64,000 nucleotides of DNA from Gammaproteobacteria bacterium (GTDB lineage: Bacteria > Pseudomonadota > Gammaproteobacteria > JAADGQ01): contig JAKITI010000001.1 of the NCBI GenBank assembly GCA_021648145.1, positions 62,001-126,000 on the forward strand, given 5' to 3'. The position numbers were made by a program, and so were the translations under genes. Numbering within the stretch: position 1 is the stretch's first letter; each line of letters starts with the position of its first letter. The notes below the pieces were generated by a model. That model was given only the letters and a program-made list of their open reading frames with translations, did no database searches and had not been told where the DNA came from. Of the stretch, positions 1 through 64,000 are shown one piece after another.

Positions 1-1
1 G

Positions 2-1831
2 TTGTCTGCAGAGCAGAGTGAGTTTGCAGAATCAGTACTCGGGTCAGCGGAATCATTGTTAGGCATTATCAATGATATTATGGATTTCTCTAAAAATGAG
101 GCGGGTAAATTAGAGCTGGAAGAGATCGACTTTGATCTGCGACAAATTGTTGATGAGGTGCTTGACCTTTTTACTGAACAGGTGGGCCGTAAAAATTTAG
201 AACTGGTTTGTATGATTGAGCATGATGTGCCTCGATTTGTCAATGGTGATCCTGGCCGGTTACGTCAGATTCTAGTGAACCTCGTGGGTAATGCTGTTAA
301 GTTTACTGAGCAGGGAGAGGTTATTGTTCGCGGGTCATTCTCAAGCGAAATGGGTGATCGAATACAGCTTTTTTTCGAAGTGTCCGACTCAGGTATTGGT
401 ATTGACGAAAATAATTGTTCACATCTGTTTGACTCCTTTACACAGGTTGATAGTTCAACCAAGCGTCAATATGGAGGAACAGGGCTCGGACTGAGAATTT
501 CCAGGCAATTAGTTGAAAAAATGGGTGGGGAGATTGGTGTGCGTAGTCAGCAAGGGCATGGCACTACATTTCACTTTTCAATTACCTCAAGGAAGGCCAA
601 AAATAAAAGCTTTCAGCAGCTTGATATTGTATTGCCAAATCAATTGAAAAATGTGCGTATTCTCATTGCTGGGTGCACATCTGCAGGCCAGACTTTTATG
701 AATCATGCGCTTCATGATGTAGGTGCTATTTATGAATTTGTAAATAGCAGTCGCTTAGTGATGACGCGCTTGCAGTGCGCAGCTGAAAAAGGTGAACATT
801 TTGATATTTTAGTGATGGATAAAAACTCACCGAATCTGCATTATATGCCATTACTGAAAAAAATTAGTAATGCGCTTGATATGACACCTCCGCGTATTGT
901 GCAAATCACTTGTTACGGCTTGCGTAGGCAGAGTGAAAAGCGGCTTGGTACTGGAGGTGTCTCTGCTTGTTTATCGAAGCCGATGAGTCAAACTCAATTG
1001 TATGCATGTCTTGACTCGATAATGGGGGGAGCGACTGAGGCCAACCCTCAAATAAGTATTGATGTGAATGCTAAGTCCTATCAATTTAAAGGGCGGGTTT
1101 TGGTGGTAGAAGATAATGCTGTCAATCAGAAAGTCGCTTTAGGAATCATGAAAAAAATGGGTTGTCGTGCGGACGTTGCTGCGAATGGTGTGGAGGCGGT
1201 GAAAGCTGTTTCAAAGCTATCCTATGATCTGATATTAATGGATTGTCAAATGCCTGAAATGGATGGTTATGAAGCCACTGCGACAATTCGCCGCATTGAA
1301 GGTGAAATGCGACATACACCGATTGTCGCAATGACAGCCAATGCATTAAAAGAAGATTACCAACGTTGCATTGATTCTGGAATGGACGATTATATTTCCA
1401 AACCCGTACAACTCAGTGACATTAATCGAGTATTGTCACGTTGGTTGGTGCAACAAAAATCTGCTCCGAAGTCATTAGTATCCAATGGAGTGTCTCTCGA
1501 TATGCATGTATTAGATGAGTTACGTTCGGTATTGGGGGGTGAATTTGGTGAGCTCATTGATGATTTTATAAGTGATACTCATAGTCGTATTCAAGAAATG
1601 AAACAGGCTGTTGTTGATGAGGATGCTAAAACAATACGCTGGATCGCACACAGTCTGAAAGGAAGTAGTAGCAATGTTGGGGCAACACTGCTTGCGGATG
1701 AAAGCTATTGCCTGGAAAAAATGGCGCGTAGTGGAAACATAATAGGTATTGATGGCGCGCTAGACAGCTTGATTAACGAATTTACACAGGTTGGAGAATT
1801 ATTCAACACCGTCACACGTCAAATTGAATGA
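2..1831 (+). CDS. BarA-type hybrid sensor histidine kinase, C-terminal part (5' end outside window)
   Basis: The reading frame is open at the window edge, so the N-terminal sensor region and the phospho-accepting His of the kinase are missing. What remains, in order: the second HisKA helix (about residues 10-45 here), an HATPase domain with N-box LVNLVGNAVKF, G1 DSGIGI and G2 GGTGLGL, a first receiver-like domain (about 218-345), a second canonical receiver (about 366-485, phospho-Asp 414 in LMDCQMPEMDG) and a C-terminal HPt domain with His 550 in HSLKGSSSNVG. This is the tripartite BarA/TorS phosphorelay layout. The first receiver keeps an Asp at 273 but has AGCTS where the acidic pair should be, so it is probably degenerate. 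The output response regulator (UvrY/GacA in BarA systems) is not in the window. The next gene overlaps by 4 bp. Confidence 0.9.
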   Translation: MSAEQSEFAESVLGSAESLLGIINDIMDFSKNEAGKLELEEIDFDLRQIVDEVLDLFTEQVGRKNLELVCMIEHDVPRFVNGDPGRLRQILVNLVGNAVKFTEQGEVIVRGSFSSEMGDRIQLFFEVSDSGIGIDENNCSHLFDSFTQVDSSTKRQYGGTGLGLRISRQLVEKMGGEIGVRSQQGHGTTFHFSITSRKAKNKSFQQLDIVLPNQLKNVRILIAGCTSAGQTFMNHALHDVGAIYEFVNSSRLVMTRLQCAAEKGEHFDILVMDKNSPNLHYMPLLKKISNALDMTPPRIVQITCYGLRRQSEKRLGTGGVSACLSKPMSQTQLYACLDSIMGGATEANPQISIDVNAKSYQFKGRVLVVEDNAVNQKVALGIMKKMGCRADVAANGVEAVKAVSKLSYDLILMDCQMPEMDGYEATATIRRIEGEMRHTPIVAMTANALKEDYQRCIDSGMDDYISKPVQLSDINRVLSRWLVQQKSAPKSLVSNGVSLDMHVLDELRSVLGGEFGELIDDFISDTHSRIQEMKQAVVDEDAKTIRWIAHSLKGSSSNVGATLLADESYCLEKMARSGNIIGIDGALDSLINEFTQVGELFNTVTRQIE

Positions 1832-2358
1832 TTCATAACGCGACAAATATATTTAAATATTGTCCAAAGTGTGGTGGGAAGGGGTTCCTTCTTTCATCTG
1901 AAGACAACGCTTTTCATTGTGGAGCTTGCAAATTTCACTACTATCTTAATGCAGCGGCGGCTGTGGCTGCACTGATTGTTGATGAAAATAGAAACTTGCT
2001 TGTGGTTGAGCGTGGCCGAAAACCTGCTAAGGGAATGCTGGATCTTCCTGGTGGGTTTGTTGATGTGGGTGAGCGAGCTGAGGATGCACTGCAGCGGGAA
2101 ATACGAGAAGAGCTTAATCTCGAAATTGAGCAGTTTTCACTGTTAGCCACTTTTCCAAACGACTACCCTTATGGCGATATGATCTATTTTACGCTGGACT
2201 TAGCTTTTGTTTGCCAAGTCAGGGATTTTTCTAAAATTCGTGCAGCGGATGATGTGGCTGGATATCAGTTTACACCGCTGCACGAAATAGATTTGGATCT
2301 ATTTGGTTTTGAGTCAGTTAAAAAAATTATAGAATATTATACTCAAAAATACCCTTAA
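1828..2358 (+). CDS. Nudix hydrolase with N-terminal zinc ribbon
   Basis: 176 residues. An N-terminal zinc ribbon (C12-x2-C15 and C31-x2-C34) precedes a Nudix fold. The Nudix box begins at G76, with E82 and REIREEL at 90-96, so the metal-binding glutamates are present; the usual Gly near the end of the box is Asn. Nudix enzymes cleave nucleoside diphosphates linked to another group (for example NADH, ADP-ribose or oxidised nucleotides). The zinc ribbon resembles NudC-like proteins, but the substrate cannot be read from sequence. The start codon overlaps the stop of the upstream kinase (ATGA), so translation is probably coupled. It ends back to back with the convergent DsbA-like gene, with no spacer. 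Confidence 0.85.
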   Translation: MIHNATNIFKYCPKCGGKGFLLSSEDNAFHCGACKFHYYLNAAAAVAALIVDENRNLLVVERGRKPAKGMLDLPGGFVDVGERAEDALQREIREELNLEIEQFSLLATFPNDYPYGDMIYFTLDLAFVCQVRDFSKIRAADDVAGYQFTPLHEIDLDLFGFESVKKIIEYYTQKYP

Positions 2359-3198
2359 TTAATGGTCATGCTTATGGTCGTGATCATGGTGATCCCCTTC
2401 CTTTTTTGGAGCCGCAGGAGGCAGTGCTAGAAAAGCAGAGTTATTAACATCACCTTTAGCTAAAATTAGCGCATAAATAAGGGGAGGGAAATTTTCTATT
2501 CTTTTATTATTCAAGGCGAGTAGGGGAGTTCCTGTAATACCATGCTGTTTTGCAAAATTAATATCTTCTTTCAGAGTCGCAGCTGTTTCAGCTGATTTCA
2601 CACAAGCTTCCAATTTTTTCTTTTGAGCTTCATCAGAAATTGCACTCTGCCAAATTCTCTCAGTCGTTAAGAATTTTTGTTGCTGAAACATCTCAAAGCG
2701 TATGCGCTCTAGTTCAGCGGAGTCTGTTTGACAGATCATGATTTTGGCTGCTAAACAGCGTACGCCATCTTCAGCACTAAAGTTGACGTTAGAATTACAC
2801 TCTTTGTCTAAAGGGTAGTTACGTATTTCCAGGCTCCACGAGTCGTCAGGCGTATCTTGCAAAATTGCATGTAGTGTTTCATCCATGTGCTTGCAATGAG
2901 GGCAGAGAATGTCTAGCCATTTTATGATATGGACTGGACTCTCTTTTTGACCAAAAGCCATACGCTTTGGTGTGGTCTCTTTTTTAATTTCAGTTGCAGC
3001 TTTATACTCAGCTAATGAATTGCTTACGGATTGAAGCAACTGTGGTGGTAACTTATCTAAAAAGGCTGCGACTTCAGAAGTCTGTGTATCAGTGATGGGT
3101 TCTATTTTTTGTTTAGGTTCTTCGGCATGTGCGGCCGAGAGAAATACTGACGCAATAACTGTGGATATTATTGATGTTTTAATGGATTTTAATAACAT
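2359..3198 (-). CDS. DsbA-family periplasmic thiol oxidoreductase with His-rich tail
   Basis: 279 residues from the ATG at 3198, preferred over a TTG at 3222 because an AAGG lies about 10 nt upstream and a clean signal peptide follows (hydrophobic core, cut near A-H-A after residue 25). A thioredoxin/DsbA fold carries a CPHC active site at C99-C102 and a probable cis-proline segment TGTPLLAL. An N-terminal stretch of about 60 residues after the signal looks helical, as in DsbC/DsbG- or ScsC-like proteins. Extra cysteines lie outside the active site. The C-terminus is a His/Asp-rich metal-binding-like tail (HDHDHKHDH). Probable role: formation or isomerisation of disulfides in exported proteins; the direction is not determinable. 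Confidence 0.8.
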   Translation of the reverse strand: MLLKSIKTSIISTVIASVFLSAAHAEEPKQKIEPITDTQTSEVAAFLDKLPPQLLQSVSNSLAEYKAATEIKKETTPKRMAFGQKESPVHIIKWLDILCPHCKHMDETLHAILQDTPDDSWSLEIRNYPLDKECNSNVNFSAEDGVRCLAAKIMICQTDSAELERIRFEMFQQQKFLTTERIWQSAISDEAQKKKLEACVKSAETAATLKEDINFAKQHGITGTPLLALNNKRIENFPPLIYALILAKGDVNNSAFLALPPAAPKKEGDHHDHDHKHDH

Positions 3199-3276
3199 AG
3201 TGACTGAACCTTTTGTTAGCAAAAAAAACGAAAATTTTTTCGATTTTACCTATCTTCATGAAATTATCCTACTATT

Positions 3277-4761
3277 TTAGTGATTGTTGTTAAGTGAGGA
3301 TAAAATAGTTTGATATTTTTGACTCATGATTTGATTGTCACGTTTTTGATAGCCATTGATCAGGATCGGTAATTTTTTGATGAGTACTTTAAGTAAGGCT
3401 TGCCGGTAGTACGGCTCTTGCTCTGCATCAAGCGCCTTAATTAAGGCGCTGATACGAAAACGATCCATCGCAGGATATTGGCTTGATAATTGATCTTTAT
3501 GTCCACCAAACCGAGTCAACGATAGGCTGGATTCAAGACCCACCACATGATGGCGAGTAATGAGTAACCACAAATCATAATCTTCACAGGCAGGCAGATT
3601 TTCATCAAACGTGCCATATAAGTCAAACAAGTTACGCTTGATCAGGGTGGAAGATGGGGAGATCATGCAGCGCTCTAGTGATTCCTTCCAGATCCAGCCT
3701 TGAGGCTTTTTATGATGTTTGCAGGCGTTAACACGCTTGCTATTACGAATCCAGATCTCCTGACTCTGCATGATTTGATAAAAAGGATTGGCTTGTAAAA
3801 ATTGCCACTGTTTTTCAAGTTTGTCAGGGCTCCATAAATCATCCGAGTCAAGCAGTGCGATCCACGAACTTTGGTTCAGCGTGATTGCTTTGTTTCGAGC
3901 ATAGGAAACACCGTGGTTTTTATTTAAAGAAATTAGCCTGATTTTATCAGAGTATTTTTTCAGTACTTCATGGGTTGAATCACTTGAGCCATCATCGACG
4001 ACGATGATCTCTTGTGGCAACAAGGTTTGTGCTAATACAGATTCAATCGCATGAGTGATTCGATCTTGCCGATTGTATGTTGGAATGACGACGGTAATAT
4101 CTGGTTCAATAGGCATATCTAAAAATGAAAGAATGGTTTTTAGTTGCTTTCGCATCACAAAAAGCATTCGTTGAAATAGCTCAATTGTTTCATAGTTTGA
4201 TTCATCAGAGATCATTTTTAACAGATGAAACGAAATTTCACTATCAGCAAAAATCTGTGCCTGGTGAAATGCTTCCATGTCAACGTAATGGCACGTTTTC
4301 CACGAATCAGGGATTTTTCCAAACTCTGGTTTTTTGACAGTCAGCAGCCGGCCACGGGGTTTATAAGGGAGGTTTTTTGGAAAAGAGAAGGGAAGGCGCG
4401 TATCAATGGGTTGTGTTTGACCTTCTTCGCTGTTTTCAATGGCGACAGGAGTAATCCATGTTCCCATTGCAGCGCTGTTGCCAATAGCTCCACATGAGCC
4501 AATATTTATGACATAAAGCGGTTGTAAGTGGGTTTTTATCCAGATTGCAGCATCCGTTGAATGTTTAGATCCGACTCCAGTGATAACAAAAAGAACACCG
4601 GAATTTTTCTCAGATAGGGGGCTGTTTTTTAATATACCGGCTTTTATCGCCTTTAATAAGTGAACGGCGACGTTGCGTTCTTTGAGCCAATCAACAGGAA
4701 TCTCATCTTTAATAGCGACGGTAAAAATGAGTTGATGAGAAGGAATAGAGCGCTGTTTCAT
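3277..4761 (-). CDS. Fusion of nucleoside phosphorylase-like domain and family 2 glycosyltransferase
   Basis: 494 residues. Residues about 1-200 resemble the PNP/MTA-SAH nucleosidase superfamily. AIKDEIP matches the N-terminal acidic motif, then TGVGSKHSTDA, INIGSCGAIG (the family's Gly-rich strand), VDMEAFHQAQ (the ribose-binding Met-Glu) and ISDES (the catalytic-Asp segment). Residues about 220-420 are a GT-A family 2 glycosyltransferase: VVIPTYNRQ, IIVVDDGSSDST, the DXD-like LLDSDDLW, and an acidic ACEDYDLW near the expected catalytic base. No signal peptide or clear membrane segment, so probably cytoplasmic. Both halves keep recognisable motifs, so neither is obviously dead. It lies downstream of argG on the same strand with a stem-loop between them. 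The substrates of both halves are unknown. Confidence 0.75.
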   Translation of the reverse strand: MKQRSIPSHQLIFTVAIKDEIPVDWLKERNVAVHLLKAIKAGILKNSPLSEKNSGVLFVITGVGSKHSTDAAIWIKTHLQPLYVINIGSCGAIGNSAAMGTWITPVAIENSEEGQTQPIDTRLPFSFPKNLPYKPRGRLLTVKKPEFGKIPDSWKTCHYVDMEAFHQAQIFADSEISFHLLKMISDESNYETIELFQRMLFVMRKQLKTILSFLDMPIEPDITVVIPTYNRQDRITHAIESVLAQTLLPQEIIVVDDGSSDSTHEVLKKYSDKIRLISLNKNHGVSYARNKAITLNQSSWIALLDSDDLWSPDKLEKQWQFLQANPFYQIMQSQEIWIRNSKRVNACKHHKKPQGWIWKESLERCMISPSSTLIKRNLFDLYGTFDENLPACEDYDLWLLITRHHVVGLESSLSLTRFGGHKDQLSSQYPAMDRFRISALIKALDAEQEPYYRQALLKVLIKKLPILINGYQKRDNQIMSQKYQTILSSLNNNH

Positions 4762-4779
4762 GGCTGGCCATATAAATTT

Positions 4780-4795
4780 CCACGGAGGGCCGTGG
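4780..4795 (-). terminator. Stem-loop between argG and the downstream fusion gene
   Basis: A perfect 6-bp inverted repeat (CCACGG / CCGTGG with a 4-nt loop) lies 23 nt after the argG stop codon on the minus strand. It is followed on that strand by AAATTTATAT rather than a run of T. It may be a weak or partial terminator that lowers expression of the downstream gene, or an RNA-stabilising hairpin. No clear Shine-Dalgarno is visible for the downstream ATG. Confidence 0.35.
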
Positions 4796-4818
4796 GAGCT
4801 AGAAGTTAAATGATGGGA

Positions 4819-6030
4819 TTAATGCCCTTTTTTGGCGGCAAGGCGCAAACGCAGTGCGTTTAGTTTTATGAAGCCTTCAGCATCTTTCTGATCATACGCG
4901 CCTGCATCATCTTCAAAAGTAGCAATGTTTTCATCAAACAAGCTGTGAGTGCTGGACTCTCGTCCCACGACACTGACACATCCTTTGTACAGTTTTAAGC
5001 GGACTTTGCCATTAACAGTGGTTTGTGAAAGATCAATCATCGCTTGCAACATACGGCGCTCAGGACTCCACCAGTAGCCATTATAAATAAGCGTGGCATA
5101 ACGAGGCATCATCTCATCTTTCAGGTGCGCCGCTTCTCGATCCAGTGTGATCGACTCAATGGCACGGTGGGCTTTGAGTAAAATGGTGCCACCGGGTGTT
5201 TCATAGCAACCGCGAGCTTTCATGCCTACATAACGGTTTTCAACAATATCTAAACGACCAATGCCGTTATCGCCGCCCACTTTGTTAAGGGCTCTCAGTA
5301 TTGTAGCGGCTGTCATAACCTCGCCATTGAGTGCGACCGCATCACCATTTTTGAAATCTAGCTCGATATAAGTCGCCGAATCAGGTGCTTGCTCGGGTGA
5401 AACGGTATGAAGCCACATATCTTTTTCAGCTTCAGTCCAGGGGTTTTCCAGAATGCCACCTTCATAAGAGATATGCAGCAGATTTGCATCCATCGAATAG
5501 GGTGACTTTTGGCCGTGTTTTTTCTCAATAGGAATGCCGTGATTTTCTGCATAAGCGAGTAATTTTTCACGCGAGTTGAGATCCCACTCTCGCCAAGGGG
5601 CAATCACATGAATGTCTGGATTCAGAGCATAAGCACCTAATTCAAACCTGACTTGGTCGTTGCCTTTTCCTGTTGCTCCATGGGAAATGCTATCACCACC
5701 TGTTTCAGCTGCAATTTCGACCAGACGTTTTGCAATCAGAGGCCGTGCAATAGAAGTCCCTAACAGGTATTCGCCTTCATAGATGGTATTGGCACGAAAC
5801 ATGGGGAAAACGTAATTTTGAACGAAGTCCTCTTGAAGGTCTTCGATGTAGATCTCTTTAACTCCCATCGCTTCGGCTTTGGCGCGTGCCGGCTCAACCT
5901 CTTCACCTTGGCCAATATCAGCGGTGAACGTGACGACTTCGCATTGATATTCATCTTGCAGCCATTTGAGAATGATGGAGGTATCAAGGCCACCCGAATA
6001 AGCTAAAACAACTTTATTGATTTTTGACAT
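4819..6030 (-). CDS. argG: Argininosuccinate synthase
   Basis: 403 residues, the usual length of the bacterial short-type enzyme. It condenses citrulline and aspartate using ATP to give argininosuccinate, the penultimate step of arginine synthesis, in the cytoplasm. The N-terminal ATP-pyrophosphatase loop AYSGGLDTS is intact, followed by family motifs such as [21 protein letters not shown] and EGGILENPW. No other arg gene adjoins it in this window. It is divergent from pyrC across about 117 bp, and a bidirectional promoter region is expected there, although no strong consensus boxes are evident. Confidence 0.97.
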
Positions 6031-6147
6031 AATATTCTTGTAAACAAAGGTAAACTTAAAATAATTGCGCTATCATCGGTATTTTCATCGACAAGGTCAA
6101 GAAAAGTAACTTGCATCCTTATGCTGCCTCCCTTAATGTGAGCACAC

Positions 6148-7182
6148 ATGAATACAATAACTCTAATAAAGCCCGATGATTGGCATATCCACCTGCGTGA
6201 TGGGACAGCTTTAAGTACAACCGTTTCGCATGCCGCTGAGCAGTTTTTACGTGCGATTGTAATGCCTAATTTACAGCCCCCTGTGATGACGACGGAAGCC
6301 GCGCTGGCTTACAGGCAACGCATTTTAGGTGCGATTCCTGATGCAAGATCATTTAAACCACTTATGACGCTCTATCTGACCGATCATACATCTGCAGATG
6401 AAATCAGGCGCGCTCACCAAAGTGGTCATGTTGTTGCCGCAAAGCTGTATCCGGCAGGGGCGACGACAAACTCTGCACAGGGTGTGACTCAGATTGAAGC
6501 CATTTATGATGCGCTTGAAGTAATGGCTGAGCTAAAAATGCCTCTGCTGGTGCATGGTGAGGTGACGGATTCTGACGTTGATGTATTTGACCGGGAAAAA
6601 GTTTTTATTGAAACAAAACTGGCTCCACTGGTGATTCGATTTCCTCGTTTGAAAATTGTGCTTGAGCATATTACAACTGCGGATGCGGTGGAGTTTGTAA
6701 GTGCTTCGGGTGAAAATATTGCTGCAACGATGACAGTGCATCACCTGCTACTAAATCGTAATGCAATGTTGGTAGGAGGGATTCACCCTCATTATTATTG
6801 CCTTCCTGTGGTGAAACGTGAACGCCATCGTTTAGCATTGTTGAAAGCTGCAACCAGTGGCAATCCAAAATTCTTTTTAGGAACGGACAGCGCACCTCAC
6901 ATTCAGGGTAATAAAGAAAATTCCTGTGGTTGTGCTGGAATTTATACGGCTCATGCAGCCATAGAACTTTATGCCGAAGCGTTTGATTCGGTGAATGCGC
7001 TTGATAAACTGGAAGGTTTTGCCAGTTTTTATGGGCCTAATTTTTATGGTTTACCTCGCAATAAAGAAAAGATCATGCTTCGAGCAGAAGCCAGCTCAGT
7101 TCCCGATCAATTTGATTTGGGTGGAGAGCCACTTATTCCATTTCGGGCAGGATCAGAATTAAGGTGGAAATTGGTTGAGTAA
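6148..7182 (+). CDS. pyrC: Dihydroorotase
   Basis: 344 residues, matching the class II E. coli-type enzyme. It cyclises carbamoyl-aspartate to dihydroorotate in pyrimidine synthesis. Metal and active-site motifs are present: [10 protein letters not shown] near the N-terminus, [13 protein letters not shown] (the carboxylated Lys region), LVHGE, LEHIT and FLGTDSAPH. The start ATG at 6148 has only a weak ribosome-binding site. The 3' end overlaps the start of rnt by 8 bp, so the two are probably cotranscribed. Confidence 0.97.
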
Positions 7183-7822
7183 TTCAGAAAAAAATAGTGC
7201 AGAGACAAATAAATCTCAAAAGCGACCGATTGCAAAACGCTTTAGAAGTTATTTGCCTGTTGTGGTCGATGTCGAGACGGCGGGATTTGATGCCAAACGT
7301 GATGCATTATTAGAGCTGGCCGCAATTCCTATCGAGATGGATGACGATGGAGTATTGTCCCCTGGCGAAATATATTCTTGTCATATCAAACCTTTTGAAG
7401 GTGCAAACCTTGATGAAGCGGCACTGAAGTTTACGGGGATTGATCCCTTTCATCCATTGCGTATTGCACAAGAAGAGAGTGAAGCACTGCACGATATATT
7501 TCGCCCCATCCGCCAAGCCGTCAAAGAAACAGGTTGTACACGAGCCATTTTAGTGGGCCACAACCCCTCTTTTGATCTCTCTTTTATTAATGCCGCCGCA
7601 GAGCGCTCAAAAATAAAACGTAATCCATTTCACCCTTTCAGTACGTTTGATACGGCAACGTTAGGTGGTTTGGCATTTGGTCAGACGGTGTTGGCACGAG
7701 CTGCCAAAGCAGCCAAAATGGAATGGAGTAGCGATGAAGCACACTCCGCACGTTATGATACAGAAAAAACAGCTGAGCTATTTTGCTTGATAGTGAATCA
7801 GTGGGACCAGTTTAAAAAATAA
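7175..7822 (+). CDS. rnt: Ribonuclease T
   Basis: 215 residues. A DEDD-family 3'-5' exoribonuclease that trims tRNA and other stable RNA 3' ends. The motifs seen are [10 protein letters not shown] (first D and E), [12 protein letters not shown] (third D) and [10 protein letters not shown] (final H and D). The start is a TTG at 7175 inside the end of pyrC. It is supported by AAGGTGG at 7161-7167 with suitable spacing, and no ATG lies nearby. It is convergent with purL, with paired stem-loops between. Confidence 0.93.
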
Positions 7823-7859
7823 AAGGCTCAAGCCAGGGCGCTCTTAATTATTGAGCGCC
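7812..7859 (-). terminator. Probable terminator region of purL (possibly shared with rnt)
   Basis: A 7-bp stem (GGCGCTC at 7837-7843 with GAGCGCC at 7853-7859, 9-nt loop) lies between the convergent rnt and purL stop codons. On the minus strand it is followed by a short GC-rich step and then TTTTATTTTTT, which fits a terminator for purL. On the plus strand no T-run follows. Confidence 0.4.
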
Positions 7860-7876
7860 TACTGGGTCGGGCTGTC

Positions 7877-10800
7877 TTACCCCACCTGCTTTCGAGCATT
7901 ACGAAATATCCTGAGCCAAGGGCCATCCTCTTCCCAGCCTTTTGGGTGCCAGCTGTTTTGCACTGTACGAAATACCCGCTCGGGGTGCGGCATCATAATT
8001 GTAAATCGGCCATCCGTTGTTGTGAAGCCTGTGGTTCCTGAGGGTGAACCATTTGGGTTCGCGGGATAACTTTCGGTTTTCTGCCCTCTGTTATCCACAA
8101 AGTTCAATGCAATAATACCTGCATCCTCTGCTTTTTGAGCCCCATTTTTCTGACGAAATTGAGCAAGCCCTTCACCATGAGCCACTGCAACCGGTAAACG
8201 AGAACCCGCCATATTTTGAAAAAACAGAGAAGGGGATTTTTGCACTTCAAGCAGGGAGAAGCGTGCTTCAAATTGCTCTGAGATATTGCGGCGAAAAGTG
8301 GGCCATAATTCACTGCCTGGAATGATTTCATGCAATTGCGCCATCATCTGGCAACCGTTACAAACTCCCAATCCAAACGTATCAGAGCGTGAGAAAAATT
8401 CGGCAAATTCATCGCGTGTATTGTTGTGGTATAAAATGGATTTTGCCCAGCCTTGCCCTGCACCCAGTACATCACCATAAGAAAATCCGCCACAAGCAAC
8501 GAGTCCCTGAAAATCAGAGAGCGAGACTCGCCCTGCCAATAAATCACTCATATGTACGTCTTGACAATCAAAACCGGCATGATCAAATGCGGCGGCCATT
8601 TCAATCTGGCCATTGACGCCTTGCTCTCGTAATACAGCCATGCGTGGGCGAACACCTTGGGTGATATAAGGCGCTGCGATATCTTCTTCAGGGTCAAAGC
8701 TTAATTCGATATTTAAACCTGGATCTTCATCGTCTAGAATGGCGGCATACTCTTGATCTGCACATTCGGGGTTATCTCGCAAAGCTTGCATGCGCCATGA
8801 GGTTTCAGACCATACTCGTTGGAAATTAACGCGGCTGTCGCTCAGAATTTCTTGGGTCTCATATGTAAATACAATGCGATCTTCATCATTGAGTTGGGCA
8901 ATTACATGGCTATATTTGTCGAGGTCTACATCATCCAGTAAATCGAGCACTTTTTCTGTATCAGCGACTTGAATCACAGCGCCCAGTTCTTCATTGAATA
9001 GTGCGGCCATAACACCATCACCTAACTCATCGAGTTTGCAAGTAATGCCGGTGTGTCCCGCAAAAGCCATTTCGCAGAGTGTGGCGAACAAGCCTCCATC
9101 GGAGCGGTCATGGTAGGCCAATAACAGCCCAGCGTCATTCATGGTTTGAATAACATCAAAGAATCTCTTGAAAGCATCAACATCATCCAAGTCAGGCGCT
9201 TGATTACCGACTTGGTTATAGACTTGCGCCAAACTTGATCCTGCCAGGCGATTTTTGCCTTGACCCAGATCGATCAAAATAAGACCTGTATCGGCTTGGT
9301 CGGTGACCAGCTCAGGCGTGAGCGTTTTACGTGCATCAGTGACGGGTGAAAAAGCACTGATGATGAGCGATAAAGGGGAGGTCATCTCCTGGTTTTGGCC
9401 ACGCTCTTGCCAGACTGTTTTCATCGACAAGGAATCTTTGCCGACAGGAATTGCAATGCCCAAAGCGGGGCACAGTTCCATGCCAATGGCATGAACCGTA
9501 TCATACAGCCCAGCATCTTCGCCATCATGACCAGCCGCTGCCATCCAATTGGCGGAAAGCTTGATATCACCCATTTTGTTGATGCGTGCTGCCGCCAGAT
9601 TGGTCAGTGCTTCACCAATCGCCATGCGACCTGAGGCGGCATGATTGGTTAGAGCAATCGGGGCACGTTCACCCATTGCCATCGCTTCACCAGTGTAACC
9701 ATCGTAGTCGGTCAGTGTCACGGCAACATCAGCCACTGGAATTTGCCATGGCCCGACCATTTGGTCACGATGCACCAGCCCCGTAATGCTGCGATCACCA
9801 ATGGTGATCAAAAAGCTTTTGTCTGCAACGGTGGGTAAACGCAGCACGCGAAAGGCCGCTTCATGAAAATCAATGCCATCGAGATTGATCTCGTTTTTAT
9901 CAAAAGGGTGACGCTGTACATCACGAAACATTTTAGGGGGTTTACCTAAAAGCAGTGATAGCGGTAGATCAACGGGTTGATTATCAAACAGCGAATCATC
10001 AAGTATAAGGTGCGCCTCGTCAGTCGCTTCACCGACCACCGCATACGGGCAGCGTTCACGCTCACACAGTGCTTTGAACAGCTCTAAATCTTCAGAAGTG
10101 ATGGCCAGCATGTAACGCTCTTGTGACTCATTGCACCAAATTTGCATGGGTGACATGCTGGAATCATCACAAGGCAGGTCACGCAGCCTGACTGTTGCGC
10201 CACGATTACAGTCATTCACCAATTCAGGCAATGCATTGGAAATACCGCCCGCGCCGACATCATGAATAGCGACGATGGGGTTATGATTCATACGCCAGCA
10301 AGCATCTATCACCTCTTGACAGCGACGTTCCATTTCAGGGTTGCCACGTTGTACCGATGCGAAATCCAAGGTTTCACTGCTTGCGCCACTTTCAACTGAA
10401 GAGGCCGCGCCACCACCTAAACCAATTAACATGGCTGGGCCGCCGAGTACGATCAGATGAGTACCCGCAGGGATTGGGTTCTTATCAATATATTGTTCGC
10501 GAATAGAGCCAAGGCCACCCGCGATCATGATGGGTTTATGGTAACCACGTAGCTCTTCGCCATTGGGGCCGAGGGCTTTATCTTCATAAGTACGAAAGTA
10601 GCCACAGAGATTGGGGCGACCAAACTCATTATTGAATGCAGCCGCACCAATAGGACCTTCAAGCATAATATCCAGTGCTGAGGCAATGCGTTCTGGTTTA
10701 CCAAAATCGGTTTCCCACGGCTGCTCTGCGTTGGGTATTCTTAGGTTGGAAACTGAAAATCCGGATAATCCCGCTTTAGGTTTACTGCCACGACCTGTTG

Positions 10801-11764
10801 CACCTTCATCACGAATTTCACCGCCAGCACCTGTTGCAGCACCTGCAAAAGGTGATATGGCAGTGGGGTGATTGTGAGTTTCCACTTTCATTAATATATG
10901 GTTAACTTCTTCATGGTGCTCGTAGCTGTTTGATTCAGGATTGGGGAATAACTTGTAAGCAGGTGAGCCTTGAATCACCGATGAGTTGTCATGGTAAGCC
11001 GATAAAACACCTTCTGGATTTAAAATAGTGGTGTTTTTAATCATCGCAAACAGGCTTTTTTGCTGTTCAATGCCGTCAATACTCCAGTCAGCATTGAAAA
11101 TTTTGTGCCGACAATGCTCGGAATTCGCTTGAGCAAACATCATCAACTCCACATCGCTGGGGTTGCGTCCGAGTGTGATGTAGTTTTCAACGAGGTAATC
11201 AATTTCATCATCACTGAGAGCTAATCCTAAATTTTGATTAGCTTCGATCAGAGCAGGTTTACCGTCATTAAGTAGATTGATACGTTCTAATGGCGCAGGT
11301 TCAGCGGCCAAAAACAGCTTATGTGCATCATCTGAATTTGAAATCACGACTTCGGTCATGCGGTCGTGAATAAGATCACTGATGGCTTTGCTTTCATCAA
11401 TACTGAGTGAGCCGCTCTGTTTTGAAATGTAATAATTAATGCCACGCTCAATGCGTTTGATATTATTTAAGCCACAAATATGCAAAATATCTGTGGCTTT
11501 GCTCGACCAGGGCGAGATTGTTCCGAATCTCGGAGTGACTAGAAATAGTTGTCCATTTGGTTTTTTTGCGTTTTTTTCTTCACCCGAATCCAACAGATTA
11601 TTGAGCAGTGTGAGTTCATCTTGGGTCAATGCCTGTTCGTCATTAATAAAATGAGTGAACTCTGCTTTGATGGAGAAAATATCTGGAAACTGAGCCTTTA
11701 GAGTGGCTAGAAGTTTCTTTTGACGAAAAAATGAAAGAGCAATGGAGCCGCGAAGTTGAAACAT
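7877..11764 (-). CDS. purL: Phosphoribosylformylglycinamidine synthase, single-chain large type
   Basis: 1295 residues, the full length of the proteobacterial single-chain PurL. It converts FGAR to FGAM with glutamine and ATP in purine synthesis. The N-terminal domain is followed by two AIRS-related halves (for example [20 protein letters not shown] and [13 protein letters not shown]) and a C-terminal glutaminase domain. That domain has nucleophile Cys in GVCNGCQMM and the His/Glu pair in PHPER near the end. The ATG at 11764 opens the usual [10 protein letters not shown] start. It is a monocistronic minus-strand gene, divergent from the small membrane protein at 11884. Confidence 0.98.
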
Positions 11765-11883
11765 GATATCTCTAATTTCTAATTAGTGGGCTAAAAAATC
11801 GGCATTTTATCATTGTCTGGATAACTTCGCCGCGAAATAATGAATATGGTAGTCTGGCAAAAAATAATCATGGAGGTAAAATT

Positions 11884-12405
11884 GTGAATCAATATTTGAA
11901 AATACTGTTGGTTGGCTTGGTAGCGTGGGGAATAGCAGTGACTTCCAGCTACTTATTATTGCCACAGTCTGCAATGGCAAAAGCAGAGTACGAAGTTGAA
12001 TATAATGAGCTAAAGAGCAAAGAAGCTAAATATAATGAACTAAAGAGCAAAGATGAGATTACAAAAGAAGATAAAGATCAGCTTGAAGTACTTTTTCGAG
12101 ATTTTAACGAAGATAAAGAACATCTTGAAGTGCTTTTTCGAGCGCTTAACTCGGAAGAAAATATTAAAAGTGACCTGATTAGTATCGGAATAAAGTATGG
12201 GTTATTTTTACTGTTGTTGATTCCAGTGATCATTTGGATAGCAAGGAGTATTAATATGAAGAATAATGCTGTGATTGCAAGCTCGGGGCTTATTTTTCTA
12301 TCATTTATCCTCGTGGGGTCAGCGGTGGTTGGGGGGGTGTTTGCAGCACTGTTTTGTGTTGTGGGCATTGCTTTTAAAAAAACTGGTCAAGAACAAGTAA
12401 CCTGA
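11884..12405 (+). CDS. Small membrane protein with duplicated coiled-coil segments
   Basis: 173 residues, family not recognised. The GTG start is backed by GGAGGT six nt upstream. An N-terminal hydrophobic segment (about 7-27) ends in a possible cleavage site (A-M-A-K-A). Next comes a charged region (about 33-95), then two membrane segments (about 105-121 and 129-158). The charged region carries two internal duplications: YNELKSK twice, ten residues apart, and LEVLFR twice, fourteen residues apart. It probably forms a periplasmic or cytoplasmic helical hairpin anchored in the inner membrane. It stands alone, 114 bp before the peroxidase gene. Function unknown. Confidence 0.65.
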   Translation: MNQYLKILLVGLVAWGIAVTSSYLLLPQSAMAKAEYEVEYNELKSKEAKYNELKSKDEITKEDKDQLEVLFRDFNEDKEHLEVLFRALNSEENIKSDLISIGIKYGLFLLLLIPVIIWIARSINMKNNAVIASSGLIFLSFILVGSAVVGGVFAALFCVVGIAFKKTGQEQVT

Positions 12406-12519
12406 ATTCAGGTAAGAAAATTTTCACAAGGCCTGATTAAAAGTGAGATAGTGATACTCTTGGTGCAGTCACCTTTCGGTAAAGAGGGTGCTGAGCAGTG
12501 AAAATGGGAGCGCAGTGAC

Positions 12520-13602
12520 ATGGATGGATTGATAAAAAATCATAAAAAACAACCTAAATATTTGTTGAAACTTTTATTGATTAATTTGTTTCTCTTGCCT
12601 TGCCTGATCTATGCGAATAGCGCACCACAGGTGAAAGATAAACCTCTGTCACCACTTGATTTACAATTGGAACCTATCCAGCCCCTTTTTTCTCTAAAGG
12701 GGCTTAATCCAGATAAGACTGCTTTGGGCGAAAGATTATTTAATGAACCTCGCTTGGCGCACAATAATGATATGTCCTGTGCCAGTTGTCACATTTTGAA
12801 AAGTGGCGGCGCTGATTGCCCAGAAAAAGCTCAGGGGCAGGATGGTGTTGAATTGGGAGCTAATAGTCTTACCGTATTCAATAGCAGTCTTAACCATCGC
12901 CTGTTTTGGGATGGACGTGCCAAAACTCTGGAAGAACAGATCGACTTTGTAATCACTGCTCCTCATGAGTTTGCGACTCAGTGGCCAGTATTGATCAGCA
13001 AACTCAAACGGGATCGCGAATATCAAAAGAGCTTTGGGACATTATATTCCGATGGTATCACTGCAGCTAATGTTCGTAATGCTATCGCGACCTTTGAGCG
13101 TAGTTTAATCACTGTAAATTCACGTTTTGATCAATACTTGCGCGGTGATGTTGATTCGATCAATGCACTGGAAAAGTCTGGTTACCGATTATTTAAGGAC
13201 TATGGTTGTATTGCTTGCCATCAAGGGCGCAATGTAGGTGGTAATATGTTTCAAAAACTCGGTGTAATTGAAGAGTTTTTTGATGATGACAGACTTTCAG
13301 GAAAGAGGGGTTTAGGGCGCTTTAATGTGACCGGCCAAGAGCGGGATCGTTATGTATTTCGTGTGCCCTCCTTGCGATTGGTTGCGCTGACCTCCCCCTA
13401 TTTTCACAATGGTTCAGCCGAAACTCTCTATGATGCAGTCAAAATCATGGCTAAGTATCAGTTGGGGCGCACCATCCCGGATGCTGATATTGAACACATT
13501 ATTGCCTTTCTCAAGACCTTGCCTGGTGAGTATCAAGGGCAACCACTATCCAGAGTTTACGAGGAAACCACATTCAGCGAACCTGAAGGGCAAACGCGAT
13601 GA
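12520..13602 (+). CDS. Diheme cytochrome c peroxidase / MauG-family protein
   Basis: 360 residues. An N-terminal hydrophobic export segment (about residues 17-34, ending L-I-Y-A-N) is followed by two c-type heme sites, CASCH at C87 and CIACH at C230. They are spaced as in bacterial diheme peroxidases, with family segments GERLFNEPRL, FWDGRA and PYFHNGS. A conserved Met in VKIMAKYQLG is a candidate axial ligand. Typical members reduce periplasmic H2O2 with electrons from cytochromes or cupredoxins; MauG relatives modify proteins instead. The stop overlaps the start of the histidine kinase gene by 4 bp, an unusual partner that suggests a sensing link. The nucleotide leader holds a small hairpin near 12469-12492. 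Confidence 0.88.
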   Translation: MDGLIKNHKKQPKYLLKLLLINLFLLPCLIYANSAPQVKDKPLSPLDLQLEPIQPLFSLKGLNPDKTALGERLFNEPRLAHNNDMSCASCHILKSGGADCPEKAQGQDGVELGANSLTVFNSSLNHRLFWDGRAKTLEEQIDFVITAPHEFATQWPVLISKLKRDREYQKSFGTLYSDGITAANVRNAIATFERSLITVNSRFDQYLRGDVDSINALEKSGYRLFKDYGCIACHQGRNVGGNMFQKLGVIEEFFDDDRLSGKRGLGRFNVTGQERDRYVFRVPSLRLVALTSPYFHNGSAETLYDAVKIMAKYQLGRTIPDADIEHIIAFLKTLPGEYQGQPLSRVYEETTFSEPEGQTR

Positions 13603-15254
13603 GGCGATATGCCAAAAAGCCAGGGCATTGGGCTGTCGGTTTCTTGTTGATGGCTGTATTATCGTATCTATATATTAACACTCAGGCCGTTGTTCCTGAG
13701 CGGCATACTCGGGTTATTGATAATCTGAGACAGTTACACCAGCTTGATGCCGCCTTGAATCAGGATTTCCTTAAAGTGCGCTATGGTCTACTCGCTCATT
13801 ACGATACGCTCATGGATACTTCGATAGAGATTATTGCAGTTCAGAACCGACTAAATAACACCTTGAAAGCGGCTGATATGTTTCAGTACGATGATATCAA
13901 TCTGAACCAAAAAAAAGTGATAGAGGCATTTGAACATAAGGTTGATTTATTAGAGCAGCTTAAGTCACAAGTTTCTGTTCTCAAAAATTCACTGAATTTT
14001 CTTCCCATCGCTGCCACTCAGACAAAAGCCTTGGCTCTCACTAGAGATGAGGCTCATCCACTGATTAAATACATCAATCTTCTGGAGCACTACACTTTGG
14101 CATACAACCTCACCAGCGACCAAGTGTATCCGGGGAAAATAGAGGCGCTGTTACCACAATTGCTTCATTTGCAGAGCCAGTGGGATACGCCTTTGCAGCA
14201 GCGTATCAACAATCTTATGACGCATGTAAAAGTGATTGTGCAACAAAAAATCAAAGTGGATTCTATACTGCAAGAGCTCATGACTTTGCCTACTTCTCGA
14301 GAGCTGAATTCATTATACAATGTCTACCAGCGTCATAATGAAAGCTTGCTCATCAAAGCCAATGGTTATCGATTGGCACTCTACTTGATATCAATATTAC
14401 TACTCGCCTATGTGGGGTACATTTTATTCAAACTTGAAGGCTTGGTTGTTCAGCGAACTCTTGAATTGGCTGATACTAACGCATCTCTCAAACAAGAAAT
14501 TATTGAACGCAAACAGATGGAGAAACAACTGATTCAAGCTAAAGAATCTGCTTTGAAAGCCAATAGTGCCAAGTCAGAGTTTTTAGCCAATATGAGTCAC
14601 GAGCTGCGGACACCTCTGAATTCTATCATTGGTTTTGCCGGAATCATGAAGAGTGGTATGGCCGGAAAGGTGAATGAGGAGCAGGCTCGTCAATTGCAGA
14701 TGATTTATGGCTCTGCCAGCCATTTGCTGGAGTTGATTAATGATATTCTGGACCTATCCAAAGTTGAATCAGGCAAGTTGAAAGTTATCAAGGAAGCCTT
14801 TGAACTGATGCCGTTGTTAGAAGAGATCAAGGCCTTAATGATGGCTCAAATAGGCTCTAAAGATCTATCTTTAAAGCTTGTAGGTCATGCTCCAAAAATT
14901 GTGTATACCGACCGTGGTAAGTTGCGTCAAATATTGTTTAATCTCATGGGGAATGCGATTAAATTTACCGAGCGGGGCAGTGTCACGCTAGTTTGTCGAC
15001 AAAAAAACCATGATGTGGTGTTAGAAGTCGTGGATACGGGGATCGGTATTAGTGAAGAGGATCAAGGTAAAGTTTTCGGTGCTTTCGAGCAAGTCGATAC
15101 CCGTACAGAGCGAGAGTACGAAGGCACTGGGTTAGGGCTGGCTATCAGCCAACGTTTTGCCAAGCTTTTAGGGGGTAAAATTACAGTGCATAGCCAGCTC
15201 GGTAAAGGCTCTACTTTCCGTATCGTACTGCATGGCGTATTTGTGAATAATTAA
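13599..15254 (+). CDS. Membrane sensor histidine kinase coupled to the peroxidase
   Basis: 551 residues. TM1 at about 12-29 and TM2 at about 259-279 enclose a periplasmic region of about 230 residues predicted as all-helical; it looks like a double all-helical (DAHL-like) sensor domain, though I cannot confirm that by search. A short coiled coil (about 285-325) leads to HisKA with SHELRTPLNS, phospho-His 334, and an HATPase domain with FNLMGNAIKF, DTGIGIS and GTGLGLAIS. No receiver is fused; a separate receiver gene follows. Start ATG overlaps the peroxidase stop (ATGA), so the two are translationally coupled. The likely job is to sense a periplasmic redox or ligand state linked to the peroxidase. 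Confidence 0.88.
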   Translation: MRRYAKKPGHWAVGFLLMAVLSYLYINTQAVVPERHTRVIDNLRQLHQLDAALNQDFLKVRYGLLAHYDTLMDTSIEIIAVQNRLNNTLKAADMFQYDDINLNQKKVIEAFEHKVDLLEQLKSQVSVLKNSLNFLPIAATQTKALALTRDEAHPLIKYINLLEHYTLAYNLTSDQVYPGKIEALLPQLLHLQSQWDTPLQQRINNLMTHVKVIVQQKIKVDSILQELMTLPTSRELNSLYNVYQRHNESLLIKANGYRLALYLISILLLAYVGYILFKLEGLVVQRTLELADTNASLKQEIIERKQMEKQLIQAKESALKANSAKSEFLANMSHELRTPLNSIIGFAGIMKSGMAGKVNEEQARQLQMIYGSASHLLELINDILDLSKVESGKLKVIKEAFELMPLLEEIKALMMAQIGSKDLSLKLVGHAPKIVYTDRGKLRQILFNLMGNAIKFTERGSVTLVCRQKNHDVVLEVVDTGIGISEEDQGKVFGAFEQVDTRTEREYEGTGLGLAISQRFAKLLGGKITVHSQLGKGSTFRIVLHGVFVNN

Positions 15255-15310
15255 CATCATAAAAATTGTTTCCGTATACGTGACTGAAAAATTAAGGATG
15301 AGTACAATAA

Positions 15311-15685
15311 ATGATGCCAAAACCCACAATATTAGTCGCCGATGACAATGAACAAAATCTTTATCTGACACGTTTTCTTCTTGAACGCAGTGGCTATACT
15401 GTTTGTGAAGCCAATAATGGCGAACAAGCGGTAGCAGCAGTTCAGTCAAATTCACTGGCTCTGGTTTTAATGGATATCCAGATGCCGGGGATGGGTGGTC
15501 TGGAGGCGACTCGACGCATTCAGGCGACTACAAATGCACCTACAGTTGTTGCCCTGACCGCTAAAGTGATGGCGGGTGATCGTGAAGCCATTCTTGCAGC
15601 AGGTTTTGATGGTTACATTCAGAAACCCATTGAGCCCGACCGCTTTGTCACTCAAGTAGAGGCTTACCTGAAAAATAAAGAGTGA
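15311..15685 (+). CDS. Single-domain response regulator (CheY/DivK-like)
   Basis: 124 residues consisting only of a receiver domain: acidic pair D11/D12, phospho-acceptor D55 in LMDIQMPGMGG, a Thr/Ala switch segment VVALTAKVM and Lys in YIQKPIEP. There is no output domain. It follows the kinase gene by 56 bp and is its obvious partner. Output must pass by protein contact or by phosphotransfer to an HPt protein elsewhere. Its sequence is closer to receivers of hybrid kinases than to the motility CheY at 54.8 kb. ATG at 15311 or 15314; an AAGGA lies upstream. Confidence 0.88.
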   Translation: MMPKPTILVADDNEQNLYLTRFLLERSGYTVCEANNGEQAVAAVQSNSLALVLMDIQMPGMGGLEATRRIQATTNAPTVVALTAKVMAGDREAILAAGFDGYIQKPIEPDRFVTQVEAYLKNKE

Positions 15686-15688
15686 TGG

Positions 15689-16729
15689 TCATTCTTGCAG
15701 TGGCACTTTTGATATCAACTTAACCAGCGTTTTTTCTTGATTACTCTCTAGATAGATGTGGTTATTTTCAAGAAAGTCCTCTTTTATAGAGATTAATAAA
15801 GCTTGTTTTTTTTCACTTGTGGGCTGCGCTGAAACAACAAGCCCGATTATTGCTTCATTGTCGCCACAATAAACAGTATCACCTGCTTGTGGTGTGAAAG
15901 TTGATTCAATGGAAGCCTGATGTATTCGGCGTTTTACTTTGCCGAGATACTTGACTCGTGCAATCACTTCTTGCCCGACATAGCACCCTTTTTTGAAGTT
16001 AATTGCATTAAGTTCGTCCAGATTAATCATTTGTGGAACAAATTTATCAGCGGTTGCTGCGCTGAGTGTTGGTATTCCTGCTTGAATATTTGTCAGTTCC
16101 CACGCTGAATACCCAACAGGTGTGAACTCCTGGCTTAAAGTTGACCAGATAATTTTCATTTCGCTCACATTACTGCCAATCAGTTCAAAGCGTGGGTGAA
16201 CGCCAGGGAGTCGAATGATCGTTATTTTTGGCAGTTGCAGTGCGCTGTAGTCTTCAGTGGGAATATTTGAAAATAGTTTGATCAACTTTTGTTCGCTGTT
16301 AGATCCAGATAAACCGAACCGGATGAATTGATCAGTGCAATCCTCTAAAGTGACTTTAGAGCGCATGACAAACATTTTAAGTCGCTTGAGTGTGGGCTCT
16401 ATTAGTTCTTCAGAAACCTGAAGGTATATACTCTGGTTTTGTTTGTAAATTAAAAAAAGCGCCAGTGCTCGGCCTTTAGGCGAGCAGTATGCGCTGAGTT
16501 GAGCGTTGTTATCTGTGACTTGGTTAATGTCATTGGTGAGCTGCCCTTGAAGGAAATTTAAGGCATCATCACCTCCAGCTGAAATCAAACCGATATGTGA
16601 TAAATTAGCCATAATATGGCCATTATTACTTTGCCGAAGCTCTTTATTGATATTGCCGAAATAGACTATTTTTTCGTTCTCAATAACAGCTTCTTTAGAA
16701 GCTAAAAAATTTTGCCACTCAATATTCAT
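15689..16729 (-). CDS. ygfZ: YgfZ/GcvT-fold folate-binding Fe-S cluster repair protein
   Basis: 346 residues. The hallmark motif KGCYVGQEVIARVKYLGK lies near residue 245 and contains the conserved Cys. The N-terminal part has the family's LSHIGLISAGGDDALNFLQG stretch. YgfZ (COG0354, related to mitochondrial Iba57) uses folate to support Fe-S enzymes such as MiaB and also succinate dehydrogenase. That fits its position divergent from sdhCDAB here, separated by about 98 bp of A+T-rich promoter region. It converges with the response regulator gene, with only 3 bp between the two. Confidence 0.93.
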   Translation of the reverse strand: MNIEWQNFLASKEAVIENEKIVYFGNINKELRQSNNGHIMANLSHIGLISAGGDDALNFLQGQLTNDINQVTDNNAQLSAYCSPKGRALALFLIYKQNQSIYLQVSEELIEPTLKRLKMFVMRSKVTLEDCTDQFIRFGLSGSNSEQKLIKLFSNIPTEDYSALQLPKITIIRLPGVHPRFELIGSNVSEMKIIWSTLSQEFTPVGYSAWELTNIQAGIPTLSAATADKFVPQMINLDELNAINFKKGCYVGQEVIARVKYLGKVKRRIHQASIESTFTPQAGDTVYCGDNEAIIGLVVSAQPTSEKKQALLISIKEDFLENNHIYLESNQEKTLVKLISKVPLQE

Positions 16730-16827
16730 AAAAAATCACTTAAAAATTAGTAAAGAAGTTACGATAAGTTATTATAATTGTATATAAAAATTGATTTTGC
16801 CACTCATATAAAACTAGACTGGACGCT

Positions 16828-17208
16828 ATGGTAACTCAAAAAAAACCACCTGTTTTTCTTAATCTACTAAAGATTAAACTTCCATTGCAAGGCATCTTGT
16901 CAATTTTTCACCGTATTTCTGGTGTCATACTTTTTCTTTTTATTCCATTTTTCATCTATTTTTTTGAACGCTCGTTGCAAGGGGAAGCCGGGTTTAATGA
17001 GGTCGTTTCCATGTTGGATTCAACCACTGTTAAACTTTTTATTGCATTGACTTTCTGGGGGTTATCTCATCATCTATTTGCAGGAATTCGTTATTTGCTT
17101 CTTGATTTTGATGTGGCAATAGACAAGAAAGCTTCACGGCTAAGTGCGCAGATTGTATTTATTTTAGGCTTTGTTATTTTTCTTTTCACTTTGGGCGCTC
17201 TATTTTGA
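16828..17208 (+). CDS. sdhC: Succinate dehydrogenase cytochrome b556 subunit
   Basis: 126 residues with three membrane helices. The N-terminal PLQGILSIFHRISGV (Ser and Arg of the quinone site) and the heme-ligand segment SHHLFAGIRYLLLD are typical of SdhC. It anchors the SdhAB catalytic domain to the inner membrane and, with SdhD, binds heme b and ubiquinone. First gene of sdhCDAB; overlaps sdhD by 4 bp. Confidence 0.95.
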   Translation: MVTQKKPPVFLNLLKIKLPLQGILSIFHRISGVILFLFIPFFIYFFERSLQGEAGFNEVVSMLDSTTVKLFIALTFWGLSHHLFAGIRYLLLDFDVAIDKKASRLSAQIVFILGFVIFLFTLGALF

Positions 17209-17543
17209 ATACCTTAATGAGTGGACTCCGTGCGTGGGTGATTCAGCGAATCAGTGCTGTTTATTTGGCGCTATTTATTATTTATCTGTTTTTTCATTTC
17301 ATTTGTCATCCCCCAGCTGATTTTTATGCATGGCAACTCTGGTTGTCAAATCCTTGGGTATTTGTCGCCAGCGCTCTATTTATTGCTGCTCTTTTATTGC
17401 ATGCCTGGATAGGTGTTCGTGATGTAATTATTGATTATATCCATCCTGTCTGGTTACGATTTACTGCATTAACATTGGCTATGACCAGTTTAATTGCTAT
17501 GGGAATATGGTTCGGACGGGTATTACTAGGGATGACATTATGA
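17205..17543 (+). CDS. sdhD: Succinate dehydrogenase hydrophobic membrane anchor subunit
   Basis: 112 residues, three membrane helices. [11 protein letters not shown] near the start and [14 protein letters not shown] (heme-ligand His and quinone-site Asp/Tyr) identify SdhD. The start at 17205 overlaps the sdhC stop and its own stop overlaps the sdhA start (ATGA at 17540), which shows a tightly coupled operon. Confidence 0.93.
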
Positions 17544-19333
17544 CGCTTTCAAAAAACAGATTGGCAATAGATAAATTAGAGCGTCGAAAATTTGATACTT
17601 TAGTGATCGGCGCAGGCGGCGGTGGATTGCGTGCCGCTATGCAGATGGGCGAGACGAGCGCGGATGTAGCGGTTGTTTCAAAAGTATTCCCTACACGCTC
17701 ACATACCGTTGCAGCTCAGGGTGGTATCAATGCGGCACTGGCTAATGTTGTGCCCGACAGTTGGCACTGGCACATGTACGATACAATTAAAGGCAGTGAT
17801 TATTTAGGTGATCAAGATGCCATTGAGTATATGTGCCGCGCTGCATCACGGCTTGTAATCGAGCTGGAACACGCGGGTGTTCCTTTTTCACGCCTGGAAG
17901 ATGGCTCTATTTATCAGCGCCCCTTTGGTGGGCAAAGCCAGAACTTTGGGGGTGAACAAGCGGCTCGAACATGCGCTGCGGCAGACCGTACAGGCCATGC
18001 TATTTTGCACACGCTGTACCAACAAAATATTCGAGTAAAAACTCATTTTTTTGATGAATATTTCGCGCTGGATCTGATTAAGAGTGAGGAAGATGAAATT
18101 CTTGGCGCAGTCGTTATGTCGATTGCGACAGGGGAAGTGTTGATCATTGAAGCAAAAACCACGTTGTTGGCCACAGGGGGAGCAGGTCAAATTTTTCGCA
18201 CCAATACCAATGCCATGATTAATACGGGTGATGGTTTGGCGATGGCTTTACGAGCTGGTATTCCATTGCAGGATATGGAATTTTTTCAGTTCCATCCGAC
18301 TGGCATTGCTGGCAAAGGAATGTTGATCAGTGAAGGTGTTAGGGGTGAAGGTGGGTATCTCGTTAATTCAGAAGGTGAGCGTTTTATGGAGCGCTACGCA
18401 CCCCATGCAAAAGATTTGGCCAGCCGGGATGTGGTGAGTCGTGCAATTTTTATGGAAGTTCAGGAGGGGCGTGGTTGTGGCTCGGGTAAAGATCATGTTT
18501 TGCTCAAACTTGATCATTTAGATGCCGAAGTGATTCGCAAACGTCTGCCCGGTATTCGTGATATGTCGATGACGTTTATGAATATTGACCCGATTGAAGC
18601 GCCAATACCCGTCTACCCAACAGCTCACTATACGATGGGTGGAATTCCGACAAATCGTCACGGTCAGGTGGTTGTGCCTATGAAACATGGTGCAGAAGAG
18701 CCGGTGCCAGGGTTATATGCTGTTGGGGAGTGCGCCTGTGTCTCTGTGCATGGAGCGAATCGCCTGGGAGGAAACTCTCTATTGGATATTGTTGTTTTTG
18801 GTCGTGCAGCAGGCAGCCATATTACCGATTATTTGAAAGAGCACCGATATCATAAGCCACTCAATAATGAGAGTGTTGAGAAGGCTTTGGAGCGATTGGC
18901 TCGCTGGGATCAAGAGGGTGATGGCGAGAGTATTGATAGCTTGCGAAATAGATTGCAACAAACCATGGAAAAATATTGTGGTGTCTTTCGCACAGATGAG
19001 ATTTTAAAAGAAGGCGTTGAAAAAATTTCCAAAATTGCAGCTGATCTGGATGGAGTCTATTTAACCGATCACAGTCAAGTTTTTAATACGGCTCGAATTG
19101 AAGCACTAGAGCTGGAAAATTTGATCGAAAATGCATTGGCGACTGTGATCTCCGCACAGGCTCGAACGGAAAGTCGTGGAGCACATTCACGTATTGATTA
19201 CCCTGAGCGGGACGATGAACATTGGCTTAAACATAGCCTTTATTTTAAAGAGGGGCGGAAGCTGGATTACAAACCTGTACGTATGAAACCACTCACAGTC
19301 GAAAGTTTTCCCCCTAAGCCCCGAGTCTATTAA
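17540..19333 (+). CDS. sdhA: Succinate dehydrogenase flavoprotein subunit
   Basis: 597 residues from the ATG at 17540, preferred over an upstream in-frame ATG at 17507 that would sit inside sdhD. Flavoprotein motifs: [12 protein letters not shown] (dinucleotide fold), [14 protein letters not shown] (His that binds FAD covalently), [20 protein letters not shown] (substrate site) and the catalytic Arg in SRDVVSRAI. It oxidises succinate to fumarate in the TCA cycle and passes electrons to SdhB. Normal length, no defects. Confidence 0.97.
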
Positions 19334-19334
19334 T

Positions 19335-20030
19335 ATGCGCTTTTCAATTTATCGTTACAATCCGGAAAAAGACGAAGCACCTTATATGCAAGAGTATGAG
19401 CTGAAAGATGTTCGCTCTGACATGATGTTGCTTGAAGCGCTGTTGAAATTGAAAGAGCAGGATGAATCGCTTGGTTTCAGGCGCTCATGTGGTGAAGGTG
19501 TTTGTGGCTCAGATTCGATGAATATCAATGGTCGAAATGGCTTGGCCTGCATTACACCGCTATCAAGTTTGAAAGAGCCTGTAGAGGTTCGCCCTTTGCC
19601 AGGTGCTCCTGTGATTCGTGATCTTATTATTGATATGGATACGTTTTACAAACAATATCGTGCCACAAAGCCCTATTTAATGACTAAAGATCCACTGCCT
19701 GAGGTTGAGCTTAAACAAACGCCTAAAGAACGGGATCGGCTGGATGGATTATATGAGTGTATTTTGTGTGGCTGTTGCTCGATGTCATGCCCGTCATTTT
19801 GGTGGAACCCTGATAAATATTTAGGGCCTGCGGCACTATTGCAGGTGTCACGGTTTTTAGAGGATAGTCGTGATCAGATGGCTGAAGAGCGGCTTAGCAA
19901 TCTGGATGGCCCGTATAAATTATTTCGTTGTCATACTGTGATGAACTGTGTCGATGTCTGCCCTAAAGGGTTAAATCCAGCCAAAGCCATCGGGCACGTT
20001 AAGAAAAAAATGCTGAAGCATTCATTGTGA
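19335..20030 (+). CDS. sdhB: Succinate dehydrogenase iron-sulfur subunit
   Basis: 231 residues. The N-terminal 2Fe-2S ferredoxin domain has RRSCGEGVCGSDSMNING and a following Cys in LACITPL. The C-terminal domain has the 4Fe-4S and 3Fe-4S ligands in CILCGCCSMSCPSFWW and CHTVMNCVDVCPKGLNP. It carries electrons from SdhA FAD to the quinone in SdhCD. Starts one base after the sdhA stop. Confidence 0.97.
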   Translation: MRFSIYRYNPEKDEAPYMQEYELKDVRSDMMLLEALLKLKEQDESLGFRRSCGEGVCGSDSMNINGRNGLACITPLSSLKEPVEVRPLPGAPVIRDLIIDMDTFYKQYRATKPYLMTKDPLPEVELKQTPKERDRLDGLYECILCGCCSMSCPSFWWNPDKYLGPAALLQVSRFLEDSRDQMAEERLSNLDGPYKLFRCHTVMNCVDVCPKGLNPAKAIGHVKKKMLKHSL

Positions 20031-20051
20031 TTTTCCTGACAGGAATATAAT

Positions 20052-20177
20052 GTGAGTGAAAATACAGAAAAAATAGATCCCAATACAATTGATAGCCTAG
20101 ATGAACTGCTTGATTATGTGCATCATGTTGGGAAACTCAATCAAAAGCCAATTTTCAGAATCGAAGAATACAGTTAA
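20052..20177 (+). CDS. 41-residue hypothetical protein or truncated gene after sdhB
   Basis: A GTG start at 20052 with AGGA about 8 nt upstream opens 41 codons ending at 20177. The product is acidic at first (SENTEKIDPNTIDSLDELL) and ends DYVHHVGKLNQKPIFRIEEY-S. It lacks the features of SdhE. The helical start followed by an abrupt end after a conserved-looking GKLNQKPIFRIEEY stretch suggests either a genuine microprotein or the N-terminal remnant of a longer gene whose remainder is gone. I do not recognise the family. Confidence 0.4.
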   Translation: MSENTEKIDPNTIDSLDELLDYVHHVGKLNQKPIFRIEEYS

Positions 20178-20260
20178 TATTTAGCGGGTCTTTTAATGGT
20201 GCACTGATGTTGAGTATCCGTTATTACTAATCAATGACTTGCGATAAGCCAACAAAGAGA

Positions 20261-20299
20261 CGTGTCGTGCAGAGTGTGACTACCAAGAGGCACGATATG
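20261..20299 (+). other. Long-loop stem upstream of yaaA
   Basis: Positions 20261-20270 pair with 20290-20299 (10 pairs, two of them G-U, core TCGTGC/GCACGA) around a 19-nt loop. It lies about 34 nt before the yaaA start in a 155-bp spacer without other features. It could be an mRNA leader structure. No conservation evidence is available. Confidence 0.25.
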
Positions 20300-20332
20300 A
20301 TTATGTTTTGAATTTTAGCCACGAGCTTTTTT

Positions 20333-21103
20333 ATGTTATTAGTAATTTCACCCGCGAAAACCCTTGATTATGATACGAGCCCTCAAACATCTGAATATTC
20401 TATTCCAGACTATTTAGATGAGGCTGAAATGTTAATTAACCGAGTAAAAGAATACTCTCAGCCTGAAATTATGGAGTTAATGGTTGTAAGTGAAAAAATT
20501 GCCAGGTTAAATTTTGAACGCTTTAAAACATGGCGTATGCCCTTTACACCTAAAAACTCAAAACAGGCTGTGCTGGCTTTTAAAGGTGATGTTTATTCTG
20601 GGCTTGATGCAGAAACATTTTCTGCAAAAGATTTTGAGTTTGCGCAACAACATTTGCGTATTTTATCAGGGCTGTATGGTTTGCTTAGGCCGCTGGATTT
20701 GATGCAACCTTATCGTTTGGAAATGGGGCGCAAGATTGATAATGATCGAGGTAGAAATCTGTATGAGTTCTGGCGTAATGTTGTGACAGAGGGTATTAAT
20801 GCACAGCTAAAAAAAATGGGGTCTAATATTCTGGTTAACCTTGCATCCAATGAGTATTTCAAGGTGATTAACACCAAAATCCTTAACGCAGAACTGATCA
20901 CACCAGCCTTTAAAGATTATAAAAATGGCCAATATAAAATGATGGGTGTTTATGCTAAAAAAGCACGTGGACAGTTCAGCCGCTTTGTCATTAAAAATCA
21001 ATTAGAAGAACCGAGTGAACTTAAAAATTTTAATGTCGATGGTTATCAATTCAATGAAGAGTTGACGGCTGGAAACAGCTGGGTTTTTACTCGAAAAAAT
21101 TAA
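20333..21103 (+). CDS. yaaA: Peroxide stress protein YaaA (DUF328)
   Basis: 256 residues, full length for the family. It opens MLLVISPAKTLDYD and carries the conserved segments FKGDVYSGLDA, LSGLYGLLRPLDLMQPYRLEMG, LVNLASNEYF and KKARGQFSRF. In E. coli YaaA lowers intracellular free iron and protects DNA during H2O2 stress, and the structure has a DNA-binding helix-hairpin-helix-like fold. Monocistronic here; a good stem-loop follows at 21155. Confidence 0.95.
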   Translation: MLLVISPAKTLDYDTSPQTSEYSIPDYLDEAEMLINRVKEYSQPEIMELMVVSEKIARLNFERFKTWRMPFTPKNSKQAVLAFKGDVYSGLDAETFSAKDFEFAQQHLRILSGLYGLLRPLDLMQPYRLEMGRKIDNDRGRNLYEFWRNVVTEGINAQLKKMGSNILVNLASNEYFKVINTKILNAELITPAFKDYKNGQYKMMGVYAKKARGQFSRFVIKNQLEEPSELKNFNVDGYQFNEELTAGNSWVFTRKN

Positions 21104-21154
21104 TGATTTGAATTCAGGTGGCTAAATAGTGCTATAACGGTCTGTTTTTTTACT

Positions 21155-21181
21155 TCATTTGTGCCGCAATCGCACAAATGA
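21155..21181 (+). terminator. Stem-loop downstream of yaaA
   Basis: A perfect 10-bp inverted repeat, TCATTTGTGC (21155-21164) and GCACAAATGA (21172-21181), with a 7-nt loop. It is followed by GGCTTTTAATG, which contains a short T-run. It lies about 50 bp after the yaaA stop, so it probably ends the yaaA transcript, although the T-tract is weak. Confidence 0.45.
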
Positions 21182-21329
21182 GGCTTTTAATGAGTATAAG
21201 ATCGCCTAAGGTGCAAAAGCAGTTACGCACCTCTTATTATTATCTAGGCAAAGATCGTAAAAGGAAGAACGCTCCAAAGCCATAAAAATCAGCCATATTA
21301 CATTCAGCTGATTTGAAGGTTAAGACGTA

Positions 21330-22412
21330 ATGAATTTATTCTTCAGGTTTTTTCTTGGTACGCTATTATTAATGAGCATCCCCATGCACTCTCATGCGGA
21401 AAGGAACTTTACCTTTAACTTCAACTCGGCTGACCCTGATTTTGGTGATGATCCGCTTGTCGACGTTCGCTGTAATCGACCCAATGAAAGCAATGCAGGT
21501 TGTGGGGGTGGCATGATGAGCTGGGGTGTTGATGATGGTTCAACTTTCTTGCAAGAGTATTTTGAAGTTGATGGTGAGCTTTATTACCACATTGTTGTTG
21601 GTTCGCCGGAGCAGGGCTTTGCCCAAGAAACTTATACCAAAGTCGGCTCTAATGTTTATTGGGGGAGCGGAGGCGGCATGATGGGAGGCGGTGCAAATCG
21701 ACCCATTTTAACCTCTCCCAGCAAAGGTGATGGTAGCTGTGGTGGTGGTATGGGAGGAATGGGAGGGGGAGGTAACTTTATCAGTAACTGCAATGCAGGT
21801 GATCCGCTTGGTCTTAAAGGGAATGATAACCTTTTTACAGGCAACGCAACCGGCAACCCTTCCAGAACTATTATGTATCAGGTTTTAGGTGGAAGCTGGG
21901 ATGCTGTCACTGAAACCTGGGAATGTAAAGAGAGCGATGACTATTGCCAGGAGTTTATTAAAGACTCTTTTGAATACAAACCAAAACTTACGCAAACGAT
22001 CAATGATGAAGAAGAAAATATGCTGACCTACTTTGAGTTTGACATGAGCAACAGCACTTATGCAGAGAAAGATAAAGTTGCCAGCACCATAAACACACTG
22101 ATAATTACTGACCCTGACATGCCCATGGGAATGGAAAAAGAGGGTGATTTTGACTTTGCCGAATTTACCAACCAAGCCAACAAACCAGGTTCTAATTCAA
22201 CGCTCACTGCGGGCATGTATACATTCACTCCTGGCAGTGAAGATTTTGCTGGCGGCCAAGATGTAGATGCCAATGCCTATGATTACATTGATGGTGATTT
22301 CAACCTTGATCAGGACTGGACACTCTATTACGATCCAGAGCAAAACAATTACGGAGTCGGTGGGGGAGGAAACACGGGCGGCGGTGGCATGATGGGCGGG
22401 GGAAGAAGGTAA
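21330..22412 (+). CDS. Secreted Gly/Met-rich protein of unknown function
   Basis: 360 residues. A clear signal peptide (hydrophobic core FFLGTLLLMSIPM, cut after S-H-A near residue 24) precedes an acidic, aromatic-rich mature protein. Gly/Met clusters recur: CGGGMMSWG (about 53-61), SGGGMMGGG (about 112-120), CGGGMGGMGGGG (about 134-145) and a C-terminal GGGGMMGGGRR. Cysteines occur in pairs around two of them. Between lie YFEVDGELYYHIVVG, YTKVGSNVYW and an Asp/Asn-rich end. No membrane anchor, lipobox or sorting tail was seen. Gly/Met clusters with Cys could bind soft metals such as Cu(I), or be structural. Monocistronic, convergent with rlmKL. Not recognised. Confidence 0.65.
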   Translation: MNLFFRFFLGTLLLMSIPMHSHAERNFTFNFNSADPDFGDDPLVDVRCNRPNESNAGCGGGMMSWGVDDGSTFLQEYFEVDGELYYHIVVGSPEQGFAQETYTKVGSNVYWGSGGGMMGGGANRPILTSPSKGDGSCGGGMGGMGGGGNFISNCNAGDPLGLKGNDNLFTGNATGNPSRTIMYQVLGGSWDAVTETWECKESDDYCQEFIKDSFEYKPKLTQTINDEEENMLTYFEFDMSNSTYAEKDKVASTINTLIITDPDMPMGMEKEGDFDFAEFTNQANKPGSNSTLTAGMYTFTPGSEDFAGGQDVDANAYDYIDGDFNLDQDWTLYYDPEQNNYGVGGGGNTGGGGMMGGGRR

Positions 22413-22413
22413 G

Positions 22414-24621
22414 TCAGCCCCTTGGTTTGATCTCCCAACAGTTGTGAATCTTGCTATTACGTGAAAAATCTTTTGGAATCGTTTGTTGAGTAATATCTTT
22501 AATCATCAAATCACTCAGCGCTTCATGATCCATTTTGAATTTTCTAAAGTTATTTGAAAATATCAGTGTGCCATCGGCAGTCAATAAGTGAGCGGCTTGT
22601 TTGATTAATTCAACGTGATCCTTTTGAATATCAAAATTACGCTCCATGCGTTTGGAAGTAGAAAATGTGGGCGGATCAAGAAAGATTAATCCGTAACGAT
22701 TCCATACATTGCTCTCTCCATACTTTTCTTCTAGCCATTGCAGGCAGTCTGTTCGAATGAATGAGTGGTTGGTTTTATCAAAACCATTCAACTCCATGTT
22801 CCGTTTTGCCCACTCATAGTAGGTTTTTGACATGTCAATTGTTGTGGTTGATTTTGCGCCACCCATGGCGGCGTGAACGCTGGCACTGCCCGTGTATGCA
22901 AATAGATTTAATACGCGCTGATTTGCCGCCAGTTTGCCGATCAGGCTGCGGGTTATTCGGTGATCAAGAAACAGCCCGACATCCAGGTAGTCTGTAAAAT
23001 TAACTAAAAATCGGCATGGACCTTCAGTGATCTCAATAAAATTTTCATCAGAGGCTTGTTTTTCATATTGTGCATTGCCTTTTTGGCGACGGCGGACTTT
23101 GAAAAACAGTTGCTCCATTGGAATTTCTAATAGTCCAGGCAATACTGCGAGCGCTTCACGTAAACGGGTCTTGGCTTTAGCTGGGTCAATGGTTTTGGGG
23201 GCTTCGTATTCCTGGACGCAGATTCGTTTTTTGCCATTCACATCATGGAACAGGTCAATTGCTAATGAATATTCAGGTAGATCCGCATCATAAATTCGAT
23301 AACAAGTGATACTTTCACGCGTTGCCCATCGTTTCAGTGTTTTCATGTTTTTGCGAAGGCGATTGGCAAACATTTGCGCGCCGTCACTGAGCTCTTCCGG
23401 TTTTGCCGGTTTTGGCATCGAGACACCGCCCGATAGAACGGGGCGTTCGATAAACCACTTTTCTTGCAGGTCAAACCTAAGCAGTTTGCAAGGCAGTGCC
23501 CCATTAAAAAGAGGATGTTGTTTGTGAGGACGCATTCCCATACGTTTAGCGAGATCAGGGTTCCCCGTAAATACGGCCGCTTGCCAGCCTACAAAATGCT
23601 CTTTTAACTTGTCGCCCAGATCGGCATATAAAACAGTCAGCTCTTCAATTTCACCCAAGCGCTCACCATAGGGTGGGTTGACAATGAGCAGGCCGGCCTG
23701 AGCACCCGCTGGAGCTTCTAACACAGATAGGTCACGTTGAAGAATATGGATGTCATTAATCAAGCCGACTGCATCAACATTTTCAATAGAGGCACGGACT
23801 GATCGACGATCTGTATCAAAGCCAAATATACTTGGCTTTTCTTTTAACTGGCCTTGATCACGGCGATCTAGAGCTTCGTTGCGTAACGTTTGCCAAAGTG
23901 GCGCATCATGTTTTTTCCAGCCGGTAAAACCAAAAAAGTCACGTTCCAGACCGGGTGCAATATCCATGGCTATGAGCGCCGCTTCAATAAGAAATGTGCC
24001 TGAGCCGCACATTGGATCAAGCAATGAGCCACCTTTTTGTGAAATTTCTGGCCAACCCGCGCGTAATAAAAGTGCTGCAGCCAGGTTTTCTTTCAAAGGG
24101 GCTTTGATGTTTTCAATCCGATAGCTGCGTTTATGAAGGCTATCGCCGGAAAGATCAATACTGACATTCGCCTGATCTCGATTCAGATGTACATTAATAC
24201 GCAGATCAGGCCGGTGGGTGTCAATTGATGGGCGCTCATTGCAGCGGTCTCGAAACTGATCGACAATCGCATCTTTGACTTTCAACGCAGCAAAATGGCT
24301 GTGGGTAATGCGTGAACTTGAAAGGTTGAAATCAATCGCCAACGTATCATAAGCACTCATATGTTCAGACCAGTCGATCTCTTGAATATTTTCATAGAGT
24401 GCTTCGGGCGTTGGTGCGTGAAAATTGACCAGAGGCAGTAAAATTCTATTTGCAGTACGTGACCAGAGGCAGGCGCGATAGGCTGTTTCCAGTGTTCCCT
24501 CAAATAAAACACCTGCGGGCTGTTCCTTGAGGTTTGTGGCTCCAAGTGTTTTTAGTTCATCAAATAAAAGCGAAGCAACGCCCTTGGGCGCAGTGGCGAA
24601 TAGTGGGAAAGTTGAGGTCAT
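22414..24621 (-). CDS. rlmL: Bifunctional 23S rRNA methyltransferase RlmKL (m2G2445 / m7G2069)
   Basis: 735 residues, the gammaproteobacterial fused form. An N-terminal THUMP domain is followed by the RlmL methyltransferase (SAM motif LLDPMCGSGTFLIEAALIA, catalytic VNPPYGERLG). The C-terminal RlmK half follows (SAM motif LNLFAYTGSASVHA, catalytic LDPPTFSTSKRM). It modifies 23S rRNA during large-subunit assembly. The stop lies next to the convergent secreted-protein gene; the PerM-type gene is 6 bp upstream on the same strand, so the two may be cotranscribed. Confidence 0.96.
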   Translation of the reverse strand: MTSTFPLFATAPKGVASLLFDELKTLGATNLKEQPAGVLFEGTLETAYRACLWSRTANRILLPLVNFHAPTPEALYENIQEIDWSEHMSAYDTLAIDFNLSSSRITHSHFAALKVKDAIVDQFRDRCNERPSIDTHRPDLRINVHLNRDQANVSIDLSGDSLHKRSYRIENIKAPLKENLAAALLLRAGWPEISQKGGSLLDPMCGSGTFLIEAALIAMDIAPGLERDFFGFTGWKKHDAPLWQTLRNEALDRRDQGQLKEKPSIFGFDTDRRSVRASIENVDAVGLINDIHILQRDLSVLEAPAGAQAGLLIVNPPYGERLGEIEELTVLYADLGDKLKEHFVGWQAAVFTGNPDLAKRMGMRPHKQHPLFNGALPCKLLRFDLQEKWFIERPVLSGGVSMPKPAKPEELSDGAQMFANRLRKNMKTLKRWATRESITCYRIYDADLPEYSLAIDLFHDVNGKKRICVQEYEAPKTIDPAKAKTRLREALAVLPGLLEIPMEQLFFKVRRRQKGNAQYEKQASDENFIEITEGPCRFLVNFTDYLDVGLFLDHRITRSLIGKLAANQRVLNLFAYTGSASVHAAMGGAKSTTTIDMSKTYYEWAKRNMELNGFDKTNHSFIRTDCLQWLEEKYGESNVWNRYGLIFLDPPTFSTSKRMERNFDIQKDHVELIKQAAHLLTADGTLIFSNNFRKFKMDHEALSDLMIKDITQQTIPKDFSRNSKIHNCWEIKPRG

Positions 24622-24627
24622 AATGAT

Positions 24628-25704
24628 TTATAAAGTTGATTTTGAAGAGGGCGGAACTTGAGTGTGAGCGGCTTCTTCTGAGTCGGCAGTTCCTAGCAAT
24701 ACGGCAAGCCAGTGTGTTTCATCTCGGCTATCAAGTGCAATTTTTATAGTCATTGTTAACGGTACTGAAAGAAACATTCCTACAGGTCCCAATACCCATC
24801 CCCAAAATACTAACGATAAAAATACAACTAATGGTGATAAGCCTAATCCACGCCCCATGAAGCGCGGCTCCAATATATTTCCCACAACAACGTTGACAAC
24901 CAAAAAGCCAATTGCTGTACTGATGGCAGCGCCAGTTCCTAGCTGAACTAATGCAAGTAATATGACGGGAATGGCCGCAATAATTGAACCAATATTGGGA
25001 ACAAAATTGAGCATAAATACCAGCAATCCCCAAAGAAGAGGGTAGTCTACGCCAATAATAACAAGCCAAAGAGTGATTAAAACAGCGGTCAGAAGGCTGC
25101 TAATACTTTTAATAGCCAGGTAATTTTTTACTGTCGAGGTGAATTTTTGGAATGGGATGAGTGAATCTTTTTGATCGCCTAGTGCAATACGCAGCTTTCT
25201 TGGGAAGCTGGATGTTTCAAACAGAATAAAAACAACAGTGAGCAAAATCAAAAAGACATTCCCTAAAGCGCCCCCGAGGCCATTGAGTGTTTGAGCCGCC
25301 AGCTTCATTGCAACAGCGGGGTCAAATGCAGTGGTTAACACCTCCAACGATATTTCAAAACCGAAACTTTCAGCCCACACTCTTGCTTGTGTCATCTGCT
25401 CGGTGAGGCGCTCCTGATAAAAGGGTAGGTCGGCCGAAAAACTTTTAAGTGAAGACCCGACCAGAGCACCCAATCCGAACACAACGATAATGACACTTGT
25501 GATAACAACGATCATGGCGAGTGAGCGGGGGAGCCCCCGATCTTCTAACCAAAATAGAGGCGGCGCACTGATGATGGCAATAAATATAGAGAGCAAAAAA
25601 GGGATGATAATAGGTTTGGCCGCCTGCATTCCAGCCACAACAATGACGAACGCAGCGATATAAAGTAATACAGGAATTCCCGCAGTATATTTGAGTTGTG
25701 CCAT
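24628..25704 (-). CDS. AI-2E family (PerM/YdiK-type) inner membrane permease
   Basis: 358 residues with about seven membrane helices. A first pair of helices (about 10-80) is followed by a soluble helical section (about 85-150). The conserved core contains LLWGLLVFMLNFVPNIGSII and a C-terminal LEPRFMGRGLGLSPLVVFLSL, the signature of this family. Members include TqsA (AI-2 export) and Na+/H+ antiporter-like proteins, so the substrate is not assignable. It lies immediately upstream of rlmKL. Confidence 0.88.
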   Translation of the reverse strand: MAQLKYTAGIPVLLYIAAFVIVVAGMQAAKPIIIPFLLSIFIAIISAPPLFWLEDRGLPRSLAMIVVITSVIIVVFGLGALVGSSLKSFSADLPFYQERLTEQMTQARVWAESFGFEISLEVLTTAFDPAVAMKLAAQTLNGLGGALGNVFLILLTVVFILFETSSFPRKLRIALGDQKDSLIPFQKFTSTVKNYLAIKSISSLLTAVLITLWLVIIGVDYPLLWGLLVFMLNFVPNIGSIIAAIPVILLALVQLGTGAAISTAIGFLVVNVVVGNILEPRFMGRGLGLSPLVVFLSLVFWGWVLGPVGMFLSVPLTMTIKIALDSRDETHWLAVLLGTADSEEAAHTQVPPSSKSTL

Positions 25705-25957
25705 TTTTCTATCTTTTACTCTTAGGGTTTACTTGTTTTAGTGATTGATCTGCTGAAGCGAATAATGAATCAATTCGCCACAATAAGGAAGTATGAAAGG
25801 GTTTGTTAATTACTCAAGAAAGAAAATCAAAGCTCGTTTTGTTGTTTTGTTATACAGTAAAGTCTATAACTTAAGTTGCATACGGTGCTTGCTCAATATG
25901 GCAGGCTATGTTTTGTTATAAATCTGTTTTTGACGTATTAAGCTGGGGAGCTAGGTA

Positions 25958-26905
25958 TTGGAGTATAAAGATTACTACAAAATTATGGGGGTTGAGCGTA
26001 CAGCCAGCCAGAGTGATATCAAAAAGGCCTATCGTAAACTGGCACGTAAGTTTCATCCCGATGTGAGTAAAGAGACGAATGCTGAGGAGCGCTTCAAGGA
26101 GGTCGGTGAGGCTTATGAAGTGCTGAAGGATCCTGAAAAACGGGTCGCTTATGATCAGTTGGGTGCCAACTGGAAGGCGGGGCAGGATTTTAATCCTCCA
26201 CCAGACTGGAACCAGGGCTTTGAGTTTCATGGGGGTGGTTTTACTCAGGCTGATGCTTCCAATTTCAGTGATTTTTTTGGTTCACTTTTTGGGGACGGTT
26301 TTGCCGCAGGAGGGCATGCGCGTGATCCTCACTTCAATATGCGCGGTGAAGATAGTTATGCCAAGGTTGTTATCGACCTTGATGATACATTTCACGGTGC
26401 CAGCCGTACCATTACGTTACGTCATACTGTCATGGGTGCTGATGGCCGACCTCATCTGGAGAATCGCTCTCTTAATGTTCGCATTCCCAAGGGTGTGTAT
26501 CAGGGGCAGCATATTCGTCTTGCAGGTCAGGGAGATCCCGGCGCAGGTCAAGGCAAGGCGGGGGATCTCTATCTTGAAGTCGAATTCAGACCACATCCGT
26601 TTTATCGGGTCGATGGACGGGATATTTATCTTGATCTGCCGATTGCTCCATGGGAGGCTGCTTTGGGTGCCTCGGTCAATGTGCCTACCCCAGGGGGCAA
26701 AGTTCAGTTAAAGATTCCTGGTAACTCCAAATCTGGAGCCAGAATGCGCCTGAAAGGGCGAGGAATTCCTGGTAAAGCTGCGGGTGATCTATATGTGGTG
26801 CTGCAGCTCGCTCTACCACCGGCAAGCAGTGATGAAGCCAAGGCGTTATATAACGAAATGGCGCAGAAACTGGCCTTCAATCCACGCGCTACATTGGGAG
26901 TTTAA
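25958..26905 (+). CDS. cbpA: CbpA-type DnaJ co-chaperone (curved-DNA-binding protein)
   Basis: 315 residues. J-domain at 1-70 with HPD at 33-35, a Gly/Phe-rich linker with [12 protein letters not shown], then the two-part DnaJ C-terminal substrate domain without the zinc-finger region, as in CbpA. It stimulates DnaK ATPase; CbpA of E. coli also binds curved DNA in stationary phase. TTG start at 25958 is supported by GGGGAG seven nt upstream and by the [11 protein letters not shown] alignment. First gene of cbpA-cbpM-trxC. No heat-shock promoter consensus was seen in the 253-bp divergent spacer. Confidence 0.93.
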
Positions 26906-26907
26906 AA

Positions 26908-27249
26908 ATGACTGTAGAATCCTATCTGTTTAGTGGCAACATCGTTGAAGAGGAGCTTGAATTTACTTTGGTGGAGCTCAGCCATGCCTGCGCCGTCAAT
27001 GCTGAATGGCTCATTATGTTAGTGGAAGAGGGTGTGCTGGAGCCACAACAGCAGACAAAATCTGAGTGGCGCTTTAGTGGCCCCACGTTAAAGCGTATAC
27101 GTACCGTGCAACATTTGCAGCGTGATCTTGGCGTTAATCTGGCGGGTGCGGCACTGGCGCTGGATCTGCTGGGAGAAGTTGACCGCTTGCGGGCACGGCT
27201 AGCAGTGTTGGAGGAACCTATGATGAATAGAAGGGGTGAATCAATATGA
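26908..27249 (+). CDS. cbpM: CbpM-type chaperone modulator (MerR-like)
   Basis: 113 residues, 2 bp after cbpA. It has the MerR-like helix-turn-helix layout FTLVELSHACAVNAEWLIML, then the RTVQHLQRDLGVNLAGAALALDLL helix common to CbpM, and a short C-terminal helix. In E. coli CbpM binds the CbpA J-domain and blocks both DnaK stimulation and DNA binding. The stop overlaps the trxC start by 4 bp. Confidence 0.9.
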   Translation: MTVESYLFSGNIVEEELEFTLVELSHACAVNAEWLIMLVEEGVLEPQQQTKSEWRFSGPTLKRIRTVQHLQRDLGVNLAGAALALDLLGEVDRLRARLAVLEEPMMNRRGESI

Positions 27250-27680
27250 GTGATGCGTTACACATTGTTTGCCCGCATTGTCACGCGGTTAACCGCATTC
27301 CCAGCGGGCGTTTGAGCGATGACCCTAAATGTGGAAAATGCCATCAGAAACTTTTTAACGCTCATCCAGTAGCACTGACAACGGCAACATTTACAGGTCA
27401 GATTAACCGCAATGGTATCCCCGTGGTGGTGGATTTTTGGGCTCCTTGGTGTAGCCCCTGTAAAGCGATGGCTCCTGCCTTTGAGCAAGCTGCCGCCCAG
27501 CTGGAGCCACATGTGCGCCTTGCCAAGGTGGATACCGAGGCTGAACAGAGTCTGGGTGCTCAGTTTGGTATCCGCAGTATTCCGACGTTGATGCTGTTTA
27601 AAGATGGGCGGGAGATTGCACGTCAACCTGGTGCCATGGGTGCTGGGGATATCGTCAATTGGGTGCGTTCACATACCTGA
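27246..27680 (+). CDS. trxC: Thioredoxin 2 with zinc-binding N-terminus
   Basis: 144 residues. Zinc ribbon cysteines C9, C12, C29 and C32 precede a thioredoxin fold with active site W68-C69-S70-P71-C72 and cis-Pro in IRSIPTLMLF. Thioredoxin 2 reduces protein disulfides in the cytoplasm and is often oxidative-stress linked; zinc loss makes it redox-sensitive. The usual WCGPC has Ser in place of Gly here. Joined to cbpM by an ATGA overlap, which puts a reductant in the same unit as the chaperone pair. Confidence 0.93.
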   Translation: MSDALHIVCPHCHAVNRIPSGRLSDDPKCGKCHQKLFNAHPVALTTATFTGQINRNGIPVVVDFWAPWCSPCKAMAPAFEQAAAQLEPHVRLAKVDTEAEQSLGAQFGIRSIPTLMLFKDGREIARQPGAMGAGDIVNWVRSHT

Positions 27681-27733
27681 CTGGAATATCTGAACAAGCC
27701 TGGGTGAGGCGAATTAGATTCAAATTTATTAAC

Positions 27734-27895
27734 ATGATCTATTTTTTATGTGGCAAACTGAAATTTGACTACCCGCCCTATAGAGTGAAACGGGTATCTA
27801 AAAGAGGTGGAGAGCTGCGCTGTGAAGTGGTTAATGGCCGCATCAACATCTATGGAAAAGCAACAAAATATTTACAGGGAGAAATTGAACTGTGA
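27734..27895 (+). CDS. Small conserved-looking hypothetical protein (53 aa)
   Basis: 53 residues from the ATG at 27734. A longer in-frame reading from 27659 would begin inside trxC and is less likely. Basic and aromatic: MIYFLCGKLKFDYPPYRVKR then GGELRCEVVNGRINIYGKAT, resembling a small all-beta fold. No signal or membrane segment. The stop overlaps the GTG start of the next gene (GTGA at 27892), so the two form a pair. Family not recognised. Confidence 0.5.
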   Translation: MIYFLCGKLKFDYPPYRVKRVSKRGGELRCEVVNGRINIYGKATKYLQGEIEL

Positions 27896-28173
27896 AACAG
27901 ATATTACGCACCCTGTTTTCTCCAATTTTGAATCTCTTTGAGTCAGGTGGTACGGAGGAATCTTTCATTTATAAACCGTCACATCGAGTTATTTTAAATG
28001 CTATGGGAGCTATTTTTTCTGGGTTGGCAACGCTGGTATTTTTTGTTGCTCAAGGAGAAGAATTAGGTTATCTGTTGCCTGTACTGATATTTGGTGGAAT
28101 TGGCTTGGTCAGTTTGCTGGTCGGCTTGATTGGCACAGATCGAGCCGTAGCTAAAATTTGGGGTTCTCGTTGA
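27892..28173 (+). CDS. Small two-helix membrane protein
   Basis: 93 residues, GTG start overlapping the upstream gene. After an amphipathic start (MKQILRTLFSPILNLFE) and a soluble piece, two hydrophobic segments lie at about 38-54 and 58-80 (SLLVGLIGTD). Inner-membrane protein of unknown role. Translational coupling with the 53-residue gene suggests they act together. Confidence 0.6.
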   Translation: MKQILRTLFSPILNLFESGGTEESFIYKPSHRVILNAMGAIFSGLATLVFFVAQGEELGYLLPVLIFGGIGLVSLLVGLIGTDRAVAKIWGSR

Positions 28174-28210
28174 TGGTTTGAAATTAAGAGAGTAATTCGC
28201 ATGATAGCAC

Positions 28211-28240
28211 TGCCCAATAAACACAATAATCGGCTATAAT
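28211..28240 (+). promoter_or_regulatory. Candidate sigma-70 promoter of metG
   Basis: A perfect TATAAT at 28235-28240 lies 40 bp before the metG ATG. The -35 position (TGCCCA at 28211-28216, 18-bp spacing) is poor, so the assignment rests on the -10 element. Confidence 0.35.
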
Positions 28241-28280
28241 CCCTGCCTTTAATTTTTTATGTAGATTGTGTTCTTTTAAA

Positions 28281-30011
28281 ATGTCTCATCAAGCTCGAAA
28301 AATCCTTGTCACCAGCGCATTGCCATATGCGAATGGGCCGATTCATCTTGGTCATATGCTGGAGCATATCCAGACTGATATCTGGGTACGCTTTCAAAAA
28401 CTGCGTGGTAACCAGTGCTATTATGTTTGTGCGGATGATACCCACGGCACGGCTATTATGTTACGCGCTGAGCTGGAGGGGATTACGCCTGAGGCATTGA
28501 TTGAGCGTGTGCATGGCGAGCATTTACAGGATTTTTCTGATTTCCATATCGGCTTTGATCACTATCACAGCACTCACTCTGATGAAAACAGAGAGCTTTC
28601 GGAGCTGATCTATAAACGCCAGCGTGATGCAGGGCATATTGTAACGCGTACCATCAAACAGGCTTTTGATGCTGAAAAGCAGATGTTTTTGCCTGATCGC
28701 TATATTAAAGGTGAGTGCCCACGATGCGGGGCGGATGATCAATATGGCGATAACTGTGAAAAATGCGGGGCGACTTACGACTCTTTTGAACTGAAAAATC
28801 CTGTTTCAGTAGTTTCAGGAACTGCACCGATTGAAAAAGAGTCTGTGCACTATTTTTTCAAGCTAAGTGATTACCAGGCGATGCTGAGTGACTGGATTGC
28901 AGGAACAAGTGCACCGCAAGTGGAGCGTGATACTTATGGTCGTCCTCAATCGACACTTGCACCCACATTGCAGCCTGAAATTTCCAATAAGTTACGAGAA
29001 TGGGTTGATGATGAGCTGCGTGACTGGGATATCTCACGTGATGCGCCTTATTTTGGTTTTGAAATTCCTGATGCACCGGGTAAATATTTTTATGTCTGGC
29101 TGGATGCGCCGATTGGTTATATGTCCAGTTTCAAAAGTTTTTGTGAAAATCAGCCTGACTTGAGCTTCGATGACTACTGGGCGAAAGGCAGTGATGCGGA
29201 GCTTTATCATTTCATTGGTAAAGATATCATCAACTTTCATGCATTGTTCTGGCCTGCGATGTTGCAAGGGGCTGATTTTCGTCAGCCAACAGCTATTTTT
29301 GCACATGGCTTCCTGACAGTGAATGGGCAAAAAATGTCCAAATCACGCGGAACGTTTATCGCGGCTAGAACCTATCTGGACCATTTGAACCCTGAATACC
29401 TGCGTTACTATTTTGCGGCTAAACTGGGTTCTGGTATTGAAGATATTGATTTGAACCTGGAAGATTTTCGTCAGCGGGTGAACTCTGATCTTGTCGGCAA
29501 AGTAGTTAATATTGCAAGTCGCTGTGCGGGTTTCATTACCAAACGATTTGATGGAAATTTAGGCCATTCACTCGATAGCACTCTGTATGAAATATTTGTA
29601 ACTCGTGGAATCGAAGTCATCGGTGAGTGCTTTGAAAAACGTGAATACAGCAAGGCCATTCGTGAAATTATGGAACTGGCGGACCAGGCCAACCAATATA
29701 TTGCGGATAAAGAGCCGTGGGTGGTAGCCAAGCAAGAGGGTGGGGACGCTGAACTGCATGAGATTTGCACCACAGGATTGAACCTTTTTCGTTTGTTGAT
29801 ACTCTTCTTAAAACCTGTGCTGCCTCAAGTTGCTCAGCAAACAGAAATTTTTTTGAATATCCCTGAATTGCGGTGGAGTGATATTGAAAACCCTCTGCTG
29901 GCACATAAAATCAATAAATATAAACCGTTAATGACCCGCGCGGAAAAAGAACAAACTGATCAGATGATTGAAGATTCAAAACAACAACCTGTCATTCCTG
30001 TAGCAGTATAA
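28281..30011 (+). CDS. metG: Methionyl-tRNA synthetase, short form
   Basis: 576 residues from the ATG at 28281. The HIGH-type motif is HLGH at 22-25 and KMSKS is at 351-355. A zinc knuckle with CPRC and CEKC pairs lies in the connective domain, and an anticodon-binding helical domain follows. It charges tRNA-Met. The protein stops about 100 residues short of the E. coli form and lacks the C-terminal EMAP/Arc1p-like tRNA-binding dimerisation domain; the core is complete, so it should be active as a monomer. An upstream in-frame ATG at 28266 would add five residues. Followed after 15 bp by rnfA. Confidence 0.96.
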
Positions 30012-30026
30012 TTTACAGGGTGTATG

Positions 30027-30608
30027 ATGACTGAATACCTGCTGATTATTGTAAGTACCGTACTGGTTAATAACTTTGTTTTAGTCCAGTTTCTTGGGCT
30101 ATGCCCGTTTATGGGCGTTTCCCGTAAACTAGATACGGCGGTGGGTATGTCGCTGGCGACAACGTTTGTTCTGACGCTCTCCTCGGTTTGTAGTTACCTG
30201 GTTAATTTTTATTTGCTGGATCCATTGGGTTTGAGTTATCTGCGAACAATTGCATTCATTCTTGTGATTGCGGTGGTGGTGCAATTTACTGAAATGGTGG
30301 TGCATAAAACCAGCCCACTGCTCTATAAAGTTCTTGGGATTTTTTTGCCATTGATTACCACAAACTGTGCCGTTCTGGGTGTGGCACTACTTAATATTCA
30401 AGAGCAGCATAATTTTATGGAATCATTGGTTTATGGTTTTGGCGCTGCGGTTGGATTTTCATTGGTGTTGATTCTGTTTGCTGCGATGCGCGAACGAGTT
30501 GAAGTGGCGGATGTGCCCGTGCCTTTTAAAGGGGCGGCGATTGCATTGATTACAGCAGGCTTAATGTCGATGGCATTTATGGGTTTTTCTGGCTTGGTGA
30601 AGGGTTAA
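30027..30608 (+). CDS. rnfA: Rnf electron transport complex subunit A
   Basis: 193 residues from the second of two adjacent ATGs, chosen for spacing from CAGGG at 30016-30020. Six membrane helices; [19 protein letters not shown] near the start and the [13 protein letters not shown] motif (conserved Asn-Cys) match RnfA/NqrE, where the cysteine ligates an in-membrane iron centre. Together with RnfE it forms the pseudo-symmetric membrane core of a ferredoxin:NAD+ oxidoreductase that moves Na+ or H+. Confidence 0.95.
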
Positions 30609-30611
30609 CCG

Positions 30612-31163
30612 ATGTTGACGGCCATCATTGCTCTGGGTCTGTTAGCCGTTTTTTTTGGCTTGTTGCTGGGATTTTCCGCCGTTCGCTTTAAGGTGGAAGG
30701 CGATCCCATTGTCGATCAAATCGACAAGCTTTTACCACAAACGCAATGTGGCCAATGCAGTTACCCCGGATGCCGCCCTTATGCACAGGCGATTGCTAAT
30801 AATGAGGCGGATATTAATCAGTGTCCCCCGGGTGGAAACGATACGATTGTCGCCTTGGCTGAACTCCTGAACAGGGAAGCAAAACCACTGAATGCTGAAA
30901 TGGGGGAAGTCAAGCCACCGATGCTGGCTGTGATTGATGAAGAGGCCTGTATTGGATGCACTTTATGCATTCAGGCATGCCCCGTTGATGCTATTTTAGG
31001 TGCGGCGAAACAGATGCATACCGTGATTGAAAGTGAGTGTACGGGGTGTGTGTTATGTGTGGAGCCGTGTCCGGTTGATTGTATTAAAATGATTGAGGTT
31101 GAAACACCTTATTTAGAGTGGAAGTGGCCAGAGCCAGAAGCGGATGGAGAGAGACGCTCATGA
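30612..31163 (+). CDS. rnfB: Rnf electron transport complex subunit B
   Basis: 183 residues. N-terminal membrane helix (about 3-22), then the cluster-binding [15 protein letters not shown] with a following Cys in NQCPPGG, then two 4Fe-4S ferredoxin motifs, [15 protein letters not shown] and [15 protein letters not shown]. Accepts or donates electrons with ferredoxin. The TGA stop overlaps the rnfC ATG (31160). Confidence 0.95.
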
Positions 31164-32818
31164 TCAATCGTATTCTCTCTAAGTTTCGTGGTGGTGTTCA
31201 CCTGCCTGATCGTAAGTCATTGACGACAGGGCAACCTGTACGTAAAGCCTGCCTGCCTGATCGTTTATACCTTCCACTGCACCAGCATATCGGAACATCA
31301 GCTGAACCGGTCATTGCCGTGGGTGATTCGGTGCTTAAAGGTCAGGTGATTGCTCAGGCCAGTGGTTATGTGAGTGCCTCGATTCATGCTTCAAGCTCTG
31401 GAAAAGTTGTCGCGATTGAAGATCATGCGATTCCGCATCCATCGGGTGCATCTGCACCTTGTATCGTGATTGAAACGGATGGCGAAGACCGCTGGGTTGA
31501 ACGCCCAGATGCAGAAGATTATTTGTCAATGGATCCCAGTCACTTACGTAATTTGATTCGTAATGCAGGCATTGTGGGTTTAGGTGGTGCAGGCTTCCCT
31601 TCGTTTATAAAATTGAATCCCGGCCAGGACTGTCAGATTGATACGTTGATTTTAAACGGCGCAGAGTGTGAGCCTTTTATTACTTGTGATGATCTTTTGA
31701 TGCGCACGAATCCAGAAGAAATTATTAGCGGTATCAAAGTTTTGCGTCATGCACTTAAAGCAAAACATGTTGTAATTGCAGTTGAAGATAATAAGCCTGA
31801 AGCATTTCAGATCTTGAAAGCGCAGTTGCACAATGAAGATATTGAAGTGGTGCAAGTACCGACCCTGTATCCTGCGGGAGGTGAAAAACAGTTGATACAG
31901 GTGGTTACAGATAAAGAAGTCCCGCATGACGGTTTGCCATTGAATATTGGTATTGTCATACAAAATGTCAGTACAGCCGCTGCAGTGCATCACGCCGTGA
32001 ATGAATGTACGCCACTTGTTTCACGTTATGTGACCGTGACGGGAGGGGGCGTGGCACAGCCACATAATCTGGAGGTGCTTTTTGGTACGCCTGTGAGTGA
32101 GCTGCTGGATCAGTGTGGAGGTATAACAGCGGCGATGACTCGTCTTGTTATGGGTGGGCCGATGATGGGTTTTGAACTGCATCAACACAGTGTTCCAGTG
32201 ATTAAAACAACTAATTGTATTTTGGCCGCGACAGACTATGATTTGTCGCCCAGTCAACCAGCGATGCCTTGTATACGTTGTGGAACTTGTGCAGACGTTT
32301 GCCCAGTATCACTGCTGCCACAACAACTCTATTGGTTTGCGCGTTCGAAAGAGTTTGATAAGGCACAAAATATTAATTTGTTTGACTGCATTGAGTGTGG
32401 CTGTTGCTCGTATGTTTGCCCGAGTCATATTCCATTGGTGCAGTATTTTCGTTTCTCAAAAACTGAAATTGCAGCCAAAGAACGAGATCAGAAAAAAGCG
32501 GATCAGGCGCGTATTCGTCATGAAGCTCGCCAGGCGCGTCTTGACCGGGAAAAAGCAGAACGGGCTGCACGACTGGCCAAGAAAAAAGCGGTACTAGCAG
32601 CTAAAAAGGCAAAGTCTGATGCCGCAGGTGAAGGTGGAGTAAGCGATGATAAAAAGGCTGCAATCAAAGCCGCGATTGAACGTGCTAAAGCTAAAAAAGA
32701 GGCTAAAAAACAAGTCCAACCTGAAAAAGAAATGGCTGTGAGTCAGCAAAAGAAAGCTGAAATGAGAGCTGCGATTGCTCGTGCTAAAGCGAAGAAATCA
32801 GAGAAGAAAAATGATTAA
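31160..32818 (+). CDS. rnfC: Rnf electron transport complex subunit C
   Basis: 552 residues from the ATG at 31160, overlapping the rnfB stop. Contains a Complex I 51 kDa-like FMN/NADH domain ([28 protein letters not shown]), a lipoyl-like N-terminal part, and two 4Fe-4S motifs, [12 protein letters not shown] and [12 protein letters not shown]. The C-terminal 100 residues are a Lys/Ala-rich helical tail with a repeated AAIxRAKAKK unit, common but of variable length in gammaproteobacteria. It is the NADH-facing peripheral subunit. Confidence 0.94.
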
Positions 32819-33851
32819 TTTTAATATCAGGTCTTCGCCACAAACTCATTCAGGTCAGAATCTGACGCAAATGATGATGCGTATTTTATATGCACTCGTG
32901 CCGGCTCTTATTGCTTATGTCTGGTTTTTTGGCTGGGGCATTGTGATCAATATTCTTCTAGCTGTCGTGACTGCCCTCTGCTGTGAAGCATTGATGCTGA
33001 AATTGCGCCAACGTCCCATTAAACTGTTTTTGACCGATGGAAGCGCCATCGTGACTGCAACACTGTTGGCAATGGCATTACCTCCTCTGATGCCTTGGTG
33101 GTTAACGATGCTCGGCGTTGCCTTTGCGATTATTATTGCCAAGCATCTTTATGGTGGTTTAGGTTTTAATCCGTTTAATCCCGCGATGGTGGGGTATGTG
33201 ATGTTGCTCATTTCATTTCCACTGGAGATGACGGGTTGGTCAGCACCACTCACACTGGTTGATTACAACTTATCTTTTGTGGATAGTTTTTCAGTAATTT
33301 TTACGGGGCAGATCGTTAATGGCTTGCAGTTAGATGCGCTGACCATGGCGACACCACTTGATATGCTTAAATCCGAACTGCGTCTTGAGCATACAGTGGC
33401 AGAGTCACTGAGCAGCCACCCTGTATTTGGACTCATGGGCGGTGTGGGCTGGGAGTGGATTAATCTGGCAATATTGGTTGGTGGAGCCTGGTTGATCTAT
33501 AAAAAAGTGATTACCTGGCATGTGCCTGCTGGATTATTGGGTGCTCTGTTTATCATTGCAGCTGTTTTTTACGGGATTGATTCCGAACATTATGCTTCGC
33601 CGTTATTTCATATTATGAGTGGTGCTGCGATTTTTGCTGCATTTTTTATTGCGACTGATCCCGTAACAGCGCCAACAACACCACTTGGACGAGTGATATT
33701 TGGTGCAGGAATTGGTGTTTTGGCCTATGTAATTCGTACCTGGGGAGGCTATCCTGAGGGGATTGCATTTGCCGTATTGCTGATGAATATGGTGGCACCG
33801 ACGATTGATCACTATTATCAACCACGTGTATTTGGGCATCGCAAAAAATGA
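32811..33851 (+). CDS. rnfD: Rnf electron transport complex subunit D
   Basis: 346 residues from the ATG at 32811, overlapping the rnfC stop by 8 bp. Multi-helix membrane protein; FLTDGSAIVTATLLAMALPP and FNPFNPAMVGYVMLL are family signatures. Thr181 in LTMATPLD is the probable attachment site for covalent FMN by homology with RnfD/NqrB. Confidence 0.94.
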   Translation: MINFNIRSSPQTHSGQNLTQMMMRILYALVPALIAYVWFFGWGIVINILLAVVTALCCEALMLKLRQRPIKLFLTDGSAIVTATLLAMALPPLMPWWLTMLGVAFAIIIAKHLYGGLGFNPFNPAMVGYVMLLISFPLEMTGWSAPLTLVDYNLSFVDSFSVIFTGQIVNGLQLDALTMATPLDMLKSELRLEHTVAESLSSHPVFGLMGGVGWEWINLAILVGGAWLIYKKVITWHVPAGLLGALFIIAAVFYGIDSEHYASPLFHIMSGAAIFAAFFIATDPVTAPTTPLGRVIFGAGIGVLAYVIRTWGGYPEGIAFAVLLMNMVAPTIDHYYQPRVFGHRKK

Positions 33852-34483
33852 TTCAATATATGTTACGTGCTGGGGGATTGTTAGGGCTCGCCGCAGTGAT
33901 TGGTACGGCGCTTGTGGCGATCACCTATATTGGAACGTATGAAAAAACAGCTGAAAATGAGCGTGAATTTTTAATGCGCAGCTTGACTGCAATTGTCCCG
34001 GAGTCAACATTTGATAATGATATTTTTAACGATACGATCACAGTGATTTCACCCAAGCTTTTGGGTACCCCTAATCCAGTGGTTGCCTACCGAGCTCGGC
34101 GTAATGGAGCACCGGTGGCCGTTGTGCTGACACCCATCGCACAGGATGGTTATAACGGAAATATTAAGTTATTGATCGCAATTCGTTTTGATGGATCGTT
34201 GGGGGGCGTGCGGGTTGTCGCGCATCGTGAAACACCTGGTTTGGGTGATGATATTGAGATTGAACGGTCGGACTGGATTACCACATTTAATAACCACTCA
34301 CTGGATAGTCTTAGCGGAAGTCGTTGGCGAGTAAAAAAAGATGGCGGAGAGTTTGATCAGTTTACGGGGGCGACCATCACGCCGCGTGCCATCGTAAAAG
34401 CAGTTTATCAATCACTGCAATACTTTGTCGTAAACCGTGATGCACTGTTTGCCATATCAGATGAAACACAAGATGAACAATAG
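33848..34483 (+). CDS. rnfG: Rnf electron transport complex subunit G
   Basis: 211 residues. One N-terminal membrane helix (about 8-30), then a periplasmic flavin domain. The FMN-attachment motif TGATITP places covalent FMN on Thr176. The flavinyl transferase ApbE needed for this is not in the window. Start overlaps the rnfD stop by 4 bp. Confidence 0.93.
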   Translation: MIQYMLRAGGLLGLAAVIGTALVAITYIGTYEKTAENEREFLMRSLTAIVPESTFDNDIFNDTITVISPKLLGTPNPVVAYRARRNGAPVAVVLTPIAQDGYNGNIKLLIAIRFDGSLGGVRVVAHRETPGLGDDIEIERSDWITTFNNHSLDSLSGSRWRVKKDGGEFDQFTGATITPRAIVKAVYQSLQYFVVNRDALFAISDETQDEQ

Positions 34484-34484
34484 T

Positions 34485-35177
34485 ATGAGCTACAGAAAAA
34501 TTACTCAGGATGGCCTCTGGAATAACAATATTGCTTTGGTGCAGTTACTGGGGCTATGTCCATTGCTGGCGGTGACTTCAACGGCAATTAATGGCTTAGG
34601 ATTAGGCTTGGCAACACTGCTGACATTGGTGATTTCTAATGTGGTTGTTTCACTGATTCGCAATCAAGTTCGTCCTGAAATTCGTATTCCTGTTTTTATA
34701 TTGGTGATTGCATCCGCAGTGACGGCGATCGAATTAGCCATGAGTGCTTTTTTTTACGACCTGTTTAAAGTCTTGGGAATTTTTATTCCATTGATTGTGA
34801 CGAACTGTGCGATTTTGGGTCGTGCAGAGGCGTTTGCTTCAAAAAATGGGGTCAAACTTTCATTGATTGATGCGCTCAGTATGGGATTTGGTTTTCTGGT
34901 TATTCTTGTTGTGTTAGGCGGAGCACGCGAAATATTGGGACAAGGCACACTGTTTGATCAAGCTCATTTGATGTTTGGTGAGTTTGGAGGGTGGATGACC
35001 CTCACGATCATTGATGATTATCGTGGTTTTTTATTGGCAATTTTACCCCCAGGTGCTTTCATTGGTTTGGGGTTGATGATTGCGATTAAAAACTATATGG
35101 ATTCACGCAAAAAGTGCAAAGGTATCAAGGTGCCAATTGAATTAAGGCAGACGAGTGCTTCTAGTTCAGCCACATGA
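34485..35177 (+). CDS. rnfE: Rnf electron transport complex subunit E
   Basis: 230 residues from the ATG at 34485, just after the rnfG stop; upstream in-frame ATGs at 34437-34473 would lie inside rnfG. Six membrane helices with WNNNIALVQLLGLCPLLAV and IVTNCAILGRAEAFA (iron-centre Cys), homologous to RnfA/NqrD. The stop overlaps nth by 4 bp. Confidence 0.93.
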   Translation: MSYRKITQDGLWNNNIALVQLLGLCPLLAVTSTAINGLGLGLATLLTLVISNVVVSLIRNQVRPEIRIPVFILVIASAVTAIELAMSAFFYDLFKVLGIFIPLIVTNCAILGRAEAFASKNGVKLSLIDALSMGFGFLVILVVLGGAREILGQGTLFDQAHLMFGEFGGWMTLTIIDDYRGFLLAILPPGAFIGLGLMIAIKNYMDSRKKCKGIKVPIELRQTSASSSAT

Positions 35178-35809
35178 ACAGACAAAAGCGTTATGAAATT
35201 TTTAGTCGGTTAAAAACGGATAATCCTAATCCAACCACTGAATTGAATTATGTGACGTCTTTTGAGTTATTAATTGCTGTGATATTGTCAGCACAAGCAA
35301 CAGATAAGAGTGTGAATAAAGCGACAGATATACTTTATCCTGTTGCCAATACAGCCCAAGCTATCTTTGATCTGGGTGAAGAAAAGTTAAAACAATATAT
35401 TAAAACGATAGGCCTGTTTAATAGTAAAGCGGCGAATATTATTAAAACCTGTGCGATGCTGATTGAAAAATATCAGGGTGAAGTGCCCGAGACGCGAGAA
35501 GCGCTTGAAGCACTGCCAGGTGTTGGCAGAAAAACAGCCAACGTCATTTTGAATACTGCATTTGGTCAACCGACGATGGCGGTAGATACCCATATTTTTC
35601 GTGTGTCCAATCGTACACGCATTGCACCAGGTAAAAATGTACTGGAAGTTGAAAAGAAGCTACTCAAGTTTATTCCAAAAGAGTTTTTATTAGACGCACA
35701 CCACTGGTTGATTCTGCATGGTCGTTACGTCTGTGTGGCAAGAAAACCGCGTTGCTCTGCTTGTATTATCGAAGATTTATGTGAGTTCAAGAAAAAAATT
35801 ATTGGATAG
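35174..35809 (+). CDS. nth: Endonuclease III
   Basis: 211 residues. Bifunctional DNA glycosylase/AP lyase for oxidised pyrimidines. Helix-hairpin-helix with catalytic Lys in LPGVGRKTANVILN, catalytic Asp in AVDTHIFRV, and the 4Fe-4S loop C-x6-C-x2-C-x5-C near the C-terminus (CVARKPRCSACIIEDLC). The ATGA overlap with rnfE repeats the conserved rsx/rnf-nth order of enterobacteria. Confidence 0.97.
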   Translation: MNRQKRYEIFSRLKTDNPNPTTELNYVTSFELLIAVILSAQATDKSVNKATDILYPVANTAQAIFDLGEEKLKQYIKTIGLFNSKAANIIKTCAMLIEKYQGEVPETREALEALPGVGRKTANVILNTAFGQPTMAVDTHIFRVSNRTRIAPGKNVLEVEKKLLKFIPKEFLLDAHHWLILHGRYVCVARKPRCSACIIEDLCEFKKKIIG

Positions 35810-35824
35810 GAAGGGTGATTATTG

Positions 35825-36256
35825 ATGTTTTACACACAAGATCGCGGAAAAATGCGCCAGTTTATGTGTGAGGTATGGCGTAAACATTGTGCGGCAGAAG
35901 TCATGGATCCAATGGAAACCGTGATTGGTGGCGTGATTGCACAGCACCCTGAATATCACAAACTATTTGAAAATAGTGAAGCATCAAAAGAGCGTGATTA
36001 TCTACCAGAAATGGGGGAGACCAATCCTTTTTTGCATGTCAGTATGCATATCGCTCTGCAGGAGCAGATCAGCAGTAATCGACCTTTTGGAATGACTGAT
36101 TTACATCAACAACTAGCGAATAAAAAAGGCAGTGCACACGATGCCGAGCATGCCATGATGGAGTGTTTGTCTGAGATGATATGGAAAGCTCAGCGGGAGA
36201 ATGTTGCGCCTGATGAGACTGCTTATATGGAAAGTTTAAAAAAATTACTCGCCTGA
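35825..36256 (+). CDS. DUF1841 family protein
   Basis: 143 residues from the ATG at 35825 (a TTG one codon earlier is less likely; AAGG lies upstream). Conserved features: MFYTQDRGKMRQFMCEVWRK, ENPFLHVSMHIALQEQ-like segment (here NPFLHVSMHIALQEQ) and HDAEHAMMECLSEMIW with spaced His/Glu that could bind metal. Soluble and cytoplasmic; function unknown. Follows nth by 15 bp and ends just before the convergent ABC-F gene. Confidence 0.85.
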   Translation: MFYTQDRGKMRQFMCEVWRKHCAAEVMDPMETVIGGVIAQHPEYHKLFENSEASKERDYLPEMGETNPFLHVSMHIALQEQISSNRPFGMTDLHQQLANKKGSAHDAEHAMMECLSEMIWKAQRENVAPDETAYMESLKKLLA

Positions 36257-36279
36257 GTCTGTATAACGACTGCAATTAT

Positions 36280-38190
36280 TTACGACTCTGGGGAGGGCTC
36301 GGCGGAACTTAAAGTTTCACTCACTTCCATCCAGGCTTCTTCAGTTTCTTCGAGTGCTTCTTTTATTTTGCTCTGAGATAGTAGCAGCTCTTTAAGTTGT
36401 TGTTTATTTTTTTCTTCGTAAATAGCTGGGGAAGAGAGTTGCTGCTCAATATCATTTTTTTCCTGTTCAAGACTTTCCAGTGATTTTTCCAGTTTTTTTA
36501 GTTTATTGCGTAAAGGTTGAAGTTGTTTACGTTTTTCAGCCTCTTGTTTACGCTGCTCTTTGCGATTAATGGTGTTGTTTTGTTCAGGTAAACTGTTTTT
36601 TGACTGCTCAGCCATTGTTGTTTTTCGATTGGCAAGCCATTGTCTGTAATCATCCAGGTCACCATCAAAGGACTCTACATGGCCATCACAAACAATAAAA
36701 AGTTGGTCGGTTACTGTTCTTAGCAGATGGCGATCATGAGAGATAATCACCATTGCACCTTCATAAGTTTGCAGAGCCAGTGTGAGTGCATGGCGCATTT
36801 CAAGGTCAAGATGGTTGGTGGGCTCATCAAGCAGTAACAAATTTGGTTTTTGGTAAACCAGCAGTGCGAGTACAAGCCGCGCCTTTTCACCCCCAGAAAA
36901 AGGCGCAACGGGGGAGAGCGCTTTTTCACCACTGAAACCAAATCCACCGAGAAAGTTTTTTAATGATTGCTCAGTTGCGGTTGGATTTAGTGGTTGCAAG
37001 TGTTCGATGGGAGAATCATCATCATGGAGTTGTTCGAGCTGATGTTGTGCAAAATAACCAATTTTTAATTGATCTGCTGCTTTATATCGACCTGATGAGG
37101 GCTTCATATCCCCGACCAATAATTTGATGAGGGTTGATTTTCCTGCGCCATTGGGGCCGAGCAGGCCGATGCGATCCCCCGGAACCAGATTGAAATCAGC
37201 CTCTTTTATAATGATTTTATCACCATACGATGCCGTGGCTTCATGAAGTTGAAGCAGTGGGTTGGGAACTTGCTCCGGTTTGGAAAAAGCAAAGTGAAAA
37301 GGTGAATCAACATGTGCCGGTGCAATCTCTTCCATGCGTTCCAGTGCTTTTAGACGGCTTTGGGCTTGACGTGCTTTGGTGGCCTGAGCGCGAAAACGAT
37401 CCACATAACTTCGAATATGGGCAATTTCTCGTTGTTGTTTGACAAAGGCTGATTGTTGTTGAGCCAGGCTTTCAGCGCGACGGCGTTCGAAGCTTGAATA
37501 GTTTCCGCGATAGAGTGTGATTTTTTGATGTTCGATATGGGCAACATGATTGATGCAGCGGTCAAGAAAGTCGCGGTCATGCGAAATCAAAAGCATAGTG
37601 CCGGGGTAACGCCTGAGCCACTCTTCAAGCCAGAGTACGGCATCAAGATCCAGGTGATTGGTGGGCTCATCAAGAAGCAACAAGTCTGAGCGACACATTA
37701 ATGCTTGAGCTAAATTCAGGCGCATTCGCCAGCCCCCGGAAAATGATGAAACGGGGTTCTCTTCTTGCGCTGTTGTAAAGCCTAAACCATTCATAAGTTG
37801 AGCGGCACGGGTCCGAGCCGTATAACCATCAACGGCTTCAAGTTGGTGGAGCAGTGTTGCCTGGCGTGAGCCGTCACTGCTTTGCTCTGCCTGACTGATT
37901 TCATGCTGAATATGACGCAGTTCTTTATCACCATCCATCACATAATCAATCGCAGCAATATCAACGGCGGGTGTTTCCTGGGCAACATGAGAAATCACCC
38001 ATTTTTGGGGCAGTGAAAAGTCACCCGAGTCAACGCTTAATTTTCCCATGATTAATGCAAACAGGCTGGATTTCCCCGTGCCATTGGCACCGGTGAGGCC
38101 GACTTTATCTGTTGCATGAATACGAAAGGAGGCGTGTTCGAATAAAGGTTCACTGCCACGGCGCAGGGTGACTTCGTTAAAAGTAAGCAT
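36280..38190 (-). CDS. ABC-F family ATPase, YheS-like
   Basis: 636 residues with two ABC cassettes and no membrane segment. The first has Walker A GANGTGKSS and signature SFSGGWRMRL; the second has GPNGAGKST and FSGGEKARL; each has an LLLDEPTNHLDL Walker B. The interdomain linker is helical and the C-terminus is a Lys/Glu-rich coiled coil (about 545-625). ABC-F proteins act on the ribosome to relieve stalls; YheS is the closest type by the MLTFNEVTLRRGSEPLFE opening. Monocistronic. Confidence 0.9.
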   Translation of the reverse strand: MLTFNEVTLRRGSEPLFEHASFRIHATDKVGLTGANGTGKSSLFALIMGKLSVDSGDFSLPQKWVISHVAQETPAVDIAAIDYVMDGDKELRHIQHEISQAEQSSDGSRQATLLHQLEAVDGYTARTRAAQLMNGLGFTTAQEENPVSSFSGGWRMRLNLAQALMCRSDLLLLDEPTNHLDLDAVLWLEEWLRRYPGTMLLISHDRDFLDRCINHVAHIEHQKITLYRGNYSSFERRRAESLAQQQSAFVKQQREIAHIRSYVDRFRAQATKARQAQSRLKALERMEEIAPAHVDSPFHFAFSKPEQVPNPLLQLHEATASYGDKIIIKEADFNLVPGDRIGLLGPNGAGKSTLIKLLVGDMKPSSGRYKAADQLKIGYFAQHQLEQLHDDDSPIEHLQPLNPTATEQSLKNFLGGFGFSGEKALSPVAPFSGGEKARLVLALLVYQKPNLLLLDEPTNHLDLEMRHALTLALQTYEGAMVIISHDRHLLRTVTDQLFIVCDGHVESFDGDLDDYRQWLANRKTTMAEQSKNSLPEQNNTINRKEQRKQEAEKRKQLQPLRNKLKKLEKSLESLEQEKNDIEQQLSSPAIYEEKNKQQLKELLLSQSKIKEALEETEEAWMEVSETLSSAEPSPES

Positions 38191-38325
38191 GAATAGTGGT
38201 TAAGGTATTTTGAAAAATCACATCATAACAATTTTTTATAATAGGCTTGATGATAAATTCTTGGAGAGAGGCTATTTTTTAATAATTTTGTATAGAAATG
38301 CGTGATTGTTGTGCTTAAGGGCTGT

Positions 38326-40140
38326 TTACCAGAAAATTTCCACATAGTTACCCACGGTTTTTGTGAATAGTGGATAGTGGGTATCAATAAGATAGAAATT
38401 TTGACCTAGAATCAGCATGGTTTTTGGAGTTGTTTTGCTATTAACAGGTAGTTGTTTGATAGGGCCATCCAATGCACCTGTTTGACTATCTATTGTATAT
38501 TTTTCTATCATATCCAGTGCTTGATACCGAATATAAAGTTGTTCACCTGATTGGCTGATGAGTGCTGCACTGGGTATTGAGGTTAATACCGTGTGTTGAT
38601 TGGCTGATTCAGTGATCTCTCCAGTTTTAGGGTTGATGTTGTAAGTCATGATATTTTGATCACTTAAAAGGTATAAAAAATGACCATCAGGTGTGATAGT
38701 GATAACTTCTGCATTAATGGACAGGTGATAAACAGGTGCGGCTACTTTGTTCCAGTCCCCAGTTTTTTTGTTGATTTCGAAAGCAGTGACTCTGCTTGAA
38801 CCTCTATTGTTTGATGCGATGTAAGCAAACTCTCCAGTTGGGTGCAGAGCTATGCTTGTGGGTGGGTGTGGAGTGGTAAGCTCAAGTATTGGAGTCGTGG
38901 ATGCTGGCTTTAATTGAAAGCCTAATACTTTGTTATTTTCAATACGATAGGCAAAGCTTCCCGATGGGTGAACGACTGAAAAAGAGGCTTCGGTGTTACC
39001 GAGGTTTGCAGAGTATGTTTCTGCTACGATGTGGGGTTTTGTGGGTGATTTGATGCTACGGCTCAGTGCGGCTGTAATGGCGATTTTATACTCTACTTCT
39101 TGAGTGGCTTCTTCATTTCCTGCTTTATCTACAGAGTAAAACTTCAGGATGGTCGTATCTGCAATTGTGATCGTCGTGGAGTACTTTATTCGACTTGGGT
39201 TTGTTTCTACTTTTGGATCACTGCCATCTTTTGTATAATACATGTCACCACAGCCTGAGCCTCCTTGATCTATACAGTCTTTTGAGACCTTAACCAGACG
39301 ATTGAAGGTGCCTGGTGGTGGCGTGAGTATTGTAGTGGGTGGGTTACTCTCGTTATTAATGATGTACTCTGCTTTTTTGGATGGGGTTTCTTCATTTTCA
39401 GCCCTATCTATGGAATAAAAGGTCAGCGTGGTTGTTTCTGTAATCAGAATATTGTCTTGATATTCTGTTCGAGTTGGACTTGTTTTGGGGTCGCTTTTAT
39501 CGGTCGTGTAATAGGTTTTATCGCACCCTGATCCACCAAGGTCAGTACAATCAAGCACGACTGACTGTTGTCCCCAATACCCACCTGAATCTCCCCCGGC
39601 AGGAAAAGCGATCGTTTCAGGGTCTATTTTATCTTCATCTCTAGGGTTTGAACCGAGTCTGAGTTCATAGTAGTTTGAGGCACTATCCTTATCATCATCA
39701 AGATATTGATCCTGATAGGACTCTTCATTAAAATTAAGAGTCGTGCCACCTTCACTGATTGTGACGGTTTTGGTGACTGCAAGCAGTGTGACGCTGCCGT
39801 ACTCTTCCGTTTGATATCTAAATTCAATATCAATTGAATAAGTGCCAGGTTGAATATTCTGGGTTGGATATATGGCTTTGTCCTCTACCATTACCATTTT
39901 TCGAAATTGATCCCCCGCAGGTTCAAGCCCATTGATGCGAATATAAGCGCTAAGCTCTCCTTTTGTTTTAAATGACTTGATAGGTTGGCCGCTGGCTGTG
40001 CTGCCTCCCTTGGGGAGTGATGCTTGAATATTGAGTTGTGTGGATACCAAAATATCGCTATTACTGCTACTGCAACCTGCTATAAAAAACAGAGTGATGA
40101 TAAAACAGGCTATATTTAAAATAAATCGGTAATAGTGCAA
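38326..40140 (-). CDS. Lipoprotein with chitobiase-type repeats and a beta-propeller-like C-terminus
   Basis: 604 residues. Signal peptide with lipobox IAGC, Cys23 as lipid site, followed by Ser residues. About 30-150: a beta-sandwich-like region; about 150-175: an acidic LDDDKDSASNYYELRLGS calcium-loop-like stretch. About 185-265 and 280-350 are two repeats of the CHB_HEX_C_1 type (LDCTDLGGSGCDKTYYTTD and CIDQGGSGCGDMYYTKDG). About 360-600: repeated WD/YncE-like blades such as HPTGEFAYIASNN and TPDGHFLYLLS. Outer-membrane or surface protein; binding partner unknown. It is 53 bp downstream of slt. Confidence 0.7.
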   Translation of the reverse strand: MHYYRFILNIACFIITLFFIAGCSSSNSDILVSTQLNIQASLPKGGSTASGQPIKSFKTKGELSAYIRINGLEPAGDQFRKMVMVEDKAIYPTQNIQPGTYSIDIEFRYQTEEYGSVTLLAVTKTVTISEGGTTLNFNEESYQDQYLDDDKDSASNYYELRLGSNPRDEDKIDPETIAFPAGGDSGGYWGQQSVVLDCTDLGGSGCDKTYYTTDKSDPKTSPTRTEYQDNILITETTTLTFYSIDRAENEETPSKKAEYIINNESNPPTTILTPPPGTFNRLVKVSKDCIDQGGSGCGDMYYTKDGSDPKVETNPSRIKYSTTITIADTTILKFYSVDKAGNEEATQEVEYKIAITAALSRSIKSPTKPHIVAETYSANLGNTEASFSVVHPSGSFAYRIENNKVLGFQLKPASTTPILELTTPHPPTSIALHPTGEFAYIASNNRGSSRVTAFEINKKTGDWNKVAAPVYHLSINAEVITITPDGHFLYLLSDQNIMTYNINPKTGEITESANQHTVLTSIPSAALISQSGEQLYIRYQALDMIEKYTIDSQTGALDGPIKQLPVNSKTTPKTMLILGQNFYLIDTHYPLFTKTVGNYVEIFW

Positions 40141-40193
40141 TGTGTGATCTCTGAATTATTGTATATTCAACAGTGCCTTGGCCTATGAGTTTT

Positions 40194-42194
40194 TCACAGA
40201 TTCGGACGTATAGTCTGCTTTCCATTTTTTTGCAACATGGCAAGTGCCATCTTTTCAGACTGGATAGGGGGCATACGGTCACTGAGCCGAGTTTGAGTAT
40301 GTCCTAATAGTTTTTCATAAACAGCAGTATAGGCTAAGACAGCACGTAGATATTTTCGTGTTTCCCGTATAGGTAATGTTTCTAGCCAGATATCAGCAGG
40401 CACGGACTTATGTTCAGGTATCCAGTTTTTAATTCGATTAGGGCCTGCATTATAAGCGGCAATAGCGAGCACAGCATTGCCGTCAAGTTTATCCAGCACA
40501 TATTTCATATAAGCAGTCCCTAGCTGGATATTAAGATTGGCATTCAGAAGCTCTTTTTTACTTTTCAATCGGGTATTTTGAATGTTAGCAATATATTTTC
40601 CAGTTTTGGGCATGAGTTGCATGAGGCCTAATGCACCACTTCTGGAGCGAGCCTCAATATTAAAGGCACTTTCTCGACGAATAATGGCATAAACCCAAGC
40701 GCTGTCCAGGTTATGTTTTTCTGCTTCTTCTGCTACCTTTTTTTCAAAACTGACTGGAAAACGTAAATTCAGATCATCTCTGTAGTCTGTTTTTGCCAAG
40801 GTGAAAATAGCAGTATGATGCCACCCCCAGTTCTGTGCGACTTTTGCGGCACGCTTTAATAATTTTTGATCCATTTTTCTGGACATGAACCACCAGTGGT
40901 TTCGTGCTTCAATCAGGCGATTCAGCTGATAATATTCCCGAGCTTCTTTAAAGCCGGAAATATGTTCTATGGTTTTATATTCGGATTTGGGAAATATGAG
41001 TGGATAGTCACTGAACTGGTAGGGCACGCCAATTTTATCAGCGGCTAAAAAACCATAAAAATCTCGGGAGGTGGCTGTTATTTCATACTGCTTTTTTGCC
41101 AGGTCATTGTTACCCGTCGCTTCTAAAGCACGAGCAAGCCAGTAGCGCCACCGTTCACTATTTTTTTCATTGGCAGGAAGTTGCTGGATCCAGAAACGTA
41201 CGCCACTCCAGTTTTCATTTCGTAGTGCCATCCTGATTCGCCAGTCTCGTATTTCTTTATCTACATGAGTTTCAGGTATATCAGCAAGCCATTTCAGAGC
41301 ACTTGGGTGATGGTTGACGACATGAGCCATGGCGATGGTTCGTTTAATTCGAGCTTGTTCATCTGGGCTGAACCGGTAATTTACCGAGAGTTTTTTCCAA
41401 AGAGTTGCTGCATGTTCACCATTTTTTTTACTGGTTTTTTCGATGGCATTAACAAAAATTTCACTTTTGACTAGGTGATTGAGGCGGAATTTTTTCTTGT
41501 CGAGTACAAATAATGGGTTTTTATAGGTTTGCTTCCAGAGCGAGACCCAGTGTTGATCTGTTTTGTTCAGTTTTTTTGCTAAATGACTGGCCAAAGACAA
41601 GTTGCCGTTTTTCATCGCCAATTTGATGCGCTTCCAGATCAACGTGCTATTAATACCCCCGTTTTTTTCCCATGCGGTAAACACACGGCTACATGCATTG
41701 TTTTGCGAATAGCCAACAAGCCAAAGCGGCTCTGATTTTTCAAATGCTTTTTGTTGTTGATTTGTGTTGAAAAGTGCATTGAGGTGGTGACATTGCAGGG
41801 CTATATTTTTTGTGGGTTTCCAGTTTTTAAGATAAGCTTTCCACAACTTGTTCCTTGCTAAATTTTTGAGCCAGGCTTGTTGTAGGCGTTTATTTGCGAG
41901 TGTTCCGGGAAAAGCGTGTGCAAATGAATCAATATCTGATTGGGAAAGATGACTGATGCGGCGCTGCATTGATTTGTAGAGTAAATCAGGGTAAAGCGGA
42001 TAGTTTTGCAGATTTTTTATAAGCGTATTAAACCGATCGAGATTACCTTTTTCCAGAGCGCGTTCTGCCTCTAAAAAAGTGCTTTGCTGCTTGGTATGTT
42101 GTGATGCAGGGGTATTTGCATAGCTATAGTTCGCCAATAAAAGCAAGATGATAGCAATTATTCTTAGGGGGAATGGCGTTGAAGTATGATGCAA
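40194..42194 (-). CDS. slt: Soluble lytic murein transglycosylase
   Basis: 666 residues. Signal peptide (RIIAIILLLLANYSYA), a long all-helical superhelical domain, then the C-type lysozyme-like SLT domain with catalytic Glu508 in IIRRESAFN, ALGLMQLMPKTG and AAYNAGPNRIKNW. Cleaves peptidoglycan glycan strands with 1,6-anhydro ring formation. The start is a TTG at 42194, supported by AGGAG 8 nt upstream (42203-42207 on the other strand) and no competing ATG. Confidence 0.93.
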   Translation of the reverse strand: MHHTSTPFPLRIIAIILLLLANYSYANTPASQHTKQQSTFLEAERALEKGNLDRFNTLIKNLQNYPLYPDLLYKSMQRRISHLSQSDIDSFAHAFPGTLANKRLQQAWLKNLARNKLWKAYLKNWKPTKNIALQCHHLNALFNTNQQQKAFEKSEPLWLVGYSQNNACSRVFTAWEKNGGINSTLIWKRIKLAMKNGNLSLASHLAKKLNKTDQHWVSLWKQTYKNPLFVLDKKKFRLNHLVKSEIFVNAIEKTSKKNGEHAATLWKKLSVNYRFSPDEQARIKRTIAMAHVVNHHPSALKWLADIPETHVDKEIRDWRIRMALRNENWSGVRFWIQQLPANEKNSERWRYWLARALEATGNNDLAKKQYEITATSRDFYGFLAADKIGVPYQFSDYPLIFPKSEYKTIEHISGFKEAREYYQLNRLIEARNHWWFMSRKMDQKLLKRAAKVAQNWGWHHTAIFTLAKTDYRDDLNLRFPVSFEKKVAEEAEKHNLDSAWVYAIIRRESAFNIEARSRSGALGLMQLMPKTGKYIANIQNTRLKSKKELLNANLNIQLGTAYMKYVLDKLDGNAVLAIAAYNAGPNRIKNWIPEHKSVPADIWLETLPIRETRKYLRAVLAYTAVYEKLLGHTQTRLSDRMPPIQSEKMALAMLQKNGKQTIRPNL

Positions 42195-42336
42195 ATCTCT
42201 GTCTCCTGAGTTGTTGATATTAGGTGATAGACAGTGTATCGACGAAAATATTGTGAAGATGAGACTTTTGAATACTTTGAAAAAATCAGTTGTTTCGGTG
42301 TGGAAGCTATAGCAGCCACAAGTCCATAATTCACGC

Positions 42337-42370
42337 TATAATAGCTATAATCTGGCTTCAAAAATGAAGC
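42337..42370 (+). promoter_or_regulatory. Tandem -10 boxes and a small leader hairpin before moeB
   Basis: Two TATAAT hexamers, at 42337-42342 and 42346-42351, sit 9 bp apart. They are followed by a perfect 6-bp hairpin GCTTCA/TGAAGC (42355-42370). No strong -35 box is present. Either -10 could serve the gene at 42406. Confidence 0.35.
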
Positions 42371-42405
42371 TGAATGTTTAAATCATACTTTAAAAGAAGG
42401 AAACA

Positions 42406-43572
42406 ATGAAAGAAAAAAATCGCCGGTTAGCTGAAATAAAATTAAAAATTCCTGAAATAGCCCCGTTGAAAGCGTTTGAAATGCAGCAAGATGGAGCCGT
42501 ATTAATTGATGTTCGTGAGGCGGATGAAATAGCACAAGGAAGCCCTGTGGGTGCTGCGCGATTAGGTCGGGGGTTTTTAGAACTTCGAATTGAAGAGTCT
42601 GTGACCGATTTAGCACAGCCACTGCTTGTGATGTGTGCAGGAGGAGTGCGCTCGCTGTTTGCAGCAGAAAATTTGAAAAATATGGGATATGAAAATGTAT
42701 GCTCTATTGCGGGTGGATTTAATGGCTGGAAAAATGAGGGGCTAAATTTTGAAGTGCCTCGTACACTTGATAAAGACGCACGTGAGCGTTATTCACGCCA
42801 CCTGTTGGTTCCTGGAATTGGTGAAGCTGGCCAGCTAAAGTTGATGGATAGCAAGGTATTGTTGATCGGGGCGGGCGGTATCGGCTCTCCAGCTTCTCTT
42901 TATCTGGCCGCTGCTGGTGTTGGCACATTAGGTATCATAGATCATGATGTTGTTGATCGCAGCAACTTACAGCGCCAGGTGGTGCATACAGAGTCACGCA
43001 TTGGTACCCCGAAGGTCGCTTCAGCAAAAGAGACTCTGGAAAATCTGAATCCTACTGTTAATATCGTAACTTATGAAGCTCGCCTCGATAGCAGTAATGT
43101 TGAAGAAATTTTTTCAAAATATGATGTAGTTATTGATGGCTCTGATAATTTGGCGACACGTTATTTGGTCAGTGATGCATGCGCATACTTAAAAATTCCA
43201 AATGTTCATGGGGCTGTTTACCGTTTTGAGGGGCAGGTAACCGTTTTTTGGCCGGATCATGAGTCTGGAGAGGGGCCTTGCTATCGTTGCCTGTTTCCAA
43301 AAATGCCCTCGGATGATCTGGCGCCTTCATGTGCACAATCAGGTGTGCTTGGAGTATTACCTGGAACGATTGGTTTACTAGAAGCGACTGAGGCACTGAA
43401 AATTTTACTTGGCATGGGAACGCCACTGGTCGGGAAGATGCTTTATTACGATGCACTTGAAAGCAGCTTTATGACACTGAAACTCAAACGCAACCCTGAC
43501 TGTAAAGTCTGTGGTGAAAATGCAGAGTTTAATGGTTTTGAAGATGTTGTGGAAGTGTGCTCTATAGCCTAA
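42406..43572 (+). CDS. moeB: MoeB/ThiF-type adenylyltransferase with N-terminal rhodanese domain
   Basis: 388 residues. Rhodanese domain at about 15-115 with LIDVREADE and active Cys77 in MCAGGVRS, then an E1-like domain. The E1 part has nucleotide loop GAGGIGSP (155-162), adenylation Arg in SNLQRQVVH, Cys309 in SCAQSGVLGVLPG, and zinc pairs C292/C295 and C366/C369. It should adenylate the C-terminus of a small sulfur carrier (MoaD/ThiS-like) and pass sulfur to it. The rhodanese is N-terminal, the reverse of the eukaryotic MOCS3/Uba4 order. No carrier or moa gene adjoins it, so the pathway (molybdopterin, thiamine or other) is not settled. Strong AAGGA ahead of the ATG. Confidence 0.88.
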   Translation: MKEKNRRLAEIKLKIPEIAPLKAFEMQQDGAVLIDVREADEIAQGSPVGAARLGRGFLELRIEESVTDLAQPLLVMCAGGVRSLFAAENLKNMGYENVCSIAGGFNGWKNEGLNFEVPRTLDKDARERYSRHLLVPGIGEAGQLKLMDSKVLLIGAGGIGSPASLYLAAAGVGTLGIIDHDVVDRSNLQRQVVHTESRIGTPKVASAKETLENLNPTVNIVTYEARLDSSNVEEIFSKYDVVIDGSDNLATRYLVSDACAYLKIPNVHGAVYRFEGQVTVFWPDHESGEGPCYRCLFPKMPSDDLAPSCAQSGVLGVLPGTIGLLEATEALKILLGMGTPLVGKMLYYDALESSFMTLKLKRNPDCKVCGENAEFNGFEDVVEVCSIA

Positions 43573-44141
43573 ATTTCCAGGTAGGGGGCATCATGACTCC
43601 AAGAGACCTTGAATCCCTCTTTCAGGTTTTATTGCTGACCGTCACCGTGTGTGTGAGGGTGAGGTTAGTCAAAAACCGTTCCTCGATGCCTATTTAGTCG
43701 TCAATTGGCCATTTTGGACGGATCTATCCTGTAACAAGCTGTGCTTGTATCGTTTCAAATTGGCGGCGGCTCAAACTCCTTTTTAAAAGAAATAGGAAGC
43801 CAAGGCGTGGTGTCTGAAATATTATCAGGAAAAAGGTCATTAAACCTAGAGCAGATAAAAAAGGCCAGTAGTCGGTTTCATGTTTCGCTGAACAATCTGC
43901 TTTTCAAAAAAAGACGAAATGCAGATGTTGTCATTGGACTGTTGATTAATAAAGTGGAGTTTAACTTAGATATTCATGCAGATACTCAGATTTAACCCAC
44001 TACCTTAACTCTATATTCCCGTCATTTTTCCGACAGCTCATCTCTTGCTTCATTCAGTAACAAGTCAAATTTTTGTCATCTCACTCAACTACAAAGCTCT
44101 CATGAGCCTGATCTAGCCGAATAAAAATGATATAGAAAAAA
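43573..44141. other. Low-content spacer between moeB and fliL
   Basis: About 570 bp with no intact gene I can defend. It holds a decayed HigA-like antitoxin fragment (43741-43995). A short open stretch at about 43635-43785 encodes a 50-residue sequence without start context. No tRNA, terminator with T-run or repeat array was seen. The last bases lead into the sigma-54-like site before fliL. Confidence 0.6.
43741..43995 (+). pseudogene. Remnant of a HigA-type antitoxin (HTH) gene
   Basis: The reading from GTG 43741 has no ribosome-binding site. Residues 14-58 (FLKEIGSQGVVSEILSGKR, then SLNLEQIKKASSRFHVS) closely match the C-terminal half of HigA/XRE antitoxins, where IGSRGRVSEVLNGKR is typical. 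The N-terminal half of the helix-turn-helix domain is absent and replaced by unrelated residues. The tail after residue 60 (RRNADVVIGLLINKVEF) is not family-like. No HigB-type toxin is beside it. Probably a dead fragment left by decay or deletion. Confidence 0.6.
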
Positions 44142-44142
44142 C

Positions 44143-44159
44143 AGGCGTGAATTTTGCTT
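44143..44159 (+). promoter_or_regulatory. Candidate sigma-54 promoter of the fliL operon
   Basis: AGGCGTGAATTTTGCTT: the GG (44144-44145) and GC (44156-44157) are separated by exactly 10 nt as RpoN requires, and the -12 half TTGCTT is perfect. The -24 half matches TGGCACG at four of seven bases. It lies about 45 nt before the fliL GTG, in the place where FleQ/RpoN-dependent class II genes start in Pseudomonas and Vibrio. Confidence 0.5.
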
Positions 44160-44202
44160 GGCCTCTACATATATTTTATTTTTAACGAGTGGAGTGAGCA
44201 AA

Positions 44203-44715
44203 GTGGCTGAAGAAGAGACAAATGCGCCAGAAGAGGGCGAGAAAAAGAAAAAAGGTGGCAACCTTATTGTCATTATTTTGATCGTGCTGATTGTTCTTAT
44301 ATTAGGTGGGGTTGGTGCTCTTTTTATGACCGGAATCGTCAAAATGGGTGGCGACGATACTCCACAGGAGGAAGCTCATACGGATGAAGAGAGCCATGCC
44401 GCGATCTATTTTAAACTCGAACCCGCTTTTGTCTCTAATATCACATTGAAAAAACGCTCTCGATTTATCCAGATCGCTATTGAAGTGGTTTCTACTGACC
44501 CTGAGGCCATTGAAAATCTGAAAATACATAGTCCGGTTATACGTAATAATCTGGGTATTTTATTTAGTGGTATCGGTGATGAAGAGGTTAATACCCGAGA
44601 AGGCAAGGAAAGACTGCGCAGCCAGGTATTAAAAGAGATACAGGGGATATTGAAAGATAAGTCTGGCATGGAAGGGATTGACGATGTGTTCTTTACTGGG
44701 TTTGTGGTTCAGTAA
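44203..44715 (+). CDS. fliL: Flagellar basal-body-associated protein FliL
   Basis: 170 residues from the GTG at 44203; a longer reading from 44158 would overlap the -12 promoter element. Charged N-terminus with KKKKGG, one membrane helix (about 20-45) and a periplasmic stomatin/SPFH-like domain ending GIDDVFFTGFVVQ, which is typical of FliL. It surrounds the stator and supports torque. First gene of fliLMNOPQR. Confidence 0.92.
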   Translation: MAEEETNAPEEGEKKKKGGNLIVIILIVLIVLILGGVGALFMTGIVKMGGDDTPQEEAHTDEESHAAIYFKLEPAFVSNITLKKRSRFIQIAIEVVSTDPEAIENLKIHSPVIRNNLGILFSGIGDEEVNTREGKERLRSQVLKEIQGILKDKSGMEGIDDVFFTGFVVQ

Positions 44716-44721
44716 ATCACG

Positions 44722-45717
44722 ATGTCAGCGAATGACCTGTTATCACAGGATGAAATTGATGCACTGCTGCATGGAGTATCCAGCGGCGATGTAGAGACTG
44801 AAGAGTTTGACCCGGATGATGAGGGGGTTGCTTCGGCTTATGACTTTAATAGTCAAGATCGAATCGTTCGCGGTCGAATGCCGACTCTGGAGATGATTAA
44901 CGAACGCTTCGCCCGTTACTTTCGAATCAGTCTTTTTAATATGTTACGGCGCACCTCTGAAATTTCAGTTGAAGGGGTGCAGATGCTCAAATTTGCAGAG
45001 TATGTACATAGTTTGTTTGTGCCCACTAATTTGAACTTGGTCAAGGCTGATCCATTGCGTGGAACGATGCTGTTTATATTGGACCCGAAGCTTGTTTTTA
45101 TCATTGTAGATAATTTTTTTGGCGGAGATGGCCGCCACGCAAAGATCGAAGGCCGTGAATTTACGATGACGGAGCAACGCGTGATCCAGCTTGTATTGAA
45201 GCGAATTTTTGCAGATATGAGTGAAGCATGGGAAGCGGTCATGCCGTTGGAGTACGAATACTTAAGCTCTGAAGTAAACCCTCATTTTGCCAATATTGTT
45301 AGCCCCAGCGAAGTGGTGGTGGTCAGCTCTTTTAATATTGAGCTTGATGGAGGAAGTGGTTCATTTCATGCCGTCATTCCATATGCGATGTTGGAGCCGA
45401 TCCGTGAATTATTAGATGCGGGTATTCAAAGTGACCGTGTAGAAACTGACGAACGCTGGTCGAATGCTTTACGCAGTGAAATTAATACAGCTTTGGTCGG
45501 TATGAGTTCAACGTTGGTTGAAACAGAGATCACGTTACGTGATGTGATGAATATGAAAACCGGCGATATTATTCCAATCGATATTGAGGATGAAATTCAT
45601 ATGGATGTTGAAGGTGTTCCAATTTTTAACGGCTCATTTGGAGTGTCTCGTGGCAATATTGCATTTAAAGTTTCAGGGAAAATTGAACGGGAATCAGTCG
45701 ATTCAGGAGGGGCATAA
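44722..45717 (+). CDS. fliM: Flagellar motor switch protein FliM
   Basis: 331 residues. N-terminal CheY-P-binding peptide LLSQDEIDALLHG, the central CheC-like domain (FARYFRISLFNMLRRTSEIS, FFGGDGRHAKIEGREFT) and a C-terminal SpoA domain. C-ring component that switches rotation direction. Six bp after fliL, 4-bp overlap with fliN start. Confidence 0.96.
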   Translation: MSANDLLSQDEIDALLHGVSSGDVETEEFDPDDEGVASAYDFNSQDRIVRGRMPTLEMINERFARYFRISLFNMLRRTSEISVEGVQMLKFAEYVHSLFVPTNLNLVKADPLRGTMLFILDPKLVFIIVDNFFGGDGRHAKIEGREFTMTEQRVIQLVLKRIFADMSEAWEAVMPLEYEYLSSEVNPHFANIVSPSEVVVVSSFNIELDGGSGSFHAVIPYAMLEPIRELLDAGIQSDRVETDERWSNALRSEINTALVGMSSTLVETEITLRDVMNMKTGDIIPIDIEDEIHMDVEGVPIFNGSFGVSRGNIAFKVSGKIERESVDSGGA

Positions 45718-46202
45718 TGAGTGATGAAAATCAAGATGACCAAGCACTTGCTGATGAGTGGGCCGCTGCACTAGAGGAGTCAGGTGATAGTGAGGACGAT
45801 GCTGTAAACAGTGATGACATCATTGATCAGGCGACTCCGGCTGCTGCAACGCCTGAAGTGGATTCACCCACACCCACACCAGAAACATCACCACCGGCAG
45901 CAGACTTTCCAAATTTACAAGATGAAAATTCGATTATTGGTGACGGAAGCCTGGATATGATTCTGGATATTCCTGTCACGATTGCTATGGAGCTTGGGCG
46001 CACAAAAATTAGCATTAAAAATTTACTTCAACTCAATCAAGGCTCAGTGGTTGAGTTAGATCGCCTAGCGGGAGAGCCGATGGATGTATTGGTTAATAAT
46101 ACATTGGTGGCACATGGTGAGGTTGTCGTGGTTAATGAAAAATTTGGTATTAGATTAACGGATGTAGTAAGTACCTCTGAACGTGTAAAAAACCTTAATT
46201 AG
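45717..46202 (+). CDS. fliN: Flagellar motor switch protein FliN
   Basis: 161 residues. An acidic, Pro/Ala-rich N-terminal extension (about 1-75) precedes the SpoA domain with LDIPVTIAMELGRTKISIKN, LLQLNQGSVVELD and EKFGIRLTDVV. Forms the base of the C-ring with FliM. Starts one base before the fliM stop finishes. Confidence 0.95.
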   Translation: MSDENQDDQALADEWAAALEESGDSEDDAVNSDDIIDQATPAAATPEVDSPTPTPETSPPAADFPNLQDENSIIGDGSLDMILDIPVTIAMELGRTKISIKNLLQLNQGSVVELDRLAGEPMDVLVNNTLVAHGEVVVVNEKFGIRLTDVVSTSERVKNLN

Positions 46203-46214
46203 CAGGGAAGTGCA

Positions 46215-46667
46215 GTGATATTTTATAGAAAAAAATGGATTTTAAGGGGAATCATCTCTTCTGCTTTTTTACCTTCACTTCTGTTGGCAGCCGATGAAAT
46301 TCCGTTAGAAAAAACGCTGCAAAGTCCTTTAAATACAGAAAGCATGGTCAGTGTTATCGGGAGTCTATTTCTGATTGTGATTTTGATTCTGGTTGCGGCC
46401 TGGCTATTTAAACGTTTTGGTCAACTTCAAAGTATTCCTCATAATGAGTTAAAAATGCTGGCCAGCTTATCGACTGGCCAGCGTGAGCGAATTGTATTGC
46501 TGCAGGTGGGGGGGAAACAGCTATTGGTCGGTGTGACTCAAGGAAGTATTCGAACACTTTATGAGTTAGAGAACCCGATTCAAACACAAAAATCTGATTC
46601 AGAAAAAAGCTCTTTTGTTGAACGGTTGGCGGCTGCCATGAAAAAAGAGGGGCAGAATCAGTCATGA
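46215..46667 (+). CDS. fliO: Flagellar export protein FliO
   Basis: 150 residues, GTG start with AGGGAAG upstream. N-terminal hydrophobic segment, then a membrane helix (about 44-66), then the cytoplasmic [20 protein letters not shown] typical of FliO. Helps assemble the FliP ring in the export gate. Overlaps fliP by 4 bp. Confidence 0.88.
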
Positions 46668-47401
46668 AATATATTTTGATACTATTTTCAATGTTGCTGG
46701 TTCCAGTCACAGCTTTTGCGGAACCTGGGCTTCCCACCATATCAGTATCGACGAATCCCGAAGGCGGACAAACCTATACATTAAGCATTCAGGCATTAGC
46801 CATGATGACGGCATTTGCATTTTTGCCGGCAGCGCTGTTGATGATGACCTCATTTGCTCGAATTATTATTGTGCTCTCTATTTTGCGTCAGGCACTGGGC
46901 ACAATGCAGACACCGACGACTCAGATATTAATTGCATTGGCTCTATTTTTGACCTTTTTTATTATGGAACCCGTTTTTGACAAGGTATACCAAGATGGTA
47001 TTGCACCTTATCTGGAAAATGAAATCGGGCCAAAAGAAGCTTTTGAAAAATCAAGAGAGCCTATACGTGAGTTCATGATGGCTCAGACCCGTGATACTGA
47101 TATTAATATGTTTGCCAATATTTCAGGGAAAACAGATATCGAATCACCAGAGGATGTACCTTTTTCATTGTTGATGCCTGCATTTATTACCAGTGAATTA
47201 AAAACAGCCTTTCAAATTGGTTTTTTAATTTTCATTCCTTTTTTAATTATTGATCTTGTCGTGGCCAGTGTATTGATGGCGATGGGTATGATGATGCTTT
47301 CACCCATGATTATTTCACTGCCATTTAAAATAATGCTGTTTGTTCTGGTCGATGGTTGGGCGCTCATCATGGGTACGCTGGCAGCAAGTTTTTATATGTA
47401 A
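46664..47401 (+). CDS. fliP: Flagellar type III export protein FliP
   Basis: 245 residues. Cleavable signal (LLVPVTAFA) followed by four membrane helices; [35 protein letters not shown] and [19 protein letters not shown] are signature stretches. Forms the pentameric core of the export gate. Confidence 0.97.
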
Positions 47402-47431
47402 CTTAATTAAGCGATATAAAGGGAGAGTGTA

Positions 47432-47704
47432 ATGACCCCAGAATTTGTATTAACAATCGGCCGACAAGCGTTGGAAGTCACTTTGGCTCTGATTTCTGTA
47501 CTACTGATTCCTGCCTTGCTAGTTGGATTGTTGGTCAGCACATTTCAAGCCGCCACACAAATTAGTGAAGCAACATTAAGTTTTATACCTAAGTTGATGA
47601 TTACATTTGCAGCACTGTTGATGGCAGGGCCCTGGATGTTGCAATTGTTAACCACATATACGCAGCGTTTGTATGAAGCCATTCCAACCATGATCGGTCT
47701 CTGA
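47432..47704 (+). CDS. fliQ: Flagellar type III export protein FliQ
   Basis: 90 residues with two membrane helices. Conserved VGLLVSTFQAATQISEATL and FIPKLMITFAALL. Export gate subunit. A good GGGAGAG ribosome-binding site precedes the ATG. Confidence 0.96.
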   Translation: MTPEFVLTIGRQALEVTLALISVLLIPALLVGLLVSTFQAATQISEATLSFIPKLMITFAALLMAGPWMLQLLTTYTQRLYEAIPTMIGL

Positions 47705-47725
47705 CCATTTTTTCAGGATACACGG

Positions 47726-48499
47726 ATGCATTTTCAAGCGGCTGAAGTTATAGAGTGGATTGGGAGTTATTTCTGGCCGTTTGTACGCATTGGCGGCATG
47801 TTAATGATCGCCCCTATATTCTCAGGGCGAATGATTCCCGCACGTATTCGAATCGTTATTGCAATTGTACTTACGATTACGATTGCCCCCTTGGCTCCTC
47901 CCATGCCCATTGTCGACCCGCTGGGACCGGAAGGGATATTAATTACCTTCAATCAATTAGTGATTGGATTAATGATGGGCTTTGCACTGCGAGTTGTGTT
48001 TACTGCTCTGGAGATGGGAGGGCAAGTCATTGGCCAATTGATGGGGCTGGGTTTTGCTCAGATGGTGGATCCTCAAAATGGTGTTTCTGTGCCGGTGGTA
48101 GGTCAAATTTACAGTATATTAGGGACGCTTATTTTTGTGACATTAAATGGTCATCTGATTTTGATTGAAGTGCTTGCCAATAGTTTTCAATCCATGCCAG
48201 TGACATTGCAGGGGATTCCCATCAGTCACTTCTGGGACATGTTGATGTGGGGCAGCTGGATGTTTTTTGGAGCCATCATGATTGCGATTCCTGCAATTGC
48301 CGCTCTGTTTATGGTGAATGTTGCTTTTGCGGTATTAGCACGGACAGCACCTCAACTAAATATTTTTGCCGTCGGTTTTCCGATCACTTTAATTCTGGGC
48401 TTTGTGATTATTATTTTATCGCTTGGAAGCTTTTACCCTCAATTTGAACAGTTACTTGAAAATGGTTTTGCTGTCATAAAGCGAATAGTGGGGTTATAG
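47726..48499 (+). CDS. fliR: Flagellar type III export protein FliR
   Basis: 257 residues, about six membrane helices. Motifs MIAPIFSGRMIPARIRI, GFALRVVFTALEMGGQVIG and FAVLARTAPQLNIFAVGFP. Completes the FliPQR gate. 6 bp before flhB. Confidence 0.96.
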   Translation: MHFQAAEVIEWIGSYFWPFVRIGGMLMIAPIFSGRMIPARIRIVIAIVLTITIAPLAPPMPIVDPLGPEGILITFNQLVIGLMMGFALRVVFTALEMGGQVIGQLMGLGFAQMVDPQNGVSVPVVGQIYSILGTLIFVTLNGHLILIEVLANSFQSMPVTLQGIPISHFWDMLMWGSWMFFGAIMIAIPAIAALFMVNVAFAVLARTAPQLNIFAVGFPITLILGFVIIILSLGSFYPQFEQLLENGFAVIKRIVGL

Positions 48500-48505
48500 A
48501 GCAGA

Positions 48506-49633
48506 ATGGCAGAGAGCGAGAGCGGACAGGAAAAAACAGAAGAACCTACCCCTAAAAAACTGCAAAAGGCCAAAGACAAAGGTCAAGTTGCTCGATCCAG
48601 AGAGCTCACGACATTGATGATGCTGCTAGCCTCCGCTGGAGGAATCATCATTTTTGGAAGCAGCATGATTCAAGATTTGATGACCATTCTTAAAGAAGGA
48701 TTAATCATTGAACGAAAAATTATTTTTAGCGATCAAGCTTCACTGACACTATTTTTAGAAGCTATTTCTAATGGGCTTTTGATGCTAGCTCCACTGTTTG
48801 TTGTGTTATTTGTTGTGGCTCTTTTTTCACCGGTTCTACTCGGTGGAATCGCTTTTGTTGCACCCAGCTTCAAGATCGAAAAAATTAATCCAGTAAAAGG
48901 AATTAAACGTATTTTTGGTCCTCAGGGCGGGATGGAGCTCCTGAAGGCACTGGCCAAGTTTTTTCTGGTTTTTGCAGTCGCTATTATTTTTATCTGGAGT
49001 ATGCAGGGGGTCATTTTTAACTTGGGATATCAATCAGTGATTGACTCTTTGGTGCATACCGGTGACTTGTTGTTACTGACTTTTCTATTAGTCAGTGCCT
49101 CACTGCTTGTTGTTGCAGGAATTGATGTGCCATTTCAAATGTGGAACCACCAGCGTCAATTAAAAATGACACTGCAAGAGGTCAAGGATGAATTTAAAGA
49201 GACGGAGGGTAAACCTGAAGTCAAGCAACATATTCGTAAAGTTCAACAGGAAATGGCGCAACGTCGAATGATGGATGGTGTTCCTCAAGCGGATGTCATT
49301 ATTACTAACCCGACTCACTATGCCGTGGCACTACGTTATGACAAGGATAAGGGGGGCGCACCTGTGTTATTAGCCAAAGGTGCGGATCTGGTCGCGATGC
49401 GTATTCGAGCGGTTGGAGTTAAGCACAAAATTATAATAATGGAATCACCGATGCTGGCGCGCTCTATTTTTCATCACACGGAATTGAATGCTGAAATTCC
49501 AGACGGGCTTTACAGAGCTGTCGCGCAAGTATTGGCTTATGTCTATCAATTAAAGAAGAATCAACGCTCTTACAGTGCTGAACCTCAGTCAATGAAGGAC
49601 AACTTACCGATACCGGATGACCTGAAGCGGTAG
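48506..49633 (+). CDS. flhB: Flagellar export substrate-specificity switch FlhB
   Basis: 375 residues. Four membrane helices followed by the cytoplasmic autocleaving domain, with NPTH at 268-271 (cleavage between Asn and Pro). The N-terminal EKTEEPTPKKLQKAKDKGQV is typical. Switches export from hook to filament substrates. Confidence 0.97.
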   Translation: MAESESGQEKTEEPTPKKLQKAKDKGQVARSRELTTLMMLLASAGGIIIFGSSMIQDLMTILKEGLIIERKIIFSDQASLTLFLEAISNGLLMLAPLFVVLFVVALFSPVLLGGIAFVAPSFKIEKINPVKGIKRIFGPQGGMELLKALAKFFLVFAVAIIFIWSMQGVIFNLGYQSVIDSLVHTGDLLLLTFLLVSASLLVVAGIDVPFQMWNHQRQLKMTLQEVKDEFKETEGKPEVKQHIRKVQQEMAQRRMMDGVPQADVIITNPTHYAVALRYDKDKGGAPVLLAKGADLVAMRIRAVGVKHKIIIMESPMLARSIFHHTELNAEIPDGLYRAVAQVLAYVYQLKKNQRSYSAEPQSMKDNLPIPDDLKR

Positions 49634-49678
49634 GGAACACACATAAAATAAAGCGGATATTTCAAGGGATGAATTTTT

Positions 49679-51796
49679 ATGGCTGCTAAAGCAGGTGTAC
49701 TGAAAGGAATAAAAAATATAGGGCGTTTTGGATTGGGTGCTCCTATTATGTTGACCGCATTATTGGCGATGATGGTTGTACCATTACCTCCAATGGCACT
49801 TGATATTTTATTTACTTTTAATATCGCCCTGGCCTTAGTGGTTTTACTGGCCTGTGTTTATGCCAAGTTGCCATTGCATTTTTCTTCATTTCCGACGGTT
49901 CTATTGCTAGCCACTTTAATGCGACTGGCATTGAATGTGGCTTCTACTCGAGTGATATTGCTTGAAGGACATAATGGAACTGATGCTGCGGGTGAAGTGA
50001 TTAATTCATTTGGTAATTTTGTGGTAGGCGGTAATTATGTTGTTGGATTGGTGGTATTTTCTATATTGGTTTTGATCAATTTTGTGGTGGTCACCAAAGG
50101 CGCAGGGCGTATCTCTGAAGTCAGTGCGCGCTTTACACTTGATGCGATGCCAGGCAAACAGATGGCCATTGATGCGGATTTGAATGCGGGTGTGATTGAC
50201 CAGGAGGAAGCTAAAAACCGTCGCTCGGAAGTAGTTCAAGAAGCCGATTTTTACGGCTCTATGGATGGTGCAAGCAAGTTTGTTCGTGGTGATGCTGTCG
50301 CCGGTATTATCATCCTTTTTATTAATATATTGGGCGGTCTAGCTATTGGTATGGCACAACATGATATGACCATGGCAGATGCGGTGCATAACTACACGTT
50401 GTTGACGATTGGTGATGGTCTGGTCGCACAAATTCCATCGCTGGTTTTATCCACGGCCTCCGCCATTATGGTGACACGTGTTTCAAATGCTCAGGATATG
50501 GGGGGGCAGATTTTAGATCATCTTTTTAATGATCCACGGGTGCTCTATGTCACTGGTGGCATCATTGGGTTGGTGGGGGTTGTTCCTGGTATGCCTAATC
50601 TGGTTTTCCTTGGACTGGCAGCGCTCTGTTGCGGGGGCGCATATTATGGTTCACACGGTTCAAAAGAGGCATCCAATAAATCTGGAAAAACATCTGCCTC
50701 AAAAACAACCTCACCCGTTCCGACAGGGGGCGGCAGCCTGCCTGAAGAGACCCGAGATCTAAGTTGGGATGATGTCACACCCGTTGATATTGTCGGGCTT
50801 GAGGTTGGCTATCGTTTAATTCCGATGGTGGATAAAAAGCAGGGCGGTCAATTGATGTCACGCATTAAAGGCGTGCGTAAAAAATTGACACAGGAACTCG
50901 GCTTTTTGATGCACTCAGTTCATATTAAGGATAACTTGAATCTGCCGCCCAATGGTTACCGTATTATTTTAAAAGGTGTGATTGCAGGTGAGGCTGAGGT
51001 GTACCCTGAGCAAGATATGGCCATTAACCCAGGGCAGGTTTCAGGCGTTTTAAACAGTGTGGCTACAACAGACCCCGCATTTGGCCTGGAAGCCTTCTGG
51101 ATTGATACCACGCAACGTGATATCGCCCAGACGCAAGGTTACACCGTGGTTGATGCCAGCACCGTCATCGCAACACATTTGAGCCATATTTTGCAAGCTC
51201 AGTCACATCGCTTGTTGGGGCGTGAAGAGGCGCAGCACTTGCTGGATACCTTGGCGAAAAAAGCACCTAAACTGGTTGAAGCATTAGTGCCTGATCTTCT
51301 GCCGCTCGGTGTAGTGCTTAAGGTGCTAAAAAATCTGCTGGAAGAGCAGGTGAGTATTCGTGATATTCAAACGATTGTCGAAACTTTGGCGGAATATGCG
51401 CCCAGTAGTCAGGATCCTGTCGTGCTCACCAGTGCTGTTCGATCCTCTTTGGGCCGATCAATTATACAAAATATCAATGGGTTATCGGATGATCTATCAA
51501 TTATCACGCTGGATCCTCAACTGGAACACATATTGCTTGAGTCAGTACAAGCATCAGGCGGAGACAGTGTTGGCTTAGAGCCAGGAATTGCTGAGCGAAT
51601 ACAGCAATCGCTCATCCAGGCAGTTGAACAACAGGATATTGCCGGAGAGCCTGCGGTGCTGGTTGTCGCGGCGGCGCTGAGGGAGCCATTGGCAAAATTT
51701 ATACGTCATGGGATCTCTTCATTGCATGTACTGGCATTTAATGAGCTTCCTGAAGATATGAAAATCAAAGTCGTGGTTGTTATTGGAAATAGTTAG
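49679..51796 (+). CDS. flhA: Flagellar export protein FlhA
   Basis: 705 residues. Eight-helix membrane half with the FHIPEP-type loop region (RFTLDAMPGKQMAIDADLNAG) and a cytoplasmic half that forms the nonameric export ring (PNGYRIILKGVIAGEAEV). Transduces proton-motive force for export. A Ser/Thr/Lys-rich linker lies at about 328-350. The competing ATG at 49669 is out of frame. Confidence 0.97.
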   Translation: MAAKAGVLKGIKNIGRFGLGAPIMLTALLAMMVVPLPPMALDILFTFNIALALVVLLACVYAKLPLHFSSFPTVLLLATLMRLALNVASTRVILLEGHNGTDAAGEVINSFGNFVVGGNYVVGLVVFSILVLINFVVVTKGAGRISEVSARFTLDAMPGKQMAIDADLNAGVIDQEEAKNRRSEVVQEADFYGSMDGASKFVRGDAVAGIIILFINILGGLAIGMAQHDMTMADAVHNYTLLTIGDGLVAQIPSLVLSTASAIMVTRVSNAQDMGGQILDHLFNDPRVLYVTGGIIGLVGVVPGMPNLVFLGLAALCCGGAYYGSHGSKEASNKSGKTSASKTTSPVPTGGGSLPEETRDLSWDDVTPVDIVGLEVGYRLIPMVDKKQGGQLMSRIKGVRKKLTQELGFLMHSVHIKDNLNLPPNGYRIILKGVIAGEAEVYPEQDMAINPGQVSGVLNSVATTDPAFGLEAFWIDTTQRDIAQTQGYTVVDASTVIATHLSHILQAQSHRLLGREEAQHLLDTLAKKAPKLVEALVPDLLPLGVVLKVLKNLLEEQVSIRDIQTIVETLAEYAPSSQDPVVLTSAVRSSLGRSIIQNINGLSDDLSIITLDPQLEHILLESVQASGGDSVGLEPGIAERIQQSLIQAVEQQDIAGEPAVLVVAAALREPLAKFIRHGISSLHVLAFNELPEDMKIKVVVVIGNS

Positions 51797-51810
51797 GATG
51801 GATCGTCATT

Positions 51811-53124
51811 ATGAAAATTAAGCGTTACTTTGCATCCAATGTGCGAAAAGCTATTACGTTGGTACGTGATGATTTGGGTGAAGATGCGATTATCCTGTCG
51901 AATAAAAATGTTCAGGGCGGGGTCGAGATTATGGCGGCTGTCGATTATGACGAATCAGTGTTGGGCGAAACAATCCCCGAGTCTGTAAAAAAACCAACAC
52001 CTAAAAAGTCTGTGGTTGAAGTTGAGAAAAAAGAGTTCACAAGTGCAATTTATGAAAGACCACAGATTCAGAAAAAAAACTTTGAACATAAAAAAATAGA
52101 AGAAAAATTAGTCTCAACTATAAAAGAGCCTCCAATAAACCCTGAAATCAATGAACCCCAAAAATCTCAGGTGATCTGGACTCAGGACCCTGCATTTTTA
52201 GAGATGCGCGAAGAGTTAAAGTCACTGCGTGGTCTGGTTGAAAATCAACTCTCAGGTTTTGCCTGGGGCGATATGATTCAGCGTTATCCCGAGCGTGTCA
52301 AACTATTGCAGCAGCTTACAAAGCTGGGTTTAAGTACCTCAATATGTCAGCGCCTATTAAATGAAGTTCCTGAAATTGAAGATTTTGAAAAATTATGGCT
52401 GGCTGCATTATCAAAACTTTCAAGCTGGTTGCCACTAAATGATGATGCCATTATTAGCGGCGGCGGGGTTGTTGCGATGGTGGGGCCGACAGGGGTTGGA
52501 AAAACAACCACGATTGCTAAATTAGCGGCGCGTTATGCTTTACGCTACGGTGCTCGCCATGTCGGTTTGGTCTCTATGGATCATTACAGAATAGGGGCTC
52601 ATGAACAGCTTAGAAGTTACAGCCGAATACTTGATATGCCCGTACGCTTTCCAAAGAGCCACAATGAATTGTGTGAAGCTTTGGAAGAGTTTAGTGACAA
52701 GTCTTTAGTGTTAATTGATACGGCTGGAATGAGTCAACGAGACTTACGTTTAAACCAACAATTTTCGCTACTAAAAAGCAAGGTGAGTATTACTACCTAT
52801 CTTGTATTATCAACCACGACAAGGCTATCTTGTTTAAATGAAACAATGAGTGCTTTTCGATCAGCAAATCTGGATGGGTGCATATTGACTAAACTTGACG
52901 AAGCCACAAGCCTGGGAGCGGCATTAAGTGAGGCAATTATGCATAAGCTGCCGATTGCTTATATCAGTGATGGACAGCGCGTTCCGGAGGATCTAAGTAT
53001 TGCCCGAGCACATAATTTAATTAATCAGGCGGTATCAATCATGCAACAAGCGGGGCGTATTCTTGAAGAAGAAGCGCCAGGGCTTTCAATTTTAAATAAT
53101 GGAGGGATTGCTGCACATGTTTGA
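51811..53124 (+). CDS. flhF: Flagellar biosynthesis GTPase FlhF
   Basis: 437 residues. A basic N-terminal B-domain with a low-complexity linker (about 65-120), then the NG domain of SRP-type GTPases: P-loop GPTGVGK at 225-231, SMDHYRIGAHEQL, LIDTAGMSQRD and TKLDEATSLG. Places the flagellum at the cell pole. Overlaps the fleN start by 8 bp. Confidence 0.95.
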   Translation: MKIKRYFASNVRKAITLVRDDLGEDAIILSNKNVQGGVEIMAAVDYDESVLGETIPESVKKPTPKKSVVEVEKKEFTSAIYERPQIQKKNFEHKKIEEKLVSTIKEPPINPEINEPQKSQVIWTQDPAFLEMREELKSLRGLVENQLSGFAWGDMIQRYPERVKLLQQLTKLGLSTSICQRLLNEVPEIEDFEKLWLAALSKLSSWLPLNDDAIISGGGVVAMVGPTGVGKTTTIAKLAARYALRYGARHVGLVSMDHYRIGAHEQLRSYSRILDMPVRFPKSHNELCEALEEFSDKSLVLIDTAGMSQRDLRLNQQFSLLKSKVSITTYLVLSTTTRLSCLNETMSAFRSANLDGCILTKLDEATSLGAALSEAIMHKLPIAYISDGQRVPEDLSIARAHNLINQAVSIMQQAGRILEEEAPGLSILNNGGIAAHV

Positions 53125-53998
53125 AGGTGCTCTGGATCAAGCAGCAGGTTTACGTAACATGACGGAATCTCGTCCTGTTCAGGTATTTTCGATTACAAGC
53201 GGCAAAGGGGGGGTCGGTAAAACCAATGTATCAGTCAATCTTGCACTTGCGATGATTGCGAATGGAAAAAAAGTTTTATTGATGGATGCGGATCTTGGGT
53301 TGGCCAATATTGATGTTTTATTGGGAATAAGACCCACACATAACCTTTCACATGTTATGAATGGAGAGTGCTCGCTGGAAGATGTGGTTGTAGAAGGCCC
53401 GAATGGTTTACAGATTATTCCAGCATCTTCAGGTATTCAGAAAATGGTTGAAATGAACTCAATGGAACACGTGGGTATTATTCGAGCATTTAGTGAGCTC
53501 AGCATGAGTGTTGATGTTTTATTAATCGACACTGCAGCGGGTATTTCTGACAGTGTGATTTCGTTTAGCAAAGCGGCTCATGAAGTCATTATTGTTGTCT
53601 GTGACGAACCGGCATCAATGACGGATGCTTATGCCATGATAAAGCTTTTGAATAGAGAGCATGGCTTGCAGCGTTTCCGAGTATTAAGCAATATGGTGCA
53701 AAGTATTGAAGAGGGGCGCAAATTGTATAATAAACTGCTTAAAGTAACCGATACATATCTGGAAGTGACATTGGATTTTATGGGCGTTGTTCCATATGAC
53801 GAAAGTTTACGGAAAGCCGTACGTAAACAACGCGCTGTTGTGGAGGCTTATCCACGAAGTAAAGCCGCATTGGCATTTAAAAGTTTGGCAAAAAATATCG
53901 ATAAATGGGTCGCGCCTACTGTAGCTAGCGGGCACCTGGAATTTTTTGTTGAGCGTTTGATTCAGGCTGGAAAACCAAAAGAAGGGAGAGGGAAATAA
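53117..53998 (+). CDS. fleN: Flagellar number regulator FleN/FlhG (MinD-like ATPase)
   Basis: 293 residues from the ATG at 53117, chosen for GGAGGGA at 53101-53107. The N-terminal DQAAGLRNM matches the FlhF-activating helix known from FlhG. Deviant Walker A SGKGGVGKTN at 28-37, switch LMDADLGLANIDVLLG, and LIDTAAGISDSV. Limits polar flagellum number by acting on FlhF and FleQ. Confidence 0.94.
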   Translation: MFEGALDQAAGLRNMTESRPVQVFSITSGKGGVGKTNVSVNLALAMIANGKKVLLMDADLGLANIDVLLGIRPTHNLSHVMNGECSLEDVVVEGPNGLQIIPASSGIQKMVEMNSMEHVGIIRAFSELSMSVDVLLIDTAAGISDSVISFSKAAHEVIIVVCDEPASMTDAYAMIKLLNREHGLQRFRVLSNMVQSIEEGRKLYNKLLKVTDTYLEVTLDFMGVVPYDESLRKAVRKQRAVVEAYPRSKAALAFKSLAKNIDKWVAPTVASGHLEFFVERLIQAGKPKEGRGK

Positions 53999-54741
53999 TG
54001 AATGGAGCTGCAATGAAAGTCAGGGCACCAATTAAAGAGAGCACACTTAATGATACCGTTATTAAACACGCACCATTGGTGAAGCGTATTGCTTATCATT
54101 TGATGAGTCGTCTGCCTCCAAGTGTGCAAGCGGACGATTTGATACAAGCAGGAATGATTGGTTTGCTGGAAGCGGCGCGTAACTACGATCCAAACCAAGG
54201 GGCAAGCTTTGAAACTTATGCTGGTATTCGTGTTCGTGGTGCGATGCTGGATGAGATTAGAAAAGCCGATTGGGCACCTCGTTCGGTTCACCGTAAAGCG
54301 CGTCAATTGGCCGCAGTTATCAGTGAAATTGAAAACAAAACCGGACGTGATGCACGTGATCATGAAGTTGCAGAAGCGCTTGAAATTACTCTACGTGAAT
54401 ATCACAAGATGTTACAGGATGCCAGTGGTTATCGTGTTTTAAGCTTTGATGATATGACCAATGAAGGTGATGGTGTTGCGGTGGGGCTTTCAGATAATCT
54501 ACCGGGGCCTCAGGACAATATTCAAAAAGCCGACTTCAAACGTTCGTTAGCTAAAGCCATTGCAGGGTTGCCAGAGCGAGAAAGCATGGTGATTACGCTT
54601 TATTACGATGAAGAGTTGAACTTGCGCGAAATTGGATCGGTCTTGGGTGTGAGTGAATCACGCGTCAGCCAGATACACAGCCAGGCACTGATTCGCTTGC
54701 AATCAAGAATGAGTTTTTGGCGTAAAGATAAAGAGATTTAA
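53998..54741 (+). CDS. fliA: Flagellar sigma factor FliA (sigma-28)
   Basis: 247 residues. Region 2 (APLVKRIAYHLMSRLPPSVQ, IGLLEAARNYDPNQG, YAGIRVRGAMLDEIRKAD), region 3, and region 4 with the helix-turn-helix LREIGSVLGVSESRVSQIH. Directs late flagellar and chemotaxis genes. TAATG overlap with fleN. Its own 3' end carries the -35 part of a sigma-28-like site for cheY. Confidence 0.97.
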   Translation: MNGAAMKVRAPIKESTLNDTVIKHAPLVKRIAYHLMSRLPPSVQADDLIQAGMIGLLEAARNYDPNQGASFETYAGIRVRGAMLDEIRKADWAPRSVHRKARQLAAVISEIENKTGRDARDHEVAEALEITLREYHKMLQDASGYRVLSFDDMTNEGDGVAVGLSDNLPGPQDNIQKADFKRSLAKAIAGLPERESMVITLYYDEELNLREIGSVLGVSESRVSQIHSQALIRLQSRMSFWRKDKEI

Positions 54742-54755
54742 AAAACGGCCGAATA
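54729..54755 (+). promoter_or_regulatory. Candidate sigma-28 (FliA) promoter of the cheY operon
   Basis: TAAAG at 54729-54733 and GCCGAATA at 54748-54755. The spacing from TAAA to GCCG is exactly 15 nt, as in the FliA consensus TAAA-N15-GCCGATAA; the -10 matches six of eight bases. It begins inside the fliA coding end and leaves a leader of about 40 nt before cheY. Confidence 0.5.
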
Positions 54756-54804
54756 ATACAGGTCACTGGTCAATTAATGCTTTCTACACGAAACGGAGGT
54801 GGTT

Positions 54805-55197
54805 GTGGATAAAAATATGAAAATTTTAATCGTAGATGACTTTTCAACGATGCGCCGCATTATTAAAAATTTGTTACGCGACTTAGGGTTTAATAATACA
54901 TCTGAAGCTGATGATGGCAATACGGGGCTTCCTATGCTGCAGTCAGGTGATTTTGATTTTCTTGTCACGGACTGGAATATGCCCGGTATGGCTGGAATTG
55001 ATCTGCTCAAAGCGGTCAGGGCAGATGAAAATCTGGTTTCTTTACCGGTATTAATGGTGACGGCAGAATCCAAGCGAGAGCAGATTGTTGCCGCGGCAGA
55101 AGCGGGTGTGAATGGATACATCGTAAAACCATTTACAGCGGCGACATTAAAAGAAAAAATCGATAAGATTTTTGAACGCATTGAAGCAAGTGCATAG
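54805..55197 (+). CDS. cheY: Chemotaxis response regulator CheY
   Basis: 130 residues from the GTG at 54805, which follows GGAGGT (54795-54800) at proper spacing; a GTG at 54799 overlaps that site and the ATG at 54817 is too far. Acidic pair D11/D12, phospho-Asp D56 in [14 protein letters not shown] and IVKPF with the conserved Lys. Carries the signal from CheA to FliM. Confidence 0.97.
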
Positions 55198-55250
55198 TCT
55201 TAATTTTTTAGTCGAACACTATATATACGTCAACGGTAAGGGATTTACTC

Positions 55251-55988
55251 ATGATAGAGACGGTCGATGCGCCAAACCAGGAGCTGGAGTTAGCTCAGCA
55301 ACTCGTTGATCACATAAAATCAGGTGATAGTGATGAAGTCACTAAAGTATTTGAAGATCTGGCCAACATACGTGAAACCAGTCTGTTTCAAGAGCTGGGA
55401 AAACTCACAAGAGAGTTTCACGAAACGCTGAATAGTTTTCGTCAGGATGTTGATCTGGCCAATATGGCAGAACAAGAGTTTCCTGATGCCAAAGAGCGTC
55501 TGAACTATGTCATTACCATGACTCAACAAGCTGCAGATCGCACCTTGAATTCGGTCGAAAACGCGCTCCCTTTATGTGACAGCCTAACTCAAAACACAGA
55601 GCAGCTTAAATTACGCTGGAAATGCTTTCAGTCCAGAGAGTTATCAGCCAGTGAGTTTAGATCTTTGGTTAAAGATATTGATGGTTTTCTTGATGCGTCT
55701 CATGAAGACTCAGGAAAGCTTAAAGAACAGCTTAATGATATTTTAATGGCACAGGATTATCAGGATTTGACGGGACAGATTATCCGTAAAGTCATTGGTT
55801 TGGTTGATAGTGTAGAAAAAGGTTTGGTTAATTTAATTAAAGTTTCAGGGGCACGGATTGCGCCTGCTGAAAGCAAAAAAGATGATAATGATGCGCTTGA
55901 AGGCCCCCAAATACCGGGAATGAAATCAAGCAGCGCAGTTAATGGGCAAGATGAAGTGGATGATTTACTGTCGAGCCTCGGCTTCTAA
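55251..55988 (+). CDS. cheZ: Chemotaxis protein phosphatase CheZ
   Basis: 245 residues, mostly helical. The catalytic segment MAQDYQDLTGQIIRKVI (Asp and Gln) and the C-terminal CheY-binding peptide EVDDLLSSLGF are both intact. Dephosphorylates CheY-P. Twelve bp before cheA. Confidence 0.95.
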   Translation: MIETVDAPNQELELAQQLVDHIKSGDSDEVTKVFEDLANIRETSLFQELGKLTREFHETLNSFRQDVDLANMAEQEFPDAKERLNYVITMTQQAADRTLNSVENALPLCDSLTQNTEQLKLRWKCFQSRELSASEFRSLVKDIDGFLDASHEDSGKLKEQLNDILMAQDYQDLTGQIIRKVIGLVDSVEKGLVNLIKVSGARIAPAESKKDDNDALEGPQIPGMKSSSAVNGQDEVDDLLSSLGF

Positions 55989-55999
55989 AGGAATTAGAT

Positions 56000-57970
56000 A
56001 TGGCGATTGATATGGATGACGAAATACTCCAGGACTTTCTTGTTGAAGCGCAAGAGATACTGGAGAGTTTGGGTGAACAGCTTGTGGAGTTAGAGCAAAC
56101 GCCTGATGACAATGAACTTCTCAATGCAGTTTTTCGTGGGTTTCATACGATTAAAGGCGGTGCTGGGTTTCTTGAACTCACCTCCATGGTCAAGGTTTGT
56201 CATTGTGCCGAAGATATTTTTAATTTGTTAAGGCAAGGTGAACGCAAAGTTGATGCTTTGTTGATGGATGTTATTTTAAAGTCGCTTGACGTGGTTAACG
56301 GGATGTTTGAAGAGCTGACTTCGGGTAATGAACCTTCTGCTGCTCCTGCTGAACTATTAAGCCAGCTCGAATCACTGATGGCGGGTGAGGTGCCTGAAGA
56401 AGAGGCTGCCCCTGAAGCCGTAGTTGATGAGGTTGATGTCGAGTTTGATGCGATGCTGGATGGTGCGACAAGTGATGACAGCGCCTCCTCTACGGATGAA
56501 ATTACAGACGATGAGTTTGAATCTCTTCTGGATGATCTTCAAGGTAAAAAAACATCAGAGAATAACGCTTTGTCATCCAATGCCTCAGATGAAATTAATG
56601 ATGAAGAGTTTGATCATTTGCTGGATGAAATCCATGGCAAAGGGAAACATTCCACTCCAGATAAAGCGCCCGCTTCTGATTCCACAGTCTCACCCTCAGA
56701 ACCTTCAAAAGAGCAGGCGATACCTGCCCAGACTGTGGCGGCTCCAAAAGAGCAACCAAAGCCCGCTAAAAAAGATGATGCCAGCAAGGCAGGATCACAA
56801 CAAGAAACGACGGTTCGCGTTGCGACTAAACGTCTTGATGAAATAATGAACATGGTGGGTGAGCTGGTCTTGGTCCGAAATCGGCTTAAAACTTTGGAGG
56901 GTTCGCGCAATGATGAAGAGCTCTCCAAGGTTATCAGCAGTCTGGATGTCGTGACAGGTGATTTACAAACGTCTGCCATGCGGACTCGTATGCAGCCCAT
57001 TAAAAAGGTATTTGGCCGTTTTCCTCGTGTTGTGCGTGATTTAGCACGTAGCCTGAATAAAGATATCAGGCTGGAAATGGAGGGCGAAGAGACCGATCTT
57101 GATAAAAACCTGGTCGAAGCACTTGCTGATCCATTGGTACATTTAGTCCGAAATTCAGTGGATCATGGAATTGAAATACCCGAAATACGTAAGGCAGCAG
57201 GAAAACCTGAGACAGGAACAATTAACTTGTCTGCCGTACAGGAAGGTGATCATATCTTACTTTCAATTGCCGATGATGGTGCCGGTATGGATGCCGATAT
57301 ATTGCGCCAAATAGCAGTTGATAAAGGGCTGATGGATGAAGATGCAGCCGCCCGCCTGGATGATACCGACTGTTATAACCTGATCTTTGCCCCCGGCTTC
57401 TCAACTAAAGCTGAAATTTCAGATATTTCAGGTCGTGGAGTGGGTATGGATGTTGTCAAAACCCGTATTTCTCAGCTAAATGGCTCAATTACTATTGAAT
57501 CTGAGAAAGGCAAAGGCAGTACAATTAAAATTAAGGTGCCTCTAACCCTTGCAATCATGCCAACACTAATGGTGATGTTATCTGATCATATTTTTGCATT
57601 GCCACTCGTGAATGTGAGTGAGATTTTTAATCTTGATCTTTCCAGAACAAATGTTGTCGATGGCAAATTAGTTGTACAAGTGAGAGGCAAGTCGATTCCA
57701 CTTTTTTACCTGAGAGAATGGCTTATTCCTTATGATGAATCACCCATGGATAAAAGTGAGGGGTTTGTGGTTATCATGAATATTGGCACGCGTCATATGG
57801 GGTTTGTGGTAGATCAATTAATTGGTCAGGAAGAGGTCGTTATCAAGCCGTTAGGTGCGCTTCTTCAAGGTGTTTCTGGGTTAGCTGGTGCAACGATTAC
57901 AGGTGATGGCCGAATTTCTCTCATACTGGATATTCCCGGATTGACCTCTTCACACGCACAGTCGATGTAG
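56000..57970 (+). CDS. cheA: Chemotaxis histidine kinase CheA
   Basis: 656 residues. P1 HPt domain with His49 in FHTIKGGAGF; a long acidic linker (about 135-270); then dimerisation P3 (VRVATKRLDEIMNMVGELVL), kinase P4 (VHLVRNSVDHGIE, DDGAGMD, GRGVGMDVVK) and the CheW-like P5. The linker carries two near-copies of a motif, ITDDEFESLLDDLQGK (168-183) and INDEEFDHLLDEIHGK (199-214), plus a shorter FDAMLDG. Similar inserts in Vibrio CheA form the localisation domain that binds ParP. No separate P2 domain is obvious. Confidence 0.96.
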   Translation: MAIDMDDEILQDFLVEAQEILESLGEQLVELEQTPDDNELLNAVFRGFHTIKGGAGFLELTSMVKVCHCAEDIFNLLRQGERKVDALLMDVILKSLDVVNGMFEELTSGNEPSAAPAELLSQLESLMAGEVPEEEAAPEAVVDEVDVEFDAMLDGATSDDSASSTDEITDDEFESLLDDLQGKKTSENNALSSNASDEINDEEFDHLLDEIHGKGKHSTPDKAPASDSTVSPSEPSKEQAIPAQTVAAPKEQPKPAKKDDASKAGSQQETTVRVATKRLDEIMNMVGELVLVRNRLKTLEGSRNDEELSKVISSLDVVTGDLQTSAMRTRMQPIKKVFGRFPRVVRDLARSLNKDIRLEMEGEETDLDKNLVEALADPLVHLVRNSVDHGIEIPEIRKAAGKPETGTINLSAVQEGDHILLSIADDGAGMDADILRQIAVDKGLMDEDAAARLDDTDCYNLIFAPGFSTKAEISDISGRGVGMDVVKTRISQLNGSITIESEKGKGSTIKIKVPLTLAIMPTLMVMLSDHIFALPLVNVSEIFNLDLSRTNVVDGKLVVQVRGKSIPLFYLREWLIPYDESPMDKSEGFVVIMNIGTRHMGFVVDQLIGQEEVVIKPLGALLQGVSGLAGATITGDGRISLILDIPGLTSSHAQSM

Positions 57971-57981
57971 GGAGAGACTTC

Positions 57982-58989
57982 ATGGTTAGTGTGTTAGTTG
58001 TTGATGATTCAGGGTTTTTTCGTCGCAGAATTATCGAAATTCTAAATGTAGACAGCCATATTAAAGTGATTGGCCAAGCATCTAATGGTGAAGAGGCCGT
58101 AAAACTTGTTGCATTATTAAAACCTGATTTGGTCACCATGGATGTTGAGATGCCGGTCATGAATGGTATTGAAGCCGTTCGTCGCATCATGAAATTGAAT
58201 CCTGTCCCTATTCTAATGCTTTCAACACATACGACCGAGGGTGCTCAATCAACTCTGGATGCACTGGAAGCAGGTGCTGTTGATTTTATCTCCAAGAGCT
58301 TTGAAAAAGATAACTCATCATCAGAAGTCGCGTATCGAATGCTGTGTGCTCGAGTGCGTGTTTTGGGTAAGCAACGAGTTACAGAAAAAAAAATTGCTAT
58401 AAAACCTCAGAAAGTTGATGCAAAAAAACAGGGGCACTATCAAATTGTGGCTATTGGTTGTTCTACAGGAGGGCCTGCTGCATTGCCGAAAGTGTTGTCG
58501 GCACTTCCAGCAGATTTTCCTTTGCCTATTTTATTAATGCAACATATGCCCTCTACTTTTACATCTGCTTTTGCACAGCGCTTAAATCAGCTTTGTGCCA
58601 TTGAGGTTAAAGAAGCCGTTGATGGTGACTGCCTAAAACCGGGCTTGGCACTATTAGCCCCCGGTGGGAAACAGATGACAGTTGAAAGTGGTGTCGTACG
58701 TATTATAGAAGGGTTACCCTCTATGCAGTATAGCCCTAGTGTTGACTTTACATTGACAGCACTAGCCAAAGTTTTTCCAAAAAAAGTTTTGGCAATTATA
58801 TTGACTGGCATGGGCTCTGATGGCTGCGCCGGCGCACGTAAATTAAAAGCTGCAGCATCAACTGTCTGGGCTCAAGATGAAGCGAGCTGTGTTGTTTATG
58901 GTATGCCTATGGCTGTATCCAAGGCAGGGCTGGTTGATCAGGTGATACCACTCTCGGAAATTGGAGTGCGTTTGGCCAGGGCAGTTTAA
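57982..58989 (+). CDS. cheB: Chemotaxis methylesterase CheB
   Basis: 335 residues. Receiver with D8/D9 and phospho-Asp D54 (TMDVEMPVMNG), a linker of about 30 residues, then the methylesterase with Ser161 (GCSTGG), His188 (QHMP) and Asp280 (GMGSDG). Removes methyl groups from chemoreceptors for adaptation. The partner CheR is not in the window. Confidence 0.96.
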   Translation: MVSVLVVDDSGFFRRRIIEILNVDSHIKVIGQASNGEEAVKLVALLKPDLVTMDVEMPVMNGIEAVRRIMKLNPVPILMLSTHTTEGAQSTLDALEAGAVDFISKSFEKDNSSSEVAYRMLCARVRVLGKQRVTEKKIAIKPQKVDAKKQGHYQIVAIGCSTGGPAALPKVLSALPADFPLPILLMQHMPSTFTSAFAQRLNQLCAIEVKEAVDGDCLKPGLALLAPGGKQMTVESGVVRIIEGLPSMQYSPSVDFTLTALAKVFPKKVLAIILTGMGSDGCAGARKLKAAASTVWAQDEASCVVYGMPMAVSKAGLVDQVIPLSEIGVRLARAV

Positions 58990-58992
58990 TCC

Positions 58993-59733
58993 TTGGATAT
59001 TCTCAGTATTGCAGGATTAATTATTGGTATAGGTGCCATTGTGGGTGGCAATATCATGGAGGGAGGGCATACCAGTTCTTTGATGCAATTTACGGCCTTT
59101 GTGATCGTGACAGGCGGTACGATTGGAGCGGTTATGATTCAATCTCCTGTTGCTGTTTTTATGCGCGCATTACAAATTTTTCCATGGATTTTTTCCCCCC
59201 CTCGATTTGACTATATTAGTGTGATTGAGCAGATGACGGAATGGAGCACAATTGCACGAAAAGAGGGGCTTCTGGGGCTTGAAGCTTTAGCAGAGTCAGA
59301 GCCTGATCTGTTTGCACGTAAAGGCCTGCAGTTGCTTGTGGATGGCAGTGAGCCTGAAATGATACGTAAAATTCTGGAAGTTGAACTCACCGCCAAAGAA
59401 GATAGAGATATTGAAGCGGCTAAAGTATTTGATGGGTGTGGAGGGTATGCTCCGACCATCGGTATTATCGGGGCAGTGATGGGGTTGATTCATGTGATGA
59501 ACAACCTGGCTGACCCAACTAAACTCGGTCCTGGAATTGCTGTTGCATTTGTGGCAACAATTTATGGAATCGGGCTAGCCAATCTTGTGTTTTTACCGAT
59601 GGCGAACAAATTGAAAAGTTTAATTCGTCAGCGCTCCCAGTTTCAGGAAATGCTTATTGATGGCATTGTGGCAATTTCTGAAGGGGAGAATCCAAGGAAT
59701 ATTGAAACTAAACTAAAAGGCTATGTTGTTTGA
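58993..59733 (+). CDS. motC: Flagellar stator protein MotC (MotA/PomA family)
   Basis: 246 residues, four membrane helices. TTG start three bases after cheB. GCGGYAPTIGIIGAVMGLIHVM and LGPGIAVAFVATIYGIGLAN match the MotA/PomA core, including the prolines near the ion channel. Pairs with MotD to form a torque-generating stator. Confidence 0.92.
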   Translation: MDILSIAGLIIGIGAIVGGNIMEGGHTSSLMQFTAFVIVTGGTIGAVMIQSPVAVFMRALQIFPWIFSPPRFDYISVIEQMTEWSTIARKEGLLGLEALAESEPDLFARKGLQLLVDGSEPEMIRKILEVELTAKEDRDIEAAKVFDGCGGYAPTIGIIGAVMGLIHVMNNLADPTKLGPGIAVAFVATIYGIGLANLVFLPMANKLKSLIRQRSQFQEMLIDGIVAISEGENPRNIETKLKGYVV

Positions 59734-59778
59734 TTAAGCTCTTAAGTAGAGCTTGGTTAAAAGCCAAGCAAGGATGTT

Positions 59779-60606
59779 ATGGCACGTAAAAAAAGACAGG
59801 AAGAACACATAAATCATGAACGCTGGTTGATATCGTACGCTGATTTTATAACGCTACTCTTTGCTTTTTTTGTAGTGATGTACTCTGTATCTTCAGTCAA
59901 TGAAGGTAAATATCGTGTGTTATCTGATTCGTTATCGGCCGCTTTCAGTGACCCTAAGCGCTCTATGGAGCCGATTCAGGTTGGACAAGTTTCAAGAGAA
60001 GGGCTGAGCAGTATTTCCACTATAGGTGACGGTCAAGGCAGCGGCCTGTTATCACTGCCTCAAATTCCAAATCTTGATAAAAACCAGACAGAAGCAGATC
60101 ATCAAAAAGGAAAAGAAGCATTAAACGATATTTCAAGTCTGATTGAGGGGACATTAAGTGACTTTATTGAAAATGGTGATATCGAGATTACCCGTAATGA
60201 TTTATGGATTGAAATTGATATAAAAAGCAGCCTTCTTTTTCCCAGTGCAATGGCAACTCTTCAGCCTGCTGCAGTAAAAATTCTTAAATCACTCTCTTCT
60301 ATATTGAAAAGCTATCAAAATCCAATTCATGTTGAGGGTTTCACCGACTCTATTCCAATAAAAACAATTATTTTTCCATCTAACTGGGAGTTGTCGGCTT
60401 CACGTGCCGCGAGTGTTGTTCAGCTACTGACACAAACTGGGGTGAACCCCTCAAGAATGGCCGCTATTGGTTACGGGCCCTATCGCCCGATTGCTTCAAA
60501 TGATACTGCTATAGGGCGTAGTAAAAACCGTCGGATCGTATTAGTTGTTTTAGCTGATGAACGGGTTCAGCGAATTTTAACGGAACAACTAAGGACTAAG
60601 CTGTGA
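59779..60606 (+). CDS. motD: Flagellar stator protein MotD (MotB family)
   Basis: 275 residues. A single N-terminal membrane helix carries the ion-binding Asp22 in ISYADFITLLFAFF. The C-terminal OmpA-like peptidoglycan domain has VEGFTDSIPI, NWELSASRAASVV and SKNRRIVLVV. An Asp with a preceding Ala, as in proton-driven stators, but the coupling ion is not proven. AAGGA precedes the ATG; the stop overlaps the GTG of parC. Confidence 0.93.
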   Translation: MARKKRQEEHINHERWLISYADFITLLFAFFVVMYSVSSVNEGKYRVLSDSLSAAFSDPKRSMEPIQVGQVSREGLSSISTIGDGQGSGLLSLPQIPNLDKNQTEADHQKGKEALNDISSLIEGTLSDFIENGDIEITRNDLWIEIDIKSSLLFPSAMATLQPAAVKILKSLSSILKSYQNPIHVEGFTDSIPIKTIIFPSNWELSASRAASVVQLLTQTGVNPSRMAAIGYGPYRPIASNDTAIGRSKNRRIVLVVLADERVQRILTEQLRTKL

Positions 60607-61367
60607 TCGTCTGGGCGATTGCAAATCAAAAAGGAGGGGTCGGGAAAACCACAACAACGATCTCTTTAGCAGGGCTTTTGGCTCAACAGGGAAAGAGTGT
60701 TTTATTAGTTGATCTGGATCCCCATGCTTCATTAACTGCCTATCTTGGCTATCAGCCAGATGAAATAGAGACAGGATGTTATTCACTCTTTATTGACGAA
60801 AAAGCTTGCATCAAACCGTTAGTCAACAAAACTGATTTTGAGCAAATTGATATTCTTTGTGGCTCACCGGCACTAGCTACTTTAGAGAGGCAGATGGGAA
60901 CTCGGCCTGGAAAAGGGTTGATTTTACAGCATGCCATCAAAACCGTTGAATCAGATTACGATTACGTCTTAATAGACTGTCCACCCATCCTGGGGCTGTT
61001 GATGGTGAATGCACTAGCCGCCTGCAATTTACTGTTAATTCCGGTACAAACTGAATTTTTGGCTGTCAAGGGTCTTGAGCGTATGGAGCGCACATTGGCC
61101 ATGATTAATCAATCAAGAAAAAAATCTTTGCCATACATCATTGTGCCGACGATGTTTGATCGTCGTACACGAGCTTCTGTCAAAACATTAAGAGTGTTAC
61201 GTGACAATTTTAAGAAAAACCTATGGAATAAAGTTATCCCCATTGATACCTTGTTTCGTGAAGCAAGCCAGGCAGGTCAGCCTCTTTCATTTATGGTGCC
61301 CAGAGCAAAAGGGGTGATCGCATTTCAGGCATTGTTGAAGTCAATAAACATGCGCAAAGCCGGATGA
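60603..61367 (+). CDS. parC: ParA-like ATPase of chemotaxis arrays (ParC)
   Basis: 254 residues, GTG start overlapping motD. Deviant Walker A NQKGGVGKTTTT close to the N-terminus, DLDPHASLTAYLG, and LIDCPPILGLLMVNAL. In Vibrio and Pseudomonas the homologue positions chemotaxis arrays at the old pole and secures their inheritance. The name here means the chemotaxis ParC, not topoisomerase IV. Overlaps parP by 4 bp. Confidence 0.88.
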   Translation: MIVWAIANQKGGVGKTTTTISLAGLLAQQGKSVLLVDLDPHASLTAYLGYQPDEIETGCYSLFIDEKACIKPLVNKTDFEQIDILCGSPALATLERQMGTRPGKGLILQHAIKTVESDYDYVLIDCPPILGLLMVNALAACNLLLIPVQTEFLAVKGLERMERTLAMINQSRKKSLPYIIVPTMFDRRTRASVKTLRVLRDNFKKNLWNKVIPIDTLFREASQAGQPLSFMVPRAKGVIAFQALLKSINMRKAG

Positions 61368-62011
61368 AACCAGTGGCTCAAAAGGATGTGCTCAAAGTTT
61401 ATCTTGACTCTTTGTTGCAAGAAGTTTTTCCTGAACCCGACAGGGCAGGCCTGGAGCCGGTTGATCTAAACCTGCGTCAGGTTTTAGAGCCATCCAGCGT
61501 AGAAAAAAAAGAACTGGTAGTCGAAAGAAAAACAGTGACTCCCTCATGGGCTCAGACACAGTTTGAAAGTTTGCTGTTTATGGCGGGTGGGCTAAAGCTA
61601 TCAATTCCATTGATTAAGTCAAATGGAATTCTGGCCTGGAACTCAGTACGTTTAACACCGATGCCTGGTCATAAGCTTTGGTACCTTGGTGTCATGATTC
61701 ATCAAGGCAAACATGTGAAAATTATTGATGTTCTTAATTTTGTGACACCGATGCACTATAAAGTTAAACCCATTAAAGACCGATTACAGAATATTATACT
61801 TATTGATGATGCTAATTGGGGGCTTGCTTGTGATTCTATTGCAGGTACATTGACATTGCAGCCTGATCAGGTGCAATGGCGAACAACGCAAAGCAAGCGC
61901 CCCTGGCTCTGTGGCACCGCCATCGAGCAGATGTGTGCATTGCTGGATCCCGATGAGTTTGCACGTTCCTTATCAAATAACAAGCATGAGAAGGAATCAA
62001 TTATTTCGTGA
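61364..62011 (+). CDS. parP: CheW-like array-localising protein ParP
   Basis: 215 residues. A poorly conserved N-terminal region (about 1-60) is followed by a CheW-like beta-barrel (about 65-200; SLLFMAGGLKLSIPLIKSNG, GHKLWYLGVMIHQGKHVKII). In Vibrio, ParP links ParC to CheA and receptors through this domain. Position between parC and cheW is the known order. Confidence 0.85.
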   Translation: MKPVAQKDVLKVYLDSLLQEVFPEPDRAGLEPVDLNLRQVLEPSSVEKKELVVERKTVTPSWAQTQFESLLFMAGGLKLSIPLIKSNGILAWNSVRLTPMPGHKLWYLGVMIHQGKHVKIIDVLNFVTPMHYKVKPIKDRLQNIILIDDANWGLACDSIAGTLTLQPDQVQWRTTQSKRPWLCGTAIEQMCALLDPDEFARSLSNNKHEKESIIS

Positions 62012-62068
62012 TCGTTCCTTATGAGTGATTACGATGTACTAAGTTTTTACATAAATCAGGAGTAAAAA

Positions 62069-62566
62069 ATGAATCAGGCAGCAACCACAGCAAATAACAC
62101 ACAAAATGCATCAGATGACCTTGTTACTCAATGGGTGACTTTCTGTATGGATGGAGAGACCTACGGTATTAATGTGATGCAAGTGCAGGAGGTGTTGCGT
62201 GTTCCGGATATTGCACCCGTTCCAGGCGCGCCTGCCTATGTATTAGGAATTGTTAATTTACGCGGTAATGTTGTCACGGTGCTTGATACACGTCAGCGTT
62301 TTGGCTTGATGCAAAAAGAGAATGATGATTCAACACGAATTGTTATTGTGGAGACGGGCAAAAAAGTGGTGGGTATTTTAGTGGACAGTGTTGCAGAGGT
62401 GGTTTATCTGCATGCCTCGGATATAGAAAGTACGCCTTCAGTCAGTAATGACGATAGTGCAAAATATATTCAGGGTGTTTGCAACCATGAAAATAAGTTG
62501 CTGATTCTGGTTGATCTTGGTAAGTTGCTGACCACAGAAGAGTGGAGTGATATGGCGGATATGTAA
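62069..62566 (+). CDS. cheW: Chemotaxis coupling protein CheW
   Basis: 165 residues. Complete CheW fold: WVTFCMDGETYGINVMQVQE, VPGAPAYVLGIVNLRGNVVT, VVGILVDSVAEVV and LILVDLGKLL. Couples chemoreceptors to CheA. Its TAA overlaps the ATG of the next small gene. Confidence 0.96.
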   Translation: MNQAATTANNTQNASDDLVTQWVTFCMDGETYGINVMQVQEVLRVPDIAPVPGAPAYVLGIVNLRGNVVTVLDTRQRFGLMQKENDDSTRIVIVETGKKVVGILVDSVAEVVYLHASDIESTPSVSNDDSAKYIQGVCNHENKLLILVDLGKLLTTEEWSDMADM

Positions 62567-62739
62567 TGGCAGGTGAAGTCGATGCTGTGGGGCCTGTATG
62601 GCCTAAGCGCCCTGGGCAAAAAACTGGGCCTCGTAAAAAACTGCACGACCGTCCACTTAAAAAACGATCTGGACCCAAGCCTGAAAAAGGCCAAAAGAAA
62701 ATCAATAAAAGCAACCATGCTATTGATGAATATGTTTAG
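62566..62739 (+). CDS. Short Lys/Pro-rich basic protein coupled to cheW
   Basis: 57 residues starting at an ATG that overlaps the cheW stop (TAATG). Acidic first residues (MAGEVDAVGPVWP) are followed by about 35 very basic, Pro/Gly-rich residues (KRPGQKTGPRKKLHDRPLKK) and end HAIDEYV. Likely disordered; the fixed ends suggest a peptide that binds a partner such as an array protein. Not recognised as a named family, but its coupling and tidy ends argue that it is real. Confidence 0.5.
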   Translation: MAGEVDAVGPVWPKRPGQKTGPRKKLHDRPLKKRSGPKPEKGQKKINKSNHAIDEYV

Positions 62740-62747
62740 CCTAAATT

Positions 62748-63137
62748 ATGCATAGTTTTATTTGTATTTTATTCGCTGTATCACTGGCCGTACTTCTGGG
62801 AGGACTTTATGTCCAGTGGAAAAAAGGGCAGCGTTTAGAGGAGCGCATAAAGAGTTTACAAAGTGATATGAGCGCTTTGAGTCTGGGAGCGCTCGGCATG
62901 AGTCAGCATCTGGATGCTATGTCTCAAAAACAGCAAAAGATCATTGAACAACAAGCGACACAACGTGCCTCTGTTCCTCTTGTTATTGGTGATGTTGAAA
63001 AGCTCTATCAATCTGCAATTGTCCGAGTAAAAGAGGGAGCATCAGTTGATGAGCTGATTTCGCAATGTCACTTGGCCAGAGAAGAGGCAGAGTTAATTAA
63101 AATGATTCATAGTCTGGACCAGAAACAAACCAAGTAA
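62748..63137 (+). CDS. DUF2802 family protein of the chemotaxis locus
   Basis: 129 residues. N-terminal membrane helix (about 3-22), a coiled coil (about 28-70), and a C-terminal helix pair GDVEKLYQSAIVRVKEGASV, DELISQCHLAREEAELI typical of DUF2802. The same family ends the che cluster of Pseudomonas (after cheW). Probably an inner-membrane protein with a cytoplasmic coiled coil. Function unknown. Confidence 0.85.
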   Translation: MHSFICILFAVSLAVLLGGLYVQWKKGQRLEERIKSLQSDMSALSLGALGMSQHLDAMSQKQQKIIEQQATQRASVPLVIGDVEKLYQSAIVRVKEGASVDELISQCHLAREEAELIKMIHSLDQKQTK

Positions 63138-63156
63138 AACCTATTTCCAAAAGGGG

Positions 63157-64000
63157 CTATCGAATATAGTTAAACAGTGACAGCCCCTGAACTTTTGTGA
63201 ATGATTGGTAAGCCGCTTCAAGCCCTGTCAGTTGTGCTTGAAAGCGCGATATGACCTCAGCATAATCAATATCTTTTAGTTCTGACACCTGAGATTTCAT
63301 ATTGAGCAGAAAATCCTCATTACTGCTTTGCTGATTTTCAACCGTTGAAAGGCGAGTGCCTGTGCTGGTTCGAACCATGCTGATGTTGGTCATGGCTTTA
63401 TCCAGGCTGGTGAGTGCACTGTTAACACCGTTATTCAGTGTTGCACCTTCTGAGCTTTCAAGTGTTGTAATTAACTTGTCAATGGTTGTAAAAATATCTT
63501 GCCTGGAAGATGGATTGATGGTGAATTGGTCACCTGTTTCAGGTTGGCCACTAATTTCTGTTTGAATTCCTGAGAACGATATGGCCTGCCCTGATTGATA
63601 ATCTCCACTTGAAACAACGTTGCCACTACTGCTGGTTACAACATAGCTGTTGGCTTCATTTTCAAAAGTAATTGTATTACTTGCTCCAGATGCCCCTGTG
63701 AGTATTGATCCGAAATAGCCGGTCATGCGATCTGCATCTTCTGGCGCTCCGGCCGTTGTATTGAGTGTTTCACTGAGTTCGATCGGCTCTGAGCGAGGAG
63801 GAATGTTTGAGAGTAGCAACTTGTCATTATCAACATAGGCTCTAACACTCGTGGTGGCACTCTCATCATTAATAAAATCAGCAAGCTCTGATAAATTGCT
63901 CAGTGGGGCAGAGCCTTCATTTTGGCTGTATACAAGCGAGCCATTAATTCGTAGTTCATACTCTAATGTATTGCCGACATTACCGTCAGTAATCGTGCCC
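63157..64000 (-). CDS. flgL: Flagellar hook-associated protein FlgL, C-terminal part (5' end outside window)
   Basis: The frame stays open from 63157 to the window edge at 64000, so at least 280 residues are coded and the N-terminus lies beyond. A flagellin-like C-terminal helix (LSTVENQQSSNEDFLL, DYAEVISRFQAQLTGLEAAY) ends GLSLFNYIR, typical of FlgL. The upstream part holds the domain inserted in the middle (TITFENEANSYVVTSS). A hook-filament junction protein. It converges with the DUF2802 gene and is read against the che cluster. Confidence 0.9.
   Translation of the reverse strand, partial: GTITDGNVGNTLEYELRINGSLVYSQNEGSAPLSNLSELADFINDESATTSVRAYVDNDKLLLSNIPPRSEPIELSETLNTTAGAPEDADRMTGYFGSILTGASGASNTITFENEANSYVVTSSSGNVVSSGDYQSGQAISFSGIQTEISGQPETGDQFTINPSSRQDIFTTIDKLITTLESSEGATLNNGVNSALTSLDKAMTNISMVRTSTGTRLSTVENQQSSNEDFLLNMKSQVSELKDIDYAEVISRFQAQLTGLEAAYQSFTKVQGLSLFNYIR

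Follow-up and report, generated by a model that had tools for sequence, protein, structure and literature searches.

Stretches in which glycine runs are interspersed with methionine are known from the C-terminal tail of GroEL, where Met recurs every two or three residues. In one report (PMC12571646), these tails are described as polyproline II helical and are compared with abductin, the elastic hinge protein of bivalves, which is itself Gly-rich with Met and for which, by way of the same comparison, polyproline II is reported. CueO-type multicopper oxidases and small periplasmic copper proteins are exported and Met-rich, and some of them carry GGM runs (L128, L131, L141 and L142 among the stretches analysed here). 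The protein that is the subject of this analysis is encoded in a 64,000-nucleotide stretch of gammaproteobacterial DNA, hereafter the window, and shares something with each of these systems. Its fourth Gly/Met run lies at the chain end, as in GroEL; GroEL, however, is cytoplasmic and unrelated in sequence, whereas the window protein carries four runs on a scaffold that would be exported. Abductin is an animal protein, and the likeness of short runs within a folded domain to it is one of sequence alone. From the copper proteins the window protein differs in that neither a Cu-oxidase domain nor copper neighbours were seen and in that its nearest relatives are free of Met runs. A further comparison is with genes beside those of giant surface proteins (two-partner secretion, FG-GAP, fn3), which several members of the protein's family directly precede; the window gene is not so placed, and no domain is common to the window protein and the TPS exoprotein or ShlB.

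The open reading frame starts with ATG, and its features are collected in Table 1. In the initial annotation the product had been described as secreted, and its N-terminus does read by eye as a Sec signal peptide, with cleavage before ERNF, which points to export and would leave a mature chain of 337 amino acids containing 56 Gly and 15 Met. The six cysteines are located at positions 48, 58, 137, 154, 199, and 206. The upstream neighbour at a distance of 226 bases is yaaA, by its Pfam name the gene of a peroxide stress protein; on the other side, rlmKL is convergent and one base apart, so that the gene has housekeeping neighbours and no surface giant beside it. The stem preceding the gene is weak evidence of a terminator, the stretch holding two such sites against a shuffle mean of 1.5. 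With an E limit of 10, neither Cu-oxidase nor any other Pfam domain was matched by the window protein, there were 0 matches at the curated cut-offs of Pfam and NCBIfam, and plasmid and phage records searched with the protein gave no match. No copper gene was seen by eye at window positions 17000-27000 or among six window proteins that were scanned. Elsewhere in the window (12520-15254), a di-haem cytochrome c peroxidase gene overlaps the gene of a DAHL-domain histidine kinase.

Table 1. Features of the window gene and of its upstream region, in window coordinates
Feature	Position	Strand	Basis
12-pair stem then CTTTTAATGA, terminator-like, between yaaA and the gene	21153..21183	+	weak
Gene of exported beta-rich protein, 360 aa	21330..22412	+	ORF and homologues
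Signal peptide, residues 1-23, MNLFFRFFLGTLLLMSIPMHSHA	21330..21398	+	read by eye
First Cys pair, Cys48 to Cys58	21471..21503	+	alignment
Run 1, residues 59-63, GGGMM, loop 1, directly after Cys58	21504..21518	+	sequence, loop position
Run 2, residues 114-121, GGGMMGGG, loop 2	21669..21692	+	sequence, loop position
Second Cys pair, Cys137 to Cys154, enclosing run 3; nearest relatives carry CRSGFGPGNFVLSAC and CRSGGSFVLSGC there	21738..21791	+	alignment
Run 3, residues 138-148, GGGMGGMGGGG, loop 2	21741..21773	+	sequence, loop position
Third Cys pair, Cys199 to Cys206	21924..21947	+	alignment
Conserved core, Lys211 to Met239 (K211, K217, Q222, F235, D238, M239)	21960..22046	+	alignment
Run 4, residues 350-358, GGGGMMGGG, C-terminal tail	22377..22403	+	sequence, loop position

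The initial annotation had recognised no relatives and had proposed a sensitive homology search. That search revealed that the window protein belongs to an unnamed multicopy family of exported, beta-rich bacterial proteins, with seven loci in the window's own genome. With the window protein as query, 9 of 94 sampled genomes were matched, its own genome counted; a 29-member profile matched 22 of 369 genomes of the class, and a 56-member profile, applied to a phylum-wide sample of 299, matched only the window's genome and, marginally (E 3e-4), one other. The family profile, to which the window protein itself contributed, matches it with 315.6 bits (E 5e-95). A scan of genome contigs yielded the two loci L051 and L052, the former very likely from genome G386 because L174 encodes an identical protein. 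When the fetched stretches were searched for ORFs, 82 different members were obtained. Two fragments below 190 aa were dropped before alignment, loop tables and a quick tree, leaving 80 rows of at least 190 aa, and a careful tree as well as the residue counts were made on 79 rows, after removal of one further fragment. For the 29 members of the first alignment, the best matches were found at E 0.016 in Pfam (two members) and at E 0.045 in NCBIfam (one member); a C-type lectin, the best profile match among PDB sequences, was rejected at E 1.2. The family, being nameless and hard to search for, was not found in the literature, and a text search for GGMGG gave no title naming such a family among the matches listed; the passages cited here from PMC12571646, PMC11840665 and PMC5526929 do not deal with it either. 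In G001, the only other genome of the genus in the sample, the YaaA and RlmKL proteins are 83% and 93% identical to those of the window and are encoded on separate contigs; no family member is present within the 1,500-base flanks of either gene, and none of the family members of that genome groups with the window protein.

The four Gly/Met clusters had been said to look selected rather than a product of low-complexity drift, and they are indeed non-random: 33 residues with 8 Met are observed in runs, and when the mature chain was shuffled 20,000 times, no shuffle reached this (means 0.36 run residues and 0.10 Met). With the Gly positions fixed, the 6 Met observed among 13 letters in Gly-dense context were again reached by 0 of 20,000 draws, so Met as well as Gly is enriched. 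Cys58 and Cys137 abut runs 1 and 3, respectively, both on the N-terminal side, Cys154 follows five residues past run 3, and only RR remains after run 4. Two run DNA patterns searched for in the window's genome occur only in the window gene and, in the case of GMGGMG, in groEL. One way in which such runs could arise is neutral drift, by which disordered loops would tolerate Gly-rich low-complexity DNA and Met would be a by-product of GGN-ATG expansion. This we regard as rather unlikely, and a first argument against it comes from the Gly codons of the runs, which are mixed (GGA 9, GGT 8, GGC 8, and GGG 4); the runs therefore did not arise by recent copying of a single DNA unit.

Over the 80 members, with Gly-dense defined as a ten-residue window containing at least six Gly, 490 of the 550 Gly of such windows fall into three places, namely, loop 1 (residues 46-74), bounded by the first Cys and the strand at residue 73, loop 2 (98-162), which precedes a DPL motif, and the tail (from residue 330). 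These places hold 8,691 of the 28,031 residues of the members; the other 60 Gly belong to stretches elsewhere, found in six members. By a Gly/Met triplet count, Met runs are present in nine of the 80 members, that is, in the window protein, the products of the four tandem genes of L047 (9658-15844), L051, L105, L113, and L052, and in all nine they are located in loop 1, loop 2, or the tail. The correspondence between members is by loop and not by residue: the loop 1 run follows the second Cys in the window protein and lies between both Cys in L051, L105, L113, and L047; loop 2 of the window protein accommodates two runs; L052 has neither the loop 1 Cys pair nor a tail run. Members devoid of Met runs have chiefly Ser, Phe, Trp, and Arg as their non-Gly letters in Gly-dense context, counted over the whole chain. 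Other low-complexity tails are found as well, three of the L047 proteins having long Gly- and Thr-rich ones, a point in favour of drift.

The scaffold that carries these loops is conserved. C48, Y85, H87, G91, E100, P159, P177, K211, K217, P218, Q222, F235, D238, M239, G295, Y317, and Y319 are kept in at least 85% of the 79 rows and are all present in the window protein; the polar core residues among them (H87, E100, K211, K217, and D238) hint at a further site in the family. An antiparallel beta sheet is predicted by AlphaFold both for the window protein (pLDDT 65, pTM 0.67) and, from a 56-row alignment, for the compact relative L038 (pLDDT 82, pTM 0.77). In the model of the window protein, pLDDT falls below 50 at residues 60-67, 108-169, and 342-360, which comprise most of the run-bearing stretches, and if low confidence is read as disorder, the loops are predicted to be disordered. 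A Foldseek search of the PDB with both models gave nothing at E 0.001. The best VIA-align Z scores, 8.2 and 7.6, are both to the TOM complex and lie in or near 7 to 8, the range typical of that tool where there is no clear match; many rows show barrels of the outer-membrane type with Z in the middle range, and no barrel claim is rested on them.

At least two Cys are found in loop 1 (46-74) of 74 of 79 members, in loop 2 of 34, and at residues 195-208 of 19. The nearest relatives of the window protein, L039 and L114, with 46% and 45% scaffold identity, contain all three Cys pairs while the Met runs, and the Gly runs with them, are absent. The cysteines, which the initial annotation had drawn into a possible metal site, therefore look like disulfides and not like metal ligands, and a single metal site built of Cys and Met was rejected in view of the persistence of the pairs in these relatives without Met runs. 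Asked of the nearest relatives, the question whether Met is replaced freely while Gly spacing stays has no simple answer, as runs of either letter are missing there.

In a careful tree, from which the loops were excluded (79 rows, 178 columns; support given as ultrafast bootstrap/SH-aLRT), the window protein is grouped with L039 and L114 at 95/95, apart from the other Met-run proteins. In the quick tree of 80 rows, the Met label set against all other rows requires four gains or losses, of which well-supported branches force at least two; the runs would thus have been gained separately, or gained once and lost, the two forced changes being compatible with one gain and one loss. L052 is on a long branch, and its placement is unsure. 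L051, L105, and L113 form a clade with support of 100/100, to which L150, L151, L171, L172, and L173, obtained by searches in two families, were added by similarity and not by a tree. Throughout the eight members of this Met clade, Met is present in each of the three places, with 1 to 7 residues per place (in loop 2 of some rows, one of the Met counted belongs to the scaffold), and Met accounts for 65 of the 93 non-Gly letters in Gly-dense context, while spacing and length of the runs drift and scaffold identity is between 48 and 89%. A strict Gly-dense count gives zero Met in loop 1 of L151, whose match contains internal stops, and in the tail of L171. The trio is joined at 98/92 by L096 and L119, whose loops are Gly-rich with Trp, Arg, and Ser instead of Met. 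The search for relatives that gave 38 matches, of which 18 were excluded (15 genes already in the set, including L174, and, as duplicates, L159 and two pieces of L178), added further rows outside the Met clade; these are mostly without Met runs, loop 1 of L157 being a looser Gly/Met stretch.

It was thus outside the Met clade, in L096 and L119, that Met was found replaced while Gly stayed, and not inside it. Lineages seem to maintain their Met content, which can nevertheless be swapped from one lineage to another, with no fixed geometry, which argues against one built metal site; a loose Met sponge would still be compatible. The absence of runs in the two nearest relatives, their variable length, and the poor prediction of the loops are in keeping with neutral drift, but the occurrence of Met runs in separate branches and the upkeep of Met by all eight members of the Met clade, where it makes up 65 of the 93 letters just mentioned, speak against it. 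As far as sequences can tell, Gly/Met stretches in the same loops of separate branches suggest some role, and to this extent the clusters do look selected.

The motif is by no means confined to this family. As DNA patterns among 94 genomes, GMGGMG was found in 71 and GGMMGG in 9. From the pattern matches 20 Gly/Met stretches were picked by hand, which are a nonrandom sample, and ten proteins were scanned; groEL was found in two stretches, multicopper oxidases in four (L142:2257-3732, L128:2441-3622, L131:2993-4183, and L141:2750-3802), LTXXQ proteins numbered two, and a CusF gene near a run (in one stretch), a cytochrome, a DUF4197 protein, and small exported Met-rich proteins were also encountered. 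Other open reading frames are composed nearly throughout of the three residues Gly, Met, and Ser, or else of repeated GGM and GMY units (L124:9689-10469, L129:1-549, L125:4971-5321, and L130:3422-4600). The window's genome itself has four multicopper oxidase domain matches.

Binding of copper by the Met clusters had been considered from the outset, and a Cu(I) sponge, in which Met pairs (MM, MxxM) would weakly bind and buffer Cu(I) in the periplasm or at the surface, is an explanation that we hold to be unlikely, more so than drift, and its support is indirect. PMC11840665 puts the log K of Cu(I) binding by Met-rich peptides between 5 and 6, and the four oxidases (one of them, L142, from the window's own taxonomic family), the CusF gene, and the two LTXXQ proteins are found among the chosen stretches, although these are a nonrandom sample and the motif occurs also in GroEL and in proteins without any metal label. 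Within the family, the retention of Met in 8 of 8 members of the Met clade would suit a sponge. The scaffold and its cysteines persist without Met runs in L039 and L114, however, Met spacing is not fixed, Trp, Arg, or Ser take the place of Met in L096 and L119, and no copper gene was seen in the part of the window inspected or among the six scanned proteins.

Several relatives adjoin genes of giant surface-type proteins. Directly after family members, FG-GAP giants are encoded in L031 (4-base overlap) and L103 (3 bases apart); in L117 (5204-10329), a TPS exoprotein and then a ShlB transporter, both assigned by Pfam, follow directly, and genes resembling this pair by similarity do so in L048 (1403-6522) and L088 (1858-6963). 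Members also directly precede giants with fn3 domains in L046, comparable proteins in L045 and L106, and a CARDB giant in L089. Among the open reading frames adjacent to members, 17 of 130 have at least 700 aa, against 33 of 692 other open reading frames of the same stretches (Fisher p 0.001), a count that involves a crude choice of reading frames, cases that are partly kin through tandem copies and shared synteny, and ordinary large enzymes such as rlmKL of the window.

Other neighbourhoods recur. A member is found directly before metG on the same strand in L047, L048, L083, L084, L085, L091, L111, L117, and L121, representing four taxonomic families; metG was confirmed by Pfam for L083 alone, and rnf-like genes were seen by eye further on in several cases. 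This site may be the ancestral location of the family. A caspase-domain (Peptidase_C14) gene with Sel1 repeats, assigned by Pfam, lies near a member in L033 (4992-7079), and a gene similar to it in L036 (9497-11554), these two loci being from the window's genome and from the relative in its genus. LysR genes, which by eye resemble oxyR, occur near members in L031 (4218-7463), L051 (1151-5112), and L102 (4140-5054); L031 additionally has a peroxiredoxin-glutaredoxin gene, and L051 has genes for a catalase and a di-haem cytochrome c peroxidase.

Such peroxide genes, together with the position of the window gene after yaaA, would fit an oxidant trap, in which Met of flexible exported loops would be oxidised reversibly and thereby shield the envelope from peroxide; an antioxidant role of exoprotein Met has been argued for Bacillus cereus (PMC5526929). 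We consider this the least probable of the explanations. L031 is itself without Met runs, and peroxide genes are near just two of the nine genes with Met runs, the window gene and L051, whereas L105, L113, the four genes of L047, and L052, inspected by eye, do not. The genus relative has no family member in the 1,500 bases beside yaaA, and where so many gene classes can catch attention, the chance component is large.

The reading we favour, at a probability of roughly 0.4, is that the exported beta scaffold would carry flexible surface loops of the "sticker and spacer" type, and it is favoured because several relatives adjoin giant surface proteins. An exported, disulfide-bonded, antiparallel beta-sheet scaffold would offer three sites for Gly-rich low-complexity stretches, with Gly serving as the spacer and Met as a sticky, soft side chain in flexible surface loops; the Met loops would then engage in weak multivalent contacts at the cell surface, as has been proposed for the Gly/Met tails of GroEL. 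For the window protein, disulfides, surface location, and sticky contacts are what we infer. Against the sticker and spacer reading it has to be held that low pLDDT is also expected where the alignment is thin, that neutral low-complexity sequence would gather in loops too, and that Phe, Trp, and Arg are chemically unlike Met, one common role for all of them being an assumption.

In a wider and still more tentative picture, this new exported family, possibly with a new beta fold, would constitute a display platform on which three loop sites repeatedly evolve Gly-X stretches, X being Met, Trp, Arg, or Ser depending on the lineage, so that sticky or elastic surface loops would be tunable and the Met version would perhaps also serve as a soft-metal or oxidant sink. 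Summarizing, what had been an orphan protein is now one of a family of 80 collected members of at least 190 aa, the sites of which at which Gly gathers can be named. The family provides a natural comparison, in which one scaffold is found with Met, with Trp, with Arg, or with no Gly stretch at all, and the role of Gly/Met runs, which GroEL, some multicopper oxidases, and small exported proteins possess as well, becomes approachable by loop swaps on one scaffold.
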